From contig JAJOJJ010000045.1 in the NCBI GenBank assembly GCA_021208685.1, positions 62,001-126,000 on the forward strand: a stretch of DNA of 64,000 nt, written 5' to 3'. The notes beneath the pieces are model-generated. The model was not told the origin of the DNA. It made no database searches and was given only the letters and a program-made list of their open reading frames with translations. Of the stretch, positions 1-64,000 are shown piece by piece. Each line of letters begins with the position of its first letter. Positions within the stretch are counted from its first letter, which is position 1. The position numbers and the translations under genes are program-made. This stretch comes from Saccharospirillaceae bacterium. Lineage in GTDB: Bacteria; Pseudomonadota; Gammaproteobacteria; Pseudomonadales; Oceanobacteraceae.

Positions 1-333
1 AACATCGACTTTAACGGTAAAGTCACGGCTGCTGTCGGTGTAAACCGACCCCTTGGTCACGACATTTGTCATGGCGGCATCGGTGGCTACAACCCAGGCG
101 ACTTCTGCTTCCGCACGGGTGTCGGATGGGGTTACACGGGTCCAGATGATCACGGCATCGGCCAGCGGATCACCGGAGGCAACACCATGACCAAACACAA
201 ACACGGTGAGATCACGTTTATCGTCATCATCACCAAAACAGCCGGTTAAGGCCGCAGGTACAGAAACAGCACCGGCGCCAGCGGCAACGGATTTCAAAAA
301 ACTACGGCGGCTCAGATCAGCTCGGTTGGACAT
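1..333 (-). CDS. phoD: Alkaline phosphatase D (PhoD family), N-terminal part
   Basis: This open frame runs off the left edge, so only the first 111 residues are present; it is absent from the ORF track because its stop lies outside. Reading the minus strand from the ATG at 333 gives a twin-arginine signal (SRRSFLK) followed by an alanine-rich hydrophobic stretch and a cysteine (ALTGC), then [19 protein letters not shown], which is typical of the N-terminal domain of PhoD phosphatases. Family knowledge: these are Tat-exported, metal-dependent phosphodiesterases/phosphatases acting outside the inner membrane. The catalytic metallophosphatase domain is not in the window. No strong Shine-Dalgarno is visible before the ATG. 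The gene diverges from rnb across about 270 bp. Confidence 0.85.
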
Positions 334-604
334 TCAGAGGAACCTTATATTGTCTGGTTTTGTTGTGCGTATAGGACGACTTCTTCGTGTCAGAAGTATT
401 ACAAGGACGGATTCTTTTCCAGCGCAAAATGCAGTTTGGCTCAATAAAGCACTGCGTTGTCCGCTTAGGTGAATTCATTTGGTACAAACGAACAATACTT
501 ACCGGAACCGTTTCACATTCTCCCATTCCCTGCTCTGCGGTAGCTCTGAACGGCCCGATCCAGTAAACTCCTGCTCCTTTATTTTCAGCCATGGTCCAGT
601 GCGG

Positions 605-2533
605 ATGCTCGATAAAAACGCCCTCTCGCAATTACAGTCGTTGAAGCAGGAAATCCAGTTGAGCACGCCCCACTTTGAGGGCCGGGTGCGCTCTACCGGC
701 GGCCGCTTTGGATTCGTCAATACCGACGATGGCCAGCAGTTTTTTCTCGCGCCAGAGGAAATGGAGAAAGTCCTGCCGGGCGATCGTATCGAATTCCGGG
801 TAGAACCCGCCGGTGAAGACAAAGAGCAGGCAATTGTTGAAAAACTGCTCAGTACTGAACTGAACGAATTCTTCGGCAAATACATTGTGCGCGGGAAAGG
901 TCACTTTGTTGAGGCTGATCACCCAACCCTTAACCGCTGGATTTTTGTACCACCGGCCAAACGCATGAATGCCAGCGACGGCGACCTGGTCAAAGCCCAT
1001 ATCAGCCAGCATCCGTTTCCGAAAGCAAAAGCTCAGGCTGATATCGATGCCATTATCGGCAAACCAACCGACGCCTATATCGAGCAGACGTTTATCAAAG
1101 CCAAATGGCAGCTGCCTGTCGATTTTGATGCCGGGGTTAATACTCAGGTAGCCGAACTGACCGCCAAAGGACTCGGGGATGTTCTGAGCGAGCGCACCGA
1201 CCTGACCCATCTGCCGTTTGTTACCATCGACTCTGCCGGTACGCGCGACATCGATGACGCACTGTATGCTGAAGCACGCAGTCAGGGCTGGTCATTGTGG
1301 ATTGCCATTGCCGATCCGGCGGCATTAATTCAGCCCGGCACGGCATTGGATCATGCCGCCCTGCAACGCGCGACCTCGGTGTATTTCCCCGATCAGGTCG
1401 TCCCTATGCTGCCAACGGAGCTTTCTGAACAGCTGTGTTCACTGCAGGCCGATCAGCTGCGCCCGGCCATGGCAGTCGAACTGCGCATCAGCGAAGCCGG
1501 TGATATTGAGCAGATTCATATCTATAACGCCACCATCCGCAGCCGCGCCAAGCTGAGTTACACCCAGGTTGCGTTGCTGATCGATGGCGAAAGCAACGAT
1601 ATACCCGCCGAACTGCATGGCCATCTGGTACATCTGGACAACTGCGCCCGGGCACTGGCAGCTTACCGTAAGAATCATTGTCTGGTGATGGAAGACCGTC
1701 CGGACTTTAAACTGCTCACCGATGAGCTTGGCAAAGTTAAAGATATCGTCCGCATCGAACGCAATCAGGCACATCGTCTGGTGGAAGAATGCATGCTCGC
1801 CTGTAACCGTGCCATTGCCGGCTGGCTGGCAGAAAAAGGCAGTGGCTTCTTTATTGAACATGCCGGAGTGCGCAGCGAGCGTCAGGGCGAAGTTGCCGCC
1901 CTGCTGAAAGAACACCTGCCGCTGGATAAAAAACCCACTCTCAGCAGTCTGGAAGAATACGTCAGTCTGATGCAGCAGGCCGAAGCCAGTGACAGCGATC
2001 TGCCTCTGCGCATGATCATCAGCCGCCAGCTTGAGCGCAGCAATTTATCGCTGGAAGCCAAACCGCATATGGGTCTTGGCTTTGCGTACTACACCACCTT
2101 TACCTCACCGCTGCGTAAATATAACGATCTGCTGATTCACCGTATCGTTAAGGCGTTGCTGACGGATGGCAGCGTACAACTGCCGGATGAAGGTGTTCTG
2201 CTCAATATCCAGAACGCACAGAGCCATGCCCGTATGGCCGCCAATCAGGCCGAAACCTGGCTGAAGCTTTTATGGCTGGCGCAACAGGATAAAGAACAGC
2301 TGTATGACGCCAGTATCGTGCACATGAATTCAAGCGGTTTTACCGTACGTCTCGACAATACCGGAATTGAAGGCACCATCGACCGCCGTAAAGCCGGTAA
2401 TGGCTGGACCTTTGAAACCAAAACGCTGACTCATCGCAACGAAGAACAACGCTTTGTTCTTGGACAAGCGGTGCGGGTAAAGCTGGCGGATGTTCAACCC
2501 CAGGCGCGTATAGCCCGGTTTGTACTGGTGTAA
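605..2533 (+). CDS. rnb: Exoribonuclease II (RNase II)
   Basis: A 3'-5' processive exoribonuclease of mRNA decay. The ORF track extends to a TTG at 479, but the protein aligns with the RNase II N-terminus only from MLDKNALSQL, so I take ATG 605 (642 residues, against about 644 for E. coli RNase II). A cold-shock-like RNA-binding domain lies near residues 23-80 (GRFGFV). The RNB catalytic core has the signature TIDSAGTRDIDDAL, with Asp209, Asp215, Asp217 and Asp218 in the spacing of the Mg-binding aspartates. An S1-like domain ends the protein. It is followed by a bidirectional terminator and converges on the MvaT-like gene. The product could be called RNase R-like, but length and N-terminus favour RNase II. 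Confidence 0.9.
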   Translation: MLDKNALSQLQSLKQEIQLSTPHFEGRVRSTGGRFGFVNTDDGQQFFLAPEEMEKVLPGDRIEFRVEPAGEDKEQAIVEKLLSTELNEFFGKYIVRGKGHFVEADHPTLNRWIFVPPAKRMNASDGDLVKAHISQHPFPKAKAQADIDAIIGKPTDAYIEQTFIKAKWQLPVDFDAGVNTQVAELTAKGLGDVLSERTDLTHLPFVTIDSAGTRDIDDALYAEARSQGWSLWIAIADPAALIQPGTALDHAALQRATSVYFPDQVVPMLPTELSEQLCSLQADQLRPAMAVELRISEAGDIEQIHIYNATIRSRAKLSYTQVALLIDGESNDIPAELHGHLVHLDNCARALAAYRKNHCLVMEDRPDFKLLTDELGKVKDIVRIERNQAHRLVEECMLACNRAIAGWLAEKGSGFFIEHAGVRSERQGEVAALLKEHLPLDKKPTLSSLEEYVSLMQQAEASDSDLPLRMIISRQLERSNLSLEAKPHMGLGFAYYTTFTSPLRKYNDLLIHRIVKALLTDGSVQLPDEGVLLNIQNAQSHARMAANQAETWLKLLWLAQQDKEQLYDASIVHMNSSGFTVRLDNTGIEGTIDRRKAGNGWTFETKTLTHRNEEQRFVLGQAVRVKLADVQPQARIARFVLV

Positions 2534-2561
2534 TAAGCCGCGCAGACGCTGGTCATAAACA

Positions 2562-2592
2562 ATAAAAAAGGGAGCTGAGCTCCCTTTTTTAT
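2562..2592. terminator. Bidirectional Rho-independent terminator
   Basis: GGGAGC-TGA-GCTCCC is flanked by A-run and T-run on the two sides (aaaaaa before, tttttt after), so it terminates in both directions. It lies between convergent rnb and the MvaT-like gene. Confidence 0.85.
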
Positions 2593-2595
2593 TAA

Positions 2596-2622
2596 GGCCT
2601 GTTCCGACGGATTAAACAGGCC
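2596..2622. repeat. 27-bp dispersed palindrome, copy 1
   Basis: Arms GGCCTGTT and AACAGGCC enclose an 11-nt loop. A second copy with the same arms, the same loop length and a similar loop occurs at 59867-59893, also between convergent genes. Confidence 0.55.
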
Positions 2623-2643
2623 CTGGCGTTAATCACATATGGA

Positions 2644-3120
2644 TTAATCAATTTTCCAGGTGCGGACCACAGGAAAACCGTGCTGCTCGATCCATTCGTC
2701 CAGTTGACGTGGATTACGCTTAATTTTTTCCACCTTTTCCTGAGTTGCCGGATTACGGTAAGTCCCTACCGGCAGCTTTGGTTTTGGCAGAGTGGATTCT
2801 TTTTCGGCTTTTTCAGCTTTTGCGGCTTTTGGTCCGCGAGGTGCTGTGCGGGCAAAATGCTTTTTCAGATTGTTATAAATAAAAGAAGGATTTTCCTGTT
2901 TTGCCATGCCAACAATCCAGGCTTCAATCTGTTCTGAACGGGAAACATACAATTCTTCTTCGCTCAGACGATTCTGATTGCACAGACGCTTGATGGTAAC
3001 GTCAAATTCTTTCAGACCTTCCAGCTTATGTTCCTGATCCTTACGCAGCTGCTCCAGCTCCTGAATTTTCTGCTGGTGCTGTTTAATCTGCTTATCAATA
3101 TCAATGTCGAATACGCTCAC
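2644..3120 (-). CDS. MvaT/H-NS-like nucleoid-associated protein
   Basis: The track starts this frame at 3168, but a GTG at 3120 has a good Shine-Dalgarno (AGAGGT, about 6 nt upstream), giving 158 residues starting VSVFDIDIDKQI. Residues about 8-45 form a Lys/Gln/Glu-rich coiled coil. The middle is basic (TAPRGPKAAKAEKAEKE). The C-terminus (YRNPATQEKVEK..., then LDEWIEQHG) matches the DNA-binding end of MvaT, where YKNPhTGE and LKEW are conserved. Family knowledge: MvaT proteins oligomerise through the coiled coil and silence AT-rich, often acquired, DNA. Pseudomonas MvaT is about 124 residues, so this one has a longer linker. The AT-rich capsule genes in this window would be natural targets; that is inference. 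Confidence 0.7.
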   Translation of the reverse strand: MSVFDIDIDKQIKQHQQKIQELEQLRKDQEHKLEGLKEFDVTIKRLCNQNRLSEEELYVSRSEQIEAWIVGMAKQENPSFIYNNLKKHFARTAPRGPKAAKAEKAEKESTLPKPKLPVGTYRNPATQEKVEKIKRNPRQLDEWIEQHGFPVVRTWKID

Positions 3121-3158
3121 TGCTTTACCTCTGTGTCTTAACGGCATAACAACAGACT

Positions 3159-3177
3159 GATATCCCACCGGGATATC
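3159..3177. promoter_or_regulatory. Perfect inverted repeat upstream of the MvaT-like gene
   Basis: GATATCCC-ACC-GGGATATC, 8-bp arms with a 3-nt centre, lies about 40 bp upstream of the GTG start. It could be an operator or a leader hairpin. No clear -35/-10 pair was found around it. Confidence 0.35.
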
Positions 3178-3313
3178 AATACATAGAATAGGGTGTTATC
3201 GCGGACTATTACGGCAATAGCCGCACAGTTCATAGATATTATGTAACGCGGTGATTATAGCGGTGCAATGATCGGTTAAACAATCCATATATAAACGACA
3301 ACAGACTGTTTTA

Positions 3314-3335
3314 TAAAAAACCCGGGGCTGCCGGG
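3314..3335 (-). terminator. Orphan terminator, leftward
   Basis: Read on the minus strand this is CCCGG-CAGCC-CCGGG followed by TTTTTTAT, a typical Rho-independent structure. No annotated leftward gene lies upstream of it: feoA points the other way. It may end a small RNA or stop antisense transcription toward the MvaT-like gene. Confidence 0.5.
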
Positions 3336-3425
3336 ATCATACTGTCCTGTCAACGCTGAGCAAACGAGTATATCGCGCGGAATTACCGCAATAAAATACA
3401 CCGGCGCGACGGTATAGCAGTGTCA
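3314..3425 (-). ncRNA. Candidate small RNA between feoA and the MvaT-like gene
   Basis: The only direct support is the orphan leftward terminator at 3314-3335, a -10-like TATTAT on the minus strand near 3430, and an imperfect hairpin (TATATCGCGC at 3369-3378 against GCGCGACGGTATA at 3404-3416). No good -35 was found. The nearby palindromic Fur box could act on both directions. Treat as a hypothesis. Confidence 0.2.
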
Positions 3426-3463
3426 GATAATATAAAAGTCTGTCAATCCAAAGTCTCTGACCC

Positions 3464-3492
3464 TTGTGCAATCAAATGATAAACATTATCAT
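3464..3492 (+). promoter_or_regulatory. feoAB promoter
   Basis: TTGTGC, a 17-nt spacer, and TATCAT (five of six matches to TATAAT). The -10 overlaps the Fur box, so iron-loaded Fur would block RNA polymerase. The predicted leader to the feoA ATG is only about 30 nt. Confidence 0.55.
3477..3491. promoter_or_regulatory. Fur box
   Basis: TGATAAACATTATCA differs at one position from the 7-1-7 Fur core TGATAATCATTATCA. It sits directly before feoA and overlaps the predicted -10 element. Confidence 0.85.
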
Positions 3493-3527
3493 CTTTTTCT
3501 TATTTATCTCTTTCCCGCCGGATCCGC

Positions 3528-3767
3528 ATGACATTGCAAACTCTTGATCAGCTCAGCGTTGGTTCCCAGGCCCGAATCGTCGGATTTACAGCCACCGAAG
3601 CCAATTTCCGCCGCAAACTGCTGGCCCTGGGGTTAATGCCCGGCACCCGGATTGAAGTGCGCCGTTTTGCTCCGCTGGGTGATCCGATGCAGATTCAGCT
3701 GCGCGGTGCCTCTGTCAGTCTGCGTAAGCAGGAAGCCTCCATTATTCAGGTAGAAGTTATCGTATGA
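3528..3767 (+). CDS. feoA: Ferrous iron transport protein A
   Basis: A 79-residue SH3-like protein that accompanies the FeoB ferrous iron channel in the cytoplasm. The characteristic FeoA core is present (ANFRRKLLALGLMPGTRIEV, then DPMQIQLRGASVSLRKQEA). Its stop overlaps the feoB start (ATGA), so the two are translationally coupled. The Fur box 37 bp upstream implies induction under iron starvation. I found no feoC after feoB. Confidence 0.93.
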   Translation: MTLQTLDQLSVGSQARIVGFTATEANFRRKLLALGLMPGTRIEVRRFAPLGDPMQIQLRGASVSLRKQEASIIQVEVIV

Positions 3768-6058
3768 ACCGAGCGATTATTGGAGTCATCGGCAATCCGA
3801 ACTGTGGCAAAACCACCCTTTTCAACGCACTGACCGGAGCCAAGCAAAAAGTCGGCAACTGGCCTGGTGTCACCGTTGAGCGCAAAGAAGGTGCTCTGGT
3901 ATTGCGTGGGGTCAGTCATAAACTGGTCGATCTGCCCGGTACCTATGCGCTTGACAGCCATGATGATGAGTTGTCGACCGATGAGAAAATCGCCCGCGAA
4001 TTTGCGCTGAGCGGTGAAGCACAGCTGATTATTAACATCCTTGATGCCAGCAACCTTGAGCGTAATCTGTTTTTAACCTCGCAGCTGCTGGACATGGGCG
4101 TACCGGTGATCTGCGCCGTGAATATGCTGGATGTTGCCGAGCGCGAAGGGATTCATGTTGATACCCAGCTGCTGTCGCAGCAGCTCGGAGTTCCTGTCGT
4201 GCCGATTGTTGCGTCAACCGGGCGCGGTATCGAAGAGTTGTGCCGCATTCTGGCTCACCATCTGGAGCATGCCACCGTCGCCACACCGCTTATCCGTCTG
4301 GACAGCGACTTTGAGCAAGCGGTTAACCGGTTAAAAGAGCAACTGCTGGGAACCGTCGCCAATCCATTCTGGAGCGCCACCCGCATTCTGGAAAACGATA
4401 TGTACGCCAGTGAAGTATTGCCACTGGAGCGGCGCAGCGAAGTGCTCGCTCAGGCGCAGCAGCTGCGGCAACAACTGGAAAGCGAACACCATCAGCCCAT
4501 CGATGTACTGATGGCCAACAGCCGCTACCGCTCAATCCAGCATGTGTTACAGCAATCACTGACCATTAACACCAAAGGCCGCACGCTGAGCGAACGCATT
4601 GATGACTGGGTGCTGAACCGCTGGCTGGGCATCCCGTTTTTCTTTGCGGTGATGTACCTGATGTTCACCTTCGCCATTAACATTGGCGGCGCTTTTATTG
4701 ATTTCTTCGATATCGCTTTTGCCACCGTATTTGTTGACGGTACGCATTATCTGCTGGAAGGGATCGGCGCTCCGCAATGGCTGGCGACCCTGCTGGCCGA
4801 TGGTCTGGGCGGCGGTATTCAGCTGGTCGCCACGTTTATTCCGGTGATTGGCGGGTTGTATCTGTTTTTGTCGATCATCGAAGACTCTGGCTACATGGCA
4901 CGGGCCGCCTTTGTGATGGACCGGCTGATGCGGGCTGTCGGGCTGCCGGGAAAATCCTTTGTACCGCTGATCGTCGGCTTCGGCTGTAATGTACCGGCAG
5001 TCATGGCTGCCCGCACCATGGACACCCACAAAGACCGTCTGCTGACCATAGCCATGGCCCCGTTTATGTCCTGCGGTGCGCGCTTGTCGGTATATGCTCT
5101 GTTTGCTGCCGCCTTTTTTACCGAAAACGGCGCCCTGATGGTGTTCAGTCTCTATGTGCTGGGCATCGCAATGGCCCTGCTGACGGGTATCGCTCTGAAA
5201 AACACACTGTTTAAACCCGACCTGACGCCCTTTGTCATGGAATTACCTGCGTACCATATTCCGACGGTAAAAGGCATTCTGATCAAAACCTGGGAGCGGC
5301 TTAAATCGTTCTGTCTGCGCGCCGGTAAAACCATCATTACCGTGGTTGTTATCCTCAGTTTCCTTAACTCGCTGGGCAGTGATGGCTCTTTCGGTAACCA
5401 GAATAAAGAAAACTCGGTCCTGTCAAAAATCGCAAATGTGATTACACCGGTCTTTACCCCGCTCGGCGTGCAGCAGGATAACTGGGCTGCCACCGTCGGT
5501 ATCATCACCGGTATTTTTGCCAAGGAAGCCGTAGTCGGTACTCTGGATGCGCTGTACAGCCCGGAAAGCAGCGCTGACAGCGAATACTCGCTCAGTGCCG
5601 GACTGCTGGAGGCCCTGCAAACCATTCCGGATAACCTCGCAGGTCTGGCGGACACCTTGCTGGACCCGCTCGGCCTCAGCCTGATCAGCGCGGATCAGGG
5701 CGAGGAACAAGGGGTACACGCAACCACGTTCTCAACCATGGATGCGCTGTTCGGCAGCCAGTTAGCGGCCTTTTCGTATCTGGTCTTTGTGCTGCTTTAT
5801 ACCCCTTGTGTGGCAACCCTCGGAGCCATGGTGCGCGAAGCCGGTTTACGCTGGATGCTGTTTGTTGCCGGCTGGAGTACCGGACTGGCTTACACCACGG
5901 CGGTGATCGTTTATCAGCTCGGCAGTCTGCCTCAGCACCCGCTCAGCTCCATGCTGTGGGTGGCGGGCTGCATCGCCTTTATTGGCCTGAGCCTGTGGCA
6001 GATGCGCCGTTATGGGCAGAAGCAGAACGCCCGCCTGATTCCTCTTACTCCTGTCTGA
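3764..6058 (+). CDS. feoB: Ferrous iron transporter B (GTPase-permease)
   Basis: Fe(II) uptake permease of the inner membrane, 764 residues, normal for the family. The N-terminal G domain shows G1 GNPNCGKTT (residues 10-18), G3 DLPG (56-59) and G4 NMLD (120-123). A helical spacer follows to about residue 270. Then come the membrane segments with the two gate-type repeats: the first around GGGIQLVATFIPVIGGLY and FVPLIVGFGCNVPAVMA, the second around TGIFAKEAVVGTLDALY. It overlaps feoA by 4 nt. A GC-rich hairpin without a T-run follows at 6069-6102. No frameshift or missing motif seen. Confidence 0.95.
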   Translation: MNRAIIGVIGNPNCGKTTLFNALTGAKQKVGNWPGVTVERKEGALVLRGVSHKLVDLPGTYALDSHDDELSTDEKIAREFALSGEAQLIINILDASNLERNLFLTSQLLDMGVPVICAVNMLDVAEREGIHVDTQLLSQQLGVPVVPIVASTGRGIEELCRILAHHLEHATVATPLIRLDSDFEQAVNRLKEQLLGTVANPFWSATRILENDMYASEVLPLERRSEVLAQAQQLRQQLESEHHQPIDVLMANSRYRSIQHVLQQSLTINTKGRTLSERIDDWVLNRWLGIPFFFAVMYLMFTFAINIGGAFIDFFDIAFATVFVDGTHYLLEGIGAPQWLATLLADGLGGGIQLVATFIPVIGGLYLFLSIIEDSGYMARAAFVMDRLMRAVGLPGKSFVPLIVGFGCNVPAVMAARTMDTHKDRLLTIAMAPFMSCGARLSVYALFAAAFFTENGALMVFSLYVLGIAMALLTGIALKNTLFKPDLTPFVMELPAYHIPTVKGILIKTWERLKSFCLRAGKTIITVVVILSFLNSLGSDGSFGNQNKENSVLSKIANVITPVFTPLGVQQDNWAATVGIITGIFAKEAVVGTLDALYSPESSADSEYSLSAGLLEALQTIPDNLAGLADTLLDPLGLSLISADQGEEQGVHATTFSTMDALFGSQLAAFSYLVFVLLYTPCVATLGAMVREAGLRWMLFVAGWSTGLAYTTAVIVYQLGSLPQHPLSSMLWVAGCIAFIGLSLWQMRRYGQKQNARLIPLTPV

Positions 6059-6068
6059 TTTCCTGATA

Positions 6069-6102
6069 TTGCGCTGCGTCGGCGAAGGCCGCAGCAGCGC
6101 AA
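6069..6102. terminator. GC-rich hairpin after feoB
   Basis: TTGCGCTGC pairs perfectly with GCAGCGCAA, with an inner CGGC/GCCG stem and a GAAG loop. No T-run follows, so termination would be weak or Rho-assisted. Confidence 0.35.
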
Positions 6103-6214
6103 CACCGGCATACCAATCGAATGAATGCTCGGATTACGGGCCTGTGTTAACAAGCCCTAGGCACTTTGCTGAGCCTGCGTTAGAATGCGCGCGCTTTTTT
6201 TCGAGGAGTTCACA

Positions 6215-7480
6215 ATGGAACTTATAGCCGACCAGGGACATGTATTTATTATCCTGGCCTGCATTTTCGGTGTATTTATGGCCTGGGGTATTGGTGCAAA
6301 TGATGTTGCCAATGCCATGGGAACATCCGTTGGCTCCAAAGCCATCACCATCAAGCAAGCTGTTTTAATTGCCATTATCTTTGAATTCGCCGGGGCATTT
6401 TTTGCCGGTGGCGAAGTCACCGCCACCATACGCAAAGGGATTATTGATCCTGCGGTCATGTCGGGGCATCCCGAATTGCTGGTATTCGGTATGCTGGCTT
6501 CCCTGCTGGCAGCCGGAACCTGGCTGTTAATTGCGTCTTACGCTGGCTGGCCGGTATCCACGACACACTCTATTGTCGGTGCCATTGTCGGTTTTGCAGC
6601 GGTCGGTATTTCGATGGAAGCCGTTGAGTGGGGCAAAGTCGGTAATATTGCGGCCAGCTGGGTTGTATCGCCGCTGGTCGCCGGTTCTATTTCTTACGTT
6701 CTCTACAAAAGCGTTAAGCATTTTATTCACGACACTCAGGACCCTTTTGCTCAGTCCAAACGTCTGGTGCCGTTTTACATCATGCTGGTTGGCTTTGTTA
6801 TTTCCATGGTCACCCTGCTCAAGGGCCTGAAACATCTGGGGCTGAATCTGAGTTTTACGGATGCCATGTGGATTTCTCTGCTGATTGGCGTAGCCGTTAT
6901 GGCCATTGGCCGCTTTGTGGTCGGGCGCATTCATGCCGACCCGGAAATTTCTGAAGCCGTCCACATCGCCAATGTCGAAAAAGTATTCGCGGTGTTGATG
7001 ATTTTCACGGCGTGCGCCATGGCGTTCGCCCATGGCTCTAATGATGTTGCCAATGCCATCGGCCCGGTGGCAGCGGTTTACAGCGTGGTCAGTCACAGTG
7101 GTGAAATTGCCGCCAAGGCGGCTGTTCCGATGTGGATTCTGCTGGTTGGTGCTCTGGGTATCGTGATCGGTCTGGTGACTTTCGGCCATCGTGTTATCGC
7201 CACGGTTGGCTCCGGCATCACGGAACTGACCCCAAGCCGTGGCTTTGCCGCCACACTGGCTGCCGCCACAACGGTGGTGGTTGCCTCCGGCACCGGTCTG
7301 CCAATCTCTACGACCCACGTTCTGGTTGGCGCCATTCTGGGGGTCGGTCTGGCCATGGGTACCGATTCTCTGAACTACCGTAAAATCGGCTCTATTTTTG
7401 TGTCCTGGCTGGTTACGCTGCCTGCGGGTGCCCTGCTGTCGATTATCTTCTTCTTTATTTTCCGCGCGATCTGGCTGTAA
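6215..7480 (+). CDS. pit: Inorganic phosphate transporter, PiT family
   Basis: Low-affinity, ion-coupled phosphate permease of the inner membrane. I place the start at ATG 6215, which has GAGGAG six bases upstream, instead of the track's ATG at 6185; the protein is then 421 residues. The two PiT signature repeats are present: GANDVANAMGTSVGS near residues 28-42 and HGSNDVANAIGP near 273-284, one in each inverted half. About ten hydrophobic helices can be counted. It is monocistronic: a strong terminator follows directly. PitA-type function is likely; the exact substrate form (metal-phosphate or phosphate) cannot be told from sequence. Confidence 0.9.
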   Translation: MELIADQGHVFIILACIFGVFMAWGIGANDVANAMGTSVGSKAITIKQAVLIAIIFEFAGAFFAGGEVTATIRKGIIDPAVMSGHPELLVFGMLASLLAAGTWLLIASYAGWPVSTTHSIVGAIVGFAAVGISMEAVEWGKVGNIAASWVVSPLVAGSISYVLYKSVKHFIHDTQDPFAQSKRLVPFYIMLVGFVISMVTLLKGLKHLGLNLSFTDAMWISLLIGVAVMAIGRFVVGRIHADPEISEAVHIANVEKVFAVLMIFTACAMAFAHGSNDVANAIGPVAAVYSVVSHSGEIAAKAAVPMWILLVGALGIVIGLVTFGHRVIATVGSGITELTPSRGFAATLAAATTVVVASGTGLPISTTHVLVGAILGVGLAMGTDSLNYRKIGSIFVSWLVTLPAGALLSIIFFFIFRAIWL

Positions 7481-7499
7481 GCCATCCTCTCTGCGGTAC

Positions 7500-7523
7500 A
7501 AAGCGCCTTCGGGCGCTTTTTTT
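7500..7523 (+). terminator. Rho-independent terminator of pit
   Basis: AAAGCGCC, a TTCG tetraloop, GGCGCTTT, then a run of T. Textbook structure 20 bp after the pit stop. Confidence 0.9.
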
Positions 7524-7641
7524 GTGCCTGTGTTCTGCCATATTCACGATCAGACAATGCTTTATTAGTCATCTGCGGCCAGCAACTGGGGTGGTTTAAC
7601 CGCTTGTGGCATAACAGGCTCATGACGTCCTGATAATTTTA

Positions 7642-7657
7642 TGGTACATATGTACCA
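7642..7657. promoter_or_regulatory. Perfect 16-bp palindrome, likely operator
   Basis: TGGTACATATGTACCA is fully self-complementary and lies 67 bp before the start of the PLP-enzyme gene. The shape (TGGT...ACCA) recalls operators of dimeric GntR- or TetR-type regulators, but no regulator gene is adjacent. Confidence 0.5.
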
Positions 7658-7723
7658 CGAATAAAAATAATGCGTCTGTGATCAGCCTCATGCTTACAGT
7701 GGACAACCTATGACTCCAATGCC

Positions 7724-8986
7724 ATGACTCAAACTTACTTTCAGACTCTGACCCGGGGTTTACAGCAGGCCGGGATCTGCACCCCCACACTGGTGATCGA
7801 TAAAGAACGCCTGGACCGCAACATTGATCATCTGATTGATGTGCTCAACCGCGGCTTCGATTACCGCATTGTGGCCAAATCGCTGCCATCCATTCCGTTA
7901 CTGCAATATGTGATGCGCCGGACCGGTACGGCACGGCTGATGAGTTTTCATTTGCCGTTTCTGATGCATCTGGTTGAGCACATTCCGGCGGCGGATGTGC
8001 TGATGGGAAAACCGATGCCGGTGACGGCTGCCGAGCGCTTTTATCAGTGGCACAGTCAGCAAACCAGCAGCATGTGTTTTGCGCCGGAGCTGCAACTGCA
8101 ATGGCTGATCGACAGCCATGAGCGCCTGCAGCAGTACGCAGCTCTGGCTCAGCGCCACAATCTGCGCCTGCGGATTAATCTGGAAATTGATGTCGGTCTG
8201 CACCGTGGCGGATTTCAGCCTGACCAGCAGTTTATTCATGCCTTAAAAACCATTGCCGCTTCCCCTCTGCTCACCTTGTCCGGACTGATGGGCTATGAAG
8301 CGCATATCAGTAAAATTCCGGGATTTCTCGGCGGTATTGATAAAGCATTACGCACCACTCAGAACAACTACCGGCGTTTCACAACCCTGATCAAAGAAAC
8401 ACTGGGCAATGACGCACTGAATGGCCTGTGTCTGAATACCGGCGGCAGCTCAACGTATCCGCTTTACGATCATGACAGCGTTGGCTTAGTGAACGAAATT
8501 GCCACGGCGTCAGCGCTGGTTATGCCGACCGATTTTGATGTCGTTACGCTGGAGCACCACCAGCCTGCGGTGTTTATTGCTGCACCGGTATTGAAAGTCG
8601 TCACCGATCCTGAGATTCCGATGGCCAGCGGCCTGTCTCGTTTACTGCGCCTGTTTGGCCGTTTACCCCATCAGGCCTGTTTTATTTATGGTGGTAACTG
8701 GCTGGCACAGCCCTGCTATCCGGAACCCTGTCAACGCGCCAGTATTTTTGGTCATTCCAGTAATCAGGAAATGTACGAGTTGCCGGACGACCACAACATT
8801 AAGCCGGACGATTATGTGTTTTTCCGTCCCAGTCAGAGCGAATCGGTATTTCTGCAGTTCGGTAATATTGCGCTGTACGAGCAGGGACGGATCAGCGAAT
8901 GGTGGCCGGTCTTCAGTTACCCGGAAGCCTTTCCGAAAGCGGCTGCCGCCCCTGAGCCGTCAGCGGCTTTTGCAATACATTCCTGA
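7724..8986 (+). CDS. Fold-III PLP enzyme, D-threonine aldolase / D-serine dehydratase-like
   Basis: A 420-residue cytoplasmic enzyme with an alanine racemase-like N-terminal TIM barrel (TPTLVIDKERLDRNI, then VAKSLPS, whose Lys should carry PLP) and a C-terminal beta domain (NQEMYELPDDHNIKPDDYV) as in D-threonine aldolases and DSD1 dehydratases. Such enzymes act on beta-hydroxy D-amino acids. In those families the C-terminal metal site is a His-x-Cys/Asp pair after the proline (PxHxC); here the matching segment reads RPSQSESV, so the usual His is Gln. Substrate and metal use may therefore differ. The ATG has no good Shine-Dalgarno; a five-codon frame starting at 7710 ends on it (ATGA). First gene of a probable unit with the DUF819 and SDR genes. 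Confidence 0.7.
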   Translation: MTQTYFQTLTRGLQQAGICTPTLVIDKERLDRNIDHLIDVLNRGFDYRIVAKSLPSIPLLQYVMRRTGTARLMSFHLPFLMHLVEHIPAADVLMGKPMPVTAAERFYQWHSQQTSSMCFAPELQLQWLIDSHERLQQYAALAQRHNLRLRINLEIDVGLHRGGFQPDQQFIHALKTIAASPLLTLSGLMGYEAHISKIPGFLGGIDKALRTTQNNYRRFTTLIKETLGNDALNGLCLNTGGSSTYPLYDHDSVGLVNEIATASALVMPTDFDVVTLEHHQPAVFIAAPVLKVVTDPEIPMASGLSRLLRLFGRLPHQACFIYGGNWLAQPCYPEPCQRASIFGHSSNQEMYELPDDHNIKPDDYVFFRPSQSESVFLQFGNIALYEQGRISEWWPVFSYPEAFPKAAAAPEPSAAFAIHS

Positions 8987-9024
8987 CTTTACCTATGTGA
9001 AATACTAAAAACTGAGGAATCATC

Positions 9025-10215
9025 GTGTCCGCTGTTCTTACCCTGATGGCTTATCTGCTTGTTCCGGCCTTGCTGATTATTCTTTGCCAGCGTGTGCGCT
9101 GGCTGGATAAACCCGGCGTGGTTGTATTGTCGTTTGCCTGCGGCATCGCCCTCGCCGCCACCGGTATGCTGCCGGATCTGGCCGGAGCTGAAACGCTGAA
9201 AGCCGTGCAGACCAATCTGTCCGAAATTGCCATCGCACTGGCGCTGCCGCTGCTGGTGTTTTCGATTGATGTCAAAGCCTCATTCGGCATGGCCGGTGAC
9301 ACCATGAAGAGCATGGGCGTCGCCTTACTGGCGGTCATCATTGCCAGTGCGGTTGGGGCTTTTATTTACGCCGACTCCCTCGCCAATGTCTGGCAGATTG
9401 CCGGTATGTCAGTCGGTGCTTACACCGGCGGCGGCCCGAATATGGCGGCCATCAAGACCGCTATCGAAGCCGATGAAAATACCTTCACGACCATGATCAC
9501 CTACGACATTCTGCTGTCAGCGCTGTATCTGATGTTTGTGATGACGCTGGCCAAGCCGATTTTCAGCCGTTTTCTGCGCCCTTACAGCAGTCAGGGCGAA
9601 CACGCCTATCACCGCGAAGAAGAAACGTTTGGCCATATGGCGGATGAAACCGCCAACGCCTACAAGGTGCTGGCCAATGTGAAAGCCCTGCCGAAAACGG
9701 CTCTGGCGCTGTTGCTGTCTGCTGTCAGCGTCGGCATTGCGGTGGGCATAGCCACTCTGGTACCGGGCAGTATGAGTTCCGCAGTGACCATTATTGCCAT
9801 TACCACGCTGGGGGTTCTGGCCTCGTTTGTACCGGCGATCCGTAATCTGCCCAACAGTTTTCAGCTGGGGATGTACCTGATTCTGGTGTTCTGTTTCACC
9901 ACCGGCACCATGACCGATACCAGTATTGTCACCCATCTGAACGTCGATCTGTTTGCCTATATCAGCATTATCCTGATCGGCTCGCTGATTCTTCAGGCCA
10001 TCATCTGCCGCTTTCTGGATATTGATACCGATACGTTTTTAATTACCTCCTCAGCAGCCATTATGTCGGTGCCGTTTATTCCGGTGATTGCCGGGGCGCT
10101 GAAAAACCGCGAAATCATATTGCCGGGTTTTGCCGCGGCGATTATCGGTTACATCGTCGGTAATTATCTGGGGGTAGGTGTCGCCTTCTTTACCCGCTGG
10201 CTGCTGGGCGCCTGA
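9025..10215 (+). CDS. DUF819 family membrane protein
   Basis: A 396-residue integral membrane protein with about ten hydrophobic segments. The family signature SVGAYTGGGPNMAAIKTA is clear, and the mid-loop is charged (HAYHREEETFGHM). It starts at GTG 9025, preceded by GAGGAAT. DUF819 (YjcL) proteins are distant relatives of transporters in the bile-acid/arsenite superfamily, but no substrate is established. It follows the PLP enzyme by 38 bp and precedes the SDR gene by 8 bp, so an operon is likely, and a role in moving the amino acid or product handled by its neighbours is a reasonable guess. That function is inference. Confidence 0.75.
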   Translation: MSAVLTLMAYLLVPALLIILCQRVRWLDKPGVVVLSFACGIALAATGMLPDLAGAETLKAVQTNLSEIAIALALPLLVFSIDVKASFGMAGDTMKSMGVALLAVIIASAVGAFIYADSLANVWQIAGMSVGAYTGGGPNMAAIKTAIEADENTFTTMITYDILLSALYLMFVMTLAKPIFSRFLRPYSSQGEHAYHREEETFGHMADETANAYKVLANVKALPKTALALLLSAVSVGIAVGIATLVPGSMSSAVTIIAITTLGVLASFVPAIRNLPNSFQLGMYLILVFCFTTGTMTDTSIVTHLNVDLFAYISIILIGSLILQAIICRFLDIDTDTFLITSSAAIMSVPFIPVIAGALKNREIILPGFAAAIIGYIVGNYLGVGVAFFTRWLLGA

Positions 10216-10223
10216 CCGCCGAT

Positions 10224-11012
10224 ATGGATACAGAGCACAGACTTCACCACAAAACCATTCTGCTGGTCGGAGCCTCATCGGGGATGGGGCGTCAGCTGGC
10301 GCATTTGCTGGCACAGCATAACAACCGCCTGATCCTGTTCGCCCGCCGCCAGCAGGAACTGACTGCACTGGCAGAGCAGCTGCGTGCGCAGCATTGTGAG
10401 GTACTGACCATCGCGGGTGATGCCTGTAACGAGCAGGACGCCGCACAGGCCATTGCCACAGGCATCGCGCATTTTGGCCGCATTGATCTGGCGCTGCTGA
10501 ATGTCGGTGCCGGGCCGGAGCAGCGCATGGCGGAAACACCGGTTGCCGATATCCGCCAGTGCCTGACGCTCAATTACCTGAGTCTGGTGAATTTTCTGCC
10601 GCCGCTGATTACCGCCATGCGTCACCAACCGGCCGATGAATGCGGATTGCGCGGCACCATTGCCCACACTAATTCACTTGCCGGATTGATCGGTTTACCG
10701 ATGCAGGGGCCGTACTGCGCCGCCAAAGCCGCCGCACGTTTACTGATGGACAGCTGCCGGGTGGAACTGGAACCGCAAGGCCTGAAATTTATCTCGCTTT
10801 ACCCCGGCTTCGTGCAGACGGAACGGGTTAACCAGTACGCGATGCCCGCTCCCTTTGCCATCAGCGAAACCCGGGGCGCAGAACTGATGCTGAAAGGCCT
10901 GCTGAGCGGCCGCGACGATTATCGGTTTCCAGGCCCACTAAGCTGGCTGATCCGTCTGGCCCACATACTGCCGACGTTCATCCGCAAACCACTGTTGCGC
11001 CGCCTACTCTGA
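10224..11012 (+). CDS. Short-chain dehydrogenase/reductase
   Basis: A 262-residue Rossmann-fold oxidoreductase. The nucleotide-binding motif is GASSGMG (residues 16-22), an LNVGAG segment stands for the NNAG motif, and the catalytic set is Ser151, Tyr164 and Lys168 (YCAAK), with Asn117 in LNY. A basic residue pair after beta-2 (ARRQQE) suggests NADPH. The C-terminus is hydrophobic and basic (LSWLIRLAHILPTFIRKPLLRRLL), suggesting membrane association as in several SDRs acting on lipid-like substrates. It is 8 bp after the DUF819 gene. The substrate cannot be named. Confidence 0.85.
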   Translation: MDTEHRLHHKTILLVGASSGMGRQLAHLLAQHNNRLILFARRQQELTALAEQLRAQHCEVLTIAGDACNEQDAAQAIATGIAHFGRIDLALLNVGAGPEQRMAETPVADIRQCLTLNYLSLVNFLPPLITAMRHQPADECGLRGTIAHTNSLAGLIGLPMQGPYCAAKAAARLLMDSCRVELEPQGLKFISLYPGFVQTERVNQYAMPAPFAISETRGAELMLKGLLSGRDDYRFPGPLSWLIRLAHILPTFIRKPLLRRLL

Positions 11013-11086
11013 ACGGCGCACAGACCACAGCATCATCCTGCCCCCACAAAGCGGTTATACTGGCCGCCTAATTCGTGGAGCCACCT

Positions 11087-11803
11087 ATGACCCGCCCAAC
11101 CTATCAGCGTCAGGATTTTTCCGACCGTATCGTACTGGAACCGTCAATGCCCGCCGACAGCTGCATGATCTGGCTGCACGGTTTGGGTGCCAGCGGTGAT
11201 GATTTCGTGCCGGTGCAGCCACACGTACTGCACGCTCTGGCACGGGTTACGGATAAGCCACCCGTGCTGCGGGCGCTCTTCCCGCACGCACCTCTACAAG
11301 CCGTTACCATGAATGGCGGCATGGTGATGCCCAGCTGGTACGACCTGCTGGTCACCAGTCCCCGGCGTCAGATTGATGGCCAGCAACTGAGTGATTCCGT
11401 ACGGCGCATACACGCCCTGATCGAACAGCAAATGGCCGCCGGTATCGACAGCCGCCGGATTCTGCTGGCGGGTTTCTCTCAGGGCGGTTCGGTTGCTTAT
11501 GAAGCCGCTTTCAGCTGTCCGCACCCACTGGCCGGGTTAATGGCGCTCTCCACCTATATTGCCCGTCCGTTGCAGATAAACGCCGCCAATCAGCATCTGC
11601 CGGTGCTGATTGCTCATGGTGATGATGATGCGGTGGTCAGCCCAACGCTGGCACAGGAAGCCTGCCAGTGGTTATCGGCACAAGGAATCACTGCGGAGAG
11701 CCATCGTTACCCGATGGCGCATGAAGTCTGTGCGGAAGAAATTGAACACGGCGGTCTTTTTGCCGGACGCTGCCTGAAGTCTGCCGGCAGCAGCGTCGGT
11801 TAA
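11087..11803 (+). CDS. Carboxylesterase / phospholipase-like alpha/beta hydrolase
   Basis: A 238-residue alpha/beta hydrolase of the EstB/acyl-protein thioesterase family, probably cytoplasmic. The start is ATG 11087 with GGAG upstream, four codons inside the track ORF. Motifs: HGLGASGDD oxyanion region (31-39), nucleophile GFSQGG (Ser131), acid HGDDD (Asp181) and catalytic His in MAHEVC (His212). It hydrolyses short-chain esters or lysophospholipids in known relatives. A -10-like TTATAC lies near 11055. Its stop codon overlaps that of the convergent sensor kinase (shared TTAA), leaving no room for a terminator. Confidence 0.85.
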   Translation: MTRPTYQRQDFSDRIVLEPSMPADSCMIWLHGLGASGDDFVPVQPHVLHALARVTDKPPVLRALFPHAPLQAVTMNGGMVMPSWYDLLVTSPRRQIDGQQLSDSVRRIHALIEQQMAAGIDSRRILLAGFSQGGSVAYEAAFSCPHPLAGLMALSTYIARPLQINAANQHLPVLIAHGDDDAVVSPTLAQEACQWLSAQGITAESHRYPMAHEVCAEEIEHGGLFAGRCLKSAGSSVG

Positions 11804-14800
11804 TGCTCAGCCCGCATGGCGTCAGTGAGCCGCAGCAGAGAATGCACCACATCATCCAGATCAATCGGCTTGCCAACATGATCATTCATGCCCGCACGGA
11901 GGCAGGCCTCACGGTCCGACGCCGATACGTTGGCCGTCATCGCCAGTATCGGCAGCTGGTTAAAACGACCATCAGCGCGGATACGGCGGGTGGCTTCCAG
12001 CCCATCAATATCGGGCATCTGCATATCCATAATGACGGCATCAAACGAATGTTCCGCTGCCAATACGGTTTGCACACCGCTTAATCCGCCGTCCGCCAGA
12101 TCCACGATGGCCCCTTCCGCGCTCAGTAATTCAAAGGCAATTTCGCGGTTAATTTCGTTATCTTCCACCACCAGAATGCGCATTCCCCGCAGACGGCGCA
12201 GATCAGGCTCCGGTTCACCTTCCGCCACCAGACTGTGCGGACTGCGCAACACACGCATCACCGCATCCGATAACTGCAGCGGTGTGACCGGTTTACACAG
12301 AACCTCATTAAAGAGCGATGCTGCGCCGGACATCATATCGTCAAGGACTTCACGCCCATAAAAACACAGCAGAATAAGCGGCGGAGTCTTATCACCGAAT
12401 TGCGCGCGCAGTGACCGGGCTATGACATTGCCGTTTTTATCCGGCAATGCATTATTGAGCAATACCACCTGATAAGGGGCGCCCCGCTGATCCGCATGAA
12501 TCATCGCCTCATAAGCGACGTCGGCGTCTGGCTCAATATCCATCTGCCAGCCCAAAGAGCAGCCGTCGCGCTGCAAAATCTGAGCACTCAGGGGGTTATT
12601 GTCGATCAGCAACACCCGTAATGCAGACTCCGACCGTTGCCGCAGCGGAGGACGGACATCCACAACGGGTAAATCCAGTTCAAACCAGAAACAGCTGCCT
12701 TTACCCGGCTCACTGCGCAGATGAAGTTCAGAATCCATCAACGCCAGCAGGCGTTTACTGATCACGAGTCCTAACCCGGTGCCGCCAAAACGGCGGCTGG
12801 TCGATACTTCGGCCTGGGTAAACCCGTCAAAAATACGTTGCTGGTTTTCAGCAGAAATCCCAATGCCGGTATCTTCCACACTGATCCGCAGGCGGATGGC
12901 TCGTTCGGGTTGCCCAACCGGTTCCACCCGCACAATCACATAACCGGCGGTGGTGAATTTGAGCGCATTTCCCGCCAGATTAATTAATATCTGCTGCAAC
13001 CGGTTACGGTCGCCCATCAGGGTTTCCGGCAGTGCATGATCAATATCAAACAAAACCTCCACCGGTTTTTCAGAATAATTACCCGACAGAACCGCCGCCA
13101 GATTACGCATGACCTCATCCAGACTGAACGGATGAACATCGAGCTGTAATTTGCCCGCCTCAATTTTGGAATAATCGAGAATATCGTTGAGCAAGGTCAG
13201 CAGTGAGGCGGCCGCCTCGCGGGATTTATTCACATAATCCCGTTGCCGCTCATTCAGATTGGTCTGCGCAACCAGTTTCAGCATGCCCATAACCGCGTTC
13301 ATCGGCGTGCGGATTTCGTGGCTCATGTTGGCCAGGAAGGTGGATTTTGCCGCGCTGGCGGCATCGGCGGTTTCTTTCGCTTCCCGCAGACGGGTTTCAT
13401 ACTCCAGCTGTTCGGTGATATCGCGGTTAATGCCGGTAACGCGCAACAAGGTTCCGTCTTCCGCGCGTTCAACCTGAGCACCCGCCTGAATGCTGCGCTC
13501 ACGGCCATCCGGCAACACAATGCGGAACACCGGATCATAAACACCACGTCCCTCCACCGCCGCCTGCAATGCCCCTTCGGTGCGGGCCCGATCATCCGGA
13601 TGGATACGCATCCGCCAGTGTTCATAATTCAGACCATGACTGCGCAGACTGAGCGGTTGCTGATACAGCTCAAACATGCGGTCATTCCACAACAACTCAT
13701 TATTTTCTGGTGTCCAGGACCAGACGCCTAACTCGGCAACGTCAGCCGCCATCGCCAGCTGGGCAGTGGTTGCCGCCAGAGCCTCATGCTGGGCCCGCTG
13801 TTGACTGATATCGGTCATGATGCCAACGACAATGCGCTCGCCTCTCAGGTTCATGGCCCCCAGACTGATCTGCACCGGAAAAATACTGCCGTCTTTACGC
13901 CGGGCCTGAATTTCACGGTTAATACCAATCACCCGCTCACTGCTCATCTCGCGGAAGCGCTGCATATACAGATCATGGCGCGAAGCAAAGGGCTCTGGCA
14001 TGAGCATGCGGATATTCTTACCCACCACATCCTCCCCCCGATAGCCGAAGGTCTGTTCCCCAGCCGGGTTAAACGAGCGGATAACGCCAAAACTGTCGAT
14101 GGTAATAATCGGATTAACCGCCGTATTCAGAATGGCCTGAGTCGTCATCAGACTTTTTTCCAGCGCCGCTTCACTGGCTTTACGCGCACTGATATCCACC
14201 GCAATGCCCAGATAGCCGACGATCTCACCGGCGCTGTCGCGCATGGTCGTAACCGACAGACTGACCAGCAAGCGCTGGCCATTTTTGCGGATGTACGTCC
14301 ATTCACGGGTTTCGGCACCTTCCCGTTCCGAACGGTGAACAAACACACGGAAGCCGCGGATATGTCCACCGTATTCCCGTTCCAGCTCAAATGAACGAGC
14401 TTCGACTTCTTCCACAGCGTGCAATACCGCCGGCGACTGCACACCGACAAATTCTTCTGCGCGGTACCCCAGCATACGTTCCGCGCCCTGGTTAAACAGG
14501 GTCACGATGCCTTCTTTATCCGTGGCAATAATGGATACTTCAGAGGCCGAATCCAGCACGCCCTGCAACAACTGACTGAGACGCTGAGCCTCCCCCGCCC
14601 GTTCTTCCACCTGACGTTCCAGATTCGTGTTCAGCTCGATGATTTTTGCCTGTGCGGTCTTCTGGCCGGTGATGTCGCGGATACTTTCTGATATCCCCAC
14701 CGCCTTGCCTTCCATATCACGGATCACCGCATAGGAAACCGATACATCCAGTAATGTGCCATCGGCGCGGCTGCGCACGCCTTCTTTCGGCAGCAAACAG

Positions 14801-16047
14801 CTCCCCTGCGACACCGCAGCACACACAGCATATTCTTCGTCCTGCAATTCCGGCGGAATGATCAGCGCTGATAACGGACGGCCCAGTGCGTCCGCCTCAG
14901 TAATGCCAAACATCCTTGCGGCCGCCGGATTCCAGCTCCGCACATTGCCATTACCATCCTGACTGATGATGCCATCCGCCGAACTTTCAACAATGGAAGC
15001 CAGTCGCGCCTGCTGTGCCAAATATTCTTTGCGCCGCAAGCGGCTGTTGAACAGCATCGCCAGCAACGCACTGATGAGCACACTGATCACCGATCCCAGT
15101 GCGAACACCATCACCGGGGAAGGCAGGTTCAGCGCCTGCACAAACGAAGAATACGCACGAAAACGGAATTGCCACTGACGCCCGAAAATGCTGCGATCAA
15201 TCTGATAGCCAGCCACATGAGCAAACCCGGCGGAGGTCTGGTTATTAAAAAAACTGACCGGCTGCTGCACATCCGTCATATCGATAATCTCCAGCGCCAG
15301 CTGGTCCTGATGCAAACGCAGATCGGCCATCACCTCGGCCATTAATAACGGCGCATAACTCCAGCCAAAGCCAAGCTGTTCACGCCCGGCCTGAGTCTGA
15401 GGCGTTTTGCCGCCCCGATACACCGGCATAAGAATCAGAAATGACTGCTGCGGACTGCCCGTCGCCTGAACCAGAGTAATAGGCCCGGTTAAGCGCACCT
15501 CACCGCTGAGCAAGGATGACCAGGCTGCCTCACGCCGGTTGGTTTCGGATGCGATATCCAGCCCGACCGCCGCCAGATTCCGGCCCACCGGCTCAATATA
15601 CTGAATAACAAACCGCTCACCCGCATGGGGCGATAACTGACGAATATTAAATTCCGGCCAATCATCTGAACGTGCTGCCTGAATAAATCCGGCTTCATCC
15701 GCAACGGCCACCCGACGGATAAAACCAAATCCGCGCGCACCCGGAAACTCAAGGTCCACATCGCGAGTGGTGCTGTAACGGATAACCAGCTCCCGGTTCA
15801 GATCATCACCGGCAGTAACAATGGCGCCACGCATACCGCGCAACCCATACTGATAAAGCCGAATGCGCTGCTCAACCTGTGACGCCAGATCATAAGCCTG
15901 CCTGCTCAGGGCCTCCTGCAGACGCTCCTCATTCAGCTCCCTGATTTTGGCCGATAACATCAGACTGATCAGCAACCCGGAAAGCAGTACAGTCAGTACG
16001 CGGCTCCAAAGCTTACGGGGATTACTCTTACTTAAATTACCAGGCAC
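11800..16047 (-). CDS. Hybrid sensor histidine kinase, CHASE-PAS(4)-HisKA-HATPase-REC-REC
   Basis: Inner-membrane hybrid kinase. The track start at 16179 is too far upstream; GTG 16047 has AGGAGAGG before it and gives 1415 residues. Layout: membrane helix about 13-32, periplasmic CHASE-type sensor to about 310, second helix about 312-337, four PAS/PAC units near 350, 495, 640 and 765, HisKA with NMSHEIRTPMNAVMG (His about 909), HATPase with NALKFT and DTGIGIS. The first receiver (about 1140-1260) has Asn in place of the phosphoacceptor (LLNNALPD), so it is probably inactive. The second (about 1288-1405) is intact (VVEDNEINRE, IMDMQMPDIDG). No output domain or cognate regulator is adjacent. 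The ligand is unknown. Confidence 0.88.
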   Translation of the reverse strand: MPGNLSKSNPRKLWSRVLTVLLSGLLISLMLSAKIRELNEERLQEALSRQAYDLASQVEQRIRLYQYGLRGMRGAIVTAGDDLNRELVIRYSTTRDVDLEFPGARGFGFIRRVAVADEAGFIQAARSDDWPEFNIRQLSPHAGERFVIQYIEPVGRNLAAVGLDIASETNRREAAWSSLLSGEVRLTGPITLVQATGSPQQSFLILMPVYRGGKTPQTQAGREQLGFGWSYAPLLMAEVMADLRLHQDQLALEIIDMTDVQQPVSFFNNQTSAGFAHVAGYQIDRSIFGRQWQFRFRAYSSFVQALNLPSPVMVFALGSVISVLISALLAMLFNSRLRRKEYLAQQARLASIVESSADGIISQDGNGNVRSWNPAAARMFGITEADALGRPLSALIIPPELQDEEYAVCAAVSQGSCLLPKEGVRSRADGTLLDVSVSYAVIRDMEGKAVGISESIRDITGQKTAQAKIIELNTNLERQVEERAGEAQRLSQLLQGVLDSASEVSIIATDKEGIVTLFNQGAERMLGYRAEEFVGVQSPAVLHAVEEVEARSFELEREYGGHIRGFRVFVHRSEREGAETREWTYIRKNGQRLLVSLSVTTMRDSAGEIVGYLGIAVDISARKASEAALEKSLMTTQAILNTAVNPIITIDSFGVIRSFNPAGEQTFGYRGEDVVGKNIRMLMPEPFASRHDLYMQRFREMSSERVIGINREIQARRKDGSIFPVQISLGAMNLRGERIVVGIMTDISQQRAQHEALAATTAQLAMAADVAELGVWSWTPENNELLWNDRMFELYQQPLSLRSHGLNYEHWRMRIHPDDRARTEGALQAAVEGRGVYDPVFRIVLPDGRERSIQAGAQVERAEDGTLLRVTGINRDITEQLEYETRLREAKETADAASAAKSTFLANMSHEIRTPMNAVMGMLKLVAQTNLNERQRDYVNKSREAAASLLTLLNDILDYSKIEAGKLQLDVHPFSLDEVMRNLAAVLSGNYSEKPVEVLFDIDHALPETLMGDRNRLQQILINLAGNALKFTTAGYVIVRVEPVGQPERAIRLRISVEDTGIGISAENQQRIFDGFTQAEVSTSRRFGGTGLGLVISKRLLALMDSELHLRSEPGKGSCFWFELDLPVVDVRPPLRQRSESALRVLLIDNNPLSAQILQRDGCSLGWQMDIEPDADVAYEAMIHADQRGAPYQVVLLNNALPDKNGNVIARSLRAQFGDKTPPLILLCFYGREVLDDMMSGAASLFNEVLCKPVTPLQLSDAVMRVLRSPHSLVAEGEPEPDLRRLRGMRILVVEDNEINREIAFELLSAEGAIVDLADGGLSGVQTVLAAEHSFDAVIMDMQMPDIDGLEATRRIRADGRFNQLPILAMTANVSASDREACLRAGMNDHVGKPIDLDDVVHSLLRLTDAMRAEH

Positions 16048-16204
16048 CCTGACCTCTCCTGCCGTCCGTAGAGAACAGGTTAAGCCTAGCAGGCTCACCA
16101 GCGGCTGAACCCTTTCCCACCTTCTGGTATCCTTGCGCCTCTTTGCCGGACGGCCCCGGCACAGAGCGTTCATCTGCAATCGTCGTTAAAAACAGGAGTA
16201 CTGC

Positions 16205-16549
16205 GTGATTACCATGTACGGCATCAAAAACTGCGACACCATCAAAAAAGCCCGCCAATGGCTGGACGACGCCGGAGTGGATTACCAGTTTCACGACTAC
16301 AAAAAAGACGGCTTAAGCCCGGAATTACTGGATGGCTGGATCAGCGAACTGGGTTATGAAGCCCTGCTGAACAAGCGCGGTACGACATGGCGCAACCTGA
16401 CAGACGACATCAAAGACAATATCAATGAACGCAGCGCCCGTGCGCTGATGCTCGATAACCCGTCCATTATCAAGCGCCCTCTGCTGGATACCGGCAGCGT
16501 CAAAGTGCTCGGTTTCAGCGTTACCGAATACACCAAACTGAAATTCTGA
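16205..16549 (+). CDS. ArsC/Spx-family reductase (YffB-like)
   Basis: A 114-residue thioredoxin-fold protein starting at GTG 16205 with AGGAG upstream (an internal ATG three codons later is possible). It has the single N-terminal cysteine of the family (YGIKNCDTIKKA, Cys10) and the C-terminal VLGFSVTEY region. Relatives are called ArsC-like, YffB or Spx/MgsR-like; a true arsenate reductase role is unlikely without ars genes nearby. It sits 50 bp before dapD, an arrangement also known in Pseudomonas, so co-transcription is likely. It diverges from the sensor kinase. Confidence 0.8.
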   Translation: MITMYGIKNCDTIKKARQWLDDAGVDYQFHDYKKDGLSPELLDGWISELGYEALLNKRGTTWRNLTDDIKDNINERSARALMLDNPSIIKRPLLDTGSVKVLGFSVTEYTKLKF

Positions 16550-16599
16550 CCTGACTTATTAAATAGAACGCGCATGAGCGCCCGATCTGAGGAATGACT

Positions 16600-17631
16600 A
16601 TGACAAACGCATTTGCCCTGGCCATTGGTGTCGGCACCAAAAACAGCAAAGGTGACTGGCTCGAAGTTTTCTACCCGCAGCCACTGCTTAATCCTTCTGC
16701 CGCCCTGATTGAAGCCGCCCAAAACGCACTGGGTTATGACGAAGGCAATGTCGCCCTCGACGTCGATGGCGGTGAACTGGAAGCCTTTGCTGCCGCCCTG
16801 GAAAGCGCCGACCCAATGCAGGCTGCTCTGGCCCGCGCCTGTACCGAAAGCGAAAAGCCGGTTGTCGTTACGATTCTGGCCGCCGACCAGCAGGCTACCT
16901 CGACGCCAGAGGTTTACCTTAAGCTGCACCTGCTGTCCCACCGTCTGGTGAAGCCGCACGGCCTGAACCTGGCGGGCATGTTTGCCCTGCTGCCCAACGT
17001 TGCCTGGACCAATAAAGGCGCGGTCGATCTGGAAGAACTGCCCGCCGCACAGCTGGAAGCCCGTCTGAACGGCGACCTGCTCAGCGTCAACAGCGTCGAT
17101 AAATTCCCGCGCATGACCGACTACGTCGTACCGAAAGGCGTGCGTATTGCGCACACCGCCCGCGTACGTCTGGGTGCCTATATTGGCGAAGGCACCACCA
17201 TCATGCATGAGGGCTTCGTTAACTTTAATGCCGGCACTCTGGGCGTATCTATGGTTGAAGGCCGCATCTCTGCCGGTGTTGTCGTCGGTGACGGTTCTGA
17301 CCTGGGCGGCGGCTGCTCCACCATGGGCACGCTGTCTGGCGGCGGTAACATCATTATTTCTGTCGGTGAAAAATGCCTGCTCGGCGCCAACGCCGGTATC
17401 GGTATCCCACTGGGTGACCGCTGCACCGTCGAAGCCGGTCTGTACGTCACCGCCGGTACCAAGATTCAGGTACTGGATGATCAGAAAAACATCGTGGACG
17501 TGGTTAAAGGCCGTGATCTGGCCGGAAAATCCGACCTGCTGTTCCGCCGTGATTCCATTACCGGTGCCGTTCAGTGCGTTACCAATAAAAGCGCCATTCA
17601 GCTCAACGAAGAACTGCACGCCAACAACTGA
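16600..17631 (+). CDS. dapD: 2,3,4,5-Tetrahydropyridine-2,6-dicarboxylate N-succinyltransferase
   Basis: Cytoplasmic enzyme of the succinylase branch of lysine/diaminopimelate synthesis. I prefer the ATG at 16600 (GAGGA eight bases upstream) to that at 16594, giving 343 residues, the longer Pseudomonas/Mycobacterium-type DapD and not the roughly 274-residue E. coli type. The left-handed beta-helix hexapeptide repeats are visible from about residue 180 (VRLGAYIGEGTTIMHEGFVNFNAG, VEGRISAGVVVGDGSD) with glycine-rich catalytic loops (GTLSGGGN). The following terminator ends the arsC-like/dapD unit. Confidence 0.93.
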   Translation: MTNAFALAIGVGTKNSKGDWLEVFYPQPLLNPSAALIEAAQNALGYDEGNVALDVDGGELEAFAAALESADPMQAALARACTESEKPVVVTILAADQQATSTPEVYLKLHLLSHRLVKPHGLNLAGMFALLPNVAWTNKGAVDLEELPAAQLEARLNGDLLSVNSVDKFPRMTDYVVPKGVRIAHTARVRLGAYIGEGTTIMHEGFVNFNAGTLGVSMVEGRISAGVVVGDGSDLGGGCSTMGTLSGGGNIIISVGEKCLLGANAGIGIPLGDRCTVEAGLYVTAGTKIQVLDDQKNIVDVVKGRDLAGKSDLLFRRDSITGAVQCVTNKSAIQLNEELHANN

Positions 17632-17649
17632 GGCGGCAACATTTAACGC

Positions 17650-17676
17650 GGCTGAGCCTTCTGCTCAGCCCGTTTT
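17650..17676 (+). terminator. Rho-independent terminator of dapD
   Basis: GGCTGAGC-CTTCT-GCTCAGCC followed by CGTTTTT. Confidence 0.9.
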
Positions 17677-17981
17677 TCCCCCAGTCTTCCTAACGCCCCT
17701 GCAATACCCCGCTTCTACTGCTTTTTTATTGGCCAATACTCATACCTTAAGGTTAATAAAGCGCCAACACTCCTACTTAAATCGGATACCTGACGCCAGA
17801 TTTATGGCGAAAAACAACACCTGATCACTGCCAGAATTTTGGCTTTGTAACGATACGTCCGGCCTCGTAACCAGCGTGCTGGGGTTTTGTTGATATTTGA
17901 ACAAACCATCAGCAAACGAAAAAAATGGCTCTAACCTGAAGGCATCGAGAGCAACAACCGCTAAAGAAACGAGGCCTGACC
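17677..17981. other. Non-coding stretch before pagL
   Basis: With the terminator this makes a 350-bp gap. Translations here are short and overlap pagL out of frame. I see no convincing promoter, repeat or RNA; the pagL promoter should be inside. A GAGG Shine-Dalgarno precedes the pagL ATG. Confidence 0.5.
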
Positions 17982-18548
17982 ATGAAAAAATTACTGCTGA
18001 CCGTTATCGCTGCCATGATCACTTTTTCCGCAAATGCGGAAACCCGTCTGGTACTTCCGCCACTGCCGCTGGATCAATATCTGGATTCGTTATACCTCAA
18101 TCACTCCATGGGATTCCGGGTAGGTACACCGACCACGCAGCAGAACGTCACCATCGACACCAAAGAACTGTACATCCGCCGCGAATATTCACAGTACAGC
18201 GTTGGCCTGCTGATCCCATCGCTGGAAATCGGCGTTGCCCAACTTAACGCCAATGATCTGCACGGCTACAACTACAGCTTCGGCCCATCGGTTTCCATTC
18301 CACTGGCTGGGTTCGGTTCCAAATTACAGCTGGTTGCCAGCGGCAAAGTGCACTGGTTAACCCGCCACGACTTTGGCCGTAAGCGCTACGGCGGCCCGGT
18401 ACAATGGACTTACGCTTTTGGTGGTAAATATCAGATGCAAGGCAACACCTACGTGGAATACATGTGGTCACACATGTCCAACGGCGACCGTTACGAATAC
18501 AACCCAGCCCTGGAAACCCACAACTTCACCATCGGTGTTAACTTCTGA
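17982..18548 (+). CDS. pagL: Lipid A 3-O-deacylase (PagL family)
   Basis: Outer-membrane beta-barrel enzyme that removes the 3-O-acyl chain of lipid A. 188 residues with a signal peptide (residues 1-19, cleavage after SANA). The body alternates hydrophobic and polar residues as in barrels and ends in Phe (GVNF). The catalytic set of PagL is recognisable: His164 and Ser166 in SHMSNGD and Glu178 twelve residues later, the same Ser-Glu spacing as in the Pseudomonas enzyme. The N-terminal 60 residues are less typical. A terminator follows, so it is a single-gene unit. Lipid A remodelling next to a capsule locus fits an envelope role. Confidence 0.78.
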   Translation: MKKLLLTVIAAMITFSANAETRLVLPPLPLDQYLDSLYLNHSMGFRVGTPTTQQNVTIDTKELYIRREYSQYSVGLLIPSLEIGVAQLNANDLHGYNYSFGPSVSIPLAGFGSKLQLVASGKVHWLTRHDFGRKRYGGPVQWTYAFGGKYQMQGNTYVEYMWSHMSNGDRYEYNPALETHNFTIGVNF

Positions 18549-18597
18549 TATCAACAGTTTCTGACGTGGTGTGCTCTCGATAAGCTACCCTTCAGTT

Positions 18598-18620
18598 GCC
18601 CGGGTCTCCCGGGCTTTTTT
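18598..18620 (+). terminator. Rho-independent terminator of pagL
   Basis: GCCCGGG-TCT-CCCGGGC followed by six T. Confidence 0.92.
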
Positions 18621-18627
18621 ATGCCTG

Positions 18628-18800
18628 AATGACGGAGGAATTGCCGGTATTATCGCGGCTGAAAGCTGGTCCCACGGTATCAATTGCTCTGCGGTTTCGC
18701 GGGCATGGCCCGTTCCTACGGTATCAATTGTTCTGCGGTATCGCGGGCATGGCCCGCTCCTACGGCCTTACGACTTTCACGGCTGAAAGCCGTTCCTTAC
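18628..18800 (+). repeat. REP cluster A (left flank of kpsSC)
   Basis: Contains one unit with a CGGCTGAAAGC stem, two REP units with the hairpin GCGGGC-ATG-GCCCGC followed by TCCTACGG and separated by TATCAATTG linkers, and a last CGGCTGAAAGCCG unit. The core 18651-18765 (115 bp) is nearly identical, in inverted orientation, to cluster B at 22368-22482, and similarity continues outward for about 23 bp. REP palindromes of this form are common in Pseudomonas-like genomes. Confidence 0.85.
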
Positions 18801-18814
18801 CAGCGGGTTATCCC

Positions 18815-20002
18815 TCACAGGATGCCATTTTCACGCATCGCTTCGATAACACGCTCAACGGTAAACGCATGTCGACGATAAAAACTACCGTTTATCTGGC
18901 CATTGTGTGAAAGATAATTACGGAAGCGCAAAAACAGGTCGTAATCAATTTCCGCCGGTTTCTGCCAGAATTCCTGTAACGACTGCTGGCTGCAAATACC
19001 CGGAATATTATAAAACGCATCCCCGAGCACCTTTACCGATGCTTCATGATAAAAAGCAGATATTGCTGTGGTGCTGTTAATGGTAATCACACCTTTGGCA
19101 TGGGTCAGCAATGTTGGCAAATGCAGATCATGGCAATACAACAGACGTCCGGCCAAACCATAACGCCGTTCAAGCTGCCTGATTAAATCACCATAATGGA
19201 TGTGACCACGATCCATCGGATGATGCTTGATCACCAGACAATCCTGCGGATCAGCATGCTCCGAAAATGAGGTGATAACCTCTTCAATACACTGCGCTAC
19301 CGATTCATAAGGCGAATGAAAACGGATTTGTGCATCATTAAATACCTGCAGTGGCAACAAAAAATAACGCTGATCAAAATCCCGCACCAATTGCTTCAGC
19401 TTGCCGCGCTCTGTGAGCTTGTACAAATAATGCCGGGCACCGGCCAATAACCAGCAAGCCGCTTCATAAACCGGCGAAAATGAACGGTGATGCTGATAAT
19501 GACGGAAGCGCCAATGACAGATAGCCGCCACATTATAATAAGCCGAACAATAGCGAACACGATTCCAAAGATGTCCACCGATAGCGAGTTCCGGCTCGAC
19601 ATCTTTATCCTGCCAGCAGGCAATTCGTTCCGCACTGATACCGCTGTAACCATTCACACCATCGCGTTCAAACGTCAGATGATTGGGACGGATATAACCT
19701 TCTTCAAATGCATAAAAGCCAACGTCCATGGCACTGGTAACCTGACGGGCAATACGGTGATATAAACGACAATCACCATAAACACACACCGTATTAATTT
19801 TATGATCACGGATATAAGTGCGCAAAAAATCAGGCCACTGCTCCACCGATCCGGTAAAATTAACTGCACCTATTCCGCGACTGTACCAGCTGTCGCCACC
19901 ATTAAAATTAATTTTATGCGCGACCACACCCTGTTCACGCAGCGCAAGAATAAGTTGCTTGAAAAAGGGGCCCATTGGTCCCTGTAAAAATAGTACTGCC
20001 AC
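18815..20002 (-). CDS. kpsS: Capsule polysaccharide Kdo transferase KpsS
   Basis: 395 residues, start GTG with AAAGGA upstream. Matches the KpsS family: LFLQGPMGPFFKQL at the N-terminus, YAFEEGYIRPNHLTFE, and a C-terminal KHHPMDRGHIHYGDLI and INSTTAISAF region. Family knowledge: KpsS starts the poly-Kdo linker on (lyso)phosphatidylglycerol at the inner face of the cytoplasmic membrane, and KpsC extends it; the capsule chain is then built on this linker. It lies 23 bp after kpsC, so one transcript is expected. The pair is bounded by inverted REP clusters, apart from kpsMTED 18 kb away. Confidence 0.9.
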   Translation of the reverse strand: MAVLFLQGPMGPFFKQLILALREQGVVAHKINFNGGDSWYSRGIGAVNFTGSVEQWPDFLRTYIRDHKINTVCVYGDCRLYHRIARQVTSAMDVGFYAFEEGYIRPNHLTFERDGVNGYSGISAERIACWQDKDVEPELAIGGHLWNRVRYCSAYYNVAAICHWRFRHYQHHRSFSPVYEAACWLLAGARHYLYKLTERGKLKQLVRDFDQRYFLLPLQVFNDAQIRFHSPYESVAQCIEEVITSFSEHADPQDCLVIKHHPMDRGHIHYGDLIRQLERRYGLAGRLLYCHDLHLPTLLTHAKGVITINSTTAISAFYHEASVKVLGDAFYNIPGICSQQSLQEFWQKPAEIDYDLFLRFRNYLSHNGQINGSFYRRHAFTVERVIEAMRENGIL

Positions 20003-20025
20003 AATTATCCTTTAACGGGTTACAA

Positions 20026-22146
20026 CTAACCCAATAACGCATCAAATAAGTATTTTGCTTTTCGTAACTGCCGCGCCAGCCAGCTGCTTCTGAGTGCACG
20101 CTCACTGCCCGATAACGCGGCCCGCTCACTCGCCAGCTGCTGAATAACATACTCCGGAGAGGTCAGCATACGGGTATCCCAATTAACACAGCGGCAATAT
20201 TCAACCAGACAAACATACAACAGCCCTGCTGTCGTTAAACGGGCAGTACGCTGCGGAAATTCAAGCCGATCATCCGTCAGTCCCCAACCGGCATAAAACG
20301 GTGAACCATACACGGTAACAGACTTCCCCCGGACCAACGCTTCAAAACCACTGAGCGACGTCATGGTGCACACACGGTCACACCCTTCAATGAGGTAATG
20401 CATGTCGATATCGCTCACATAGGCATCCGCCAGCGTCAACGCTTTTACCTTTCCCAAAGCACCGGGACGCACACCCGAATACAAATCCGGATGCTCTTTA
20501 TAAATAATATAAGCATCGGGAAAATCATGACGAACCTGCTCTAATAAACCGTAATTACTCTTGATTGCACCACGACTGCAGGCAATCGATAAGTCCTGCT
20601 CAAACTGTCCCGGTACCAGCAACAAAGGCCGCCCCTGCGCCTGCTGACGATAAGCGTCCAGTATTGCGTCCTGATGACCTGCACGGACCTCACCAACGTT
20701 GTATTTGGTAACCGCCAGATCCCGCAACAACTGCTGCAACGCCAGTCCACGGCTTAACTGTCCTGCGGTTAATTGGCTATGGTTAAGCAGGCCAATAAGA
20801 TCAGACTTCTCATCCGGCTGATAATAAAGACCGCCTTTATCCACCACCAGGCACGAAGGACGACGCAAGTCAGCCCCCAACCCAACCGAACGGACAAAGC
20901 CATCTTCAATACGCCAGATCTCTGGCTCAGAGCCATCCGCCCGAACCGGCAACCGCTGCAATAATTCCTGATGACCTGCCCCCCACAGCAACAAAGCCCT
21001 GCGTTCAGCCGGGGCTGCTGCCAGTTTCTTCAGCAATGCAGACTCGTTACTCACAAACTCAACCCGGGCAGCCATGCGCCCGATAAATACCGGAATAAAT
21101 GCCCGCTTCCACAATGAAAAACCCCAGGCATAACACACATCAACCGGCTCAATACCGCGTGGTTGCAGTTGCAGCAATAACCAATCGAGAACCGCCTCAG
21201 CGTCACAGCGACACCCCTCTTCAGGATGCACATAACGCGGATACAAAAGCAGTGCGGCAACGACCAATTGCGGCAGGCTTAACCTGGCCGTTCTGCGATT
21301 GCAGCGCAGAACATCGATGGTTAATCCCCATCCGGCATAAAAAGGCATGCCAAAACAATACACCTGCTTGCCGTACAGCAAAGCCTCAAAACCCAGCTGG
21401 GAAGTGACACAATAAACCGCCGCTACAGCGGCCATCAGATCAGCAATATTGCAATCATCGGTCAGTAAAGCGACCCTCGGATTCTGCAGATCGGCAGCCG
21501 AAAAATAGCCCTTCTTTTTACCGTGCAAAACATCAGGATGAGTTTTGATCACAATACGGTGGTCAGGATAATCTGCCAGCGCCGAAGCCAGCATTTGCGC
21601 AAAACTTCCGGCATCAGCCAGACCACCGCCAACCGACATATCACCGAATGTCTGATCAATCACAAGCACAACACCACAGGACTGGCTGTCGTGTAAAAGC
21701 CACTCCGGAACAGGAACACGGACATGGTTGTATTTAGAAACACCCGCCGCAGTCATGCGCCGGATTAACGTCTCGGCACGCTGAAGATAATCATTATCAG
21801 ATAAAAGCTCAGACTGCTGACAAAGAACCTCCAGATCGGAAGGATGGGTAGCGTCGTAATACATACCAAGGCGGTCAACAATCAGCGACAAACGCTGCTT
21901 ATCATGGCTTGGATGCCCGGCATAACCAATAAAGCCATCCTCCAGACGGCAGTATTCAAGTGCACCGTTTTGAGCAAACTGCAGCGCCCTGGCGGTATTG
22001 GCTTTATTACCCCAGCCAACCACCAGATCATCAGAGGCCGCACGACGCCAGGGACGTATCCTGCGGATCGGGTAACCATCGAGAAACGCTGATAACTGAG
22101 TGTTGGCAGCAATCCCTTGAGATGCTGTCCAGATTGATTCCGGCAA
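20026..22146 (-). CDS. kpsC: Capsule polysaccharide Kdo transferase KpsC (two glycosyltransferase modules)
   Basis: 706 residues (E. coli KpsC about 675). A TTG start at 22146 is the first possible one after an in-frame stop and has AGGTG seven bases upstream; the N-terminus aligns with KpsC there. Two homologous halves are obvious: each has a RxEDGF segment (CRLEDGFIGYAG; WRIEDGFVRSVGLG), a VDRLGMYYD/VDKGGLYYQ strand, a KTHPDVL/KEHPDLYSG motif and a GFEAL-GK-YAGWGLT end. Family knowledge: the modules add beta-Kdo residues with alternating linkages to the lipid primer set by KpsS. Kdo supply genes (kpsF, kpsU) are not in the window. Confidence 0.92.
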   Translation of the reverse strand: MPESIWTASQGIAANTQLSAFLDGYPIRRIRPWRRAASDDLVVGWGNKANTARALQFAQNGALEYCRLEDGFIGYAGHPSHDKQRLSLIVDRLGMYYDATHPSDLEVLCQQSELLSDNDYLQRAETLIRRMTAAGVSKYNHVRVPVPEWLLHDSQSCGVVLVIDQTFGDMSVGGGLADAGSFAQMLASALADYPDHRIVIKTHPDVLHGKKKGYFSAADLQNPRVALLTDDCNIADLMAAVAAVYCVTSQLGFEALLYGKQVYCFGMPFYAGWGLTIDVLRCNRRTARLSLPQLVVAALLLYPRYVHPEEGCRCDAEAVLDWLLLQLQPRGIEPVDVCYAWGFSLWKRAFIPVFIGRMAARVEFVSNESALLKKLAAAPAERRALLLWGAGHQELLQRLPVRADGSEPEIWRIEDGFVRSVGLGADLRRPSCLVVDKGGLYYQPDEKSDLIGLLNHSQLTAGQLSRGLALQQLLRDLAVTKYNVGEVRAGHQDAILDAYRQQAQGRPLLLVPGQFEQDLSIACSRGAIKSNYGLLEQVRHDFPDAYIIYKEHPDLYSGVRPGALGKVKALTLADAYVSDIDMHYLIEGCDRVCTMTSLSGFEALVRGKSVTVYGSPFYAGWGLTDDRLEFPQRTARLTTAGLLYVCLVEYCRCVNWDTRMLTSPEYVIQQLASERAALSGSERALRSSWLARQLRKAKYLFDALLG

Positions 22147-22267
22147 ATCCTGTCACCTGTATTGTCGTCAGCTAAATTACGCCAGACAGCACCCTCGCGC
22201 CAACCTGTTGAATATTCAGCCAGACATATGAACTGCACACAGAAAACCGGTGCAATAAAACGCGCGC

Positions 22268-22273
22268 AATATA
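22268..22273 (-). promoter_or_regulatory. Possible extended -10 for kpsC-kpsS
   Basis: On the minus strand TGG-TATATT, an extended -10 form, lies about 120 bp upstream of kpsC. No good -35 is present. The 629-bp gap 22147-22775 also holds REP cluster B and the GTCATTGC-type repeats. Confidence 0.35.
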
Positions 22274-22367
22274 CCACACCCGTAAAAACATGAGGCGAGT
22301 AGTCGCTCACAATGTCAGGATAAATCTTGATGTAAAACAGACTCTTAATTAATCGCTGCAATGTATA

Positions 22368-22507
22368 CCGTAGGAGCGGGCCATGCCCGCGATACCACAG
22401 CACAATTGATAGCGTAGGAGCGGGCCATGCCCGCGAAACTGCAGAACAATTGATACCGTAGGAACGGCTTTCAGCCGCGATAACACGGGCAAAACCATCC
22501 GTCATTG
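22368..22507 (-). repeat. REP cluster B (right flank of kpsSC)
   Basis: Inverted, near-identical counterpart of cluster A: 115-bp core 22368-22482 with two GCGGGCATGGCCCGC units and one CGGCTGAAAGCCG unit joined by TATCAATTG linkers, plus about 25 bp of weaker similarity on the outer side (ATGACGGA). Confidence 0.85.
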
Positions 22508-22574
22508 CAAGGAGGTACGGTGAAGCAATCACCCGAAAAATGTCATGACAAAAAAACACGACGAAGCAATCTCC
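22499..22574 (+). repeat. GTCATTGC...GAAGCAATC dispersed-type repeat
   Basis: GTCATTGCAAGGAGG-(n)-TGAAGCAATC and a second CGACGAAGCAATCTCC occur in 76 bp. From memory, strings of the type GTCATTGCGAGGAGCGAAGCAATC are frequent dispersed intergenic repeats in unrelated bacteria. The edge overlaps the outer part of REP cluster B. Confidence 0.4.
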
Positions 22575-22732
22575 GGCCTGCCAAAAATCCACCGGCCAAA
22601 GCCAATCAAACTGCCGAAATAACCAGCGGCAGTAAACCCGGCACCCACCCGAAAATACAACCAATCGCGTAATTCACACCTACAGCTTCACAAAACAGAA
22701 GCGCAGCACAGGAACAAAAATTACAGTTTTGC

Positions 22733-22738
22733 TATGAT
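22733..22738 (+). promoter_or_regulatory. Possible -10 for the rightward glycosyltransferase
   Basis: TGC-TATGAT, an extended -10 with five of six matches, lies 38 bp before the ATG at 22776. The -35 at the right distance (GGAACA) is poor. Confidence 0.4.
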
Positions 22739-22775
22739 CCAGCCCTGCAAAACGGAATAACAGGAAAGCTCAGGC

Positions 22776-24152
22776 ATGAAACACGTGCTGTTTATCAGCC
22801 ACTCCAAACGTGGAGCCCACTTTTATCAGGACGCCTCGGCCCGCTATCGCTGCATATTCCCTGCTGAACACCTCAATGCATGCGGTATAACCGCCCATGT
22901 TGTACACGTCAGCCAGATTCATCAGCTTGATCTCAACAACTACAGCCACCTGATTGCGCACCGGCCACAAGACAGCTACCGAGTCAGACAATATCTCAAA
23001 AAGGCGCGCAAAGCCGCCGTGCAATGCATTGTTGATTTTGACGACCTGCTGTTCCACCCCGAAATAACACCAGAAAGCCCCGCCGTGTTATCCGGCAGCA
23101 TGCCTTTGCGCGAAGCCAGAAGACAGGCGCGGCTCTACCGCAAAGCACTCCTGCGGTTCGATCGCTGCTGGGCATCCACGCAACCGCTGGCCGAAGAACT
23201 GCGCAAAGCACACCCCGGCGCGCAGATTGATGTTTTTTATAACAAACTGCCCGCCCGCTGGCCTTACCTTACAGCCCTGATTCCGGCCAAAGAGCGTCTG
23301 GCACATAAAATCATCCGCTACCTGCCGGGCACCAGTCATCACCGCCACGACTTTGCCAAAATAGAACAGGCTCTGGCAGGCATACTGCACAAAAACCCCG
23401 ACATCACCCTTGAAATTGTCGGACCACTCGACTGTGATGAAAGCCAGTTTCCGGAAACGCAACTCCAACGACAGGCCTTTGTTACCTTTGAAGAACTGCC
23501 CGCCATTATTGCCAGCAGCTGGGTAACCATTGCACCGCTGCAAAACAACCGCTTTAACCAATGCAAAAGCGGCTTAAAATTCTGGGAAAGCGGAATACTG
23601 GCAGTACCCGTTGTCAGCAGCCCGTCGCACGATATAAACCGTTGCGCCAATGCAGGATTAATAACCGGTATATCTGCCGATAACATAGACGAAATCACAT
23701 CGCAGCTGTCCGATCCGGAGCAATACGCACGCCTGTGCGATGCCGCCCGGACAAAAGCACAGGAATCCGTATTCACCAGCGAAAACCCCGATGGCAGACT
23801 GCAAAACCTGAAGCTTGAAAACCACATCAAATCCAGGCTTACAGAACAAAAAACAGAGGAAGAACGGTTCAAATACTACAGCAATCAACAGTTGAAAATG
23901 ACAGCTCATTTCGGCCCCGACTGGCCAGCCACCATTCTCAACCCGACCCACAGCCAGTATCAGACGGCCCGTGAACTATGGCTGGCAGAAACCGAATTCC
24001 ACACGGATGACATCCAGCAGCTGAATATCAAAGCCAAAGCACTCACCGAAGCTGCCAGGCAACAAAAAACAAACCGGATATTGCGAAAAGCACGAAAGCT
24101 GATCCGAACTCCGGGATTGTTCTTTAAAGATGCATTGGCAAAAAGGCTGTAG
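22776..24152 (+). CDS. Glycosyltransferase (GT4-like), capsule locus
   Basis: 458 residues, ATG with AGGAAAG upstream. Two-domain GT-B look: N-terminal half with VDFDDLLFHPEITPES and a DRCWASTQPLAEEL segment, C-terminal half with LEIVGPLDC, FVTFEELPAIIASSWVTIAPL and KSGLKFWESGILAVPVVSS, which corresponds to the donor-binding end of GT4 enzymes. Residues after about 350 form a charged helical tail (EEERFKYYSNQQLKM...). It is the only rightward gene in the capsule region and ends 35 bp before the convergent GT4-like gene. Sugar specificity is unknown; it might decorate or start the polymer. Confidence 0.7.
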   Translation: MKHVLFISHSKRGAHFYQDASARYRCIFPAEHLNACGITAHVVHVSQIHQLDLNNYSHLIAHRPQDSYRVRQYLKKARKAAVQCIVDFDDLLFHPEITPESPAVLSGSMPLREARRQARLYRKALLRFDRCWASTQPLAEELRKAHPGAQIDVFYNKLPARWPYLTALIPAKERLAHKIIRYLPGTSHHRHDFAKIEQALAGILHKNPDITLEIVGPLDCDESQFPETQLQRQAFVTFEELPAIIASSWVTIAPLQNNRFNQCKSGLKFWESGILAVPVVSSPSHDINRCANAGLITGISADNIDEITSQLSDPEQYARLCDAARTKAQESVFTSENPDGRLQNLKLENHIKSRLTEQKTEEERFKYYSNQQLKMTAHFGPDWPATILNPTHSQYQTARELWLAETEFHTDDIQQLNIKAKALTEAARQQKTNRILRKARKLIRTPGLFFKDALAKRL

Positions 24153-24187
24153 CACTCACCACAAAATCTGGCTGTGATCGCTGTTCT

Positions 24188-25162
24188 TTATGTACGCTGT
24201 TTTTTCTGTAAAAACTCGACATAATCAAATATGCCCAGCAATATTTCGGCACTGACCTTATCCGACATATTCTTAACAACCCAATTTCGGGGAGAAAAAA
24301 GATTTCGGGATAACATATTCAGAATCACACCTAATTCATCTGTCGAGCGCCAACGCCACCCCGTCTCTTTTGTCAGATAAGGACATGATGAAACCGGCAA
24401 TAGCGCCACATCATTCATTGCAAAGCAGAACTCATCCCAGCAAAGTGTCGGTAGTCCCATTGCCCACATTTCAGCCAGTGCAATGCCCTGAGTTTCCTTT
24501 TGTGAGATAACAACGGCAAACTCACTGGTCCGGCAGGCATCACGCAACTGCTCTTTCGTATAACGACCATACGTAATAAGATTTATCCGATAGCCCGCCT
24601 GCTCAAGCCACTGCCGAACAGCTGCAGTAAACTCCGGTTTCTTTTTGGAATATAGTAAGATGCTCCCCTTTTGTGGCGAAGCATTGCCATCCCAAAACTC
24701 CATATCAACCCCGGCTGGCCACTCATAGGTTTTCCTGCCAATATCAGGACAGGCAAAGCGCCAGCCCTCACGAGCCCATGCACCAGCGGTAACAATACCA
24801 TCCACCTCAGAATCGGTAAAAACAGAATCAAGATTATTCAATAAAACCTGAGGAGAAGTGGCTGACGATAAAAGAGACTGCGCACCAGTGCGATGAGTAT
24901 CTTCAATTTCTAAAATAGGGCCCGTCAGTAAGGTAAAACCACCAACGCTGCGCTTATGCTCAATGAGCCTTCTGAGCATAGTATGATCAGACATCACCAG
25001 AACACGATCACCCGCTGACGGCAAAATTTCACTCTGATACTCATAAGGAACACCCGACTTATCCAACCCGGACAACAAACCATCACGCCGGGAAAATTGA
25101 ACCAAACCCCGTAAATCTTCCGGTTTCCGATCAAGATTGTGCGTATATATTTTCAGCATCAT
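24188..25162 (-). CDS. Glycosyltransferase, GT4-like
   Basis: 324 residues, last gene of the leftward capsule series. Two adjacent ATG codons follow AGGGA; the second is better spaced. A donor-site EX7E-type motif is visible (KETQGIALAEMWAMGLPTLCWDEF). Upstream are a GRKTYEWPAGVDMEFWDG segment and ILLYSKKKPEF followed by INLITYGRY, as in small GT-B enzymes. No membrane segment, so cytoplasmic. It is 6 bp after the GNAT-like gene, hence in the same operon. The sugar is unknown. Confidence 0.7.
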   Translation of the reverse strand: MMLKIYTHNLDRKPEDLRGLVQFSRRDGLLSGLDKSGVPYEYQSEILPSAGDRVLVMSDHTMLRRLIEHKRSVGGFTLLTGPILEIEDTHRTGAQSLLSSATSPQVLLNNLDSVFTDSEVDGIVTAGAWAREGWRFACPDIGRKTYEWPAGVDMEFWDGNASPQKGSILLYSKKKPEFTAAVRQWLEQAGYRINLITYGRYTKEQLRDACRTSEFAVVISQKETQGIALAEMWAMGLPTLCWDEFCFAMNDVALLPVSSCPYLTKETGWRWRSTDELGVILNMLSRNLFSPRNWVVKNMSDKVSAEILLGIFDYVEFLQKKQRT

Positions 25163-25168
25163 TATTCC

Positions 25169-26410
25169 CTATGTAAAATCAGCATCACCCATGGATATCC
25201 ACCAGGGAACGCTTTCATACCTTGAAAAGTCGCTGTCATCATTATATAAAATGGCAAAAGCCGCACTGGAATTCTTACTGTAAAATCCATCATTTTCTGA
25301 CAAGAAATCCATTTGCCAATCTGTCAGCCAGGCCTCAAGCGTACTGGCACCAATATTCTTAGCCAGCAACCTTGACTCCGTTATAAAACAGGCAACATCA
25401 CCGACATAATCAATAACTTTTGGGATTTTGCTACCGGTTGATAAAACAAATACCGACTTCTCACCCACATAAATATCATAATTCTTTTCAGGATGATGGC
25501 GATAACGCCTGAGACAATAACTCCAGGAACGGTCAAGGATGCAAAGTTCAGCCGAGGATTCCTGCATTTTTCGCCAACAGAATTCCCAACAGGATCTAAG
25601 AACATTCATATCATTTTTCAGAAATGCCTTTTCACCATCATTCGCAGCACTAATCACCACCTGATGCAGCTGACCTCCGTTCTTATAAACGCCTAAACGC
25701 AAAGCAAACTTCATATGACGACCATGGGGGAAGCCAAAGCCAACCAAAGGTCTTGAATTATAAGCAATTCCATCGTTCGCATCGGTTAACGGTAATCGTG
25801 CGCAGTGAAATAGACCAGAAAAGATACTGCTTTTAATTCCGCCGCGGTAACTTTCATCGACCATGACATCACCAACCTGAGCCGCCTTTAAAAGTTCTGT
25901 TTTGGCATAGAGTAAGCGTGGACTGATACCGTAATGCGCGACAAGATCCCTACCCTTAAACCCCACCACACTATAGTTTTCATAAGACCTGGGATACTTC
26001 CAGTACCAGTAGTCTTCGCTGATTTCTGACTTAAATACTTTAGAAAAAAGGACTCTTAATTCATCAGTATATATGCCCACACCACTAAACCACACACCAT
26101 CAAATTCCGGCCCCTCACGATAAGCAAAGCAAAGTTCAGTGGCAGAAGAATGATTAGCATCGATGGTAAATCCGTACTTCTTTACGCGGCCAGCCAGTGC
26201 AACGGCATAGCCAATATCAATAAAAGGTGAATCAAAGAGTAAAAATAACCGGCCTTCCTTTGGCAGCATACTCAATGCGGGTAAAAAGACATCCAAAAAC
26301 AAAAACGAAACCGGCACTTCAGATATTACGATATTATCAGTACGTACCAATCCCCGATGCTGCAGCCAGTCAGTCCAATCAAGAATCAAAACCTTATCGG
26401 AATTGATCAC
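25169..26410 (-). CDS. GNAT-like acyltransferase, capsule locus
   Basis: 413 residues, start GTG overlapping the stop of the preceding gene (GTGA). The central part resembles large GNAT acetyltransferases: YWYWKYPRSYENYSVVGFKG, LVAHYGISPRLLYAKTELLKAAQVGDVMVDESYRGGIKSSIFS, that is the W-x-Y opening, beta-4/beta-5 strands and the acyl-CoA-binding turn before a helix. The N-terminal 110 residues (VLILDWTDWLQHRGL) are not recognised. It probably acylates an amino sugar, next to a PIG-L deacetylase domain that removes such groups. The GNAT call is by pattern, not search; base use is AT-rich. Confidence 0.5.
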   Translation of the reverse strand: MINSDKVLILDWTDWLQHRGLVRTDNIVISEVPVSFLFLDVFLPALSMLPKEGRLFLLFDSPFIDIGYAVALAGRVKKYGFTIDANHSSATELCFAYREGPEFDGVWFSGVGIYTDELRVLFSKVFKSEISEDYWYWKYPRSYENYSVVGFKGRDLVAHYGISPRLLYAKTELLKAAQVGDVMVDESYRGGIKSSIFSGLFHCARLPLTDANDGIAYNSRPLVGFGFPHGRHMKFALRLGVYKNGGQLHQVVISAANDGEKAFLKNDMNVLRSCWEFCWRKMQESSAELCILDRSWSYCLRRYRHHPEKNYDIYVGEKSVFVLSTGSKIPKVIDYVGDVACFITESRLLAKNIGASTLEAWLTDWQMDFLSENDGFYSKNSSAAFAILYNDDSDFSRYESVPWWISMGDADFT

Positions 26411-27894
26411 TTTAAAACCTCAGCCTTAACGGAAGACAATACACTTTTCGTAAGATAAGAAGTAAGGCGTCCATACTCAACTGCTGTCCATTTATCGCAC
26501 CACTTATCCTTTACACGATTGCGGTGAAAAACAGGATCACAAAAAGCTTCTGAACCCGGAGTTGCGCAGGAACTGCCGACAAGATGGTAAGTTGCCGTAA
26601 TACTTCCCGTGCGATGAAAATCAAATAGCCTGGAAACCTGAATCCAAAAATCCCAATCCTCCAGAAATTCCAGCGATTCATCAAAACGACAACCCATATC
26701 AATCACCTTTCGGGTAAAGGTAACAGCATGAATCGGAATAAAGTTAGCATCCATCAAGCGACCTGGATCGTATGGTTCATTGTAGGTTTTAACCAACTCA
26801 CCCGATTCAGAAAGAACACGCACACCGCGGTAGAAAACCTCAATATGCTTACGCCGCCGCCAGTGCCACAAAAAAGTGCTGAAATGATTAGGATGAAACT
26901 CGTCATCATCATCCAAAAAGTTTACAAACCTACCAGTTGCATGACGCAACGCGATGTTGGCCGCAGCAGACCGGCCACGATTTACAGGTAAATTAATGAC
27001 CTTTTCAGAATGGAAGCGACCACTGAAACCTGCAACAATATCATCAACATTGCAGCCAGCATCATTCACAACAACCAATTCAATTTGCTTATGGTTATGC
27101 TGAATGGCAACCGAATTCAGGCAACGCTGAAGATACTCCGGGCGATTATAAGTCCTAACCAGAACAGATATAACCGGATTATCAGCAGGGTTGATTCCGG
27201 TGACATACTCATAATGGCGGTGGTGAAGAAAGGTTTCCAACGATTTGCTTTTTTCTGAATATCTGAAAAACGCTTCAGCAGCAGACACCGTGGCCGGCAG
27301 TGTGTATGTCCTTGCTTTATTGATTGCCTCCATCACCTCGACGTAGTTATTCTGCATCATCTGAGATTGATAAAGCTCCAGAAGTTCGCGCTTCTTTTGT
27401 GCGTACAAACTGATATCAACCAGCAGATTAGCCTCAGACTGTCGTGAGATCTCATAAGACACTACTTCGCCTTTAAAACCTGCAGACTTTTGTGCACTGC
27501 AAACCAAAGAAGCCGTCACACGATGATCAGGATGAAATTCCTCAATCGATGGAAAAAATATAACATCCGGTAATACGGTACCGATTACCGCAGCAAACTG
27601 ATCAAGTGTTGCTTTATTAAAGATAAGATGTCTGTCCGGTAACGACATAAAAACCGGCGTTGCCGATAAAGCAGCACAAACAGCAAGGGCCTCGCTTTTA
27701 CGGATATCAGCCCCACCGCCTTTGGAACCATCGGTAACGTAACAGATGACCAGTTCTGAAATATTTTCCCTCTGGGCCAGAATCGCCCCTCCCATGCCGA
27801 TGATTTCATCATCCGCATGGGGTGCAAAAACCAGCCATTTACCAGACGGTAAATCAGAAACAGAATATGGAATCAGACTCCGTTCGACCTGCAT
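26407..27894 (-). CDS. Fusion: PIG-L/LmbE deacetylase + GT2 glycosyltransferase
   Basis: 495 residues from ATG 27894, which has GGAG six bases upstream; the track start lies five codons earlier. Residues 18-200 are a PIG-L/LmbE zinc deacetylase: PHADDE (25-30) and HPDH (121-124) supply the usual zinc ligands. Residues about 238-460 are a family 2 glycosyltransferase (VISVLVRTYNRPEYLQRCLNS, ELVVVNDAG, FVNFLDDDDEFHP). Family knowledge: PIG-L enzymes N-deacetylate GlcNAc-type sugars. Inference: one protein may deacetylate an amino sugar and transfer a residue. Overlaps the GNAT-like gene by 4 nt. Confidence 0.85.
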   Translation of the reverse strand: MQVERSLIPYSVSDLPSGKWLVFAPHADDEIIGMGGAILAQRENISELVICYVTDGSKGGGADIRKSEALAVCAALSATPVFMSLPDRHLIFNKATLDQFAAVIGTVLPDVIFFPSIEEFHPDHRVTASLVCSAQKSAGFKGEVVSYEISRQSEANLLVDISLYAQKKRELLELYQSQMMQNNYVEVMEAINKARTYTLPATVSAAEAFFRYSEKSKSLETFLHHRHYEYVTGINPADNPVISVLVRTYNRPEYLQRCLNSVAIQHNHKQIELVVVNDAGCNVDDIVAGFSGRFHSEKVINLPVNRGRSAAANIALRHATGRFVNFLDDDDEFHPNHFSTFLWHWRRRKHIEVFYRGVRVLSESGELVKTYNEPYDPGRLMDANFIPIHAVTFTRKVIDMGCRFDESLEFLEDWDFWIQVSRLFDFHRTGSITATYHLVGSSCATPGSEAFCDPVFHRNRVKDKWCDKWTAVEYGRLTSYLTKSVLSSVKAEVLK

Positions 27895-28179
27895 TGTGAA
27901 CTCCATCACACTTTATAACTAGATGAAGTCTACAACAGCCAAAAAATGAATCAACCAAAATAGCACCTGAGTTTCAATTTGTTGCAAGTCAAAAAGATGA
28001 AGCGGACAAACAAGCAAAGCAACTCGGCTTAAAAACAAGCCGCCTAAAGCCAGACGGCAATCATCACTCAAGAATAACCTAAACACTATCAAAAAAGTGG
28101 AATTCTAACAATCAACAATGGTGAATGCGGGTGAATGCGAGAATTCAAATAATAAAACATCTAAAGTACAGACATAAGA

Positions 28180-29307
28180 CTATAACTTCAAATACTCCAA
28201 AACAGTAGTTTCAGGAAAATCTACATGAAATGAAATCTCCATGTTTTCTACTTTAAAATCAGAATCAATCGAAACTGTAGCGAAATACCCACAATTTTCA
28301 GGGCAACGTTTTACAGATCTAGCCACATCTGGGCGAAGTTTTCGGGTAAAGCTTTCTACCGGATAAACCTTTCCTGATGACTCAACACTTAAAGCTGCCG
28401 AATCATTTACACCCAGCAGATAGCTCCAGCCAGTCAATACTAATTTTTTTCCTCCTTCAACTCTATACCCATCTACGTGACCAGAAATATTGGTTGCTGA
28501 GGAATGATTGTATCTTGGACTGGCATCACAATACCTGTCCCACATCTCATAATATTGCTTATAGGCTGGGACATTTTTAGAAAATAATTCCTCCCATGCT
28601 GAATAAAATTCAAAATAAGGATTCAGTAAACGATTTAGAACTGCCTCAGGTTTGGGACCATGCCAATGAATAATTGAGCAATCCTGATTCAAACCCCAAT
28701 ATGGTTTCCAGTTGTAAATAAGTGGTAATTTATCCCATTTACCTGCATAGAACCGGCGATAATTTTCTTGATCACAGCCTGGCCATCCGGCGTATAAATT
28801 TTTTACAATAAACTCCGAAAATTGCGCATAAGTCTGTCTCATGTTTTTAACATTTAACACCAAGACACCAGAATTTGCATCACCAGCATAATCATTCATC
28901 GACTGTTGTGGTGCGCAAGCAAAATACTCGGGCTTAACATCAAGCAAACCAGCATCGGAGGTAAACAATATATCGCAATCAGTATAAAGAACAAACTCTT
29001 CATCCTGTTCAATAAGTGGGATTTCGACCCTAAGAAAGGCCCCCGATGCGATTGATAAATAGCCAGGATTAGTTTTATCTCTCTCTTTTAACGCATCATA
29101 AAATCCGACACGATGAAATATAACTTTTACTCCTTTCTTGCGTAAAGTTTCAAGGAACTCATTCTCCTGTCCATCGAACAACAGAATAGGTTCTAAATTG
29201 GTATTAACCCTTGCTGAATTTACTGCAGCAAGAATCATATTTCTCCAACCATGATTCTCACGATCTATTGAAGACTCACTAAGACAAAAATACCACTTCT
29301 TAATCAC
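28180..29307 (-). CDS. GT8-like glycosyltransferase with C-terminal GWA-type module
   Basis: 375 residues, GTG start one base after the stop of the double-GT2 gene (TAAAGTG). Residues 1-265 look like a GT8 enzyme: LSIASGAFLRVEIPLIE, metal-binding DCD in YTDCDILF, NSGVLVLNVKNMR, and HWHGPKPEA near the end of the domain. Residues about 270-375 form a separate beta-rich domain (GHVDGYRVEGGKKLVLTGWSYL ... RPDVARSVKRCPENCGYF) that matches the three repeats of the 951-residue enzyme. The acceptor is unknown. A 285-bp gap follows (27895-28179), with a tandem 10-bp repeat GGTGAATGCG at 28120-28139 and weak promoter-like TATAAA before the next gene. Confidence 0.7.
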   Translation of the reverse strand: MIKKWYFCLSESSIDRENHGWRNMILAAVNSARVNTNLEPILLFDGQENEFLETLRKKGVKVIFHRVGFYDALKERDKTNPGYLSIASGAFLRVEIPLIEQDEEFVLYTDCDILFTSDAGLLDVKPEYFACAPQQSMNDYAGDANSGVLVLNVKNMRQTYAQFSEFIVKNLYAGWPGCDQENYRRFYAGKWDKLPLIYNWKPYWGLNQDCSIIHWHGPKPEAVLNRLLNPYFEFYSAWEELFSKNVPAYKQYYEMWDRYCDASPRYNHSSATNISGHVDGYRVEGGKKLVLTGWSYLLGVNDSAALSVESSGKVYPVESFTRKLRPDVARSVKRCPENCGYFATVSIDSDFKVENMEISFHVDFPETTVLEYLKL

Positions 29308-29308
29308 T

Positions 29309-31534
29309 TTAATTATTCCCAGATAGGCCTAATGAAAAATCTTCATGCTCAAGCGTAAGATTGGGATTATAAAATGGATCAGCATCCAATACACCAGACC
29401 ATTTATCCCGCATATAGAGCACTTCGGAACGGAACCGTTCCTTTTTCTCTGCTGTATCCTCATGGCCCCGGCTCACCGATTCATGATGAATCAGTTGTGC
29501 ATAAGGTGTCCAGAAGTTACGGTAACCGGCCTTTCTGACTTTTAAGCAAAAATCAACATCATTGAATGCGATTTTAAGATGTTCTTCTTCAAGCCCGCCC
29601 ACTTCTTCATAAACAGACCGTTTAACCAACAGACAGGCAGCCGTAACGGCCGATACTTCGCGCGGCAGCACCAGTTGTGAAAAATAGCCATAGCTGTTTT
29701 TTTCAAAGAACTTATGGGTATGACCGGCAACACCGCCAATGCCAAGAGTCACCCCGGCGTGCTGTATCCTGCCATCAGGGTAAAATAACTTAGCCCCGAC
29801 ACAGCCCATATCAGGCAATGAATAATAGCCAACCATCTCTGTAAGCCATTCTGGCGACAGCACTTCAATATCGTTATTCATTAACACCAGACACTCGCCG
29901 GATGCATGATGTCTGACGGCGTAGTTATTAATGGCAGAGTAGTTAAATTCATTATCGTAACGAACCAGCTTTATCACACCATCATTCTGTAAACGCTCAA
30001 AATAGGCCAAAGCCTGCGGGTCTGAAGATTGATTGTCTACCAGAATAATTTCATACCGGGCATAGGACGTTTTAGCCCTGATCGATTCTATGCAGGTACG
30101 AACAAGGTCAGCCCGGTCACGGGTAGGAATAATAATAGACACCAGCGGCAAGGTATCAGGAACCCGCGTGATATGAAAACTGTTGGGTACCGGTCCGTCT
30201 GCCACCTGAGCGTTGAAACCGTTATTGGCCACATAATCATTAATGGCTTTTAAACCGGCCTTCCAGCTATAGGACTTTTCACCGGCTGCCAGAGCCGTAG
30301 AACCATCAATAGCACGCCAGTGGTACAGTACCTTAGCAATATGACCTACTTCACGGTCGGCCAGATTCGGCGTACAGCGTAATAACAGATCGTAGTCCTG
30401 GCTGCCTTCATAACCAACTCGCAGGCCACCAACCTCTTTCACCAACGCAGACTGAATAACACAGAAATGACAGATATAATTGTGCGCCAGCAATAATTCC
30501 CGGTTGAAATCAGGCTTAAAATACGGATCAAAGCGTCCGCCGGTCGCGGACATTTTATCCTCATCGCTGTACACCAGTTTCAGGCCCGGATCAGACGCCA
30601 GTAAACAGGCAACCTCATTCAGTGCCTGAGGTGCCAGCGTATCATCATGATCCAGAAAGCCGATAAACTCACCGCCAGCCGACTCAATACCGGTATTGGT
30701 GGCCGCCGAAATATGGCCATTTTCAGCGCGGTAAATAACTTTAACCCTGGCATCGGCATTGGCAAGCTCTGCCAATACGGCTTTAGTCTCCGCATTCGTT
30801 GAACAATCATCAACCAACAGTAATTCCCAGCGCTGATAGCTTTGATTCAGCACACTCTCAGTACAAGCCCGTAAAAAATCAGCCGGGGTGTTATAAACCG
30901 GAACGACAATTGAAAACAGAGGGCCTGCCTCTGTTAACGGCAACCACTTCAGAGGTTCGACATCCTTCTGCCATGCAGAGTAAACAGGCCGCTCTTCACG
31001 TATAACCCGCTCATACAGCGCAGGCAGATCATGAGTCGGACTATCAAAATCACTGGCATAATACGGTGCGCAGTTCAGAATTTTTTGCCGCATACGTTTG
31101 CGAGCAAATATCCCTGATATTTTCACCAGCTTAATTGACAGATTTTCAACTTCACCCGGCGATGTTGAAGGATCGAAGCGAAAACGGAAAACGGGCCTAG
31201 GAAAATAGCAAACCCGTTTGCACATTTGGCCTGATCTCAGCACCAAAGGATACACTTCGCTCTCATTAAAGCCATTGCCGGTGTCTATATACAGAACAGC
31301 GTCAGAACCGGTGTATTGAGATTGCATAATCTCCAGCATGTAATAACCATGCAATGGCAAATACGGTCCGGATGACGGCACCAAATGAAGCTGAGGGTCA
31401 TCGCCAGTCCAACGGAAATCATGGCCCGGCTCAATATTAATCACCCGTTTTACTTTAAGAGGAACACGGTGAAAAACCCATAATAAGGGTGCGTACAATG
31501 TGTTTTTCAGGCTGGAATATTTAGATTCTTTCAA
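29309..31534 (-). CDS. Double GT2 glycosyltransferase with N-terminal beta domain
   Basis: 741 residues. The start is TTG 31534 with AGGAG eight bases upstream, inside the galU end (14-nt overlap). Residues 1-150 form a beta-rich domain ([20 protein letters not shown]). GT2-A begins near residue 205 ([34 protein letters not shown]). GT2-B begins near 475 ([43 protein letters not shown]). The arrangement is that of rhamnan/O-antigen GTs (WbbL/RgpF-like GT2-B), which fits a dTDP-rhamnose donor made by the neighbouring rfb genes; donor use is inference. Cytoplasmic. Confidence 0.8.
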
Positions 31535-32453
31535 TGATCGACTCCTGATCAGTAATACGTCCTTTTGAATAGCTCAGAATGTAAGATTCTACTGCTGCCC
31601 TTACTTCAGGGTGGCGCAAAGCATACTCAATATTGGCCAACATATAACCCTGCTTACTGCCACAATCATGGCTTTTACCTACCATGGCGTAGGCATCTAC
31701 TTTTTCTGAAGACATCAGACTGACAATGGCATCGGTCAGCTGAATTTCATCACCGGCACCGGGTGGTGTGTGCGCCAGAATATCCCAGATTGCCGAAGAC
31801 AGAACATAACGGCCAACCACAGCAAGATTAGACGGTGCTTGCTCACGGCTTGGCTTTTCCACCATCGCGATGATTTCGGCGGTCTGGCCGGAATACACAG
31901 AAATGCCTCCGCAATCAACAATGCCGTATTTATCGACCTGATCCTGCGGCACGGCTTCTACCATAATCTGGCTGCGGCCAGTGGCGCGATAGCGGTTAAC
32001 CATATCGGCCAGGTTATCGCGACGAAGATCCGACGCAGCATCATCAATAATTACATCGGGCAAAATCACCACAAACGGGTTATCGCCCACCAGAGGACGC
32101 GCGCAACTGATGGCATGGCCAAGCCCTTTCGCCTGCCCCTGACGCACATGCATAATGGTGACATCTTTTGGGCAAATGGCCTGTACTTCTGCCAGCAACT
32201 GGCGTTTAACACGTTTTTCCAGCGTGGCTTCCAGTTCAAAACTGGTATCAAAATGGTTTTCGATACTGTTTTTACTGGAGTGCGTGACCAGTACAATTTC
32301 TTTAATGCCGGCGGCAATGGCCTCATTAACCACATACTGAATTAATGGTTTATCGACAATCGGCAGCATTTCTTTGGGAATGGCCTTGGTTGCCGGTAAC
32401 ATTCGGGTTCCGAGACCCGCTACAGGAATAATCGCTTTCATATTAGTCAACAT
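31521..32453 (-). CDS. galU: UTP-glucose-1-phosphate uridylyltransferase
   Basis: 310 residues, makes UDP-glucose from glucose-1-phosphate and UTP. Very close to E. coli Gal[21 protein letters not shown] nucleotide-binding start, then [34 protein letters not shown], and [12 protein letters not shown]. The ATG at 32441 (MKAIIPVAG) may be the true start; neither has a strong Shine-Dalgarno. It lies between capsule glycosyltransferases but has more ordinary base use than its AT-rich left and right neighbours. The 152-bp AT-rich gap to the hydrolase gene could hold its own promoter; no clear box was found. Confidence 0.92.
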
Positions 32454-32605
32454 CTCTAAAATTTAAAATATCAAACTCGCAAGAATATAGATTTTCATAT
32501 AAACATTTAAACCAAAGACAATATCAATAAGCATCAAATTTTTACCCATAGTTAAATGACAGATCAATTAAAAATCTGAACAAGCATTTGCATTGGCAAG
32601 CACCA

Positions 32606-33436
32606 CTAACTGTTAATGTAAATATTTTCTGCCAGAGAAAAATACTTTCGCATAAAGCCATATACTGCCGGATTATGTTTAGCTTGAAAATCAGTATACA
32701 ACACGAAAATTGACTCATCGTGAGAATAACTTGAATAACCACCAAAAATATCACACATACACTTTTGCAACTCTAGATAATGCAACTGATAATGCTCAAC
32801 ATCAGCGGTATTCTGAACATATATAAATCGCGGGACATGTTTAATTTTGCGATAAGCATCAGCAATGCAAAATCGTTCTGAATAACGCAATCGGGCAATA
32901 TCCGTTGAGATACCTCCAAAACTAGTATCGATCAACTTTCTAACATGCTTAGAATCAAAGTTAAAAATGTTAGTTTGGGGATTATTAACAACAGCAAATG
33001 AGTCCTTGAAGTAAGTTAGAAACATTAAAGACGAAAACCCGCCAGCAGAAGAACCAAAGAACATTGTTTTCCTCTCGGACAAATTTGTAATCTGGTAAAT
33101 TTTCCTGATCAAATCGACGTAGCACTCCAAGTAGTAATTACTAGAAACTCCTTGCATCCACGCTATCCCTATATAATCAGAAATATCCAAAGTAGGGTCT
33201 GTCAAAATAAGACCACACCTATCAATCACATCAAACCATTTAATTCTTTGATAATAGGGATGAACATATTTCTTTCGATCCAAATAACCAGGGCTAAAAA
33301 CATATAAAATATCACTGGAAACTGGTTTAAAATAGAATCTAAGAGTTACCCCACGATGCATCACTGAATACTCAGCAGCATCAGCATGCAACTTCAAGTC
33401 ATCTAATTGCTGGAATTTAAAGTTAATAAGCTCCAT
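32606..33436 (-). CDS. Alpha/beta hydrolase-like protein, capsule locus
   Basis: 276 residues from ATG 33436, preceded by GGGAG and overlapping the stop of the 951-residue gene by one base (TAATG), so translation is coupled. The nucleophile elbow GSSAGGFSS is clear (MFFGSSAGGFSSLMFL), with the preceding helix of an alpha/beta fold and a likely acid/His region near the C-terminus (YSHDESIF, KHNPAVYGFMRKYF). No signal peptide. Such proteins in capsule loci may be acyl-transferring or deacylating enzymes, but no function can be assigned. Strongly AT-rich, which supports transfer. Confidence 0.6.
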   Translation of the reverse strand: MELINFKFQQLDDLKLHADAAEYSVMHRGVTLRFYFKPVSSDILYVFSPGYLDRKKYVHPYYQRIKWFDVIDRCGLILTDPTLDISDYIGIAWMQGVSSNYYLECYVDLIRKIYQITNLSERKTMFFGSSAGGFSSLMFLTYFKDSFAVVNNPQTNIFNFDSKHVRKLIDTSFGGISTDIARLRYSERFCIADAYRKIKHVPRFIYVQNTADVEHYQLHYLELQKCMCDIFGGYSSYSHDESIFVLYTDFQAKHNPAVYGFMRKYFSLAENIYINS

Positions 33437-36291
33437 TATAACTCCCAAATCGGGGTGCTATAGATTGAATCACCAACCCACGTATTCGAAGTAAATATTT
33501 CCTTATATTGGACATCACTTTTCTTTTTAAGACTCGAAGTACTTTGCTGGTGCAAGTGATAAACTTTAGAGAAAGGCGTATACACAATGCGCTTATGGGC
33601 AAAATGTCTGACCGCATTGCAATACAATCGATCAGAGCGGTAATGTCGACCAAGTTCAGCATCAAGTAGGCCAACCGACTCAATTATTGAACGTGGAATA
33701 TAGACACAAAAGAATGGAACAAAGTTTAAATCAACAAGATGCGATGCTTTCTGGTATTCACTTAATACAAGATTATCATGGTGATAAGATACACTTACAT
33801 CTAATTCACGAGCAACAGTCGCCCATGGTACATGTTGATTCATTGTCCGCGTCTTGGAGAGCAGAACTTGTTGAGGACATACAATACCGACATCATCTTC
33901 CGTATCAATTACTGCTTCCATTGCTTCAATCCAGCCTTCCGTGGCAATCGCATCATTATTAATAAGTATTATATTACTGTCAGAATCGGCTAATTCAATC
34001 CCCTGATTAACTGCATGAGTGAAACCATAGTTATAAGTATTATACAGCGCTTTTACATTCTTATTACTTTCTGCATACTGCCTTACAAGCCCTATCGTCT
34101 CATCATCGGAGCAATTGTCGATAATAATCAGCTCCGTAAGATCACTGTCTGTTGTTGATAATATACTATCAACGCAAGCTGAAAAAAGCTTCGGAATATT
34201 ATAACTAACCAATACAATCGACGTTTTATGCTTTTGTCTAAGCATGCCGCTCTTGTAATTTCCAAGACACACATCCGGTGTAATGTATGGAGAATTCAAG
34301 AGAACAGAAGATGCATCACCTCCATCGTGATTAAAGTCTATAGACTCATGATCAAGTACATAATATTCATTTTGTGTTCGCCACTTATCGCAAATACCTT
34401 CCAAGGCTTTATTTAAAGACTCGGATACAGTGATTGTCTCCTCACCATCATTGTAGTAGTAGTTTGACAACAAGGCAGGTACAACTAAAGGAGGCTTTCT
34501 CTCTGTGTAACGAATCAGCATATCCCAATCAACCAGTCGCCGGAGATTAACATCAAACCCACCCAAATCCTGATATAGACTCCGACGATGCATAAAGGCG
34601 TTCATATCAATATAATTTCTGTTCATCAGGAGCTGTTTATTAAACAAGCCAAAGCGAACAGCGTAAGGTTTATCGGTATTAGATATATAAAGATATTGTG
34701 CACAATATGAAGAGTCAAAATCAGGGTTTTGGCTGAGCTGAGCCGCCATAATTAAAAGATAGTCTTCATGCCACGTATTATCACTATCCAGATAGCATAT
34801 TAACTCGCCGACTGACATTTGGAGAGCCACATTCCTAGCATATGACACACCTTTATTCACTTTCTGATCATAATATTTAACACGATCATCATTATATTTA
34901 GCAACAACCGTTTGAGTATTATCATTGCCGCCATCGTCAACAATTATGAGCTCCCAATTAGAGTAACTTTGCGCAATAACTGAATCTATAGCTTTAGCAA
35001 TGACACCCGCTCTTTTGTAGGTTGGCATGACAATACTAACAAGCGGCAGGGAATCCAGTGCAAGATTATTGACGAGATCAGCTACTGTTTTCTTTCTGAA
35101 CCAATCCATGTAAGAGAGCACACGCTTATCATTTTCTGTAAAAGGCGCATAAAACTCTTTATTAAAATAAGACCAGCGTAAGTACTCAGAATAATCCTCA
35201 TACTTATTATTATTTACAAACTCCACTTGTTCCCTAGTCGCAATCAAAACACCTGTATTAGCAACACGTAAAGTAATAGACTTTTTACTATTATCAAACA
35301 AAGCAGGGGAAGGCATTATCTCAAATGCAGCGATACCATCATTTATCCCAGCATCTTTTAGATCACCTCGAAATGCCCCAGCAACCACCTTGCCGACACT
35401 TTTATTATCGACAAAGATTTCAACTTCTAAAGGCTTCCCACTGAAATCTGTGGCCCAACCACAGATTATCCTGCCGTTTTTAAGTTTATCGATTGCTGCA
35501 CGATAATTTTTTTTATCAATAGGCTCAGCTAAAACTTCTTTCTTCTTAGATTGAATTATATCATTGATATTCTTACTCTTAACCTTTTGGCTAATTTTAA
35601 ATTTTTTAGGACAACCTCGAAGCAGCACGTCACTACCGACGAATTTCACTAAAACCTTGTGCTCTTTATCATCAAGATAATTATCAGGTATTTTCAAGGA
35701 GAAACCGGAATAACCATCTGACAGCCCAGCCTCCTTCAAGTCTGATCGATAGACATTTGCGCTTAAAACACCAACACTTATATCATCGATGAATATTTCA
35801 AGATTAGGTGGCAATTGACTTTTACCATGAACAGCCCAGCCTCGGATAGAATCTCCCTGAACTCGATCCAAATGACCATCACTGCTTTCATAATTATCGG
35901 GAACTTGATATACAAATTGCCCCTTCAAGACACACCACAGGGAGGCAAGATTTTTCTTTTTTCCATTGTACTCTGAATAGATATCAACCAAAGTTGGACG
36001 ACCTTCTTCCAGACACGTGCTTAAATCATATGAAAAAGCATGATTACCATTGCCAATCCCATGATTTAATAAGTCCTGGCGAAAAAGACTACTTTCTAAA
36101 ACATCTAAAGTTTCGCCGTTGATATATATATGCAAATTGACTGTATTATAATCAATAGTAGTTGCCCAACCGTTTAGAACCGTTTTTTCAAAACCATCAA
36201 AGTTCCCTATAAGATCAGGAGTTAAAGATGGCAATGCTTCCGAACAACTAGATTTACTGCGAAAGCGAGTTAATTTTTTTATAATATCCAT
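33436..36291 (-). CDS. Large double GT2 glycosyltransferase with three GWA modules
   Basis: 951 residues, ATG after AGGAAA. The N-terminal third carries three copies of a beta-sandwich-like module with conserved GWA (residues 41, 151 and 278), a hydrophobic strand V-x-I-x-V/I-N/D (LHIYINGE, LEIFIDD, VEIFVDN), R-x-DL (71, 182, 308) and G-I/L-x-DG/NG...F. GT2-A begins near residue 415 (SIVMPTYKRAGVIAKAIDS, IIVDDGG, CYLDSDN) and GT2-B near 690 (SIVLVSYNIPKLF, IIIDNCSDDE, ILINNDA). Very AT-rich and unlike rfbB beside it. It likely forms two linkages of the capsule repeat; the modules may bind the chain. Cytoplasmic. Confidence 0.8.
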   Translation of the reverse strand: MDIIKKLTRFRSKSSCSEALPSLTPDLIGNFDGFEKTVLNGWATTIDYNTVNLHIYINGETLDVLESSLFRQDLLNHGIGNGNHAFSYDLSTCLEEGRPTLVDIYSEYNGKKKNLASLWCVLKGQFVYQVPDNYESSDGHLDRVQGDSIRGWAVHGKSQLPPNLEIFIDDISVGVLSANVYRSDLKEAGLSDGYSGFSLKIPDNYLDDKEHKVLVKFVGSDVLLRGCPKKFKISQKVKSKNINDIIQSKKKEVLAEPIDKKNYRAAIDKLKNGRIICGWATDFSGKPLEVEIFVDNKSVGKVVAGAFRGDLKDAGINDGIAAFEIMPSPALFDNSKKSITLRVANTGVLIATREQVEFVNNNKYEDYSEYLRWSYFNKEFYAPFTENDKRVLSYMDWFRKKTVADLVNNLALDSLPLVSIVMPTYKRAGVIAKAIDSVIAQSYSNWELIIVDDGGNDNTQTVVAKYNDDRVKYYDQKVNKGVSYARNVALQMSVGELICYLDSDNTWHEDYLLIMAAQLSQNPDFDSSYCAQYLYISNTDKPYAVRFGLFNKQLLMNRNYIDMNAFMHRRSLYQDLGGFDVNLRRLVDWDMLIRYTERKPPLVVPALLSNYYYNDGEETITVSESLNKALEGICDKWRTQNEYYVLDHESIDFNHDGGDASSVLLNSPYITPDVCLGNYKSGMLRQKHKTSIVLVSYNIPKLFSACVDSILSTTDSDLTELIIIDNCSDDETIGLVRQYAESNKNVKALYNTYNYGFTHAVNQGIELADSDSNIILINNDAIATEGWIEAMEAVIDTEDDVGIVCPQQVLLSKTRTMNQHVPWATVARELDVSVSYHHDNLVLSEYQKASHLVDLNFVPFFCVYIPRSIIESVGLLDAELGRHYRSDRLYCNAVRHFAHKRIVYTPFSKVYHLHQQSTSSLKKKSDVQYKEIFTSNTWVGDSIYSTPIWEL

Positions 36292-36294
36292 AAA

Positions 36295-37386
36295 TCAGTT
36301 TCCTTTATGCGAAATCAATAGAGTTTCCCACCAGCCCTGGTTATTCAAATACCATTCGACTGTTTTACGGATTCCGGTTTCAAAACTTTCTGCGGGCTTA
36401 TAGCCTAATTCCTGCTGCGATTTGGTTGGGTCAATCGCGTAGCGGCGGTCGTGTCCGGCACGGTCCTGTACGTAGGTAATCAGCTCTTCGCTTTCTCCGC
36501 TCATGGCTTTGGTTGCCAGCGGATATTTTTGCGCCAATTCCGGGTTATTGCTGAAGGCTTCGTTCATTAAACGGCAGATTAATTTCACGATGTCGATATT
36601 CGCCCATTCGTTAATACCGCCGATGTTGTAACACTCGCCGAGACGGCCTTTTTTGATCACCAGATCGATGCCGCGGGCATGGTCGGTCACGTACAGCCAA
36701 TCACGGATTTGCTGACCATCGCCGTACACCGGCAGCGGCTTGTCGAATAAAATATTGGTCAGTACCAGCGGAATGAGTTTTTCCGGAAAATGCAGCGGAC
36801 CGTAGTTATTCGAGCAGTTGGAGGTGGTGACTTCCAGCCCGTAGGTATGGTGGTAAGCACGCACTAAATGATCAGACGCTGCTTTGCTGGCGCTGTAGGG
36901 GCTGTTGGGGGCATAGGGTGTTGTTTCGGTAAATGCCGGATCGGTGGGGCTGAGTGTTCCGTACACTTCGTCGGTACTTACGTGATGAAAACGATGCGTC
37001 AGCGGTTGTTCGCCACGGCTTTTCGGTTCATCAATCCAGACTTTTTTGGCCGCTTTCAGCAGGCTGTAGGTGCCGATGATGTTGGTTTCTATAAAAGCAT
37101 CTGGCCCGGTAATTGAACGGTCTACATGGCTTTCTGCGGCGAAGTGCACCAGGGTATTTACCTTGTGTTCTTTTAACAGGGTTTCAACCAGTCCGGTGTC
37201 GCAGATATTGCCATGCACAAAGGTAAAGTTCGGATGTTGTTCAACACTGGCGAGGTTGGCGCGATTGCCGGCATAGGTCAGCGCATCCAGCACCACTAAT
37301 TTGTCCTGTGGGTAGGTTTCCAGCCAGTACAGAGCAAAATTAGAACCAATAAATCCGGCACCGCCGGTTACTAACAGTGAATTCAT
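36295..37386 (-). CDS. rfbB: dTDP-glucose 4,6-dehydratase
   Basis: Second step of dTDP-L-rhamnose synthesis. 363 residues. NAD-binding GGAGFIG (8-14), active-site STDEVYG and YSASKAASDHLVRAY, and the substrate-binding NNYGPLHFPEKLIPL are all present. The ATG overlaps the rfbD stop (ATGA). Base use is like the rest of the chromosome, so the AT-rich break lies just after this gene. Confidence 0.95.
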   Translation of the reverse strand: MNSLLVTGGAGFIGSNFALYWLETYPQDKLVVLDALTYAGNRANLASVEQHPNFTFVHGNICDTGLVETLLKEHKVNTLVHFAAESHVDRSITGPDAFIETNIIGTYSLLKAAKKVWIDEPKSRGEQPLTHRFHHVSTDEVYGTLSPTDPAFTETTPYAPNSPYSASKAASDHLVRAYHHTYGLEVTTSNCSNNYGPLHFPEKLIPLVLTNILFDKPLPVYGDGQQIRDWLYVTDHARGIDLVIKKGRLGECYNIGGINEWANIDIVKLICRLMNEAFSNNPELAQKYPLATKAMSGESEELITYVQDRAGHDRRYAIDPTKSQQELGYKPAESFETGIRKTVEWYLNNQGWWETLLISHKGN

Positions 37387-38276
37387 TGTGCGAGCTCTTT
37401 GATCATAAGGGTTAATGCTTTGCGCCAGTGCACGCCGGACATTGCGGTTAATTCACGCAGGGCGGTACTGTCCAGTACGCTGTACGCCGGGCGCTTTGCC
37501 GGGGTCGGGTATTGGCTGGCTTTAATAGGATTAACAGGGATGGCTTTATTCAGCAGACCTTGTTCCAGCGCCAGTTCCTGAATGGCAACGGCAAAGTCAT
37601 ACCAGCTTGCGGTGCCCAGATCGGTCCAGTGATAAAGGGGTTGCAAACGGTCGGAGCCGGAGTGCATCACACTGGCCAGAGCCCAGAGTGCGGCGGCAAG
37701 ATTGTTGGCCGATGTTGGTGTGCCAACCTGATCTGCAACGATGCCGAGCTGTTCTTTTTCAGCCATCAGACGCAGCATGGTTTTTACAAAATTATTGCCA
37801 TGTACGCTGTATACCCAGGCGGTACGCACGATGGCCACATCGCCACCAAGAATATCCTGCGCGGCTTTTTCTCCTGCCAGTTTGCTGGCGCCATACACAC
37901 CCAGAGGGCCGGTAATATCGCCGGGCTGATACGGTGTATTTTTGCTGGCATCAAAGACGAAATCGGTTGAGACGTGTATCAGCTTTGCTGAATGTTCTTT
38001 ACAGGCCTGAGCAAGATTTTTTACGCCACGTTCGTTCACGGCGTAAGCAGCATCGGCGTCACTTTCGGCTTTATCAACGGCGGTATAGGCTGCAGCATTA
38101 ATGACAATATCAGGCTTGAATTCACTGATACGCTGCATGACCTGTAAAGCATTGGTGATGTCCAGCTCGGTGGAGTCCTGCAACAGCAAATCGTTGTTTG
38201 CCGTCAGTTCTGCGGGAGCGGTTCTTGCCAGCTCCCAACCCAGTTGACCATTCTTTGCGGTTATTAAAACACGCAT
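37383..38276 (-). CDS. rfbD: dTDP-4-dehydrorhamnose reductase
   Basis: Last step of dTDP-L-rhamnose synthesis, NADPH-dependent. 297 residues; N-terminal GQLGWEL Rossmann motif, NAAAYTAVDKAESD, STDFVFDASKNTPY and YGASKLAGE (Tyr-x3-Lys). Good AGGGGAA Shine-Dalgarno before the ATG. It overlaps rfbB and lies 65 bp after rfbC. Confidence 0.95.
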   Translation of the reverse strand: MRVLITAKNGQLGWELARTAPAELTANNDLLLQDSTELDITNALQVMQRISEFKPDIVINAAAYTAVDKAESDADAAYAVNERGVKNLAQACKEHSAKLIHVSTDFVFDASKNTPYQPGDITGPLGVYGASKLAGEKAAQDILGGDVAIVRTAWVYSVHGNNFVKTMLRLMAEKEQLGIVADQVGTPTSANNLAAALWALASVMHSGSDRLQPLYHWTDLGTASWYDFAVAIQELALEQGLLNKAIPVNPIKASQYPTPAKRPAYSVLDSTALRELTAMSGVHWRKALTLMIKELAQ

Positions 38277-38341
38277 GTTATTCCCCTACATCCATTTAAA
38301 CTGCTTCCTGCTCTGAGTCAGGTTATGCAGCGTGGTGATTT

Positions 38342-38887
38342 TTAAAATTTATCGGCGTCTTCGAATGATTTACCGGCTTCATCTTTGGCCGATAACAGTG
38401 GCTGCTGTCCGTTCACCAGTGGCCAGTCAATACCGACGGTCGGGTCATTCCATTTCAGGGAACGGTCGTGCTCTGGTGCATAGTAATCCGTGCATTTGTA
38501 TACGAATTCTGCACTATCTGAGATTACATAAAAACCATGAGCAAAACCTTCCGGCACCCAAAGTTGACGTTTATTCTCTGCCGACAGAATTTCACCCACC
38601 CACTGACCAAAAGACGGTGAGTTACGGCGCATATCCACGGCCACATCAAATACCGCGCCCTGAACAACCCGGACTAATTTGCCCTGGGTATGTTGCATTT
38701 GATAGTGCAAGCCGCGCAGGATGCCCTGGGCTGATTTCGAGTGGTTATCCTGCACAAAGGGTTTGCCGCCGGTCAGCTCGTCCATAATGCTGGCACGGTA
38801 GGTTTCCATAAAGAAACCGCGCTCATCACCGAAAACCTGAGGCTCGATAATTTTCACATCCGGGATGCGTGTATCAATCACTTTCAT
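38342..38887 (-). CDS. rfbC: dTDP-4-dehydrorhamnose 3,5-epimerase
   Basis: 181-residue cupin-fold epimerase, third step in order of reaction chemistry for dTDP-L-rhamnose. [28 protein letters not shown] (catalytic His61 and Lys70), [11 protein letters not shown] and DPTVGIDWP are standard. Its ATG overlaps the rfbA stop (ATGA). Confidence 0.95.
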
Positions 38888-39912
38888 ACCGGGGTGTCCT
38901 CTGTTGTGCTGATTTCTGCCAGTGCCTTTTGTGCCAGATTCATGCGCAGGCGGTCTTCGGCACGGCGTCCGAATTTCTCTGGGGTAAAGCGGCTTGGGTT
39001 AACCTTGGTATTGGCGTGCTCAAACACAACGCCCAGCAGGTATTGGCCATAGCCGTTTTTCTTCATTGGCTCAGCTAATTTGCGCAGCTGATCGGCGGTG
39101 ATGAGGCCCAGACGGAAAGCAATTTCTTCCGGACAGCAGACTTTAAGCCCCTGACGTTTTTCAATGGTGGCAATAAAATGACTGGCATCCAGCAGGCTGT
39201 CATGCGTGCCGGTATCGAGCCAGGCGGTACCACGGCTGAGCAATTGTACGTTCAGGGTGCCATCGGCCAGATAGGCATTATTTACGTCGGTAATTTCCAG
39301 CTCACCGCGTGGTGATGGTTTTACATTTTTGGCAATGTCAACCACGCGGTTATCGTAAAAATACAGGCCCGGAACGGCGTAATTGGATTTTGGTTTTTCC
39401 GGTTTTTCTTCCAGGGAAATGACTTTGCCATTTTCATCAAATTCGACCACGCCATATGCAGTGGCATCCTGTACGTGGTAACCGAAAATGGTTGCACCGG
39501 TCTGTTCATTGGCGGCGGCCTGCAGCATGTCTTTGGACATGTTCTGGCAGAAAAACAGGTTATCACCCAGAATTAATGCAACCGGTGAATCACCAATAAA
39601 TTCTTCACCAATAATAAATGCCTGGGCTAAACCATCGGGACTTGGCTGCACAGCATACTCAATGCTGATGCCCCACTCTGAGCCATCGCCCAGCAGATTG
39701 CGGAATCCCTGACTGTCTTGCGGTGTGGTAATAATCAGGAATTCAGTAATACCCGCGAGCATCAGCGTACTCAGCGGATAATAAATCATGGGTTTGTCGT
39801 ATACCGGCATCAGTTGTTTACTGACAGACTTAGTAAGTGGGTAAAGACGGGTTCCTGAACCACCAGCGAGAATAATGCCTTTACGGGTGATTGGTTTGGC
39901 TAGGTTTATCAT
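38884..39912 (-). CDS. rfbA: Glucose-1-phosphate thymidylyltransferase with C-terminal extension
   Basis: First enzyme of dTDP-L-rhamnose synthesis. The start is ATG 39912 with AAGGGAA seven bases upstream, 12 codons inside the track ORF; 342 residues. [30 protein letters not shown] and [22 protein letters not shown] are diagnostic. Family members usually end soon after the YGQYLL segment (about 290 residues); here about 48 further residues follow ([20 protein letters not shown]...). First gene of the rfbACDB block, with a 549-bp gap to kpsD upstream. Confidence 0.93.
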
Positions 39913-40044
39913 TGTGTATTCCCTTAAGGCCGTATGGCCATCGTTCATTTCATGTTCATCCGGTGAGCAATGTACTCACCGGGCTACCTTGATGATTCCG
40001 GCGCGTCCCTCTGCCTTCTCATCGCTGAAAATAAAAGGTTCATC

Positions 40045-40068
40045 ACAGAAAATGTTCAGATTTTCTGT
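40045..40068. promoter_or_regulatory. Perfect inverted repeat upstream of rfbA
   Basis: ACAGAAAAT-GTTCAG-ATTTTCTGT, 9-bp arms, about 130 bp before rfbA. AT-rich, so more like a protein-binding site than a terminator. A second inverted repeat GCAAAATC-(6)-GATTTTGC lies at 40132-40153. Confidence 0.4.
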
Positions 40069-40290
40069 AATAGTGCCTTTCATTGTTATTAGTAGCCTGC
40101 CGATACTGATCAGCGGCTTTTATTTTTAAATGCAAAATCTTTCCTGATTTTGCTGGCGGCGCAACGCTGCTTCCCCATGCGTTTCACCATGTTTTTTTAC
40201 GCTGATGTGGTTTTACACGCAGCGCATGCTTTCTGTTATTGCTGTCGTGGTGCCTGGTGTTTGGCCTTTCGGAATCACCGGCCTCCCGGC

Positions 40291-40395
40291 ATCACGACTG
40301 AAAGTCGTTTCTACCGACTGCAAGCATCACGACTAAAAGTCGTTCCTGCACACTTCAAGCATCACGACTGAAAGTCGTTCCTGTAGACTGCAAGC
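40291..40395 (+). repeat. Three tandem 35-bp repeats with a conserved hairpin
   Basis: Units 40291-40325, 40326-40360 and 40361-40395, each exactly 35 bp, begin ATCACGACT and contain the stem CGACT-GAA-AGTCG (GAA is AAA in unit 2) followed by TTCCT/TTTCT and a CAAGC end. The same layout occurs in REP clusters A and B as CGGCT-GAA-AGCCG, a compensated base-pair change. They fill most of the space between kpsD and the rfbA leader; the rest of the 549-bp gap holds two AT-rich inverted repeats. No spacers, so not CRISPR. Confidence 0.85.
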
Positions 40396-40461
40396 GTCAT
40401 CAGTGTTGTCCCGGTAACGCTGCAATCCATCCATTCACTCTTCTGCATCACGTTGTTTTTC

Positions 40462-42084
40462 TTACAACGCCAACACCACCGCAGCCGATACAGCAACCTG
40501 ATAAATGACCTGGGTAAGATCTTTGGTCAGTTGCAGTGCTTTCAGGTCTGGTTTTGCCAGAACAAACACTTCATCCCCCGGACCAACCAGCTTACTGTCG
40601 TCGAGATCACGATTCGCTGAAATAAACGCACCGTTCGGTTTCATCACCAGCGTGTTCATATCGTCCAGATCGCCATTTGTACCACCGGCCTGGCGAATGT
40701 AGTCTTCAACGGTCTGTCCTTTTTGATAGGTAATGGCCGTCGGGAACAGTACTTCACCATGGATCATAACCAGATTACGGCGCGCAGGAATCACCACTTT
40801 ATCTCCCTGTTGCAGCAGTACATCTTCGGGTTTAAAACCTTCGGTCAGCAACACCTGACCACGGGGCTCTACGGTTTTTGCCCGCTCAATCCATTTGAGG
40901 ATGGTTTCAGCTTCGGCTTTACGCAGTTCGGCAGTTTCACGGGTACTGGAACGCGCGGTCAGCACGCTTTGTTCGAGTGCGCCGAGCGATGCCATGAGCA
41001 TTTCTTTTTGTCGTTCAGCAACCGATTTACGGTATAACTGAACCGCGCCTTTATTAGAGAGTTCGGTATATTCCACTTTATCGAGCAGGTCTTTCAGGCT
41101 GGTACCCCACGGCATTACCATTTCAATCTGCGAATTATGCTCGCCCACAATTTCAACGCTGATGCTGGTTGGGCGCAACTGCGAGCTGACTTTAATCAGT
41201 GCTCCGGGTTTAACCTGAACACCGACGATCTCGTTAATGCTGAACTGACGCGCAGTGACTTCTGTCCCCTGTGGTTCAACCAGTGTTACATGAGTCGCTT
41301 TTTCATTTTCGACCACGGCATTAACAATTTCTGACAGCATTCCGATGCTGCCATTCAGTTCGTATTTACCGCTGAAACCGACTTCACCTTCGATGGAAAC
41401 TTCGCCGGATTTACGTCCGACAAATATGACATCACCGTCCTGAAGCTGGATATCCGGCATTTGGCCACGTTCAATAAAGGCATACAGATCTATGTTGTAT
41501 TGGGTTTTATTGTGGCGCTTAACTTCAATATGCCGGTAGCTGCCAAGGTCTTTACGGATACCACCAGCCTGATCAATAAAACGCAGTACGCTATCGGCAC
41601 TCTGCCCTTCGTAAAGTCCGGGTTTGTTGACCAATCCGGACAGGAATACTTTCACGGTCTGGCTTGATGCCAGTGTGATGTAGGCTTCTACGTTGGATTT
41701 GTATACCCGCTTGATGGATTTGAGCACCACGTCATTCAGGCTGCGGTTTTCAACGCCCAGTACTTTTACCGGCCCGACCTTGGGGATAAATACATTCCCC
41801 TGAGCATCAACGACCACTTCCTGCTGAACATCCAGACCACCCCAGAGCTGCACTAACAGGGTATCGCCCTGAGCGATGCGGTAGTTGGGGTTGATGCCGG
41901 TAAACGATGCGGTTTTAAACCCCCCGGTAAATAGCCATCCACCAAAAATACCTTTGAGGTGCTCATCGGAAATGACTGCACGGGCCTCGGCATTTTCATC
42001 CTGAGCCAGTTCAACAGACTGTGCCTGCAGAGAGAAAAGCACAGCAATCAATGCAACAGAACGTAATAAAATCCGGCTTAACAT
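40462..42084 (-). CDS. kpsD: Capsule polysaccharide export outer-membrane/periplasmic protein
   Basis: 540 residues (E. coli KpsD about 558), Wza/OPX superfamily. Signal peptide about residues 1-23. A poly-export domain near residue 70 (NYRIAQGDTLLVQLWGGLDVQQEVVVDAQGNVFIPKVG) is followed by several SLBB-type beta-grasp repeats (VFLSGLVNKPGLYEG, SIEGEVGFSGKYEL, IHGEVLFPTAITYQKGQTV). It passes the capsule across periplasm and outer membrane with KpsE. ATG with AAGGA, 3 bp after kpsE. A hydrophobic C-terminus (VIYQVAVSAAVVLAL) is typical of KpsD. Confidence 0.85.
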   Translation of the reverse strand: MLSRILLRSVALIAVLFSLQAQSVELAQDENAEARAVISDEHLKGIFGGWLFTGGFKTASFTGINPNYRIAQGDTLLVQLWGGLDVQQEVVVDAQGNVFIPKVGPVKVLGVENRSLNDVVLKSIKRVYKSNVEAYITLASSQTVKVFLSGLVNKPGLYEGQSADSVLRFIDQAGGIRKDLGSYRHIEVKRHNKTQYNIDLYAFIERGQMPDIQLQDGDVIFVGRKSGEVSIEGEVGFSGKYELNGSIGMLSEIVNAVVENEKATHVTLVEPQGTEVTARQFSINEIVGVQVKPGALIKVSSQLRPTSISVEIVGEHNSQIEMVMPWGTSLKDLLDKVEYTELSNKGAVQLYRKSVAERQKEMLMASLGALEQSVLTARSSTRETAELRKAEAETILKWIERAKTVEPRGQVLLTEGFKPEDVLLQQGDKVVIPARRNLVMIHGEVLFPTAITYQKGQTVEDYIRQAGGTNGDLDDMNTLVMKPNGAFISANRDLDDSKLVGPGDEVFVLAKPDLKALQLTKDLTQVIYQVAVSAAVVLAL

Positions 42085-42087
42085 GTA

Positions 42088-43350
42088 TTAATCCTTGTGC
42101 TCTTTAACAATGGCAAAAACCAGACGTCCCACCAGGTACATAAGCAACAGTGTCACAAACCAGGTAAGAATGTTGTAGGCTCTGCGCGGGTACTTATCTT
42201 CTTCTGCTAATGCTGGGTACTGAACAATAAGAAGATGCTTAAGCTTGCGGTAGGCATCAGCTCTTACAGATTCAAGACTCGCAAGTGATGATTTATAGAG
42301 ATCAGAAGCCAATTCTACGCTAAGTTTAATTTCCTGATAGATTGTATTGACTTTATTCAGAGACTGATCACCGGTTGACGAGGTAAGACGGGATTTTTCT
42401 TCCGCCAGTTGTTTGGTCAATGAATCGATTAAGTTTCTTTGAGAACGTACTTCCGGTGCGTCATCACGCATGACTGCACGCAGTTCTTTAAGTCGCGCAT
42501 CAGCCTTGATAATTTCAGCCTGCAAGCCGTTGATTGCCTGCACCAGTGCGCCACCCTCCTGTTCCGGGCTGTATAATTTATTATCGTCCTGAAATGCCAG
42601 CAATCGGGCTTGTTGCTGCTTGAGGATATCGTGGCTTCTTTCTACCTCTCCCTGTGCATAACGAAGCTGCTCGGTTGCCATTTTATTGCCGATGCTGTTA
42701 ATGAATTTCTCACTCAATTCGAGCACTTTATTTGCCAGAAGTAATGCAAATTCCGGATCAAAAGCCTGAACCTCGACATAAACAATGTCTGACATCTCGT
42801 CATGATGCACATGAAGGTGCTTTTTGTAGTAATCAACATAGTCTTCCACTGTCGCGGAAGCAGACAACCGACTGAACCAGTCAGCACCAGCCTGTTGATA
42901 GTGCCCCTTCAACCCAATTGACTCATCCAGAGAAACCGCCATGTCACGCGATTCAATAAACTCCTTGATAATCAGGGCGTCGCGCATTGTACCTGTAACC
43001 GCGCCAAGGGATGCCAGGCCAGCAATTGGCAAATCCGAACTGCCTGACTGCTTAACGACAAACTGAGCCTCTGACACATAACGCGGTGAAGCAATGATGC
43101 CGAAATAGCCAATTAAAATCATGGACGCCAAAACAACAAAGGCAAATGACCCCATTTTGGCCCAGGTATAATCCAAACCTTTCTGCGTTTTCAGGAAGGC
43201 CTGTGAATCTTTAAAAAACTGTAACGGATCGCGTTTCAGTTTTTTCAGTTTCCGCTTAATCGGAGTCATGGGAACTTCCGGAGTTTTGACCTCGGCAGTA
43301 ACCTTCTCTGCATTTTTTGCCGGAGAGTCTTTGTTAACGATTTCGGACAT
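42088..43350 (-). CDS. kpsE: Capsule export inner-membrane protein (polysaccharide co-polymerase-like)
   Basis: 420 residues from ATG 43350 (CAGGAAG upstream); the track start at 43413 lies inside kpsT. It overlaps the kpsT end by 17 nt. A cytoplasmic N-terminus, a first membrane helix (FAFVVLASMILIGYFGIIA), a PRYVSEAQFVVKQSG start of the periplasmic domain, long periplasmic coiled coil (ERSHDILKQQQARLLAFQDD ...), and a second helix near the C-terminus (ILTWFVTLLLMYLVGRLVF). KpsE/CtrB proteins link the ABC transporter to KpsD. Confidence 0.9.
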   Translation of the reverse strand: MSEIVNKDSPAKNAEKVTAEVKTPEVPMTPIKRKLKKLKRDPLQFFKDSQAFLKTQKGLDYTWAKMGSFAFVVLASMILIGYFGIIASPRYVSEAQFVVKQSGSSDLPIAGLASLGAVTGTMRDALIIKEFIESRDMAVSLDESIGLKGHYQQAGADWFSRLSASATVEDYVDYYKKHLHVHHDEMSDIVYVEVQAFDPEFALLLANKVLELSEKFINSIGNKMATEQLRYAQGEVERSHDILKQQQARLLAFQDDNKLYSPEQEGGALVQAINGLQAEIIKADARLKELRAVMRDDAPEVRSQRNLIDSLTKQLAEEKSRLTSSTGDQSLNKVNTIYQEIKLSVELASDLYKSSLASLESVRADAYRKLKHLLIVQYPALAEEDKYPRRAYNILTWFVTLLLMYLVGRLVFAIVKEHKD

Positions 43351-44005
43351 ATACTTCCTGATACTCTTCAATTGCTTGTTCAAGGTGATCAAAGTAATGC
43401 AGTGTATTTTCACGGATTACGACACCGGCATCGCAGAATTTTCTGAGCTGATCCAGTGAGTGATTGACCATGATTACCTTGGTTTTTTCGTATTTTTCAA
43501 GCAGAAGTTTCTGACTTTTAGCCTTAAATGCAGCATCACCTACAGCGGTCAGCTCATCAATAAGGAGCACATCAAAATTAAAATCAAACCCCATCGTTAA
43601 ACCAAAGGTGACACGCGCACGCATACCGTTGGAGTAGGTTTTTACCGGCTCGTCAAAATAGGCACCTATTTCAGCAAAATCGGCTACTTGCTGCTCTATC
43701 TGACGGGTTTCTTTGTAGCCATGTATGCGGGCCACAAAGCGGACATTTTCACGCCCCGTCATTGAGCCTTGCAGCCCACCCTGCAACCCCAGTGGCCAGG
43801 AGATATTTTTGTCCGTTGTAATTTCGCCACTGCTGGGAATATCGGTACCTCCGATCATACGGATAAGGGTAGATTTACCGACACCGTTGGGGCCCAGAAT
43901 GGCGATATTACGGTCCGTTGGCAGTTCAATATTGACATCACGGAACACATAACTGCGTCCCTGCTTAGTGGGGTAATACTTACTGACGCTGTTGAAACGG
44001 ATCAT
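43334..44005 (-). CDS. kpsT: Capsule ABC exporter ATP-binding protein
   Basis: 223 residues. Walker A GPNGVGKST, Q-loop region LGLQGGLQGSMTGRENV, signature-like TYSNGMRARVTFG, Walker B VLLIDELTAVGD and switch His (MVNHS). Pairs with KpsM to flip the finished, lipid-linked capsule across the inner membrane. Start overlaps the kpsM stop (ATGA). Confidence 0.95.
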   Translation of the reverse strand: MIRFNSVSKYYPTKQGRSYVFRDVNIELPTDRNIAILGPNGVGKSTLIRMIGGTDIPSSGEITTDKNISWPLGLQGGLQGSMTGRENVRFVARIHGYKETRQIEQQVADFAEIGAYFDEPVKTYSNGMRARVTFGLTMGFDFNFDVLLIDELTAVGDAAFKAKSQKLLLEKYEKTKVIMVNHSLDQLRKFCDAGVVIRENTLHYFDHLEQAIEEYQEVYVRNR

Positions 44006-44781
44006 GAGGCAACAAACCTTTGGTGATTTGCGCGGTAAAGCATTAATCCCATTGCCTGTGTCACCAAAGCAAAAGCACCCAGGTAGTACCAGCTACCCAA
44101 GGGCGTTGTATAAGATGCAAAAAAGGCATCACGGCTCAGCTCGATGGCATGAAACAGCGGATTCCAGCTGAACAGGTACCAGTATTGTTCCGGCACCATG
44201 GTTGCGCTGTAAAATACGCCGGATATAAACATCATCGGTGTCATTACAAGATTGATGAGCTTTGTTACATCATCCCAGTACAGCTGGGTGACACAGAAGA
44301 TCATGCCCAAACCCGCCGCTACAAAAACCATGAGTACAGTGGCAGCCAGCAAGTGAATGAAGTCATCCGGCAGGACATCCAGTCCGACCCAGGCAAGAAT
44401 CAGCAACAGCAATACATAAACAATCAGGAAAGTTGCAAACTCGATAATGAGGCGCGTAACCAGAGGATCAATTGGTGCGACCTGACGGTAGCCAAGCAAT
44501 CCTTTATTAGCCTGTACTGCGGCTGATAATTGAGTAAGCAGCTTGGAAAATAATTTAAAAGGAAGAATGCCGCTTAGCATAAACAGAGCGACCGGCACAC
44601 CCGACAGACTATGCCGTCCGATGGCACTGAACAGCGCCACCATAATCGCTGCCTGTCCGGCAGGCTCGGCAAGAGCCCAGAAATAACCAAGGCGATTGGC
44701 TCCGAAGCGGGTACGCAATTCACGGATGAAGAGAGCATGAACCGTATCGCGCATGATTTGCCAGGAAGTGCGGGATTTCAT
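44002..44781 (-). CDS. kpsM: Capsule ABC exporter permease
   Basis: 259 residues from ATG 44781, with TGGAG upstream; the track start at 44844 is not needed. ABC-2 type permease with six hydrophobic segments. TRFGANRLGYFWALAEP is the standard N-terminal amphipathic signature and FISGVFYSATMVPEQYWYLFSWNPLFHAIELSRDAFF the standard late loop. First gene of the leftward capsule transcript; the predicted promoter is about 320 bp upstream. Confidence 0.94.
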   Translation of the reverse strand: MKSRTSWQIMRDTVHALFIRELRTRFGANRLGYFWALAEPAGQAAIMVALFSAIGRHSLSGVPVALFMLSGILPFKLFSKLLTQLSAAVQANKGLLGYRQVAPIDPLVTRLIIEFATFLIVYVLLLLILAWVGLDVLPDDFIHLLAATVLMVFVAAGLGMIFCVTQLYWDDVTKLINLVMTPMMFISGVFYSATMVPEQYWYLFSWNPLFHAIELSRDAFFASYTTPLGSWYYLGAFALVTQAMGLMLYRANHQRFVAS

Positions 44782-45421
44782 TCTGTCTCCATTTGAAAAA
44801 GCATGGTGCTGAAAAGCGCTGTGCGCTGTCCGGCATGTGTCCATACTGCACTCTCTGACGTAAGCCCGGTGTCAGGCTGCTGATCCATCATGTATCGGAG
44901 GGCCTCCTGGCCTGTCACTGGGTCTGTACTGCCTGTCATCTGAGGCCGCCTTATGAGGGCGCCCGTGGTTTGCACTGTCTGGGCGAAGTCAAAAATGGCT
45001 CAGACTGACCGTGCAAAACATCGTCAAGAATTTGACTTCTGCTAACCTGTGTTTCACAAAACGGGAACTTTCAGTTAACGAGTGTTATTCAGATGTAACC
45101 AAGCGCCGCATTATAGTTTAAAGGGGCATATTTTCAAGAAGCGGGGAGCCGGATTGGCTATTCTGCGCTGTTTGTTTTTGCCGGCCTTAATTGACCATCC
45201 GGCTGTTACAGTCACATTACAAACTCAACAAAAATCATGGCACCCTGCTGAACCCCGCCACCCCTGACCTTGCGCTGGTAAGTCTGCAGCATGCCGTTTT
45301 TGTTCTACGGAAAAAAGCTTATTTATGACATCCGTGTGACGCGCCGGGGCCATTCGGGACAATATGAAAATGTTGACCTGACAAGTGTAACGGGCGGGGA
45401 ATTTCACCCTTCCCGACGTCA
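44782..45421. other. 640-bp non-coding region upstream of kpsM
   Basis: Holds the kps promoter (45110-45137) and an unusually long leader of about 320 nt. A 65-codon GTG-started frame (44778-44975, minus) ends on the kpsM start (ATGA), but lacks a Shine-Dalgarno and a recognisable product. I searched by eye for the ops/JUMPstart element (GGCGGTAG) on both strands and did not find it. No T-run terminator for pbpC is seen at 45300-45421. Confidence 0.6.
45110..45137 (-). promoter_or_regulatory. kpsM operon promoter
   Basis: On the minus strand TTGAAA, a 16-nt spacer and a perfect TATAAT. One of the best sigma-70 promoters in the window. Transcription should begin near 45103 and run left into kpsM. 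Confidence 0.75.
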
Positions 45422-47837
45422 TCAGTAAACCGTAACCGTACGCCTGTCCAATTCTCCTTGTGTATCCATAACGACTACTTCCTGTTCACCGGTGTCAAAA
45501 AACCGATGGGTCAGAACTTCGGCTTCGCCGGTACGGCCAATGTGCAGACCGTTCACGTACCAGTCGCGCTCGCCCAGCCCACCCTGAGCATGCAGCGAGA
45601 TTTCCGGCAGCGTCGCACTGCCTCCGGCATGGGTTCGGCTGGAGCGCAGAATGAGGCCATCCTGAATACCGGTAATCTGCAGGGGTTCGAGCGCCAGCAC
45701 CGGAGGTTCATGGCAACGCGGATCAACGGCAGGTAAGCGGTTACGCAAGCGCTGTCTGGCAGGCAGCCAGGGTTCCAGTGATCGCGGCCAGAGTGCCAGC
45801 TGATGCGCTGTTCGGGCAGGCACATTGCAACGGCCATCGACCAGAAGGCCGCGCTCACTGGTCCAGTAGGTTAACGGATTGCGCCATAAACCATCGCTGC
45901 GCTCATCACGCAAGGTCGGCGGCAGCTGACGCCGAACCAGCCAGGCCTGATGGGTCTGAAAGCAGTGATCGGCGGGGGTCTCTGCGGCGCGGTTCCCCAG
46001 TGGCCAGCAAATGGTTTCCTGACGAACCTGCTCCGGCTGCGGCAGAACCCCGGGCTTACGTTCAATACGATCAAATAACTGGAACAGCACCGGCAGCGCA
46101 CTGAGCGCGCCGTAATGTCCGGGCGATGGCGTACCGTCCGGGCGGCCAAACCACACGCCAATGGTATACGCCGGTGTCACCCCCACGGCCCAGGCATCAC
46201 GGAAGCCATAACTGGTGCCGGTTTCCAGGCGATGCTGCGGTCGTTACCCTGCAGGGCATCACTGCGCGCACGGTCCGGACGCGGACTGCGCAGCATATCG
46301 TTCAGCACCCAGGCGGTGTCTGCGGAAAACAACCAGCGCGAGCCTGCGACGGAGTGTGATTCTTCCCTCAGATAACGCAGCGGCCAGACCTGACCGCCAT
46401 TCGCCAGCGCCGAATACAATTGCACCAGCTGCGCCAACGATAATCCGCCCCCCCCCAGCGCCATACTCAGATTGGGTTTACCGTCGCCGGGAATACGGTA
46501 GCGTGCTCCGGCATTGGCAAGAGCGGCGGCAAAGCGCTGCGGAGTAACCGCTTCCAGCACCTGCACCACCGGCAGATTTAGCGACTGCCGTAACGCCTCG
46601 GTAGCCGATACCGGGCCGGAGAAATGGCGGGTAAAGTTTTCCGGCTGATAATCGGTAAAATAACGCGGCACATCGCGCAATAAACTGGCGGAGTGAATCA
46701 GCCCGTCTTCTATCGCCAGACCATAAATAAATGGCTTTAAGGTGGAACCCGGTGAGCGCTGCGCCTGCACCATATCGACATGGCCAAAGCGCGAATCATC
46801 CGCAAAATCGGCTGAACCGGCATAGGCGCGCACCTCGTGAGTGGCATTATCCAGCACCAGAATGGCGGCGGAATGACTGGGCGGGAAGCGCTGAATTTCC
46901 TGAGCCAGATAATCTTCAATCCCGTACTGAAGGTCGGCATCCAGCGTGGTTTTAATCAGGCTTTTATCGGCATTTTGCCGCCGTAATTCCCGCGCCAGCA
47001 GAGGAGTCAGCTGCGGCGTATACGGCTGATAGGCCAGCACAGGTTCCAGCAGTGCCTGCTGATAATCGCGCTGGCTGATCACCCCGAATTCCAGCATGCG
47101 CTGCAGCACTTTGTTTCGCGCACGTAACGCCCGCTGCGGATAACGGTCAGGACGTAAACGCGACGGTGCCTGCGGCAATACGGCCATTAACGCAGCTTCG
47201 GCCAGCGATAAATCCAGCGCCGGTTTATCCAGATACAGACGACTGGCCGCCCCCACGCCTTCAATCACACCCCCCATGGGCGCGTAATTTAAATAGAGGG
47301 TGAATATTTCGTCTTTGCTGTAATGCCATTCCAGCTGCAATGCCCGCAGTGCCTGTTCCAGCTTGCCGCCGACGGAACGGGAATGCGGGTGAAAACGCCG
47401 CGCCACCTGCATAGAAATGGTCGAGCCACCGGATACCACACAACCGCAGCGCCAGTTTTGCCAGGCAGCACGCAGCAACGCGAAAGGATTGATTCCGGGG
47501 TGATAATAAAACCAGCGGTCTTCGTAATTCAGTAATGCCTCTTTATAAAAAGGCGATACGTCGCTCAGCTCTACCGGATAACGCCAGACGCCATTGCTGT
47601 CGGCAAAGGCCCGTAGTGGCCGCTCATGGCGATCAACCACCAGCTGGGCAAAATCGTTTTGCGCGTTCGCCGTCTGGCGTTGCGGATCGGGTACGGCCAG
47701 TGGCCATAACCAATCGGCACTGTTTAACAGCAGGCAAAAACTGCCAGCCACAGCAGATATCGTGTTGTTCTGGCTTGTGGCTGGCGGAAAAACCGTGCCG
47801 CCTTTAACGCGGCACGGTTGGCGGATAGATGACTCAC
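45422..47837 (-). pseudogene. pbpC: Penicillin-binding protein 1C, two frameshifts
   Basis: Bifunctional peptidoglycan glycosyltransferase/transpeptidase, usually about 770 residues, here in three pieces of frame. Piece 1 (GTG 47837) encodes RQPQARTTRYLLWLAVF, the start of the membrane anchor, and then stops; adding one base to the A5 run at 47736-47740 joins it to CLLLNSADWLWPLAV of the track ORF 46177-47751. That ORF holds the GT51 domain (YEDRWFYYHPG, GGSTISMQVAR), and the transpeptidase SPGSTLKPF and SLN motifs. It leaves frame at AWK exactly at the KTGT motif; one added base at the TTT of 46222-46224 restores WKTGTSYGFRDAWAVGVTPAYT, and the C-terminal BiPBP_C domain follows (45422-46186). 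Both lesions are one-base losses in homopolymers, so sequencing error is possible. Confidence 0.85.
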
Positions 47838-47877
47838 TCAGAGGACTCGTCTGACCTGCACGTTCAACCTCAGAGAG

Positions 47878-50800
47878 TCAGGGCTGGGTAACAAACAGAA
47901 TATCCGGCGTGGCTCCCAGCGCACGGATTTCCGGATCGTACATATCTTCGACCAGCGGCACCGGCACCTGATAATTTCCCGGCGTTACCGCGCGCACCAG
48001 ATAAAATACCCGGGTGGTGCTGTACGAATTAGCATCAATGGCGGCGACATAGCGGTCGTCGCGGTATTCCTGATGAGAAATACGCGAACGGCGCTGCCAT
48101 TCGGCCACTGGCTGGGTATCAATGTTGATTTCATCCAGTTTGATCGATGCGCTTAAGTTCTGATTTTCCAGCTCCAGACCCGCTGGCAATAAATCCACCA
48201 GCAATAAATCCGGACGGCGTTTATCGGCTTTTACTTCCAGCTGTACCAGCATCAGATCACCGACGTTCATGCGCAGCGCACCGTCATCCGGAATAATCGC
48301 CTGTCCGTCGGTGGTGAAATAACGGCGCTGAATACTCACACCATTACTTTCTGCCGGTGGGGCCAGTTTGCTGTGGCCCTGATACATCAGCGTGGCGAAT
48401 AACGGATCGCTGCTGGTATTGCTCAGGGTGATGCCATCACGCAGGCTGCTGCCGCTTTCCAGCAGATTAAATTCACCGGCCTGCTGCAGGGTTTTTAATA
48501 CGCTGCCCATGCTCAGTTCGCCACGCCATTCATCACCCGGCACACGATCCAGCTGCACCGCCGCCATAAAGACGGCATTACGTTCCTGGGTGCTCAGATA
48601 GGTACGGCGTTCCAGCATACGCGCCAGCGCTTCGGCACGGCTGAGCGCAAAACTCTGCTGCTGGCGGTATTGCAGCAACAGGCGCACGACCTGTGCGGTA
48701 TCACGCACGCGTGAGCCGTAATCACCGAGGTAATAGTGTTCTTCACGCTGTACGGTTTTCAGTTTTTCCATTAATTGTTCGGACAACGGCTCATCACCCT
48801 GTAATTTCGCCGCCAGTGCCAGATGCAGTAATGGCAGGGCCGGTAAATCCAGACGCGCCTCACCCGCCAGACGGCGGATATCACTCAGCGATGCTTTTTT
48901 ATGCCGTGCCAGTACATAAGCGGCATAGCTCTGATAAATCTGACGGTAAAGCTCCGGACGATCATTCCAGCGCTCACTGAAATTACCGCGACCCCGCAGA
49001 TATTCCTGCAGACGGCTCAGGGTTTTACGCAGCACATCGGCATCAACACGCACACCTTCATCCTGTGCATCGGTGAGGAAATCACCGGCATAGGCGGTCA
49101 GCCAGTGTTGCTCATCATCATCATGGTTTGACCATAAGCCATAGCCGCCATGATTCATCTGGCGCTTAACAATGCGATCCATGCCGCTGTCCAGCGCGCT
49201 TTCGCGCTGACGGCCGGTACTGTTTTTCAGGCCTAAATCCGACAGCTGGTCCGGCGTTGCATAAATCCACGGATAGGTGGAGCTTAACGATTGCTCCAGG
49301 CAGCCATACGGATAGCGCAGCAGATATTCGAGCTGGCTGCGCGGGTTTAAATTCACGCGGTTATTCACACTGATCAGTGCTTCCAGCGACTGCGGAATCC
49401 AGCCAGCCATCTCGCTGCCATCCAGCACCAGACGCTCGCCCGGCTGCAGTACCATCTGTTTCTTTTTGGTCAGCGCCGGATGGGCGGCACGGCTGTTGAG
49501 TTTCCAGCTCTGGGTCAGTGAGTAATCACCGGCACCGGTTAACTGCAGACCGATGTCAATCTGCCCTTCCGGAAACTCGGCGCGTAATGGCAATAACAGG
49601 GTGTGCTTTTCGCCATCGGCCAGCGTCAGCTGCTGGGTTAATGGTGTGTTATCACGCACGACGGCCGGACCACTGAGGCTGAATTGCAGATTTAATACCT
49701 GCTGCTCGCCACTTAAATTGGTAACGTCCAGCGCCACACTGGTTTCATCGCCGACGGCGACAAAACGCGGCAACGACAATTGCGTGACTACCGGCGCAGC
49801 AATGGTCACTTCCTGCTCCAGACTGCCGAAGCGTTCGTCATCAAAGGCCAGCGCCATTAACCGCAGACGACCATTAAAATCGGGTAATTGCAGCGGAATG
49901 CGGGCGACGCCGTTGTTCACCGCTACCTGACCGGAAAACAGCGATACGATCTGCACTTCGGCGCGCGCTTTTTTACCACCACGGCTTAATTCCGGCGCAT
50001 CGCCCCCAAAGCGCTGAGTCGCTATGCGGTTGTTATTCAGGCCAATTAAATGGCTGTACATGTCGTACATATCGACCAGATAACGGCGCGGACTGAAGAA
50101 CCAGGCAAAGGCATCCGGGGTTTTAAAATCGGTGATCGACAACACGCCCACATCCACCGCCGCCAGGGTTACCCAGGCATGGTTGACCGCTGCACCATGG
50201 CTGTCCGTGATCTTCACTTCGGTGACAACACGCTGATTCGGCGTCCATTTTTGCGGCGCATCAAGGGCAATGTTCAGACGACGCGGTTCACGGTCCAGTT
50301 TCAGGTGCATCAGTCCCACTGAACGGGTCGGGGTAATGCGCTGTTTGTTATCGGCCGGTTGTAAATGCAGTGCGCTGATATAAATGTCGTGGCGGTTCCA
50401 GGACTCGTCCACCGGAATATTCAGCGTGGCACCTTCAGCCGGTGTGGTTATCCGCGCACTCCATAACAGCTGATTCGTTTCAACCAGTACCAGGGTTTCA
50501 CCCGCTGCCGGCGGTACAACTTTCAGTTGAGCCACATCGCCTGCGGCGTAGGCGGCTTTATCCAGTGCCAGTACGACTTTATCCGGGCGTGCGCCCTGCT
50601 CGGCATCCTGAGCATCTTCCCAGTACCAATACCAGTCTTCACCGGCATCAAAGGTCATGCTGCTGATTAAACCGGTGCTTTTATCGGTAATTTCCAGACG
50701 ATAACGACCGAAGCTGACCGGTAGCGCCAGTTTTTCGGTATGACCGGCACGGATGCTGCGCGTCAGGGTCAGTTCATTAAATTCACGCTCGCTGGTTTCC

Positions 50801-52893
50801 ACATACCAGCCGCGGTTGCTGGAATAACGCCAGTGGTAACGGCGATTCTGATTTATTAACCGTACCTGCAGATGATCGGCTGCCAGTTTTTCACCCCTAG
50901 CGTTGGTTTTAACCAGTTCAAATTCGGCCTGAGAGTTGTGGGCTGCGCGGTCACCAAACAACGGACGGATACCAACCAGCTCGTTGCCTGGCAATACGCG
51001 GGCCACATGGCGGCGCACTACCGGGCGGCCACCGGATTCAAACAGACTGCCGGTAACGGTAACCGCCAGCGGCGATTTAGCCTCACTCCAGCGGGAGTCC
51101 ATTGTCAGTGTCAGCTTACCGTTTTGATCCAGAACCGCACCGTTCTCAATAAACTGCTGATTCCAGTCGGTTTCACGCACATTGCCAAAATGGAAATCCG
51201 GCCATTGTTCAAACGGATGCGCCAGGGGCGATACACGGATGCTGGCATCAAAACGGTTACCCGCCGCCGGAGCCCCGTAGAGATATTCGCCCAGCAGCGG
51301 AATATTCAGAGGCTCACGGGGATTAAAATAGCGGGGGGTATTGTCTCCGGGATTAAACGTCAGCTTCAGACGCTCAGGCATAAAGTCTTCGACTTTAAAC
51401 GAATACACCACGCGGTTTTTACTCACGCCTTCAACTTCTAAGCGCCAGTTACCGGTCTGGGCATCGGCAGCTAACGGATAGTCATACTGATAATAGCCAC
51501 CGGCTGCTGGCTGCCAGTTAATGTCTTTCACTTTCTGACCATCCGGGCGAATGATGCGGCCTTTTAATGGCCGTGAATTAACGGCTTTGCCATCGTCATC
51601 ACGCAATAACGCACTGAAGGTTGCCGTCTCACCGCCACGGTAAATATCACGCGGCGCATAAATAAAGAGTTCGGCACTGCTGTACGGACGGTCGGCCAGA
51701 CGGAAATCGGATAAATCCAGCGCCGGAGTATTTAAATTCACCAGACTGACGGATTCATTTTTTCGTACCACCAGCACCTGACCGTACTCTGTTTTACGGC
51801 GCACGCTGACGCGTCCTGCTGCGCTGCTGGTTGCCTCAAAGGCAACACTGCCATTGCTGTTTAACAGCTGAACCTGCGCACCTTCGACCGGTTCCGGGCT
51901 GCCCAGAGTATTCAGATAGACATCAAAGCCATTGCCGTAATTGCGGATATGTACGCCGATATCGGTCACCATAAAATAGGTTACAGCGAGTTGGTTATCG
52001 TACTGACCGGGACGCGCCATTACCGCCAGATAGACACCCGGTTCACGCAGCGCCGGAATATCCTGCAGCGGTAAATTAATCTGGCGGCGTTTGTTGCGCT
52101 CAGCCGGTAAAGTAAAGCGGCCTTCGTGAACCAACTCGGTGAACTGTGGCAACTCATCCAAACGGTAATAGCTTTCGCTCTGGCCACGGTTTTTCCAGTT
52201 AAGCAAACGCACCAGCTGATCAGCATTCACCCGGTGAAAAGCCACATTGGCTTCGCTGACGTTTAAGGCATACAGCGGCAGACCGGTATGCAGATTGAAT
52301 GGTAAGAAATGGCCATTACTGGCAAAAGCCAGGCTGGCACTCAGAGAACCGAACTGAATATCACCACGACTGGGTTTGTGCAGGGTTTCACCATTAATGG
52401 CGCGGATACCGGCATCGATGGTAACCCAGTAACGGTTATCGGGCTCAACACGCTCAAAATACGCAGTGCGGCCATCGTCCGATAAAATCCAGCCGCCACT
52501 GACCGGCTCGCGCTTGCTGTTTTCCAGTTCGCGTTCAACCAGTAAATACCCCTGAAAATTTTTGCTGCCATCCAGCGGCACCGAAAAAGTGACGCCAATC
52601 GCGCTGCCATCGTCGTAATTCTGCTCACTGATATCCGCCACCTGCAGCGGTACACCGGCGTACAATTCAGCCGTTGTCAGTGACTCGCCTGATGTCTTTG
52701 CCTCTGCCGGGGCTTTTGCCTCTGCGAGTGCGACCGATTCTGCCGGACGGGCTTCGCCAGCCTGATCGCGCAGCGGCTCACTGACCGCCGGAGCAGAACT
52801 GGCTGACGGGCTGCCGGTATCATTATCGCTGCACCCGACAAGCATAAAAACAGAGGAAATAATGGCAACAAGCGCCAGACGTAGGCTGATCAT
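47878..52893 (-). CDS. yfhM: Bacterial alpha-2-macroglobulin lipoprotein (YfhM/ECAM type)
   Basis: 1671-residue periplasmic protease trap. Signal peptide with lipobox LVGC (Cys21), so it is anchored as a lipoprotein. A Ser/Ala/Glu-rich linker, then a string of MG beta domains (macroglobulin-type phrases such as IYAPRDIYRGGETATFSALLRD), the bait-region area near FGSLEQEVTIAAP, and the thioester motif YPYGCLEQ at about residue 1196, followed by the helical thioester domain. Family knowledge: it traps host or phage proteases and works with PBP1C, which repairs the cell wall; the two genes are nearly always adjacent, as here (41 bp apart at most). Good AAGGA before the ATG. Here the partner is frameshifted. 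Confidence 0.92.
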   Translation of the reverse strand: MISLRLALVAIISSVFMLVGCSDNDTGSPSASSAPAVSEPLRDQAGEARPAESVALAEAKAPAEAKTSGESLTTAELYAGVPLQVADISEQNYDDGSAIGVTFSVPLDGSKNFQGYLLVERELENSKREPVSGGWILSDDGRTAYFERVEPDNRYWVTIDAGIRAINGETLHKPSRGDIQFGSLSASLAFASNGHFLPFNLHTGLPLYALNVSEANVAFHRVNADQLVRLLNWKNRGQSESYYRLDELPQFTELVHEGRFTLPAERNKRRQINLPLQDIPALREPGVYLAVMARPGQYDNQLAVTYFMVTDIGVHIRNYGNGFDVYLNTLGSPEPVEGAQVQLLNSNGSVAFEATSSAAGRVSVRRKTEYGQVLVVRKNESVSLVNLNTPALDLSDFRLADRPYSSAELFIYAPRDIYRGGETATFSALLRDDDGKAVNSRPLKGRIIRPDGQKVKDINWQPAAGGYYQYDYPLAADAQTGNWRLEVEGVSKNRVVYSFKVEDFMPERLKLTFNPGDNTPRYFNPREPLNIPLLGEYLYGAPAAGNRFDASIRVSPLAHPFEQWPDFHFGNVRETDWNQQFIENGAVLDQNGKLTLTMDSRWSEAKSPLAVTVTGSLFESGGRPVVRRHVARVLPGNELVGIRPLFGDRAAHNSQAEFELVKTNARGEKLAADHLQVRLINQNRRYHWRYSSNRGWYVETSEREFNELTLTRSIRAGHTEKLALPVSFGRYRLEITDKSTGLISSMTFDAGEDWYWYWEDAQDAEQGARPDKVVLALDKAAYAAGDVAQLKVVPPAAGETLVLVETNQLLWSARITTPAEGATLNIPVDESWNRHDIYISALHLQPADNKQRITPTRSVGLMHLKLDREPRRLNIALDAPQKWTPNQRVVTEVKITDSHGAAVNHAWVTLAAVDVGVLSITDFKTPDAFAWFFSPRRYLVDMYDMYSHLIGLNNNRIATQRFGGDAPELSRGGKKARAEVQIVSLFSGQVAVNNGVARIPLQLPDFNGRLRLMALAFDDERFGSLEQEVTIAAPVVTQLSLPRFVAVGDETSVALDVTNLSGEQQVLNLQFSLSGPAVVRDNTPLTQQLTLADGEKHTLLLPLRAEFPEGQIDIGLQLTGAGDYSLTQSWKLNSRAAHPALTKKKQMVLQPGERLVLDGSEMAGWIPQSLEALISVNNRVNLNPRSQLEYLLRYPYGCLEQSLSSTYPWIYATPDQLSDLGLKNSTGRQRESALDSGMDRIVKRQMNHGGYGLWSNHDDDEQHWLTAYAGDFLTDAQDEGVRVDADVLRKTLSRLQEYLRGRGNFSERWNDRPELYRQIYQSYAAYVLARHKKASLSDIRRLAGEARLDLPALPLLHLALAAKLQGDEPLSEQLMEKLKTVQREEHYYLGDYGSRVRDTAQVVRLLLQYRQQQSFALSRAEALARMLERRTYLSTQERNAVFMAAVQLDRVPGDEWRGELSMGSVLKTLQQAGEFNLLESGSSLRDGITLSNTSSDPLFATLMYQGHSKLAPPAESNGVSIQRRYFTTDGQAIIPDDGALRMNVGDLMLVQLEVKADKRRPDLLLVDLLPAGLELENQNLSASIKLDEINIDTQPVAEWQRRSRISHQEYRDDRYVAAIDANSYSTTRVFYLVRAVTPGNYQVPVPLVEDMYDPEIRALGATPDILFVTQP

Positions 52894-53174
52894 GATGTAG
52901 TCCTTAGAAATACCCTTTACCGGGGCGGTAATCCGTTATGCACTGGCTGCTGACTGAGCAGAGCTGCCGTCCTGAAAACGGCAGAAGCCGCTTTATTGAT
53001 AGGCCGCGAAGTATATCCGAGGGTTCCGCCGCCTTCATCTGAAAAATCCGCCATGTTCAGCCGCCACCAGAGTTACTGCACCACTGTGCCCTGCATTCTC
53101 GGCCTGTCCGGTTGATCTGCCTGAGCCGCATGAACATCGGCGGTCTATAGTGATAGCAGTGTCTGCCAACACCC

Positions 53175-54437
53175 ATGAAATACGCCCTGATATCAACGAC
53201 TCTGAGATGGATTGTGCCTTACATCACCGCTCTCCGCCCGGCAGCCTTGCCACTGATGGCTATCCTCAGCGCCTGGCTGTGCCTTCCTTTTATGCCACGC
53301 TGGTATGCCGAGTACGGATTCCTGTTGCAGTTACTGCCCTACGGTCTGGGTATGCTGCTGTTATTACTGGCGCAGCTGTTTAATCAGGGCCGCATCGGCC
53401 AGATGACCCTTCTGACGCTGGCAACCTACGCACTGATACAGCAGCGCTTGCAGGTTCAGCTGAGTGATGCAGACGCCTACTGGTTGTTCTTCTGGCTGTG
53501 TTTGCTCTGGCCACTCAATGCAGCCGGTATCCGCTACCTGCCGGAACGGCGACCGCTATCGGTTGGCGGCCTGATATTCCCTGTCATTCTCGGCCTGCAG
53601 TTTCTGGCGCTGGCAGCGCTGAGCATCAGCGATGGCTACAGCGCCAGCATTGCCTGGACGGCAAGCTTCCGCGAACAGGCCAGTGCAGGCCTGTTGCCTC
53701 TTCCCGCCTGGATCAGCTTTACCCTGGGCGCCGCGCTGATGGTTAACCGCCTGCCACGCCAGAGCGAAACCGTGCTGGCACTGCTGGCGGTGTTGCTGCT
53801 GCACGGTGGGTTGTTTTACCGGCTGGATGCGAGCCAGATTTCGGTGCTGGTCAGCATTGTTTCACTGCTTTTGTTATTCGCCACCCTGCTGATCAACAAC
53901 CACCATCTGGCCTTTATTGACGAACTCACCGGCCTGCCCGGTCGGCGGGCACTGATGAATGACCTGAAACATCGTCATGGGCACTATTTGCTGGTGATGG
54001 CGGATATCGATCACTTCAAACAATTCAACGATACCCATGGCCATGATGTCGGCGACGAAGTGCTGCGTCTGGTCGCCGCACAACTGAACAAAACCCGTGG
54101 TGGCGGACGTGCTTACCGTTACGGGGGCGAAGAATTCACACTGATCTTTCCGTCATCCGGACTGAGTGAATGCCTGCCTTTTATCGAGGCAACCCGCGAG
54201 CGCATCGCCAGCTATCCACTGGCTGTCCGCAACCGTCAGCAACGACCTGACAACCAGCGTCAGGGGCAAAAAAAGCGTGGTCAGAACAACCGCCGTAACA
54301 TGCTGACGATCACCATGAGCTTTGGTGTTGCACGGCGTAACCGTGGTGAAACCATTGAAGACGTTATGAAGCGCGCCGACAACGCGCTGTACAAAGCCAA
54401 AGAAAATGGCCGTAACCGGGTGGAACAGGCGAAATAG
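53175..54437 (+). CDS. Membrane-bound diguanylate cyclase (GGDEF)
   Basis: 420 residues; residues 1-250 hold about seven hydrophobic helices without a recognised sensor family, and residues about 255-418 a GGDEF domain: DELTGLPGRRAL, DIDHFKQFNDTHGHDVGDEVL and the active-site RYGGEEF (about 316-322). It should make c-di-GMP from GTP. The product-inhibition I-site (RxxD) is degenerate: the matching residues are RGGG. A basic insert (QRPDNQRQGQKKRGQNNRR) precedes the last strand. The start ATG has no Shine-Dalgarno. It diverges from yfhM over 281 bp, which contains a CTGCCGT/ACGGCAG hairpin at 52964-52984. Confidence 0.88.
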   Translation: MKYALISTTLRWIVPYITALRPAALPLMAILSAWLCLPFMPRWYAEYGFLLQLLPYGLGMLLLLLAQLFNQGRIGQMTLLTLATYALIQQRLQVQLSDADAYWLFFWLCLLWPLNAAGIRYLPERRPLSVGGLIFPVILGLQFLALAALSISDGYSASIAWTASFREQASAGLLPLPAWISFTLGAALMVNRLPRQSETVLALLAVLLLHGGLFYRLDASQISVLVSIVSLLLLFATLLINNHHLAFIDELTGLPGRRALMNDLKHRHGHYLLVMADIDHFKQFNDTHGHDVGDEVLRLVAAQLNKTRGGGRAYRYGGEEFTLIFPSSGLSECLPFIEATRERIASYPLAVRNRQQRPDNQRQGQKKRGQNNRRNMLTITMSFGVARRNRGETIEDVMKRADNALYKAKENGRNRVEQAK

Positions 54438-54487
54438 AGCAGGATCAGCGGTATGATACGCGCTGATTCTGGCAGCCTGTAATCCGC

Positions 54488-55123
54488 ATGAATAAAGAAA
54501 AGCGTATTGAAATATTCTCCCGTCTGAAGGCCGAAAACCCACATCCGGAAACCGAACTGGAATACAGCACCCCATTCGAGCTGCTGATTGCCGTGCTGCT
54601 TTCAGCTCAGGCCACCGATGTCAGCGTTAATAAAGCCACACGCAAGCTTTATCCGGTAGCCAATACCCCGGAAAGCATCCTCGCGCTGGGCGAAGAGGGT
54701 TTAAAGCAGTACATCAAAACCATCGGTCTGTTTAACAGTAAAGCCAAAAACGTCATCAGGCTGTGCGGGATTCTGCTTGAACAGCACGGCGGCGAAGTGC
54801 CGCAAACCCGTGAAGCCCTGGAAGCCTTGCCCGGCGTCGGACGTAAAACCGCCAACGTCGTGCTGAATACCGCCTTTGGGCAACCGACCATTGCGGTCGA
54901 TACCCATATTTTCCGCGTCTCTAACCGCACAAACATTGCGCCAGGTAAAAATGTTGATGAAGTGGAACAACGCCTTATGCGTGTTGTGCCGAAAGAATTT
55001 CAGCTCGACGCCCACCACTGGCTGATCCTGCATGGCCGTTATGTCTGCGTGGCACGCAAACCGAAATGCGGCGCCTGCATCATCGAAGACCTGTGCGAAT
55101 TTAAACAGAAAACATCCGATTAG
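54488..55123 (+). CDS. nth: Endonuclease III
   Basis: 211-residue DNA glycosylase/AP lyase for oxidised pyrimidines. Helix-hairpin-helix LPGVGRKTANVV with catalytic Lys120, catalytic Asp138 in VDTH, and the [4Fe-4S] cysteines Cys187, Cys194, Cys197 and Cys203, at the same numbers as in E. coli. Followed 9 bp later by gloA. Confidence 0.97.
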   Translation: MNKEKRIEIFSRLKAENPHPETELEYSTPFELLIAVLLSAQATDVSVNKATRKLYPVANTPESILALGEEGLKQYIKTIGLFNSKAKNVIRLCGILLEQHGGEVPQTREALEALPGVGRKTANVVLNTAFGQPTIAVDTHIFRVSNRTNIAPGKNVDEVEQRLMRVVPKEFQLDAHHWLILHGRYVCVARKPKCGACIIEDLCEFKQKTSD

Positions 55124-55132
55124 GAGCAAACT

Positions 55133-55534
55133 ATGCGACTGCTGCACACCATGCTGCGCGTCGGCGATATGGACCGCGCCATTGAGTTTTACACCAAAGT
55201 GCTTGGCATGACCCTGCTGCGCAAGCACGACAATGAAGAGTACCAGTACACCCTGGCGTTTATCGGTTACCAGCCGGAAAGCGAAGGCGCTGTGCTGGAG
55301 CTGACCTATAACTGGGGCACCCGCGAATACGAACTGGGCAGCGCTTACGGCCATATCGCCATCGAGGTCGACAACGCCGCCAATGCCTGCGAACGTATCC
55401 GCAACCATGGCGGCAAGATTGTGCGCGAAGCCGGCCCGGTTAAAGGCGGCACCACCGTGATTGCCTTTGTTGAAGATCCGGATGGTTATAAGATCGAACT
55501 GATCGAGAAACGCACGGACGCGCATAATTTCTGA
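55133..55534 (+). CDS. gloA: Lactoylglutathione lyase (glyoxalase I)
   Basis: 133 residues; converts the methylglyoxal-glutathione hemithioacetal to lactoylglutathione. Metal ligands His5, Glu56 (VLELTYNWG), His73 (YGHIAIEV) and Glu121 (YKIELIE) agree with the Ni-dependent bacterial class, and the short length lacks the insert of the Zn class. AGGAG before the ATG. Likely co-transcribed with nth. Confidence 0.95.
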
Positions 55535-55873
55535 ACGGCGGCACCTTCTATGGCACAGGGCTGGTAGCGGAGTTGCTACCTTTAGCCACACCTGCACGGC
55601 AACGGCAAGACACGACCAGACGGAGCTGGTCGGCATACTCCGGACGATGACGCTGCACACCATCCAACAACAGCGGTTGCCGCTTCTTCAGTGACGACTG
55701 CCGGTGTCGGGCGTCACCCCGGCCCTAGAAAAATCGTTGCGTATGGTCGTCATCAGGCCAGTGAAAAGGCTGATCAACCGGGCTTTGCTGTCATTTTGGG
55801 TGCAGAAGTTTAGTCGTGAACGCCTGTAACAGCAGACATGCTGCAAATAGTTGCCAAACTGCCTTGCTAAGGC
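55535..55873. other. Non-coding region after gloA
   Basis: First part of the 551-bp gap before the cold-shock gene. A 126-codon minus-strand frame (55688-56068) has no recognisable product and covers the csp promoter, so I leave it out. I see no clear terminator or repeat. Confidence 0.5.
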
Positions 55874-55902
55874 TTGGTAAGCCGGAATAAGTAAGATACT
55901 AT
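55874..55902 (+). promoter_or_regulatory. Candidate cold-shock gene promoter
   Basis: TTGGTA, 17-nt spacer, TACTAT (overlapping TATAAA). It would give a 5' leader of about 175 nt, near the length known for cspA-type thermosensor leaders. A short GTGCAGGT tandem repeat lies just after it (about 55912-55928). Confidence 0.4.
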
Positions 55903-56085
55903 AAATGTGCCTGTGCAGGTGTGCAGGTGTGTTGGCGAGTGCTCCATATTCGTAAGATATGCAGGATACTGGTCGATAGCGGCATTTATTGATTGTCTTC
56001 CCGGTTCGCCGGCCAGTATCGATGAAAATGCCAGAAGATATAGCAAGGCCGATCGTTGATTGGCGCATTACTCAGGAAATAAAGC

Positions 56086-56295
56086 ATGGCAAATTTAGTT
56101 CAAGGCACCGTCAAGTGGTTCAATGACGAAAAAGGTTTCGGCTTCATCGAGCAGGAATCTGGCAAAGATGTATTCGTACATTTCAGTGCTATCAACGGCG
56201 GTGGTCGTAAGACTCTGCAAGAAGGCCAGAAAGTAACTATGGAAGTTACTACTGGTCAGAAAGGCCCACAGGCGGAAAACGTAACTCCTCTGTAA
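56086..56295 (+). CDS. cspA: Cold-shock protein
   Basis: 69-residue single CSD protein, an RNA chaperone. RNP1 KGFGFIE and RNP2 VFVHF are intact, with [12 protein letters not shown] at the start. AGGAAA before the ATG. The long leader suggests the usual post-transcriptional cold control. The exact paralogue name (cspA, cspD, cspE, capA) cannot be fixed. Confidence 0.93.
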
Positions 56296-56342
56296 GCTTT
56301 TCAGCCTGGTCTGATCTCCGGATCAGACTGAGCATCTTCTGG

Positions 56343-56382
56343 CAGCCCACATTCACTCCGGTGTCTGTGGGCTGTTTCATTT
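56343..56382 (+). terminator. Terminator after the cold-shock gene
   Basis: CAGCCCACA and TGTGGGCTG pair over a 14-nt loop, followed by TTTCATTT. A second perfect stem without T-run (GTCTGATC-TCCG-GATCAGAC) lies just before it, near 56308-56327. Confidence 0.65.
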
Positions 56383-56504
56383 CTGGTCTGCCATTACGTT
56401 TGCCCGCAATATCGGATTCCGATAGCCATGTCTGGCACGCTGAACGGTTTCCTGTGCGCCAGAACCTGTTAATCTTAAGCGATTATCTGCTGACGTTGAC
56501 GGCC

Positions 56505-57068
56505 ATGATCGATCAAGGCGAATTTTTTGATATTCCCAGCCCCTGTCGCCGTATCTGCGAACTGAATAACCGCGGCTACTGCAAAGGCTGCTTCCGCAGT
56601 CGAGACGAGCGCCTTTACTGGAATCAGTTCACCACCTTCCAGAAGCAACTGGTCGTTAATCTGTGTGAAAAGCGCCGTCTTAAAGTGCTCAGCGCAAAAC
56701 AGGCAACGCCCGTTGTCGCTGAAGAAGAAATCTCAATACAACAGCCTGATCTGTTTAACGCCGCAGTAAATACCAGTCCGGCAGAAGAAACCCATCTGTT
56801 GCAAACGATCACACCGCAATCTGAAACTGAGCAAGCGGATGAAAGCGGAATGAGAGCAGCAACCGTGCCGACCTCTGAGAGCAAGAGCGTCACGGAACAG
56901 GCGGAAAATACTGATGAATCTGCTATGGGTCAGACAAAGCGTCTGTTTGCGGACCAGGGCGACGTAAAGAATGAAAGCCTGAAAGAAAAAACACCCGCTG
57001 AAAAAACCGCCAATGCGCAGTCAGGACCACGCAAAGATGACGGTTCTCAGCTGGATATGTTCCGCTGA
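56505..57068 (+). CDS. DUF1289 protein with long disordered tail
   Basis: 187 residues from ATG 56505; the track start at 56361 falls inside the preceding terminator. The DUF1289 domain occupies residues about 9-60: SPCRRICELNNRGYCKGCFRSRDE, with four cysteines likely to bind metal, and W-x-Q-F after them. Function of the family is unknown. The remaining 120 residues are Glu/Ser/Thr/Ala-rich and probably disordered, ending LDMFR, which is shared by some DUF1289 proteins. It meets the hyi stop codon with no gap. Confidence 0.75.
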   Translation: MIDQGEFFDIPSPCRRICELNNRGYCKGCFRSRDERLYWNQFTTFQKQLVVNLCEKRRLKVLSAKQATPVVAEEEISIQQPDLFNAAVNTSPAEETHLLQTITPQSETEQADESGMRAATVPTSESKSVTEQAENTDESAMGQTKRLFADQGDVKNESLKEKTPAEKTANAQSGPRKDDGSQLDMFR

Positions 57069-57863
57069 TCAGGAACAAAGGGCGACATTAACCGCCAGAT
57101 CGCGCTTCCATTGCATCGTCATCGATGTTGCCCGCGTTGGTCTGTATTCCGCGCCGACCCAACCTTTATAGCCGGACGTTTCAATACAGCGGAAGATGGC
57201 CGGAAAATCCAGCGTGCCACTGCCAGGCTCACCGCGTTTCGGTATATCGGCGAACTGAATGTGACCAATCTGAGCCGCGTGCAGGTTTATAAAATCGCAG
57301 ATGTTATGGCCCATAAGTGCCATGTGATAAATATCAAACTGCGCCTTAATAGCCGGATGGTTCAGCTCGGCAATAATATCCAGCATCTGCTGGCCGGTTG
57401 AAATTAAAAACCCCGGCATATCGCGGGTATTAATCGCCTCAAAGGTAGTGGTAATACCAAAAGGTGCCAGGCTTTCCGCGGTTTTCAGTAAATTCTTTTT
57501 AAATGTATCAAGGTAAAAAATGCGTTTATTCTCATCATTGCAACGCCCTGGCAGTACATTCACACAGGAGACTTTTAACGCCCGCGCATAGTACAGACAC
57601 TCGACCATTGCGGCGGCATATTCAGCGGTCTTTCCCGGCACAGCCGCCAGTCCTTCACCGCCGTCCATTAAATCACCGGCCGGAACATTAATCAGTACGC
57701 AGCGCAGATCATTATCAACCAGCGCCCGCTGAATCTTTTCTATCGGAGTGTCGTAAGGGAACTGGATTTCTACCGCTCCAAAACCATCATTATGCGCTGC
57801 CGCAAAACGCTGCAAAAAAGGCAGCTCAGTGTACATCAGGGACAGGTTTGCGGTGAGTTTCAC
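57069..57863 (-). CDS. hyi: Hydroxypyruvate isomerase family protein
   Basis: 264-residue TIM-barrel sugar isomerase. GFGAVEIQFPYD, VNVLPG, metal-binding Glu in TFEAINTRDMPGF, QFDIYHMALMGHN, and GHIQFADIPKRGEPGSGTLDF are characteristic of Hyi. It interconverts hydroxypyruvate and tartronate semialdehyde. GTG start overlapping the stop of the reductase gene (GTGA). Confidence 0.9.
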   Translation of the reverse strand: MKLTANLSLMYTELPFLQRFAAAHNDGFGAVEIQFPYDTPIEKIQRALVDNDLRCVLINVPAGDLMDGGEGLAAVPGKTAEYAAAMVECLYYARALKVSCVNVLPGRCNDENKRIFYLDTFKKNLLKTAESLAPFGITTTFEAINTRDMPGFLISTGQQMLDIIAELNHPAIKAQFDIYHMALMGHNICDFINLHAAQIGHIQFADIPKRGEPGSGTLDFPAIFRCIETSGYKGWVGAEYRPTRATSMTMQWKRDLAVNVALCS

Positions 57864-58741
57864 CCTTGTTTCTCCGTATACATAGTGACCAGAGTGCAGG
57901 GATCCTTTTCTGCATTACCCTGGCTTGCGTGCAGACGCATCAGCTCTGCACCCAATCCGGCCATTGGGATGGCACTTTTCATTATTCTGGCCAGATCATT
58001 GGCCATATCCAGGTCTTTCAGCAGCGTTTTTACATGCCACTTAACAGGGTCAAAATCACGCCCGGCCATACGCGACCCGGTCAGTTGCAAAGGCACAGAA
58101 TCCGCAAATCCACCTTTCAAAGCAGCCGGAATCTGCGCGGCATCAACACCGGCTTTTTCCGCCAGAGCCATGACTTCAGCCATGACCAGTACATTGCAGC
58201 TTACCAGCATCTGGTTACAGATTTTGGTTACCTGACCAGCCCCCACCGGCCCCATATGGGTAACCCGTTGCGACAGTGATGCCAGAATGGGGCGAACAGA
58301 ATCAATGAGTTCTTTATCTCCGCCAGCCATAACCGCCAGCGTGCCCTGCTCTGCACCGGCCACACCACCGGAAACCGGAGCATCGATCCAGTGCATGCCG
58401 CAAGCTGACTGCAAACGCTCAGCCATCCGCCGCGTTGCTGCTGGTTCAATGCTGGAAAAATCAATCAGTATCTGTCCTGCGCGGGCATGCGCAGCAATGC
58501 CGTCATCGGCAAAAACAAGCGCCTCAACCGCTGCGGTGTCGGTCACACAAAGCATGATGACATCACTGTCTTTAACCAACTGCGCCACGGAATCAGCAAC
58601 ACGGGCTCCCGCCTGACGCGCGGCGGCTGTTTTGCCGGGATTGCGGTTCCAGACACGGACGGAGTACCCCGCTGCCAAAAGACGCAGACTCATAGGTACG
58701 CCCATCAGTCCCATGCCAATAAAGCCGATTCGTTGCTGCAT
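57860..58741 (-). CDS. glxR: 2-Hydroxy-3-oxopropionate (tartronate semialdehyde) reductase
   Basis: 293-residue beta-hydroxyacid dehydrogenase. Rossmann GFIGMGLMGVPM, DAPVSGGVAGAEQGTLAVMAGG substrate signature, GAGQVTKICNQM with the catalytic Lys, and KDLDMA. It reduces tartronate semialdehyde to glycerate. Upstream GGGAG. With hyi it forms the usual glyoxylate-assimilation pair; glyoxylate carboligase (gcl) is not in the window. garR is an equivalent name. Confidence 0.88.
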   Translation of the reverse strand: MQQRIGFIGMGLMGVPMSLRLLAAGYSVRVWNRNPGKTAAARQAGARVADSVAQLVKDSDVIMLCVTDTAAVEALVFADDGIAAHARAGQILIDFSSIEPAATRRMAERLQSACGMHWIDAPVSGGVAGAEQGTLAVMAGGDKELIDSVRPILASLSQRVTHMGPVGAGQVTKICNQMLVSCNVLVMAEVMALAEKAGVDAAQIPAALKGGFADSVPLQLTGSRMAGRDFDPVKWHVKTLLKDLDMANDLARIMKSAIPMAGLGAELMRLHASQGNAEKDPCTLVTMYTEKQG

Positions 58742-58964
58742 AAATATTCTCCCGAGTCGTCCAATAATATCAAAGACTTAGCGTTGCTGTATGTGGATTT
58801 ATTGGCGCTTTTCGCCTTTTATGCGACATTTTTTCTGTCTCGATACAGCACTATTCTCCCGCCGGGACAGATTCACAAAATTACAATAAAGAACCTTCCC
58901 GGATTACCCGTTCCGCATTCATCGCCTATGCTTTATCTCAGTGAAACCCAAAGGAAGTATAACT

Positions 58965-59792
58965 ATGAGCATGGCTAACATTTTCGCTGAATCCCAGACA
59001 CTGCCGCATATTCCGCGTGTTGTGCAGGAGTTAATTGAAAGTTTCCAGGACGAAGACGTTAACGTTGATAATATCAGCAATAAAGTGGCCCTGGATCAGG
59101 CTCTCACCGCGAAGGTTCTTCGCCTGGCCAATTCTGCCCATTATGGCGTATCCAGAACCGTCTCGAACCCGCACGATGCCATTATGCTGCTCGGCTTTAA
59201 TACATTACGCACGATGGTGCTTGCATCCGGAGTGACAAGTGCATTCAAGGCTCCGGAAGGATTTGACCAGCGCCAGTTCTGGCATGACTCCTTCGCTGTT
59301 GGTGCATTATCCAAGTGGATTGCCGCTTATGTGAAGGATTGCGACCGCGAAACAGCATTTACCTGCGGCATGCTGCATTCCATCGGCATACTGCTGATGC
59401 ATATGGTAATTGCTGAAAAAATCAAGAGCATTGATAACGCAGTGGCCATGGGCGGAAAGCGTCATTCACTGGAAAACAGCTTACTGGGTTTCAACTACGC
59501 GGACGTCGGTGCCGAACTGGCGAAGCGCTGGAAGTTTCCGGAAGAGATGCAACAGGCGATCCTGCAGCAGGATTATGCTGAAACCGATCAGCCCTATTCC
59601 AAACTGGCCGGTGTGATCTACATTGCCAAATACCTGAACGATGCGCACAAAAAAGACTGGAGTGACGAGCAGATTATTGAACAGTTTCCCGCATCTGCTG
59701 CGGAAGCCATTGGTCTGGATACGGCCCGCGCATTCAATGATCTTGATAAAACCAGTTCACTGGAATCCGGCCTCGACGGACTGCTCGAATAA
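58965..59792 (+). CDS. HDOD domain protein
   Basis: 275 residues from ATG 58965, which has AAGGAAG upstream (track start eight codons earlier). HDOD pattern: LPHIPRVVQELIESF, ISNKVALDQALTAKVLRLANSAHYG, ISN-like GFNTLRTMVLASGV, and FWHDSFAVGALSKWIA with CGMLHSIGILLMH. HDOD proteins lack the metal HD pair and act as signalling or scaffold modules, often with c-di-GMP or sensory proteins. No partner gene adjacent. A long inverted repeat follows. Confidence 0.88.
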   Translation: MSMANIFAESQTLPHIPRVVQELIESFQDEDVNVDNISNKVALDQALTAKVLRLANSAHYGVSRTVSNPHDAIMLLGFNTLRTMVLASGVTSAFKAPEGFDQRQFWHDSFAVGALSKWIAAYVKDCDRETAFTCGMLHSIGILLMHMVIAEKIKSIDNAVAMGGKRHSLENSLLGFNYADVGAELAKRWKFPEEMQQAILQQDYAETDQPYSKLAGVIYIAKYLNDAHKKDWSDEQIIEQFPASAAEAIGLDTARAFNDLDKTSSLESGLDGLLE

Positions 59793-59808
59793 TTGTGTCG
59801 TCATCCGA

Positions 59809-59849
59809 CCAATCAATATAACGCGCATACACGCTTTAATATTGATTGG
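59809..59849. terminator. Long inverted repeat after the HDOD gene
   Basis: CCAATCAATAT and ATATTGATTGG (perfect 11-bp arms, 19-nt loop) between convergent genes. T-run is weak, so terminator function is probable but not certain. Confidence 0.45.
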
Positions 59850-59866
59850 CCGTTTGTATTGGTCAG

Positions 59867-59893
59867 GGCCTGTTAGCACGCATTGAACAGGCC
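59867..59893. repeat. 27-bp dispersed palindrome, copy 2
   Basis: GGCCTGTT-(11)-AACAGGCC, the counterpart of 2596-2622; the loops share ACG and ATT at the same positions. Lies between the convergent HDOD and ATP-grasp genes. Confidence 0.55.
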
Positions 59894-59969
59894 TGTTTCG
59901 GCTGAACATTTCTGGAAAAAGGTTACACCCAAGCCTGACAACACCGGACAGAATGTATTCAGAAATGCA

Positions 59970-60941
59970 CTATGCGCCGGTTTTCAGCTCCGGCTGTGCG
60001 GCAAACCACTGACGACTGAGCGCTACCCGCTCAGCGGCGGGACGGGCAACATCAGCATCGCTCAAGGCATCAATAATTTTCAGACGCGGTAACAGTCCGC
60101 ATCCATTCGCAACCTGAATCGTGAGTCCCGGACGGGCATTTAATTCCAGCAACATCGGACCGTAGCGACGATCGAGCACCATATCCGTGCCCAGATAACC
60201 CAGGCCACTTTCTTCATAGCAACGTGCGGCCAACTCCAGCAGCTGCCCCCACTGCGGAATGACCAGCTCGGATAATTCGCGGCCAGTATCCGGATGACGC
60301 TCAACGCTCAGGCCATTCTGAACCGCTTTTAATGGTCTGCCGGTAGCAATATCCAACCCGACACCAACCGCCCCCTGATGCAAATTTGCTTTACCGTCAG
60401 AATTACGTGTGGACAGGCGCATCATAGCCATTACCGGATAACCGCGGCATACAATCACGCGGATATCCGGCACACCTTCAAACGAATACCCACCCAACTG
60501 CTGATCAAACTCAATAAGCTCTTCAATGATGGCAATATCCGGGCTGCCACCCAGACTGTAAAGCCCCGACAATATATTCGACACATGGCGCTGTAATTCA
60601 GCCAGTGTCACCAGCGCTCCGCTGTTTTTTATGTACTGCTCATCATCGTGACGGCTCAGTACCAGAATTCCTTTGCCACCACTGCCTTTGGCCGGCTTAA
60701 TGGCAAACCCCGGCACATCTCGCAACAGATCAGCAAGCAACGAAACATCATGCTGATTCTGAACCGTACCAATCAACGCGGGAGTGGTTATACCCGCCTT
60801 TTGCGCCAACAGTTTTGTCTTCAGTTTATTATCGACAAGAGGATATAAACGGCGCGGATTATAGCGGCTGATATAACTGATATTTCGCCGGTTCATACCC
60901 AGAATTCCGCGCCGTTCAAGACGCCATGGAAAGGTAAACAC
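59970..60941 (-). CDS. RimK-related ATP-grasp ligase
   Basis: 323 residues, GTG with GGGAG upstream, 1 bp after the stop of the 7TM gene. ATP-grasp features: NKLKTKLLAQKAGI, the P-loop-like AIKPAKGSGGKGILVL, EELIEFD, the VPDIRVIVCRG strand, and metal-binding LLELNARPGLTIQ. It belongs to the alpha-L-glutamate ligase-related group, which forms an amide or peptide bond using ATP; the substrate is unknown. It is the last gene of a conserved-looking operon with the inactive transglutaminase/7TM protein and a retropepsin-like lipoprotein. Confidence 0.85.
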   Translation of the reverse strand: MFTFPWRLERRGILGMNRRNISYISRYNPRRLYPLVDNKLKTKLLAQKAGITTPALIGTVQNQHDVSLLADLLRDVPGFAIKPAKGSGGKGILVLSRHDDEQYIKNSGALVTLAELQRHVSNILSGLYSLGGSPDIAIIEELIEFDQQLGGYSFEGVPDIRVIVCRGYPVMAMMRLSTRNSDGKANLHQGAVGVGLDIATGRPLKAVQNGLSVERHPDTGRELSELVIPQWGQLLELAARCYEESGLGYLGTDMVLDRRYGPMLLELNARPGLTIQVANGCGLLPRLKIIDALSDADVARPAAERVALSRQWFAAQPELKTGA

Positions 60942-60942
60942 G

Positions 60943-62487
60943 TCAGCTCCCGAACGCTTTGAAGCGTTTCAGTTCCAGCAGTCGGTAGCCGGTGTATGAG
61001 CCAATCAGCAATACCAGCGCCAGCACAATAAACTGAATACCGATAAAGTTGAACGTCAGATGACGGACCCAGGGATCGCTCATTGCCCAGTAAGCGAGCA
61101 CAGCGGTCAGTAAGCTGCCGCCACCCTGCACCATTACCTCACGCCCCCCCTCTTCTTCCCACAGAATCGACATGCGTTCGATCGTCCAGGACAAAATAAT
61201 CATTGGGAAGAAGGTAATTTTTAATCCTTCGGTAAGACCGACTTTATAAGACAGCACACTGAAAATACTGATGATTGCAATAACGGTAATAATCACCGCC
61301 GTGATCCGCGCCACCAACAGTAAATTCAGACGCGATAAGTAACTGCGGATAAACAACCCGGTTGCGACCACCAGTAAAAAGCCTATCAGCCCGGTCACCA
61401 GCGATGTCTGAATAAATGCCAGCGCAATTAATACCGGCATAAAAGTACCTGATGTGCGAATACCGATAATAATTCGCAAGATACAGACAATCAGCGCTCC
61501 GATAGGAATCAGCAGAATGGTTTTAAACATTGCCTGTTCTTCCACCGGCAAACTGTGAATGGAAAAATTCAGGAAATCATGCTGACTGGACAGATTTTCA
61601 GCAATATTGGCATAGGTTGATTCTTCTCGCTTAAGCATTGAGAAACGAATGCTTGAATCTGTTCCACCTGTGACATCAAGAACAGGAGCTCCGCGTTGCT
61701 CCCACAACAATAAAGGCGCATCAGCAGCGAGCAGAAGCGAAGCATTACTTTCCTCTCCCGGCAGCTCGAATATTTCACTGTCATTACCGTTCCAGACACG
61801 CAGTAACGGTGTCAGATTCTGACGACGCCGGCCATCCTGTAAATTCAGACCGTAAACCACCGAAGCCGGAACCCGGGCCTTATGCAGCATGTCGACCCAC
61901 AGCTCCGGCAACTGATCAGCATAATGGGTGCGCAGTAATTCGATGTGCTGCGCCGTTTCATCTTCCTGAAAGCGCTTCAGCAATTCCCGTGTCAGGCTGT
62001 AATTATCAGCTGATGTTGCATAAGCACCGGCCAGAACTTCATTCACCGCACTGGCGTATGGCTCAGGCCAACTCACCGGTTGAATGGATGGCGGTGGGAG
62101 ATCGGCACCGGACTGCATCTGGCTGACCAGAATCTCAGCGCGGTAAAACAATTCCTGTTTTCCTTTAGCTCCGCGAACCGTCCACTCTGCCCGCGGCTCG
62201 TTGCCGTCCATAAAATTCAGGCCATAACCGGGCGAGGCTCCGGCTTCTTTTAACACGGTAAAGCCATCCTGAGCGGATGGGCGCGCCATCGAGACTTTCA
62301 CCGGCCCGCCATGGGCATTGAATTCGACTTTAGCCTCTACCGACCAGATGGTCTGGGTTTCACCGTATACCAGCGGAACTTCATACATCCAATGGCGGTG
62401 CAGTGTCAGCACGATGCCAATCACCAGTAAAAATCCGACCAGCAGAAAGAACGGAATGCGGGTAAATGAAAATGGACCAATATTCAT
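60943..62487 (-). CDS. Inactive transglutaminase fused to seven membrane helices
   Basis: 514 residues. One N-terminal helix (FFLLVGFLLVIGIVLTL), a periplasmic part of about 300 residues with a degenerate transglutaminase-like fold (ELWVDMLHKARVPASVVYGL, where the Cys of active enzymes is absent), then seven helices from about residue 325 (TILLIPIGALIVCILRIIIGI ... LVLLIGSYTGYRLLEL). TSGTFMPVLIALAF is a family hallmark. Known only from comparative genomics, where it occurs with ATP-grasp ligases and pepsin-like proteases, as here. Probably senses or handles the peptide tag in the periplasm (inference). Confidence 0.85.
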   Translation of the reverse strand: MNIGPFSFTRIPFFLLVGFLLVIGIVLTLHRHWMYEVPLVYGETQTIWSVEAKVEFNAHGGPVKVSMARPSAQDGFTVLKEAGASPGYGLNFMDGNEPRAEWTVRGAKGKQELFYRAEILVSQMQSGADLPPPSIQPVSWPEPYASAVNEVLAGAYATSADNYSLTRELLKRFQEDETAQHIELLRTHYADQLPELWVDMLHKARVPASVVYGLNLQDGRRRQNLTPLLRVWNGNDSEIFELPGEESNASLLLAADAPLLLWEQRGAPVLDVTGGTDSSIRFSMLKREESTYANIAENLSSQHDFLNFSIHSLPVEEQAMFKTILLIPIGALIVCILRIIIGIRTSGTFMPVLIALAFIQTSLVTGLIGFLLVVATGLFIRSYLSRLNLLLVARITAVIITVIAIISIFSVLSYKVGLTEGLKITFFPMIILSWTIERMSILWEEEGGREVMVQGGGSLLTAVLAYWAMSDPWVRHLTFNFIGIQFIVLALVLLIGSYTGYRLLELKRFKAFGS

Positions 62488-62490
62488 AAA

Positions 62491-63474
62491 TTAGGGGGTC
62501 GTTGACGGCAAGGAAGCAGGAGCCGGTTGAGCATCGACCGCCGTTTCATCAGCAATGTCAGATACAGACGTTGCATCATCCGTGGTGGCCTCAGTGTTCT
62601 GCCCGGCAGGTTTATTGTTTTTCAGACGCTCAGTATCCGCCGTTGTGGTTGTCGCTGTCACGGGACGCTGAGTTTTTTCTGCCGACGTTTTTTCCGTCAC
62701 GGCCGCAGGTAAATTGACCGGTACAGTGTCCGGAACAAACTTAGCGTGCAGGAAACGGCGTCCGACATCAATCAGGGTAACATCACGCAAAAATTCACGC
62801 CCTAACAGAATCGGGTATGTCATTTGCGAACGGTCGGTGAGCGTGAATTCGGTATCCTGTTGCAGCGCACTCCCGAGATTAACCGTCAGCGATACAACGG
62901 GACGCCGATCTACCTCATCGCTGGAGGCCTGACGGATCAGGACATGGCGTATCAGCGGCGCTTCAATTTCGATCGGTTCAGCTTCATCATCATGCTGCAA
63001 CCAGAAGCGAACCCAGCGTTTACCATTACGTTCAAAACGTTCCACGTTCACGGCGCTCAGCGAAGACGTCGCAGCGCCACTGTCAATTCGTGCCTGGTAG
63101 TGGTGACCCGGCGGAGACAGGTAAATCCACTCACTGGCGCCGATGATGGTTTTGCCATCCATCAGGGTTGCCGGCGCCTCCCGGGGCGGACATTCCGCAG
63201 CCGAAAATGTCGGTGAAACCGCCGTCAATGACTGCAGCTGCTTACTGATACGGACCAGCTGCAAGCGTTGACGCCGCAACGTATCCTCCAGCGCGGTAAC
63301 ATCGGCGCAGGCGGTGACCACCGGCGCAGGCTCCGCGACCGGAATCTTCTGATCCAGCAATTTTTCAATATCCGCCAACGTCAGATCACGATGTTCCGGG
63401 CCAGGCCAGACACTGCAGCCGGAACTGATCAGGGCAACACAAGCTATGAGGAAAAACGATGCCCGGAGGGGCAT
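62491..63474 (-). CDS. Retropepsin-like (RimB-type) lipoprotein
   Basis: 327 residues from ATG 63474 with GGAGG upstream; the track start is 22 codons earlier. Signal peptide with lipobox ISSGC (Cys20), a coiled segment (EDTLRRQRLQLVRISKQLQSL), then the protease-like domain with ARIDSGAATSSLSA (the DSGA motif of retropepsins) and YPILLGREFL. The last 70 residues are Thr/Ala/Asp-rich and probably disordered. Databases often call the family ATP-dependent zinc protease; the sequence looks like an aspartic-protease fold. Start of the operon with the 7TM and ATP-grasp genes. Confidence 0.82.
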   Translation of the reverse strand: MPLRASFFLIACVALISSGCSVWPGPEHRDLTLADIEKLLDQKIPVAEPAPVVTACADVTALEDTLRRQRLQLVRISKQLQSLTAVSPTFSAAECPPREAPATLMDGKTIIGASEWIYLSPPGHHYQARIDSGAATSSLSAVNVERFERNGKRWVRFWLQHDDEAEPIEIEAPLIRHVLIRQASSDEVDRRPVVSLTVNLGSALQQDTEFTLTDRSQMTYPILLGREFLRDVTLIDVGRRFLHAKFVPDTVPVNLPAAVTEKTSAEKTQRPVTATTTTADTERLKNNKPAGQNTEATTDDATSVSDIADETAVDAQPAPASLPSTTP

Positions 63475-63654
63475 AACAACCTCCACCAACAGAGAAATGC
63501 GTGCGGCATTTAACCACAGAACGCAGGGGAATCTGAACACAGGTACAACCTTTTTAGCGCGTTATTATAGGGGGATACTGATTTTTCAGGAGCAGGGGAC
63601 AAACCGGCACAATAAGAGAATGACAATGCCTGACGCGCTTTGACCGGACCATAA

Positions 63655-63682
63655 CAAAAAAGCTCCCGTGAGGAGCTTTTTT
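63655..63682 (-). terminator. Terminator of the bacterioferritin gene
   Basis: AAAAGCTCC-CGTGA-GGAGCTTTT with A- and T-runs on both sides; works leftward after bfr and also rightward. Confidence 0.85.
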
Positions 63683-63702
63683 GAGGCAACACTGTATTCC
63701 GA

Positions 63703-64000
63703 TCAGGACATCTGCGACTGCAGATAATTTGGCAAGCCAATTTTGTCGATCAGACCTAATTGCTGTTCCAGCCAGTGAGTGTGGTCGTTTTCGGTATCAT
63801 CCAGCAGTACCTGCAACATTTCACGGGTCTGATAGTCCTGAACCTGTTCGCACAGCGCCATGACATCACGCAGATCCACAATCACTTTGTATTCCAGATC
63901 CAGATCACTCTTCAGCATCGCCGGTACATCTTTGCCGATATTCAGCGGAATACGGGTGACCATATCCGGAACACCGCCCAGAAACAGAATGCGTTCAATC
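63703..64000 (-). CDS. bfr: Bacterioferritin, C-terminal part
   Basis: The frame continues past the track start (63963) to the right edge (IERILFLGGVPDMVTRIPLNIG), so the gene is truncated by the window and its N-terminal helices are missing. The remaining 98 residues match bacterioferritin helices C-D: DVPAMLKSDLDLE, YQTREMLQVLLDDTENDHTHWLEQQLGLIDKIGLPNYLQSQ, with ferroxidase-type Glu and His ligands (ENDHTHWLE). Stores iron in a haem-containing 24-mer. Iron-related like feoAB at the other end of the window. Confidence 0.93.
   Translation of the reverse strand, partial: IERILFLGGVPDMVTRIPLNIGKDVPAMLKSDLDLEYKVIVDLRDVMALCEQVQDYQTREMLQVLLDDTENDHTHWLEQQLGLIDKIGLPNYLQSQMS

Follow-up and report, generated by a model that had tools for sequence, protein, structure and literature searches.

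The closest described system is the rloABC operon of Pseudomonas aeruginosa (PA1768-PA1767-PA1766), named in 2025 (mBio 2025, PMC12239564). RloA in that study cleaves runs of at least eight glutamates and cuts E8 on proteins at C-terminal or internal positions; two RloA structures were solved, the substitutions R114A and R137A abolished RloA function both in vitro and in vivo, and a search for a genome-encoded polyglutamate substrate found none (PMC12239564). The defect caused by losing rloA1-3 is suppressed by deletion of rloB or rloC, and the operon has effects on biofilm, cell shape, tolerance of beta-lactams, and survival under hypo-osmotic conditions, with the dependence of this survival on RloA demonstrated in P. 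aeruginosa only (PMC12239564). In RimB-RimK, too, a protease of the PF05618 family is paired with a RimK-type ligase, and RimB makes RimK produce free poly-alpha-glutamate of up to 28 residues (PMC11957791). PgsB-PgsC(-PgsA)/CapBCA resembles RloABC in its logic of a ligase, a multi-pass membrane protein, and a depolymerase.

An rloABC operon in a Saccharospirillaceae bacterium

The locus described here lies in a window of 64,000 nucleotides (the whole stretch of DNA analyzed) and is an rloABC operon, an ordinary member of the known system, with three co-directional, adjacent genes in the order found in RloABC (Table 1). The gaps are 3 bp between rloA and rloB (TAA-TTT-ATG) and 1 bp between rloB and rloC (TGA-C-GTG), in agreement with the original prediction of three leftward genes 1 to 20 bp apart. 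The clear family motifs that it described were recovered in all three genes as Pfam matches: PF05618 in RloA (E = 5e-38), PF14400 and PF14402 in RloB (E = 6e-52 and 4e-110), and PF14397 in RloC (E = 3e-96). The trio is said to have been noted before in comparative genomics, probably in a 2009 paper by Iyer that PMC12239564 cites. Its description in the original prediction as an uncharacterized system without a known substrate is outdated, as rloABC has been named, structures and epistasis have been reported, and RloA cleaves polyglutamate (PMC12239564).

Table 1. Positions of the rloABC genes and of candidate signals upstream of rloA
Feature	Position	Strand	Length	Description	Family, structure, or basis
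rloA	62491-63474	(-)	327 aa	Secreted retropepsin-like aspartic endopeptidase	PF05618, PDB 9g58/9g59
rloB	60943-62487	(-)	514 aa	N-terminal helix, periplasmic dead transglutaminase-like domain (predicted location), and C-terminal 7-helix membrane domain	PF14400, PF14402
rloC	59970-60941	(-)	323 aa	RimK-like ATP-grasp ligase, GTG start	TIGR02291
Candidate -10 element TATAAT	63564-63569	(-)		Weak; ~90 nt 5' of rloA	Sequence reading
Hairpin AAAAGCTCC-TCAC-GGGAGCTTTTT	63656-63682	(-)		Between bacterioferritin-like gene and rloA	Sequence reading

A GGAGG-like ribosome site lies at the start of rloA, and GGGAG precedes the GTG start of rloC. A good -35 hexamer was not found for the candidate -10 element, and neither this element nor the hairpin was among the outputs of the consensus scan. 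The bacterioferritin-like gene upstream of rloA ends at 63703, and the hairpin is likely a terminator dividing the two transcription units, judging from its sequence.

The operon shares with that of P. aeruginosa its gene order, domain makeup, dead transglutaminase, polyglutamate-contact residues of RloA, and TIGR02291 ligase. Its RloA matched both solved RloA structures (9g58, E = 2e-20; 9g59, E = 2e-18) but did not reach the cut-offs that NCBIfam sets for its individual RloA1, RloA2, and RloA3 models. The contact positions K46, R92, R114, and R137 are all arginine in this protein; D48, R114, and R137 were kept in 72 of 72 RloAs, and position 46 was K or R in all 72. RloA here is a PF05618 retropepsin with an export signal and the basic polyglutamate-contact residues of the RloABC system. 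In comparison with the P. aeruginosa protein, it has the catalytic motif DSGA rather than DTGA, an N-terminal insert of ~85 aa, a low-complexity C-terminal tail of ~80 aa, and a putative lipobox; it also lacks the Cys present at the matching position of P. fluorescens RloA. The signal sequence ends in LISSGC, which, on the basis of a PROSITE-type pattern, would make RloA a putative lipoprotein. This genome encodes one linked RloA and one RimB, the latter paired with rimK on a different contig, whereas P. aeruginosa has three RloAs.

For RloB, the sole NCBIfam match was the RloB model NF052267 (E = 8e-89), at 298.7 bits against the 900-bit cut-off of this "exception" model. The AlphaFold2 model (pLDDT 87.5) contains a transglutaminase/cysteine-protease-like fold (Foldseek; 3isr, E = 8e-7). 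As originally predicted, the transglutaminase domain lacks its catalytic Cys, and the His is missing too: in alignment with an intact relative, neither residue occurred within 3 columns. RloB therefore lacks the Cys-His-Asp triad of active transglutaminases and papain-like peptidases, which is intact only in five Zetaproteobacteria-like relatives, and it has the inactive transglutaminase fused to a 7TM domain that marks RloABC. Predictions place the C terminus on the cytoplasmic side and the transglutaminase-like domain in the periplasm. The membrane domain had no PDB match by Foldseek or profile search; the RloB profile gave a marginal transglutaminase match only, plain sequence searches of the PDB with RloB, PgsC, or tandem CapC returned nothing useful, and a Foldseek comparison of RloB with viral models gave nothing significant.

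RloC scored 450.8 bits against TIGR02291 (cut-off 314.2). Its nearest solved relatives by profile are RimK (a polyglutamate synthetase), cyanophycin synthase, and tubulin polyglutamylase TTLL7, and by fold it is closest to RimK. However, RimK has a pre-ATP-grasp domain (PF18030), for which RloC had no Pfam match, RimB-RimK has no membrane partner, and RimB is cytoplasmic, whereas RloA here carries a signal sequence, so the locus is not of the RimBK type.

Gene coupling, outlying variants, and similarity to PgsC/CapC

Across 398 Pseudomonadota genomes, the co-occurrence check suggested with the original prediction found RloB and RloC together in 71 of 71 genomes with zero orphans. RloC adjoined RloB in 100 of 100 loci. 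RloA lay directly upstream of rloBC in 72 of 98 loci. The RloA/RimB family was present in 69 of the 71 RloBC genomes versus 83 of the other 327; in the latter, nearly every genome with the family had just one copy, which fits cytoplasmic RimB. In the 26 loci without upstream rloA, most of which have housekeeping genes or noncoding DNA in its place, RloA is presumably unlinked, like RloA2 and RloA3 of P. aeruginosa.

New in this analysis are variants, branching apart from the classic operons, in which outer-membrane export parts take the place of RloA. Five Zetaproteobacteria-like genomes have the order rloB (with intact Cys-His-Asp)-rloC-TPR gene, with no rloA adjacent to rloBC, and an outer-membrane barrel follows the TPR gene in all four whose contig continues; one of these barrels has a below-cut-off similarity (E = 4e-6) to EpsL, a polysaccharide-export protein. 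Since all five genomes belong to one family, their gene order counts as about one event. A second lineage combines an RloB-type membrane domain and RloC, without the transglutaminase, with an unrelated barrel gene. Both lineages branch outside the classic operons in an RloC tree that is RimK-rooted, has long branches, and has support of only 96/73 at the second step. The Zetaproteobacteria-like operons end with TPR and barrel genes, parts also found in exopolymer secretion of the EpsL/PrsT, PgaA, and BcsC types, but they differ in having no glycosyltransferase and a ligase of the amino-acid type. Such outer-membrane parts are absent from the classic operons, and the TPR and barrel parts are absent from the window.

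PgsC shows a weak colinear similarity to the RloB membrane domain. A CapC profile searched against 2,351 open reading frames returned RloBs as its best five matches, and the reverse search with the RloB membrane domain ranked a CapC first (E = 0.003). A decoy comparison gave P of ~0.02, and one of the CapC sequences used was entered by hand. The hhalign probabilities were <5%, and the similarity is sub-threshold for a family and based on short motifs. No protein of this genome matched PF14102 (PgsC/CapC) above the cut-off, and this family was also absent when the membrane segment of RloB was compared with Pfam at a lax cut-off. RloC also differs from PgsB-type ligases in being an ATP-grasp enzyme nearest RimK, and the product linkage of RloBC, compared with PgsBCA/CapBCA, is presumably alpha. 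A PF14102 match in another genome, considered as a bridge between CapC and RloB, was rejected as a chance hit to a CtaA/COX15-type membrane protein, and tandem-CapC proteins in relatives of the Zetaproteobacteria-like genomes were rejected as a tie to RloC, having no ATP-grasp neighbor.

A proposed mechanism and its alternatives

With slightly better than even confidence, we propose that RloC makes a glutamate polymer whose export is coupled to RloB and which RloA trims in the periplasm; the RloC product and the export role of RloB are what we infer. RloC would polymerize L-glutamate in the cytoplasm, probably with alpha linkage like RimK, and RloB would couple chain synthesis to passage across the inner membrane, its dead transglutaminase domain serving as a binding cuff in the periplasm. 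Cutting by RloA would hold the chain to a tolerable length or quantity. In cells lacking RloA, a long anionic polymer may build up, leading to osmotic imbalance of the envelope and death in low salt, and removal of RloB or RloC would rescue cells by stopping polymer production. The outer-membrane export parts of the variants, together with the weak two-way similarity to PgsC/CapC, favor RloBC as a poly-alpha-glutamate synthase/exporter trimmed by RloA. The original prediction of a small cytoplasmic peptide sensed or moved by the 7TM protein and trimmed at the envelope fits all of the evidence as a route and can be sharpened to poly-alpha-glutamate, but a sensory role of the 7TM protein is unsupported.

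More tentatively, and with appreciably less than even confidence, the RloB membrane domain may be a distant PgsC/CapC homolog and RloBC a Gram-negative poly-alpha-glutamate synthase-exporter, with barrel-secreting outliers and a classic form that recruited RloA. One outlying lineage would then trim with an active transglutaminase-type peptidase, an activity lost in the classic form, whose polymer would stay periplasmic, osmoregulated, and anionic. The operon itself was already known; the mechanism is proposed here, and comparison across species makes that of RloB testable, with the outlying variants as natural experiments on how the destination of the polymer and its trimming enzyme have shifted. 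Production and export of polyglutamate by RloBC, if real, would give the rlo phenotypes of P. aeruginosa and the effect of an RloB-type gene on vesicle release in Shewanella (PMC12096838) a common origin in an anionic polymer of the periplasm.

By analogy with RimK and RimB, which write and erase on cytoplasmic ribosomal protein S6, RloC and RloB might instead add polyglutamate to some component of the envelope, whether a lipid, a peptidoglycan stem, or a protein of the periplasm or outer membrane, with RloA taking the tag off again. Cleavage of C-terminal and internal E8 on proteins suits this account, the cell-shape and beta-lactam phenotypes of rloA1-3 mutants point at peptidoglycan, and loss of an RloB-type gene causes hypervesiculation in Shewanella vesiculosa (PMC12096838). 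We nonetheless consider tagging unlikely, if worth weighing: RloC is cytoplasmic and RloA secreted, so that a tagged product has to cross the membrane, a non-systematic survey of the genes next to the operon turned up no recurrent acceptor gene, and the barrels of the outlying variants suit a secreted polymer better.

Dead enzyme domains frequently bind ligands, and this, with the 7TM architecture and the surface and envelope phenotypes, could fit RloB as a signaling receptor whose transglutaminase domain binds a periplasmic peptide while its 7TM part controls RloC. We give this little credence, as one lineage keeps the membrane domain with RloC in the absence of the transglutaminase, another retains the catalytic triad, and rloB and rloC deletions act alike (PMC12239564). 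The ATP-grasp and PF05618 families are each widespread, but the notion that the three genes are unrelated chance neighbors is refuted by the invariant pairing and adjacency of RloB and RloC, the frequent adjacency of RloA, and the epistasis in P. aeruginosa (PMC12239564).

Layout and conservation of the rlo operon

The three adjacent genes that the original prediction singled out as closest to an uncharacterised system are rloABC, already described in P. aeruginosa (PMC12239564), and the operon is thus no longer uncharacterised. Its grouping as a three-gene operon was sound, being both real and conserved. Three ORFs were found on the minus strand at 59970 to 63540, separated by 3 bp (rloA-rloB) and 1 bp (rloB-rloC), with family assignments far over chance level for all three products. 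A hairpin with a T run, a likely terminator read by eye and absent from the consensus-scan list, lies between the trio and an upstream bacterioferritin-like gene, and a downstream HDOD gene is convergent to the rlo genes (both flank names come from reading of the gene sequences). Given these boundaries, the transcription unit probably comprises only rloA, rloB, and rloC. A perfect TATAAT ~90 nt 5′ of rloA, with no recognisable −35 box, is possibly part of an activator-dependent promoter; in V. cholerae, rlo is under VxrB control (PMC12239564).

Coordinates of the features discussed, in the window and in comparison loci
Feature	Sequence	Position	Strand	Remark
rloA	window	63474 to 62491	−	ATG, best start; ribosome site GGTGGAGG, then hydrophobic signal with LISSGC at its end
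rloB	window	62487-60943	−	
rloC	window	60941-59970	−	
TATAAT	window	63564-63569	−	
RloA C-terminal tail	window	62491-62720	−	
rimB-rimK pair	L033	3674-5067		
Tandem PgsC/CapC protein	L153	7686-10937		
Tandem PgsC/CapC protein	L154	748-3999		
Tandem PgsC/CapC protein	L155	8486-11725		
Tandem PgsC/CapC protein	L156	7485-10736		

A phyletic co-occurrence check following up the original prediction placed PF14402 (RloB) in 71 of 398 Pseudomonadota genomes and confined strong TIGR02291 matches (RloC; 250 bits or more) to the same 71; close relatives among the 398 are not independent, and RloB was carried by 35 genera. PF05618, whose counts pool RloA and RimB, occurred in 69 of the 71 RloB-positive genomes versus 83 of 327 others, and 55 of the 58 genomes with at least two copies were RloB positive. 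RloC lay directly 3′ of RloB in all 100 loci from two sets (20 + 80), two of them counted after allowing for an over-extended ORF start, and RloA directly 5′ of RloB in 72 of the 98 loci whose contig reached far enough. The 80-locus set takes in Nitrosomonas, Legionella, Thioalkalivibrio, Methylococcus, and Lysobacter, as well as MAGs labelled Nitrospirales, Desulfobacterales, and Deltaproteobacteria. One MAG contig labelled Klebsiella pneumoniae encodes an RloB 69% identical to a gammaproteobacterial RloB and probably represents a mislabelled or contaminated bin.

Protein features of RloA, RloB, and RloC

Secreted RloA proteases cleave glutamate runs of ≥8, with R114 and R137 essential (PMC12239564). 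The window RloA keeps both arginines and the catalytic Asp, as do all 72 of the linked RloAs; position 46 was K or R in 72/72 and position 92 R or K in 65/72 (P. aeruginosa numbering, transferred via P. fluorescens structure 9g58 using an offset of 20; all named residues match). Judging from these conserved catalytic and polyglutamate-contact residues, the host RloA should have the same substrate preference. As a member of the system the window operon is ordinary, although its RloA is somewhat atypical in having DSGA, a putative lipobox, and long tails. A C-terminal tail of low complexity, rich in Thr, Ala, Glu, and Asp, makes this RloA longer than most relatives (170 to 267 aa in 71/72 linked RloAs).

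The suspected lack of a catalytic Cys in the RloB transglutaminase domain was borne out: in alignment with an intact relative, Cys and His are both absent near the catalytic columns, and the domain is dead. In an AlphaFold2 model (pLDDT 87.5), the periplasmic part matched 3isr (Foldseek E = 8e-7), confirming a transglutaminase-like fold; the membrane part had no PDB match. An RloC profile search of the PDB returned only RimK, alpha-glutamate ligases, cyanophycin synthases, and the tubulin polyglutamylase TTLL7; the structure nearest to the AlphaFold2 model of RloC (pLDDT 93) was RimK, titled poly-alpha-L-glutamate synthetase, and a Pfam scan of RloC found no RimK pre-ATP-grasp domain. The host encodes a rimB-rimK pair elsewhere, on contig C8, and rlo therefore does not serve as its ribosome-modification system.

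Outlying rloBC variants and the proposed fate of the product

Two rloBC variants, families f48 and f54, are new in this analysis. Family f48 (five genomes, probably Zetaproteobacteria, at a guess) has an RloB that retains the Cys-His-Asp triad (PF01841 E = 6.5e-15 in locus L035) and no adjoining rloA in any of the five; of three genomes sampled for PF05618, two had none and the third one short copy elsewhere. Downstream of its rloBC comes a TPR protein that carries a membrane anchor at the N-terminus (5/5; the L036 contig ends within this gene) and then a beta-barrel with a signal sequence (4/4 with continuing contig), one of which resembled the exopolysaccharide outer-membrane protein EpsL (E = 4e-6, under the curated cut-off). 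In f54 (L033 and L034), RloB is without the transglutaminase domain, and a different, unrelated barrel gene with a terminal aromatic residue precedes rloBC. Barrels were called from a signal sequence and a repeat pattern, supplemented in most cases by a terminal aromatic residue, and not from a structure. In L033, a cytoplasmic-type rimB-rimK pair lies directly 5′ of barrel-rloB-rloC, so that two polyglutamate systems adjoin. A RimK-rooted RloC tree, its root tentative because of long branches, placed f54 as the first branch, f48 as the second (96/73), and all classic operons in one clade (98/97). Loss of transglutaminase activity coincides with use of RloA.

In P. aeruginosa, cells deleted for rloA1-3 die at low salt and show defects in biofilm, shape, and beta-lactam tolerance; deletion of rloB or rloC rescues them (PMC12239564). 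Toxic protease loss, suppressed by loss of the synthase or membrane protein, is as predicted if a polymer would be made by a synthase, exported with a membrane protein, and trimmed by RloA. A pathway in which the product is a protein tag, added and removed, predicts these genetics equally well, but the outer-membrane parts of the f48 and f54 variants tip the balance away from it. We prefer a secreted or periplasmic polymer, mainly because outer-membrane passage appears to be linked in f48 and f54, where RloA is unlinked, and propose a testable export model for RloB. Free poly-alpha-glutamate is one possible substrate raised in PMC12239564, which demonstrates no polymer, acceptor, or transport role and whose text contains none of the terms PgsC, CapC, export, or transport; in vitro, the related RimB-RimK pair yielded free poly-alpha-glutamate with a maximum of 28 residues (PMC11957791). 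Disruption of an RloB-type gene caused hypervesiculation in Shewanella vesiculosa (PMC12096838), and an exopolysaccharide-linked suppressor screen in P. aeruginosa yielded transposon insertions in PA1766-PA1768 (PMC7314104).

RloB membrane domain and PgsC/CapC

PgsC/CapC is a small membrane protein belonging to poly-gamma-glutamate synthase. By eye, it and the RloB membrane domain share helix 1, a G-x-x-x-P-x-x-I/L-A loop, helix 2, a basic loop, helix 3, and a second motif of the same type. A CapC profile built from 12 sequences (those of Streptomyces and Cetobacterium and the tandem CapC proteins found in Zeta-like genomes) together with a hand-entered B. subtilis PgsC ranked RloBs as the top five of 2351 ORFs of RloB loci, but with E = 0.26 to 3.9. 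In the opposite direction, a diverse RloB profile put a CapC at rank 1 (E = 0.003) and an ORF of non-coding look at rank 2; seven of its top 15 hits were CapC rows. Profile-profile comparison gave P ~0.02 against hydropathy-preserving column shuffles (7/300 local, 5/300 global); 0/300 rotated-reversed decoys reached the score, a weak control as local scores were constant. No curated threshold was passed, and we regard the similarity as suggestive.

The tandem proteins of L153 to L156 are ~1080 aa long, with two PgsC/CapC domains (TIGR04011 E = 4.5e-18, under cut-off) and a long soluble C-terminus. No ligase was found beside them in these four loci; they sit in a recurring cluster that also encodes an 818- to 827-aa membrane protein and, at three of these loci, a response regulator.
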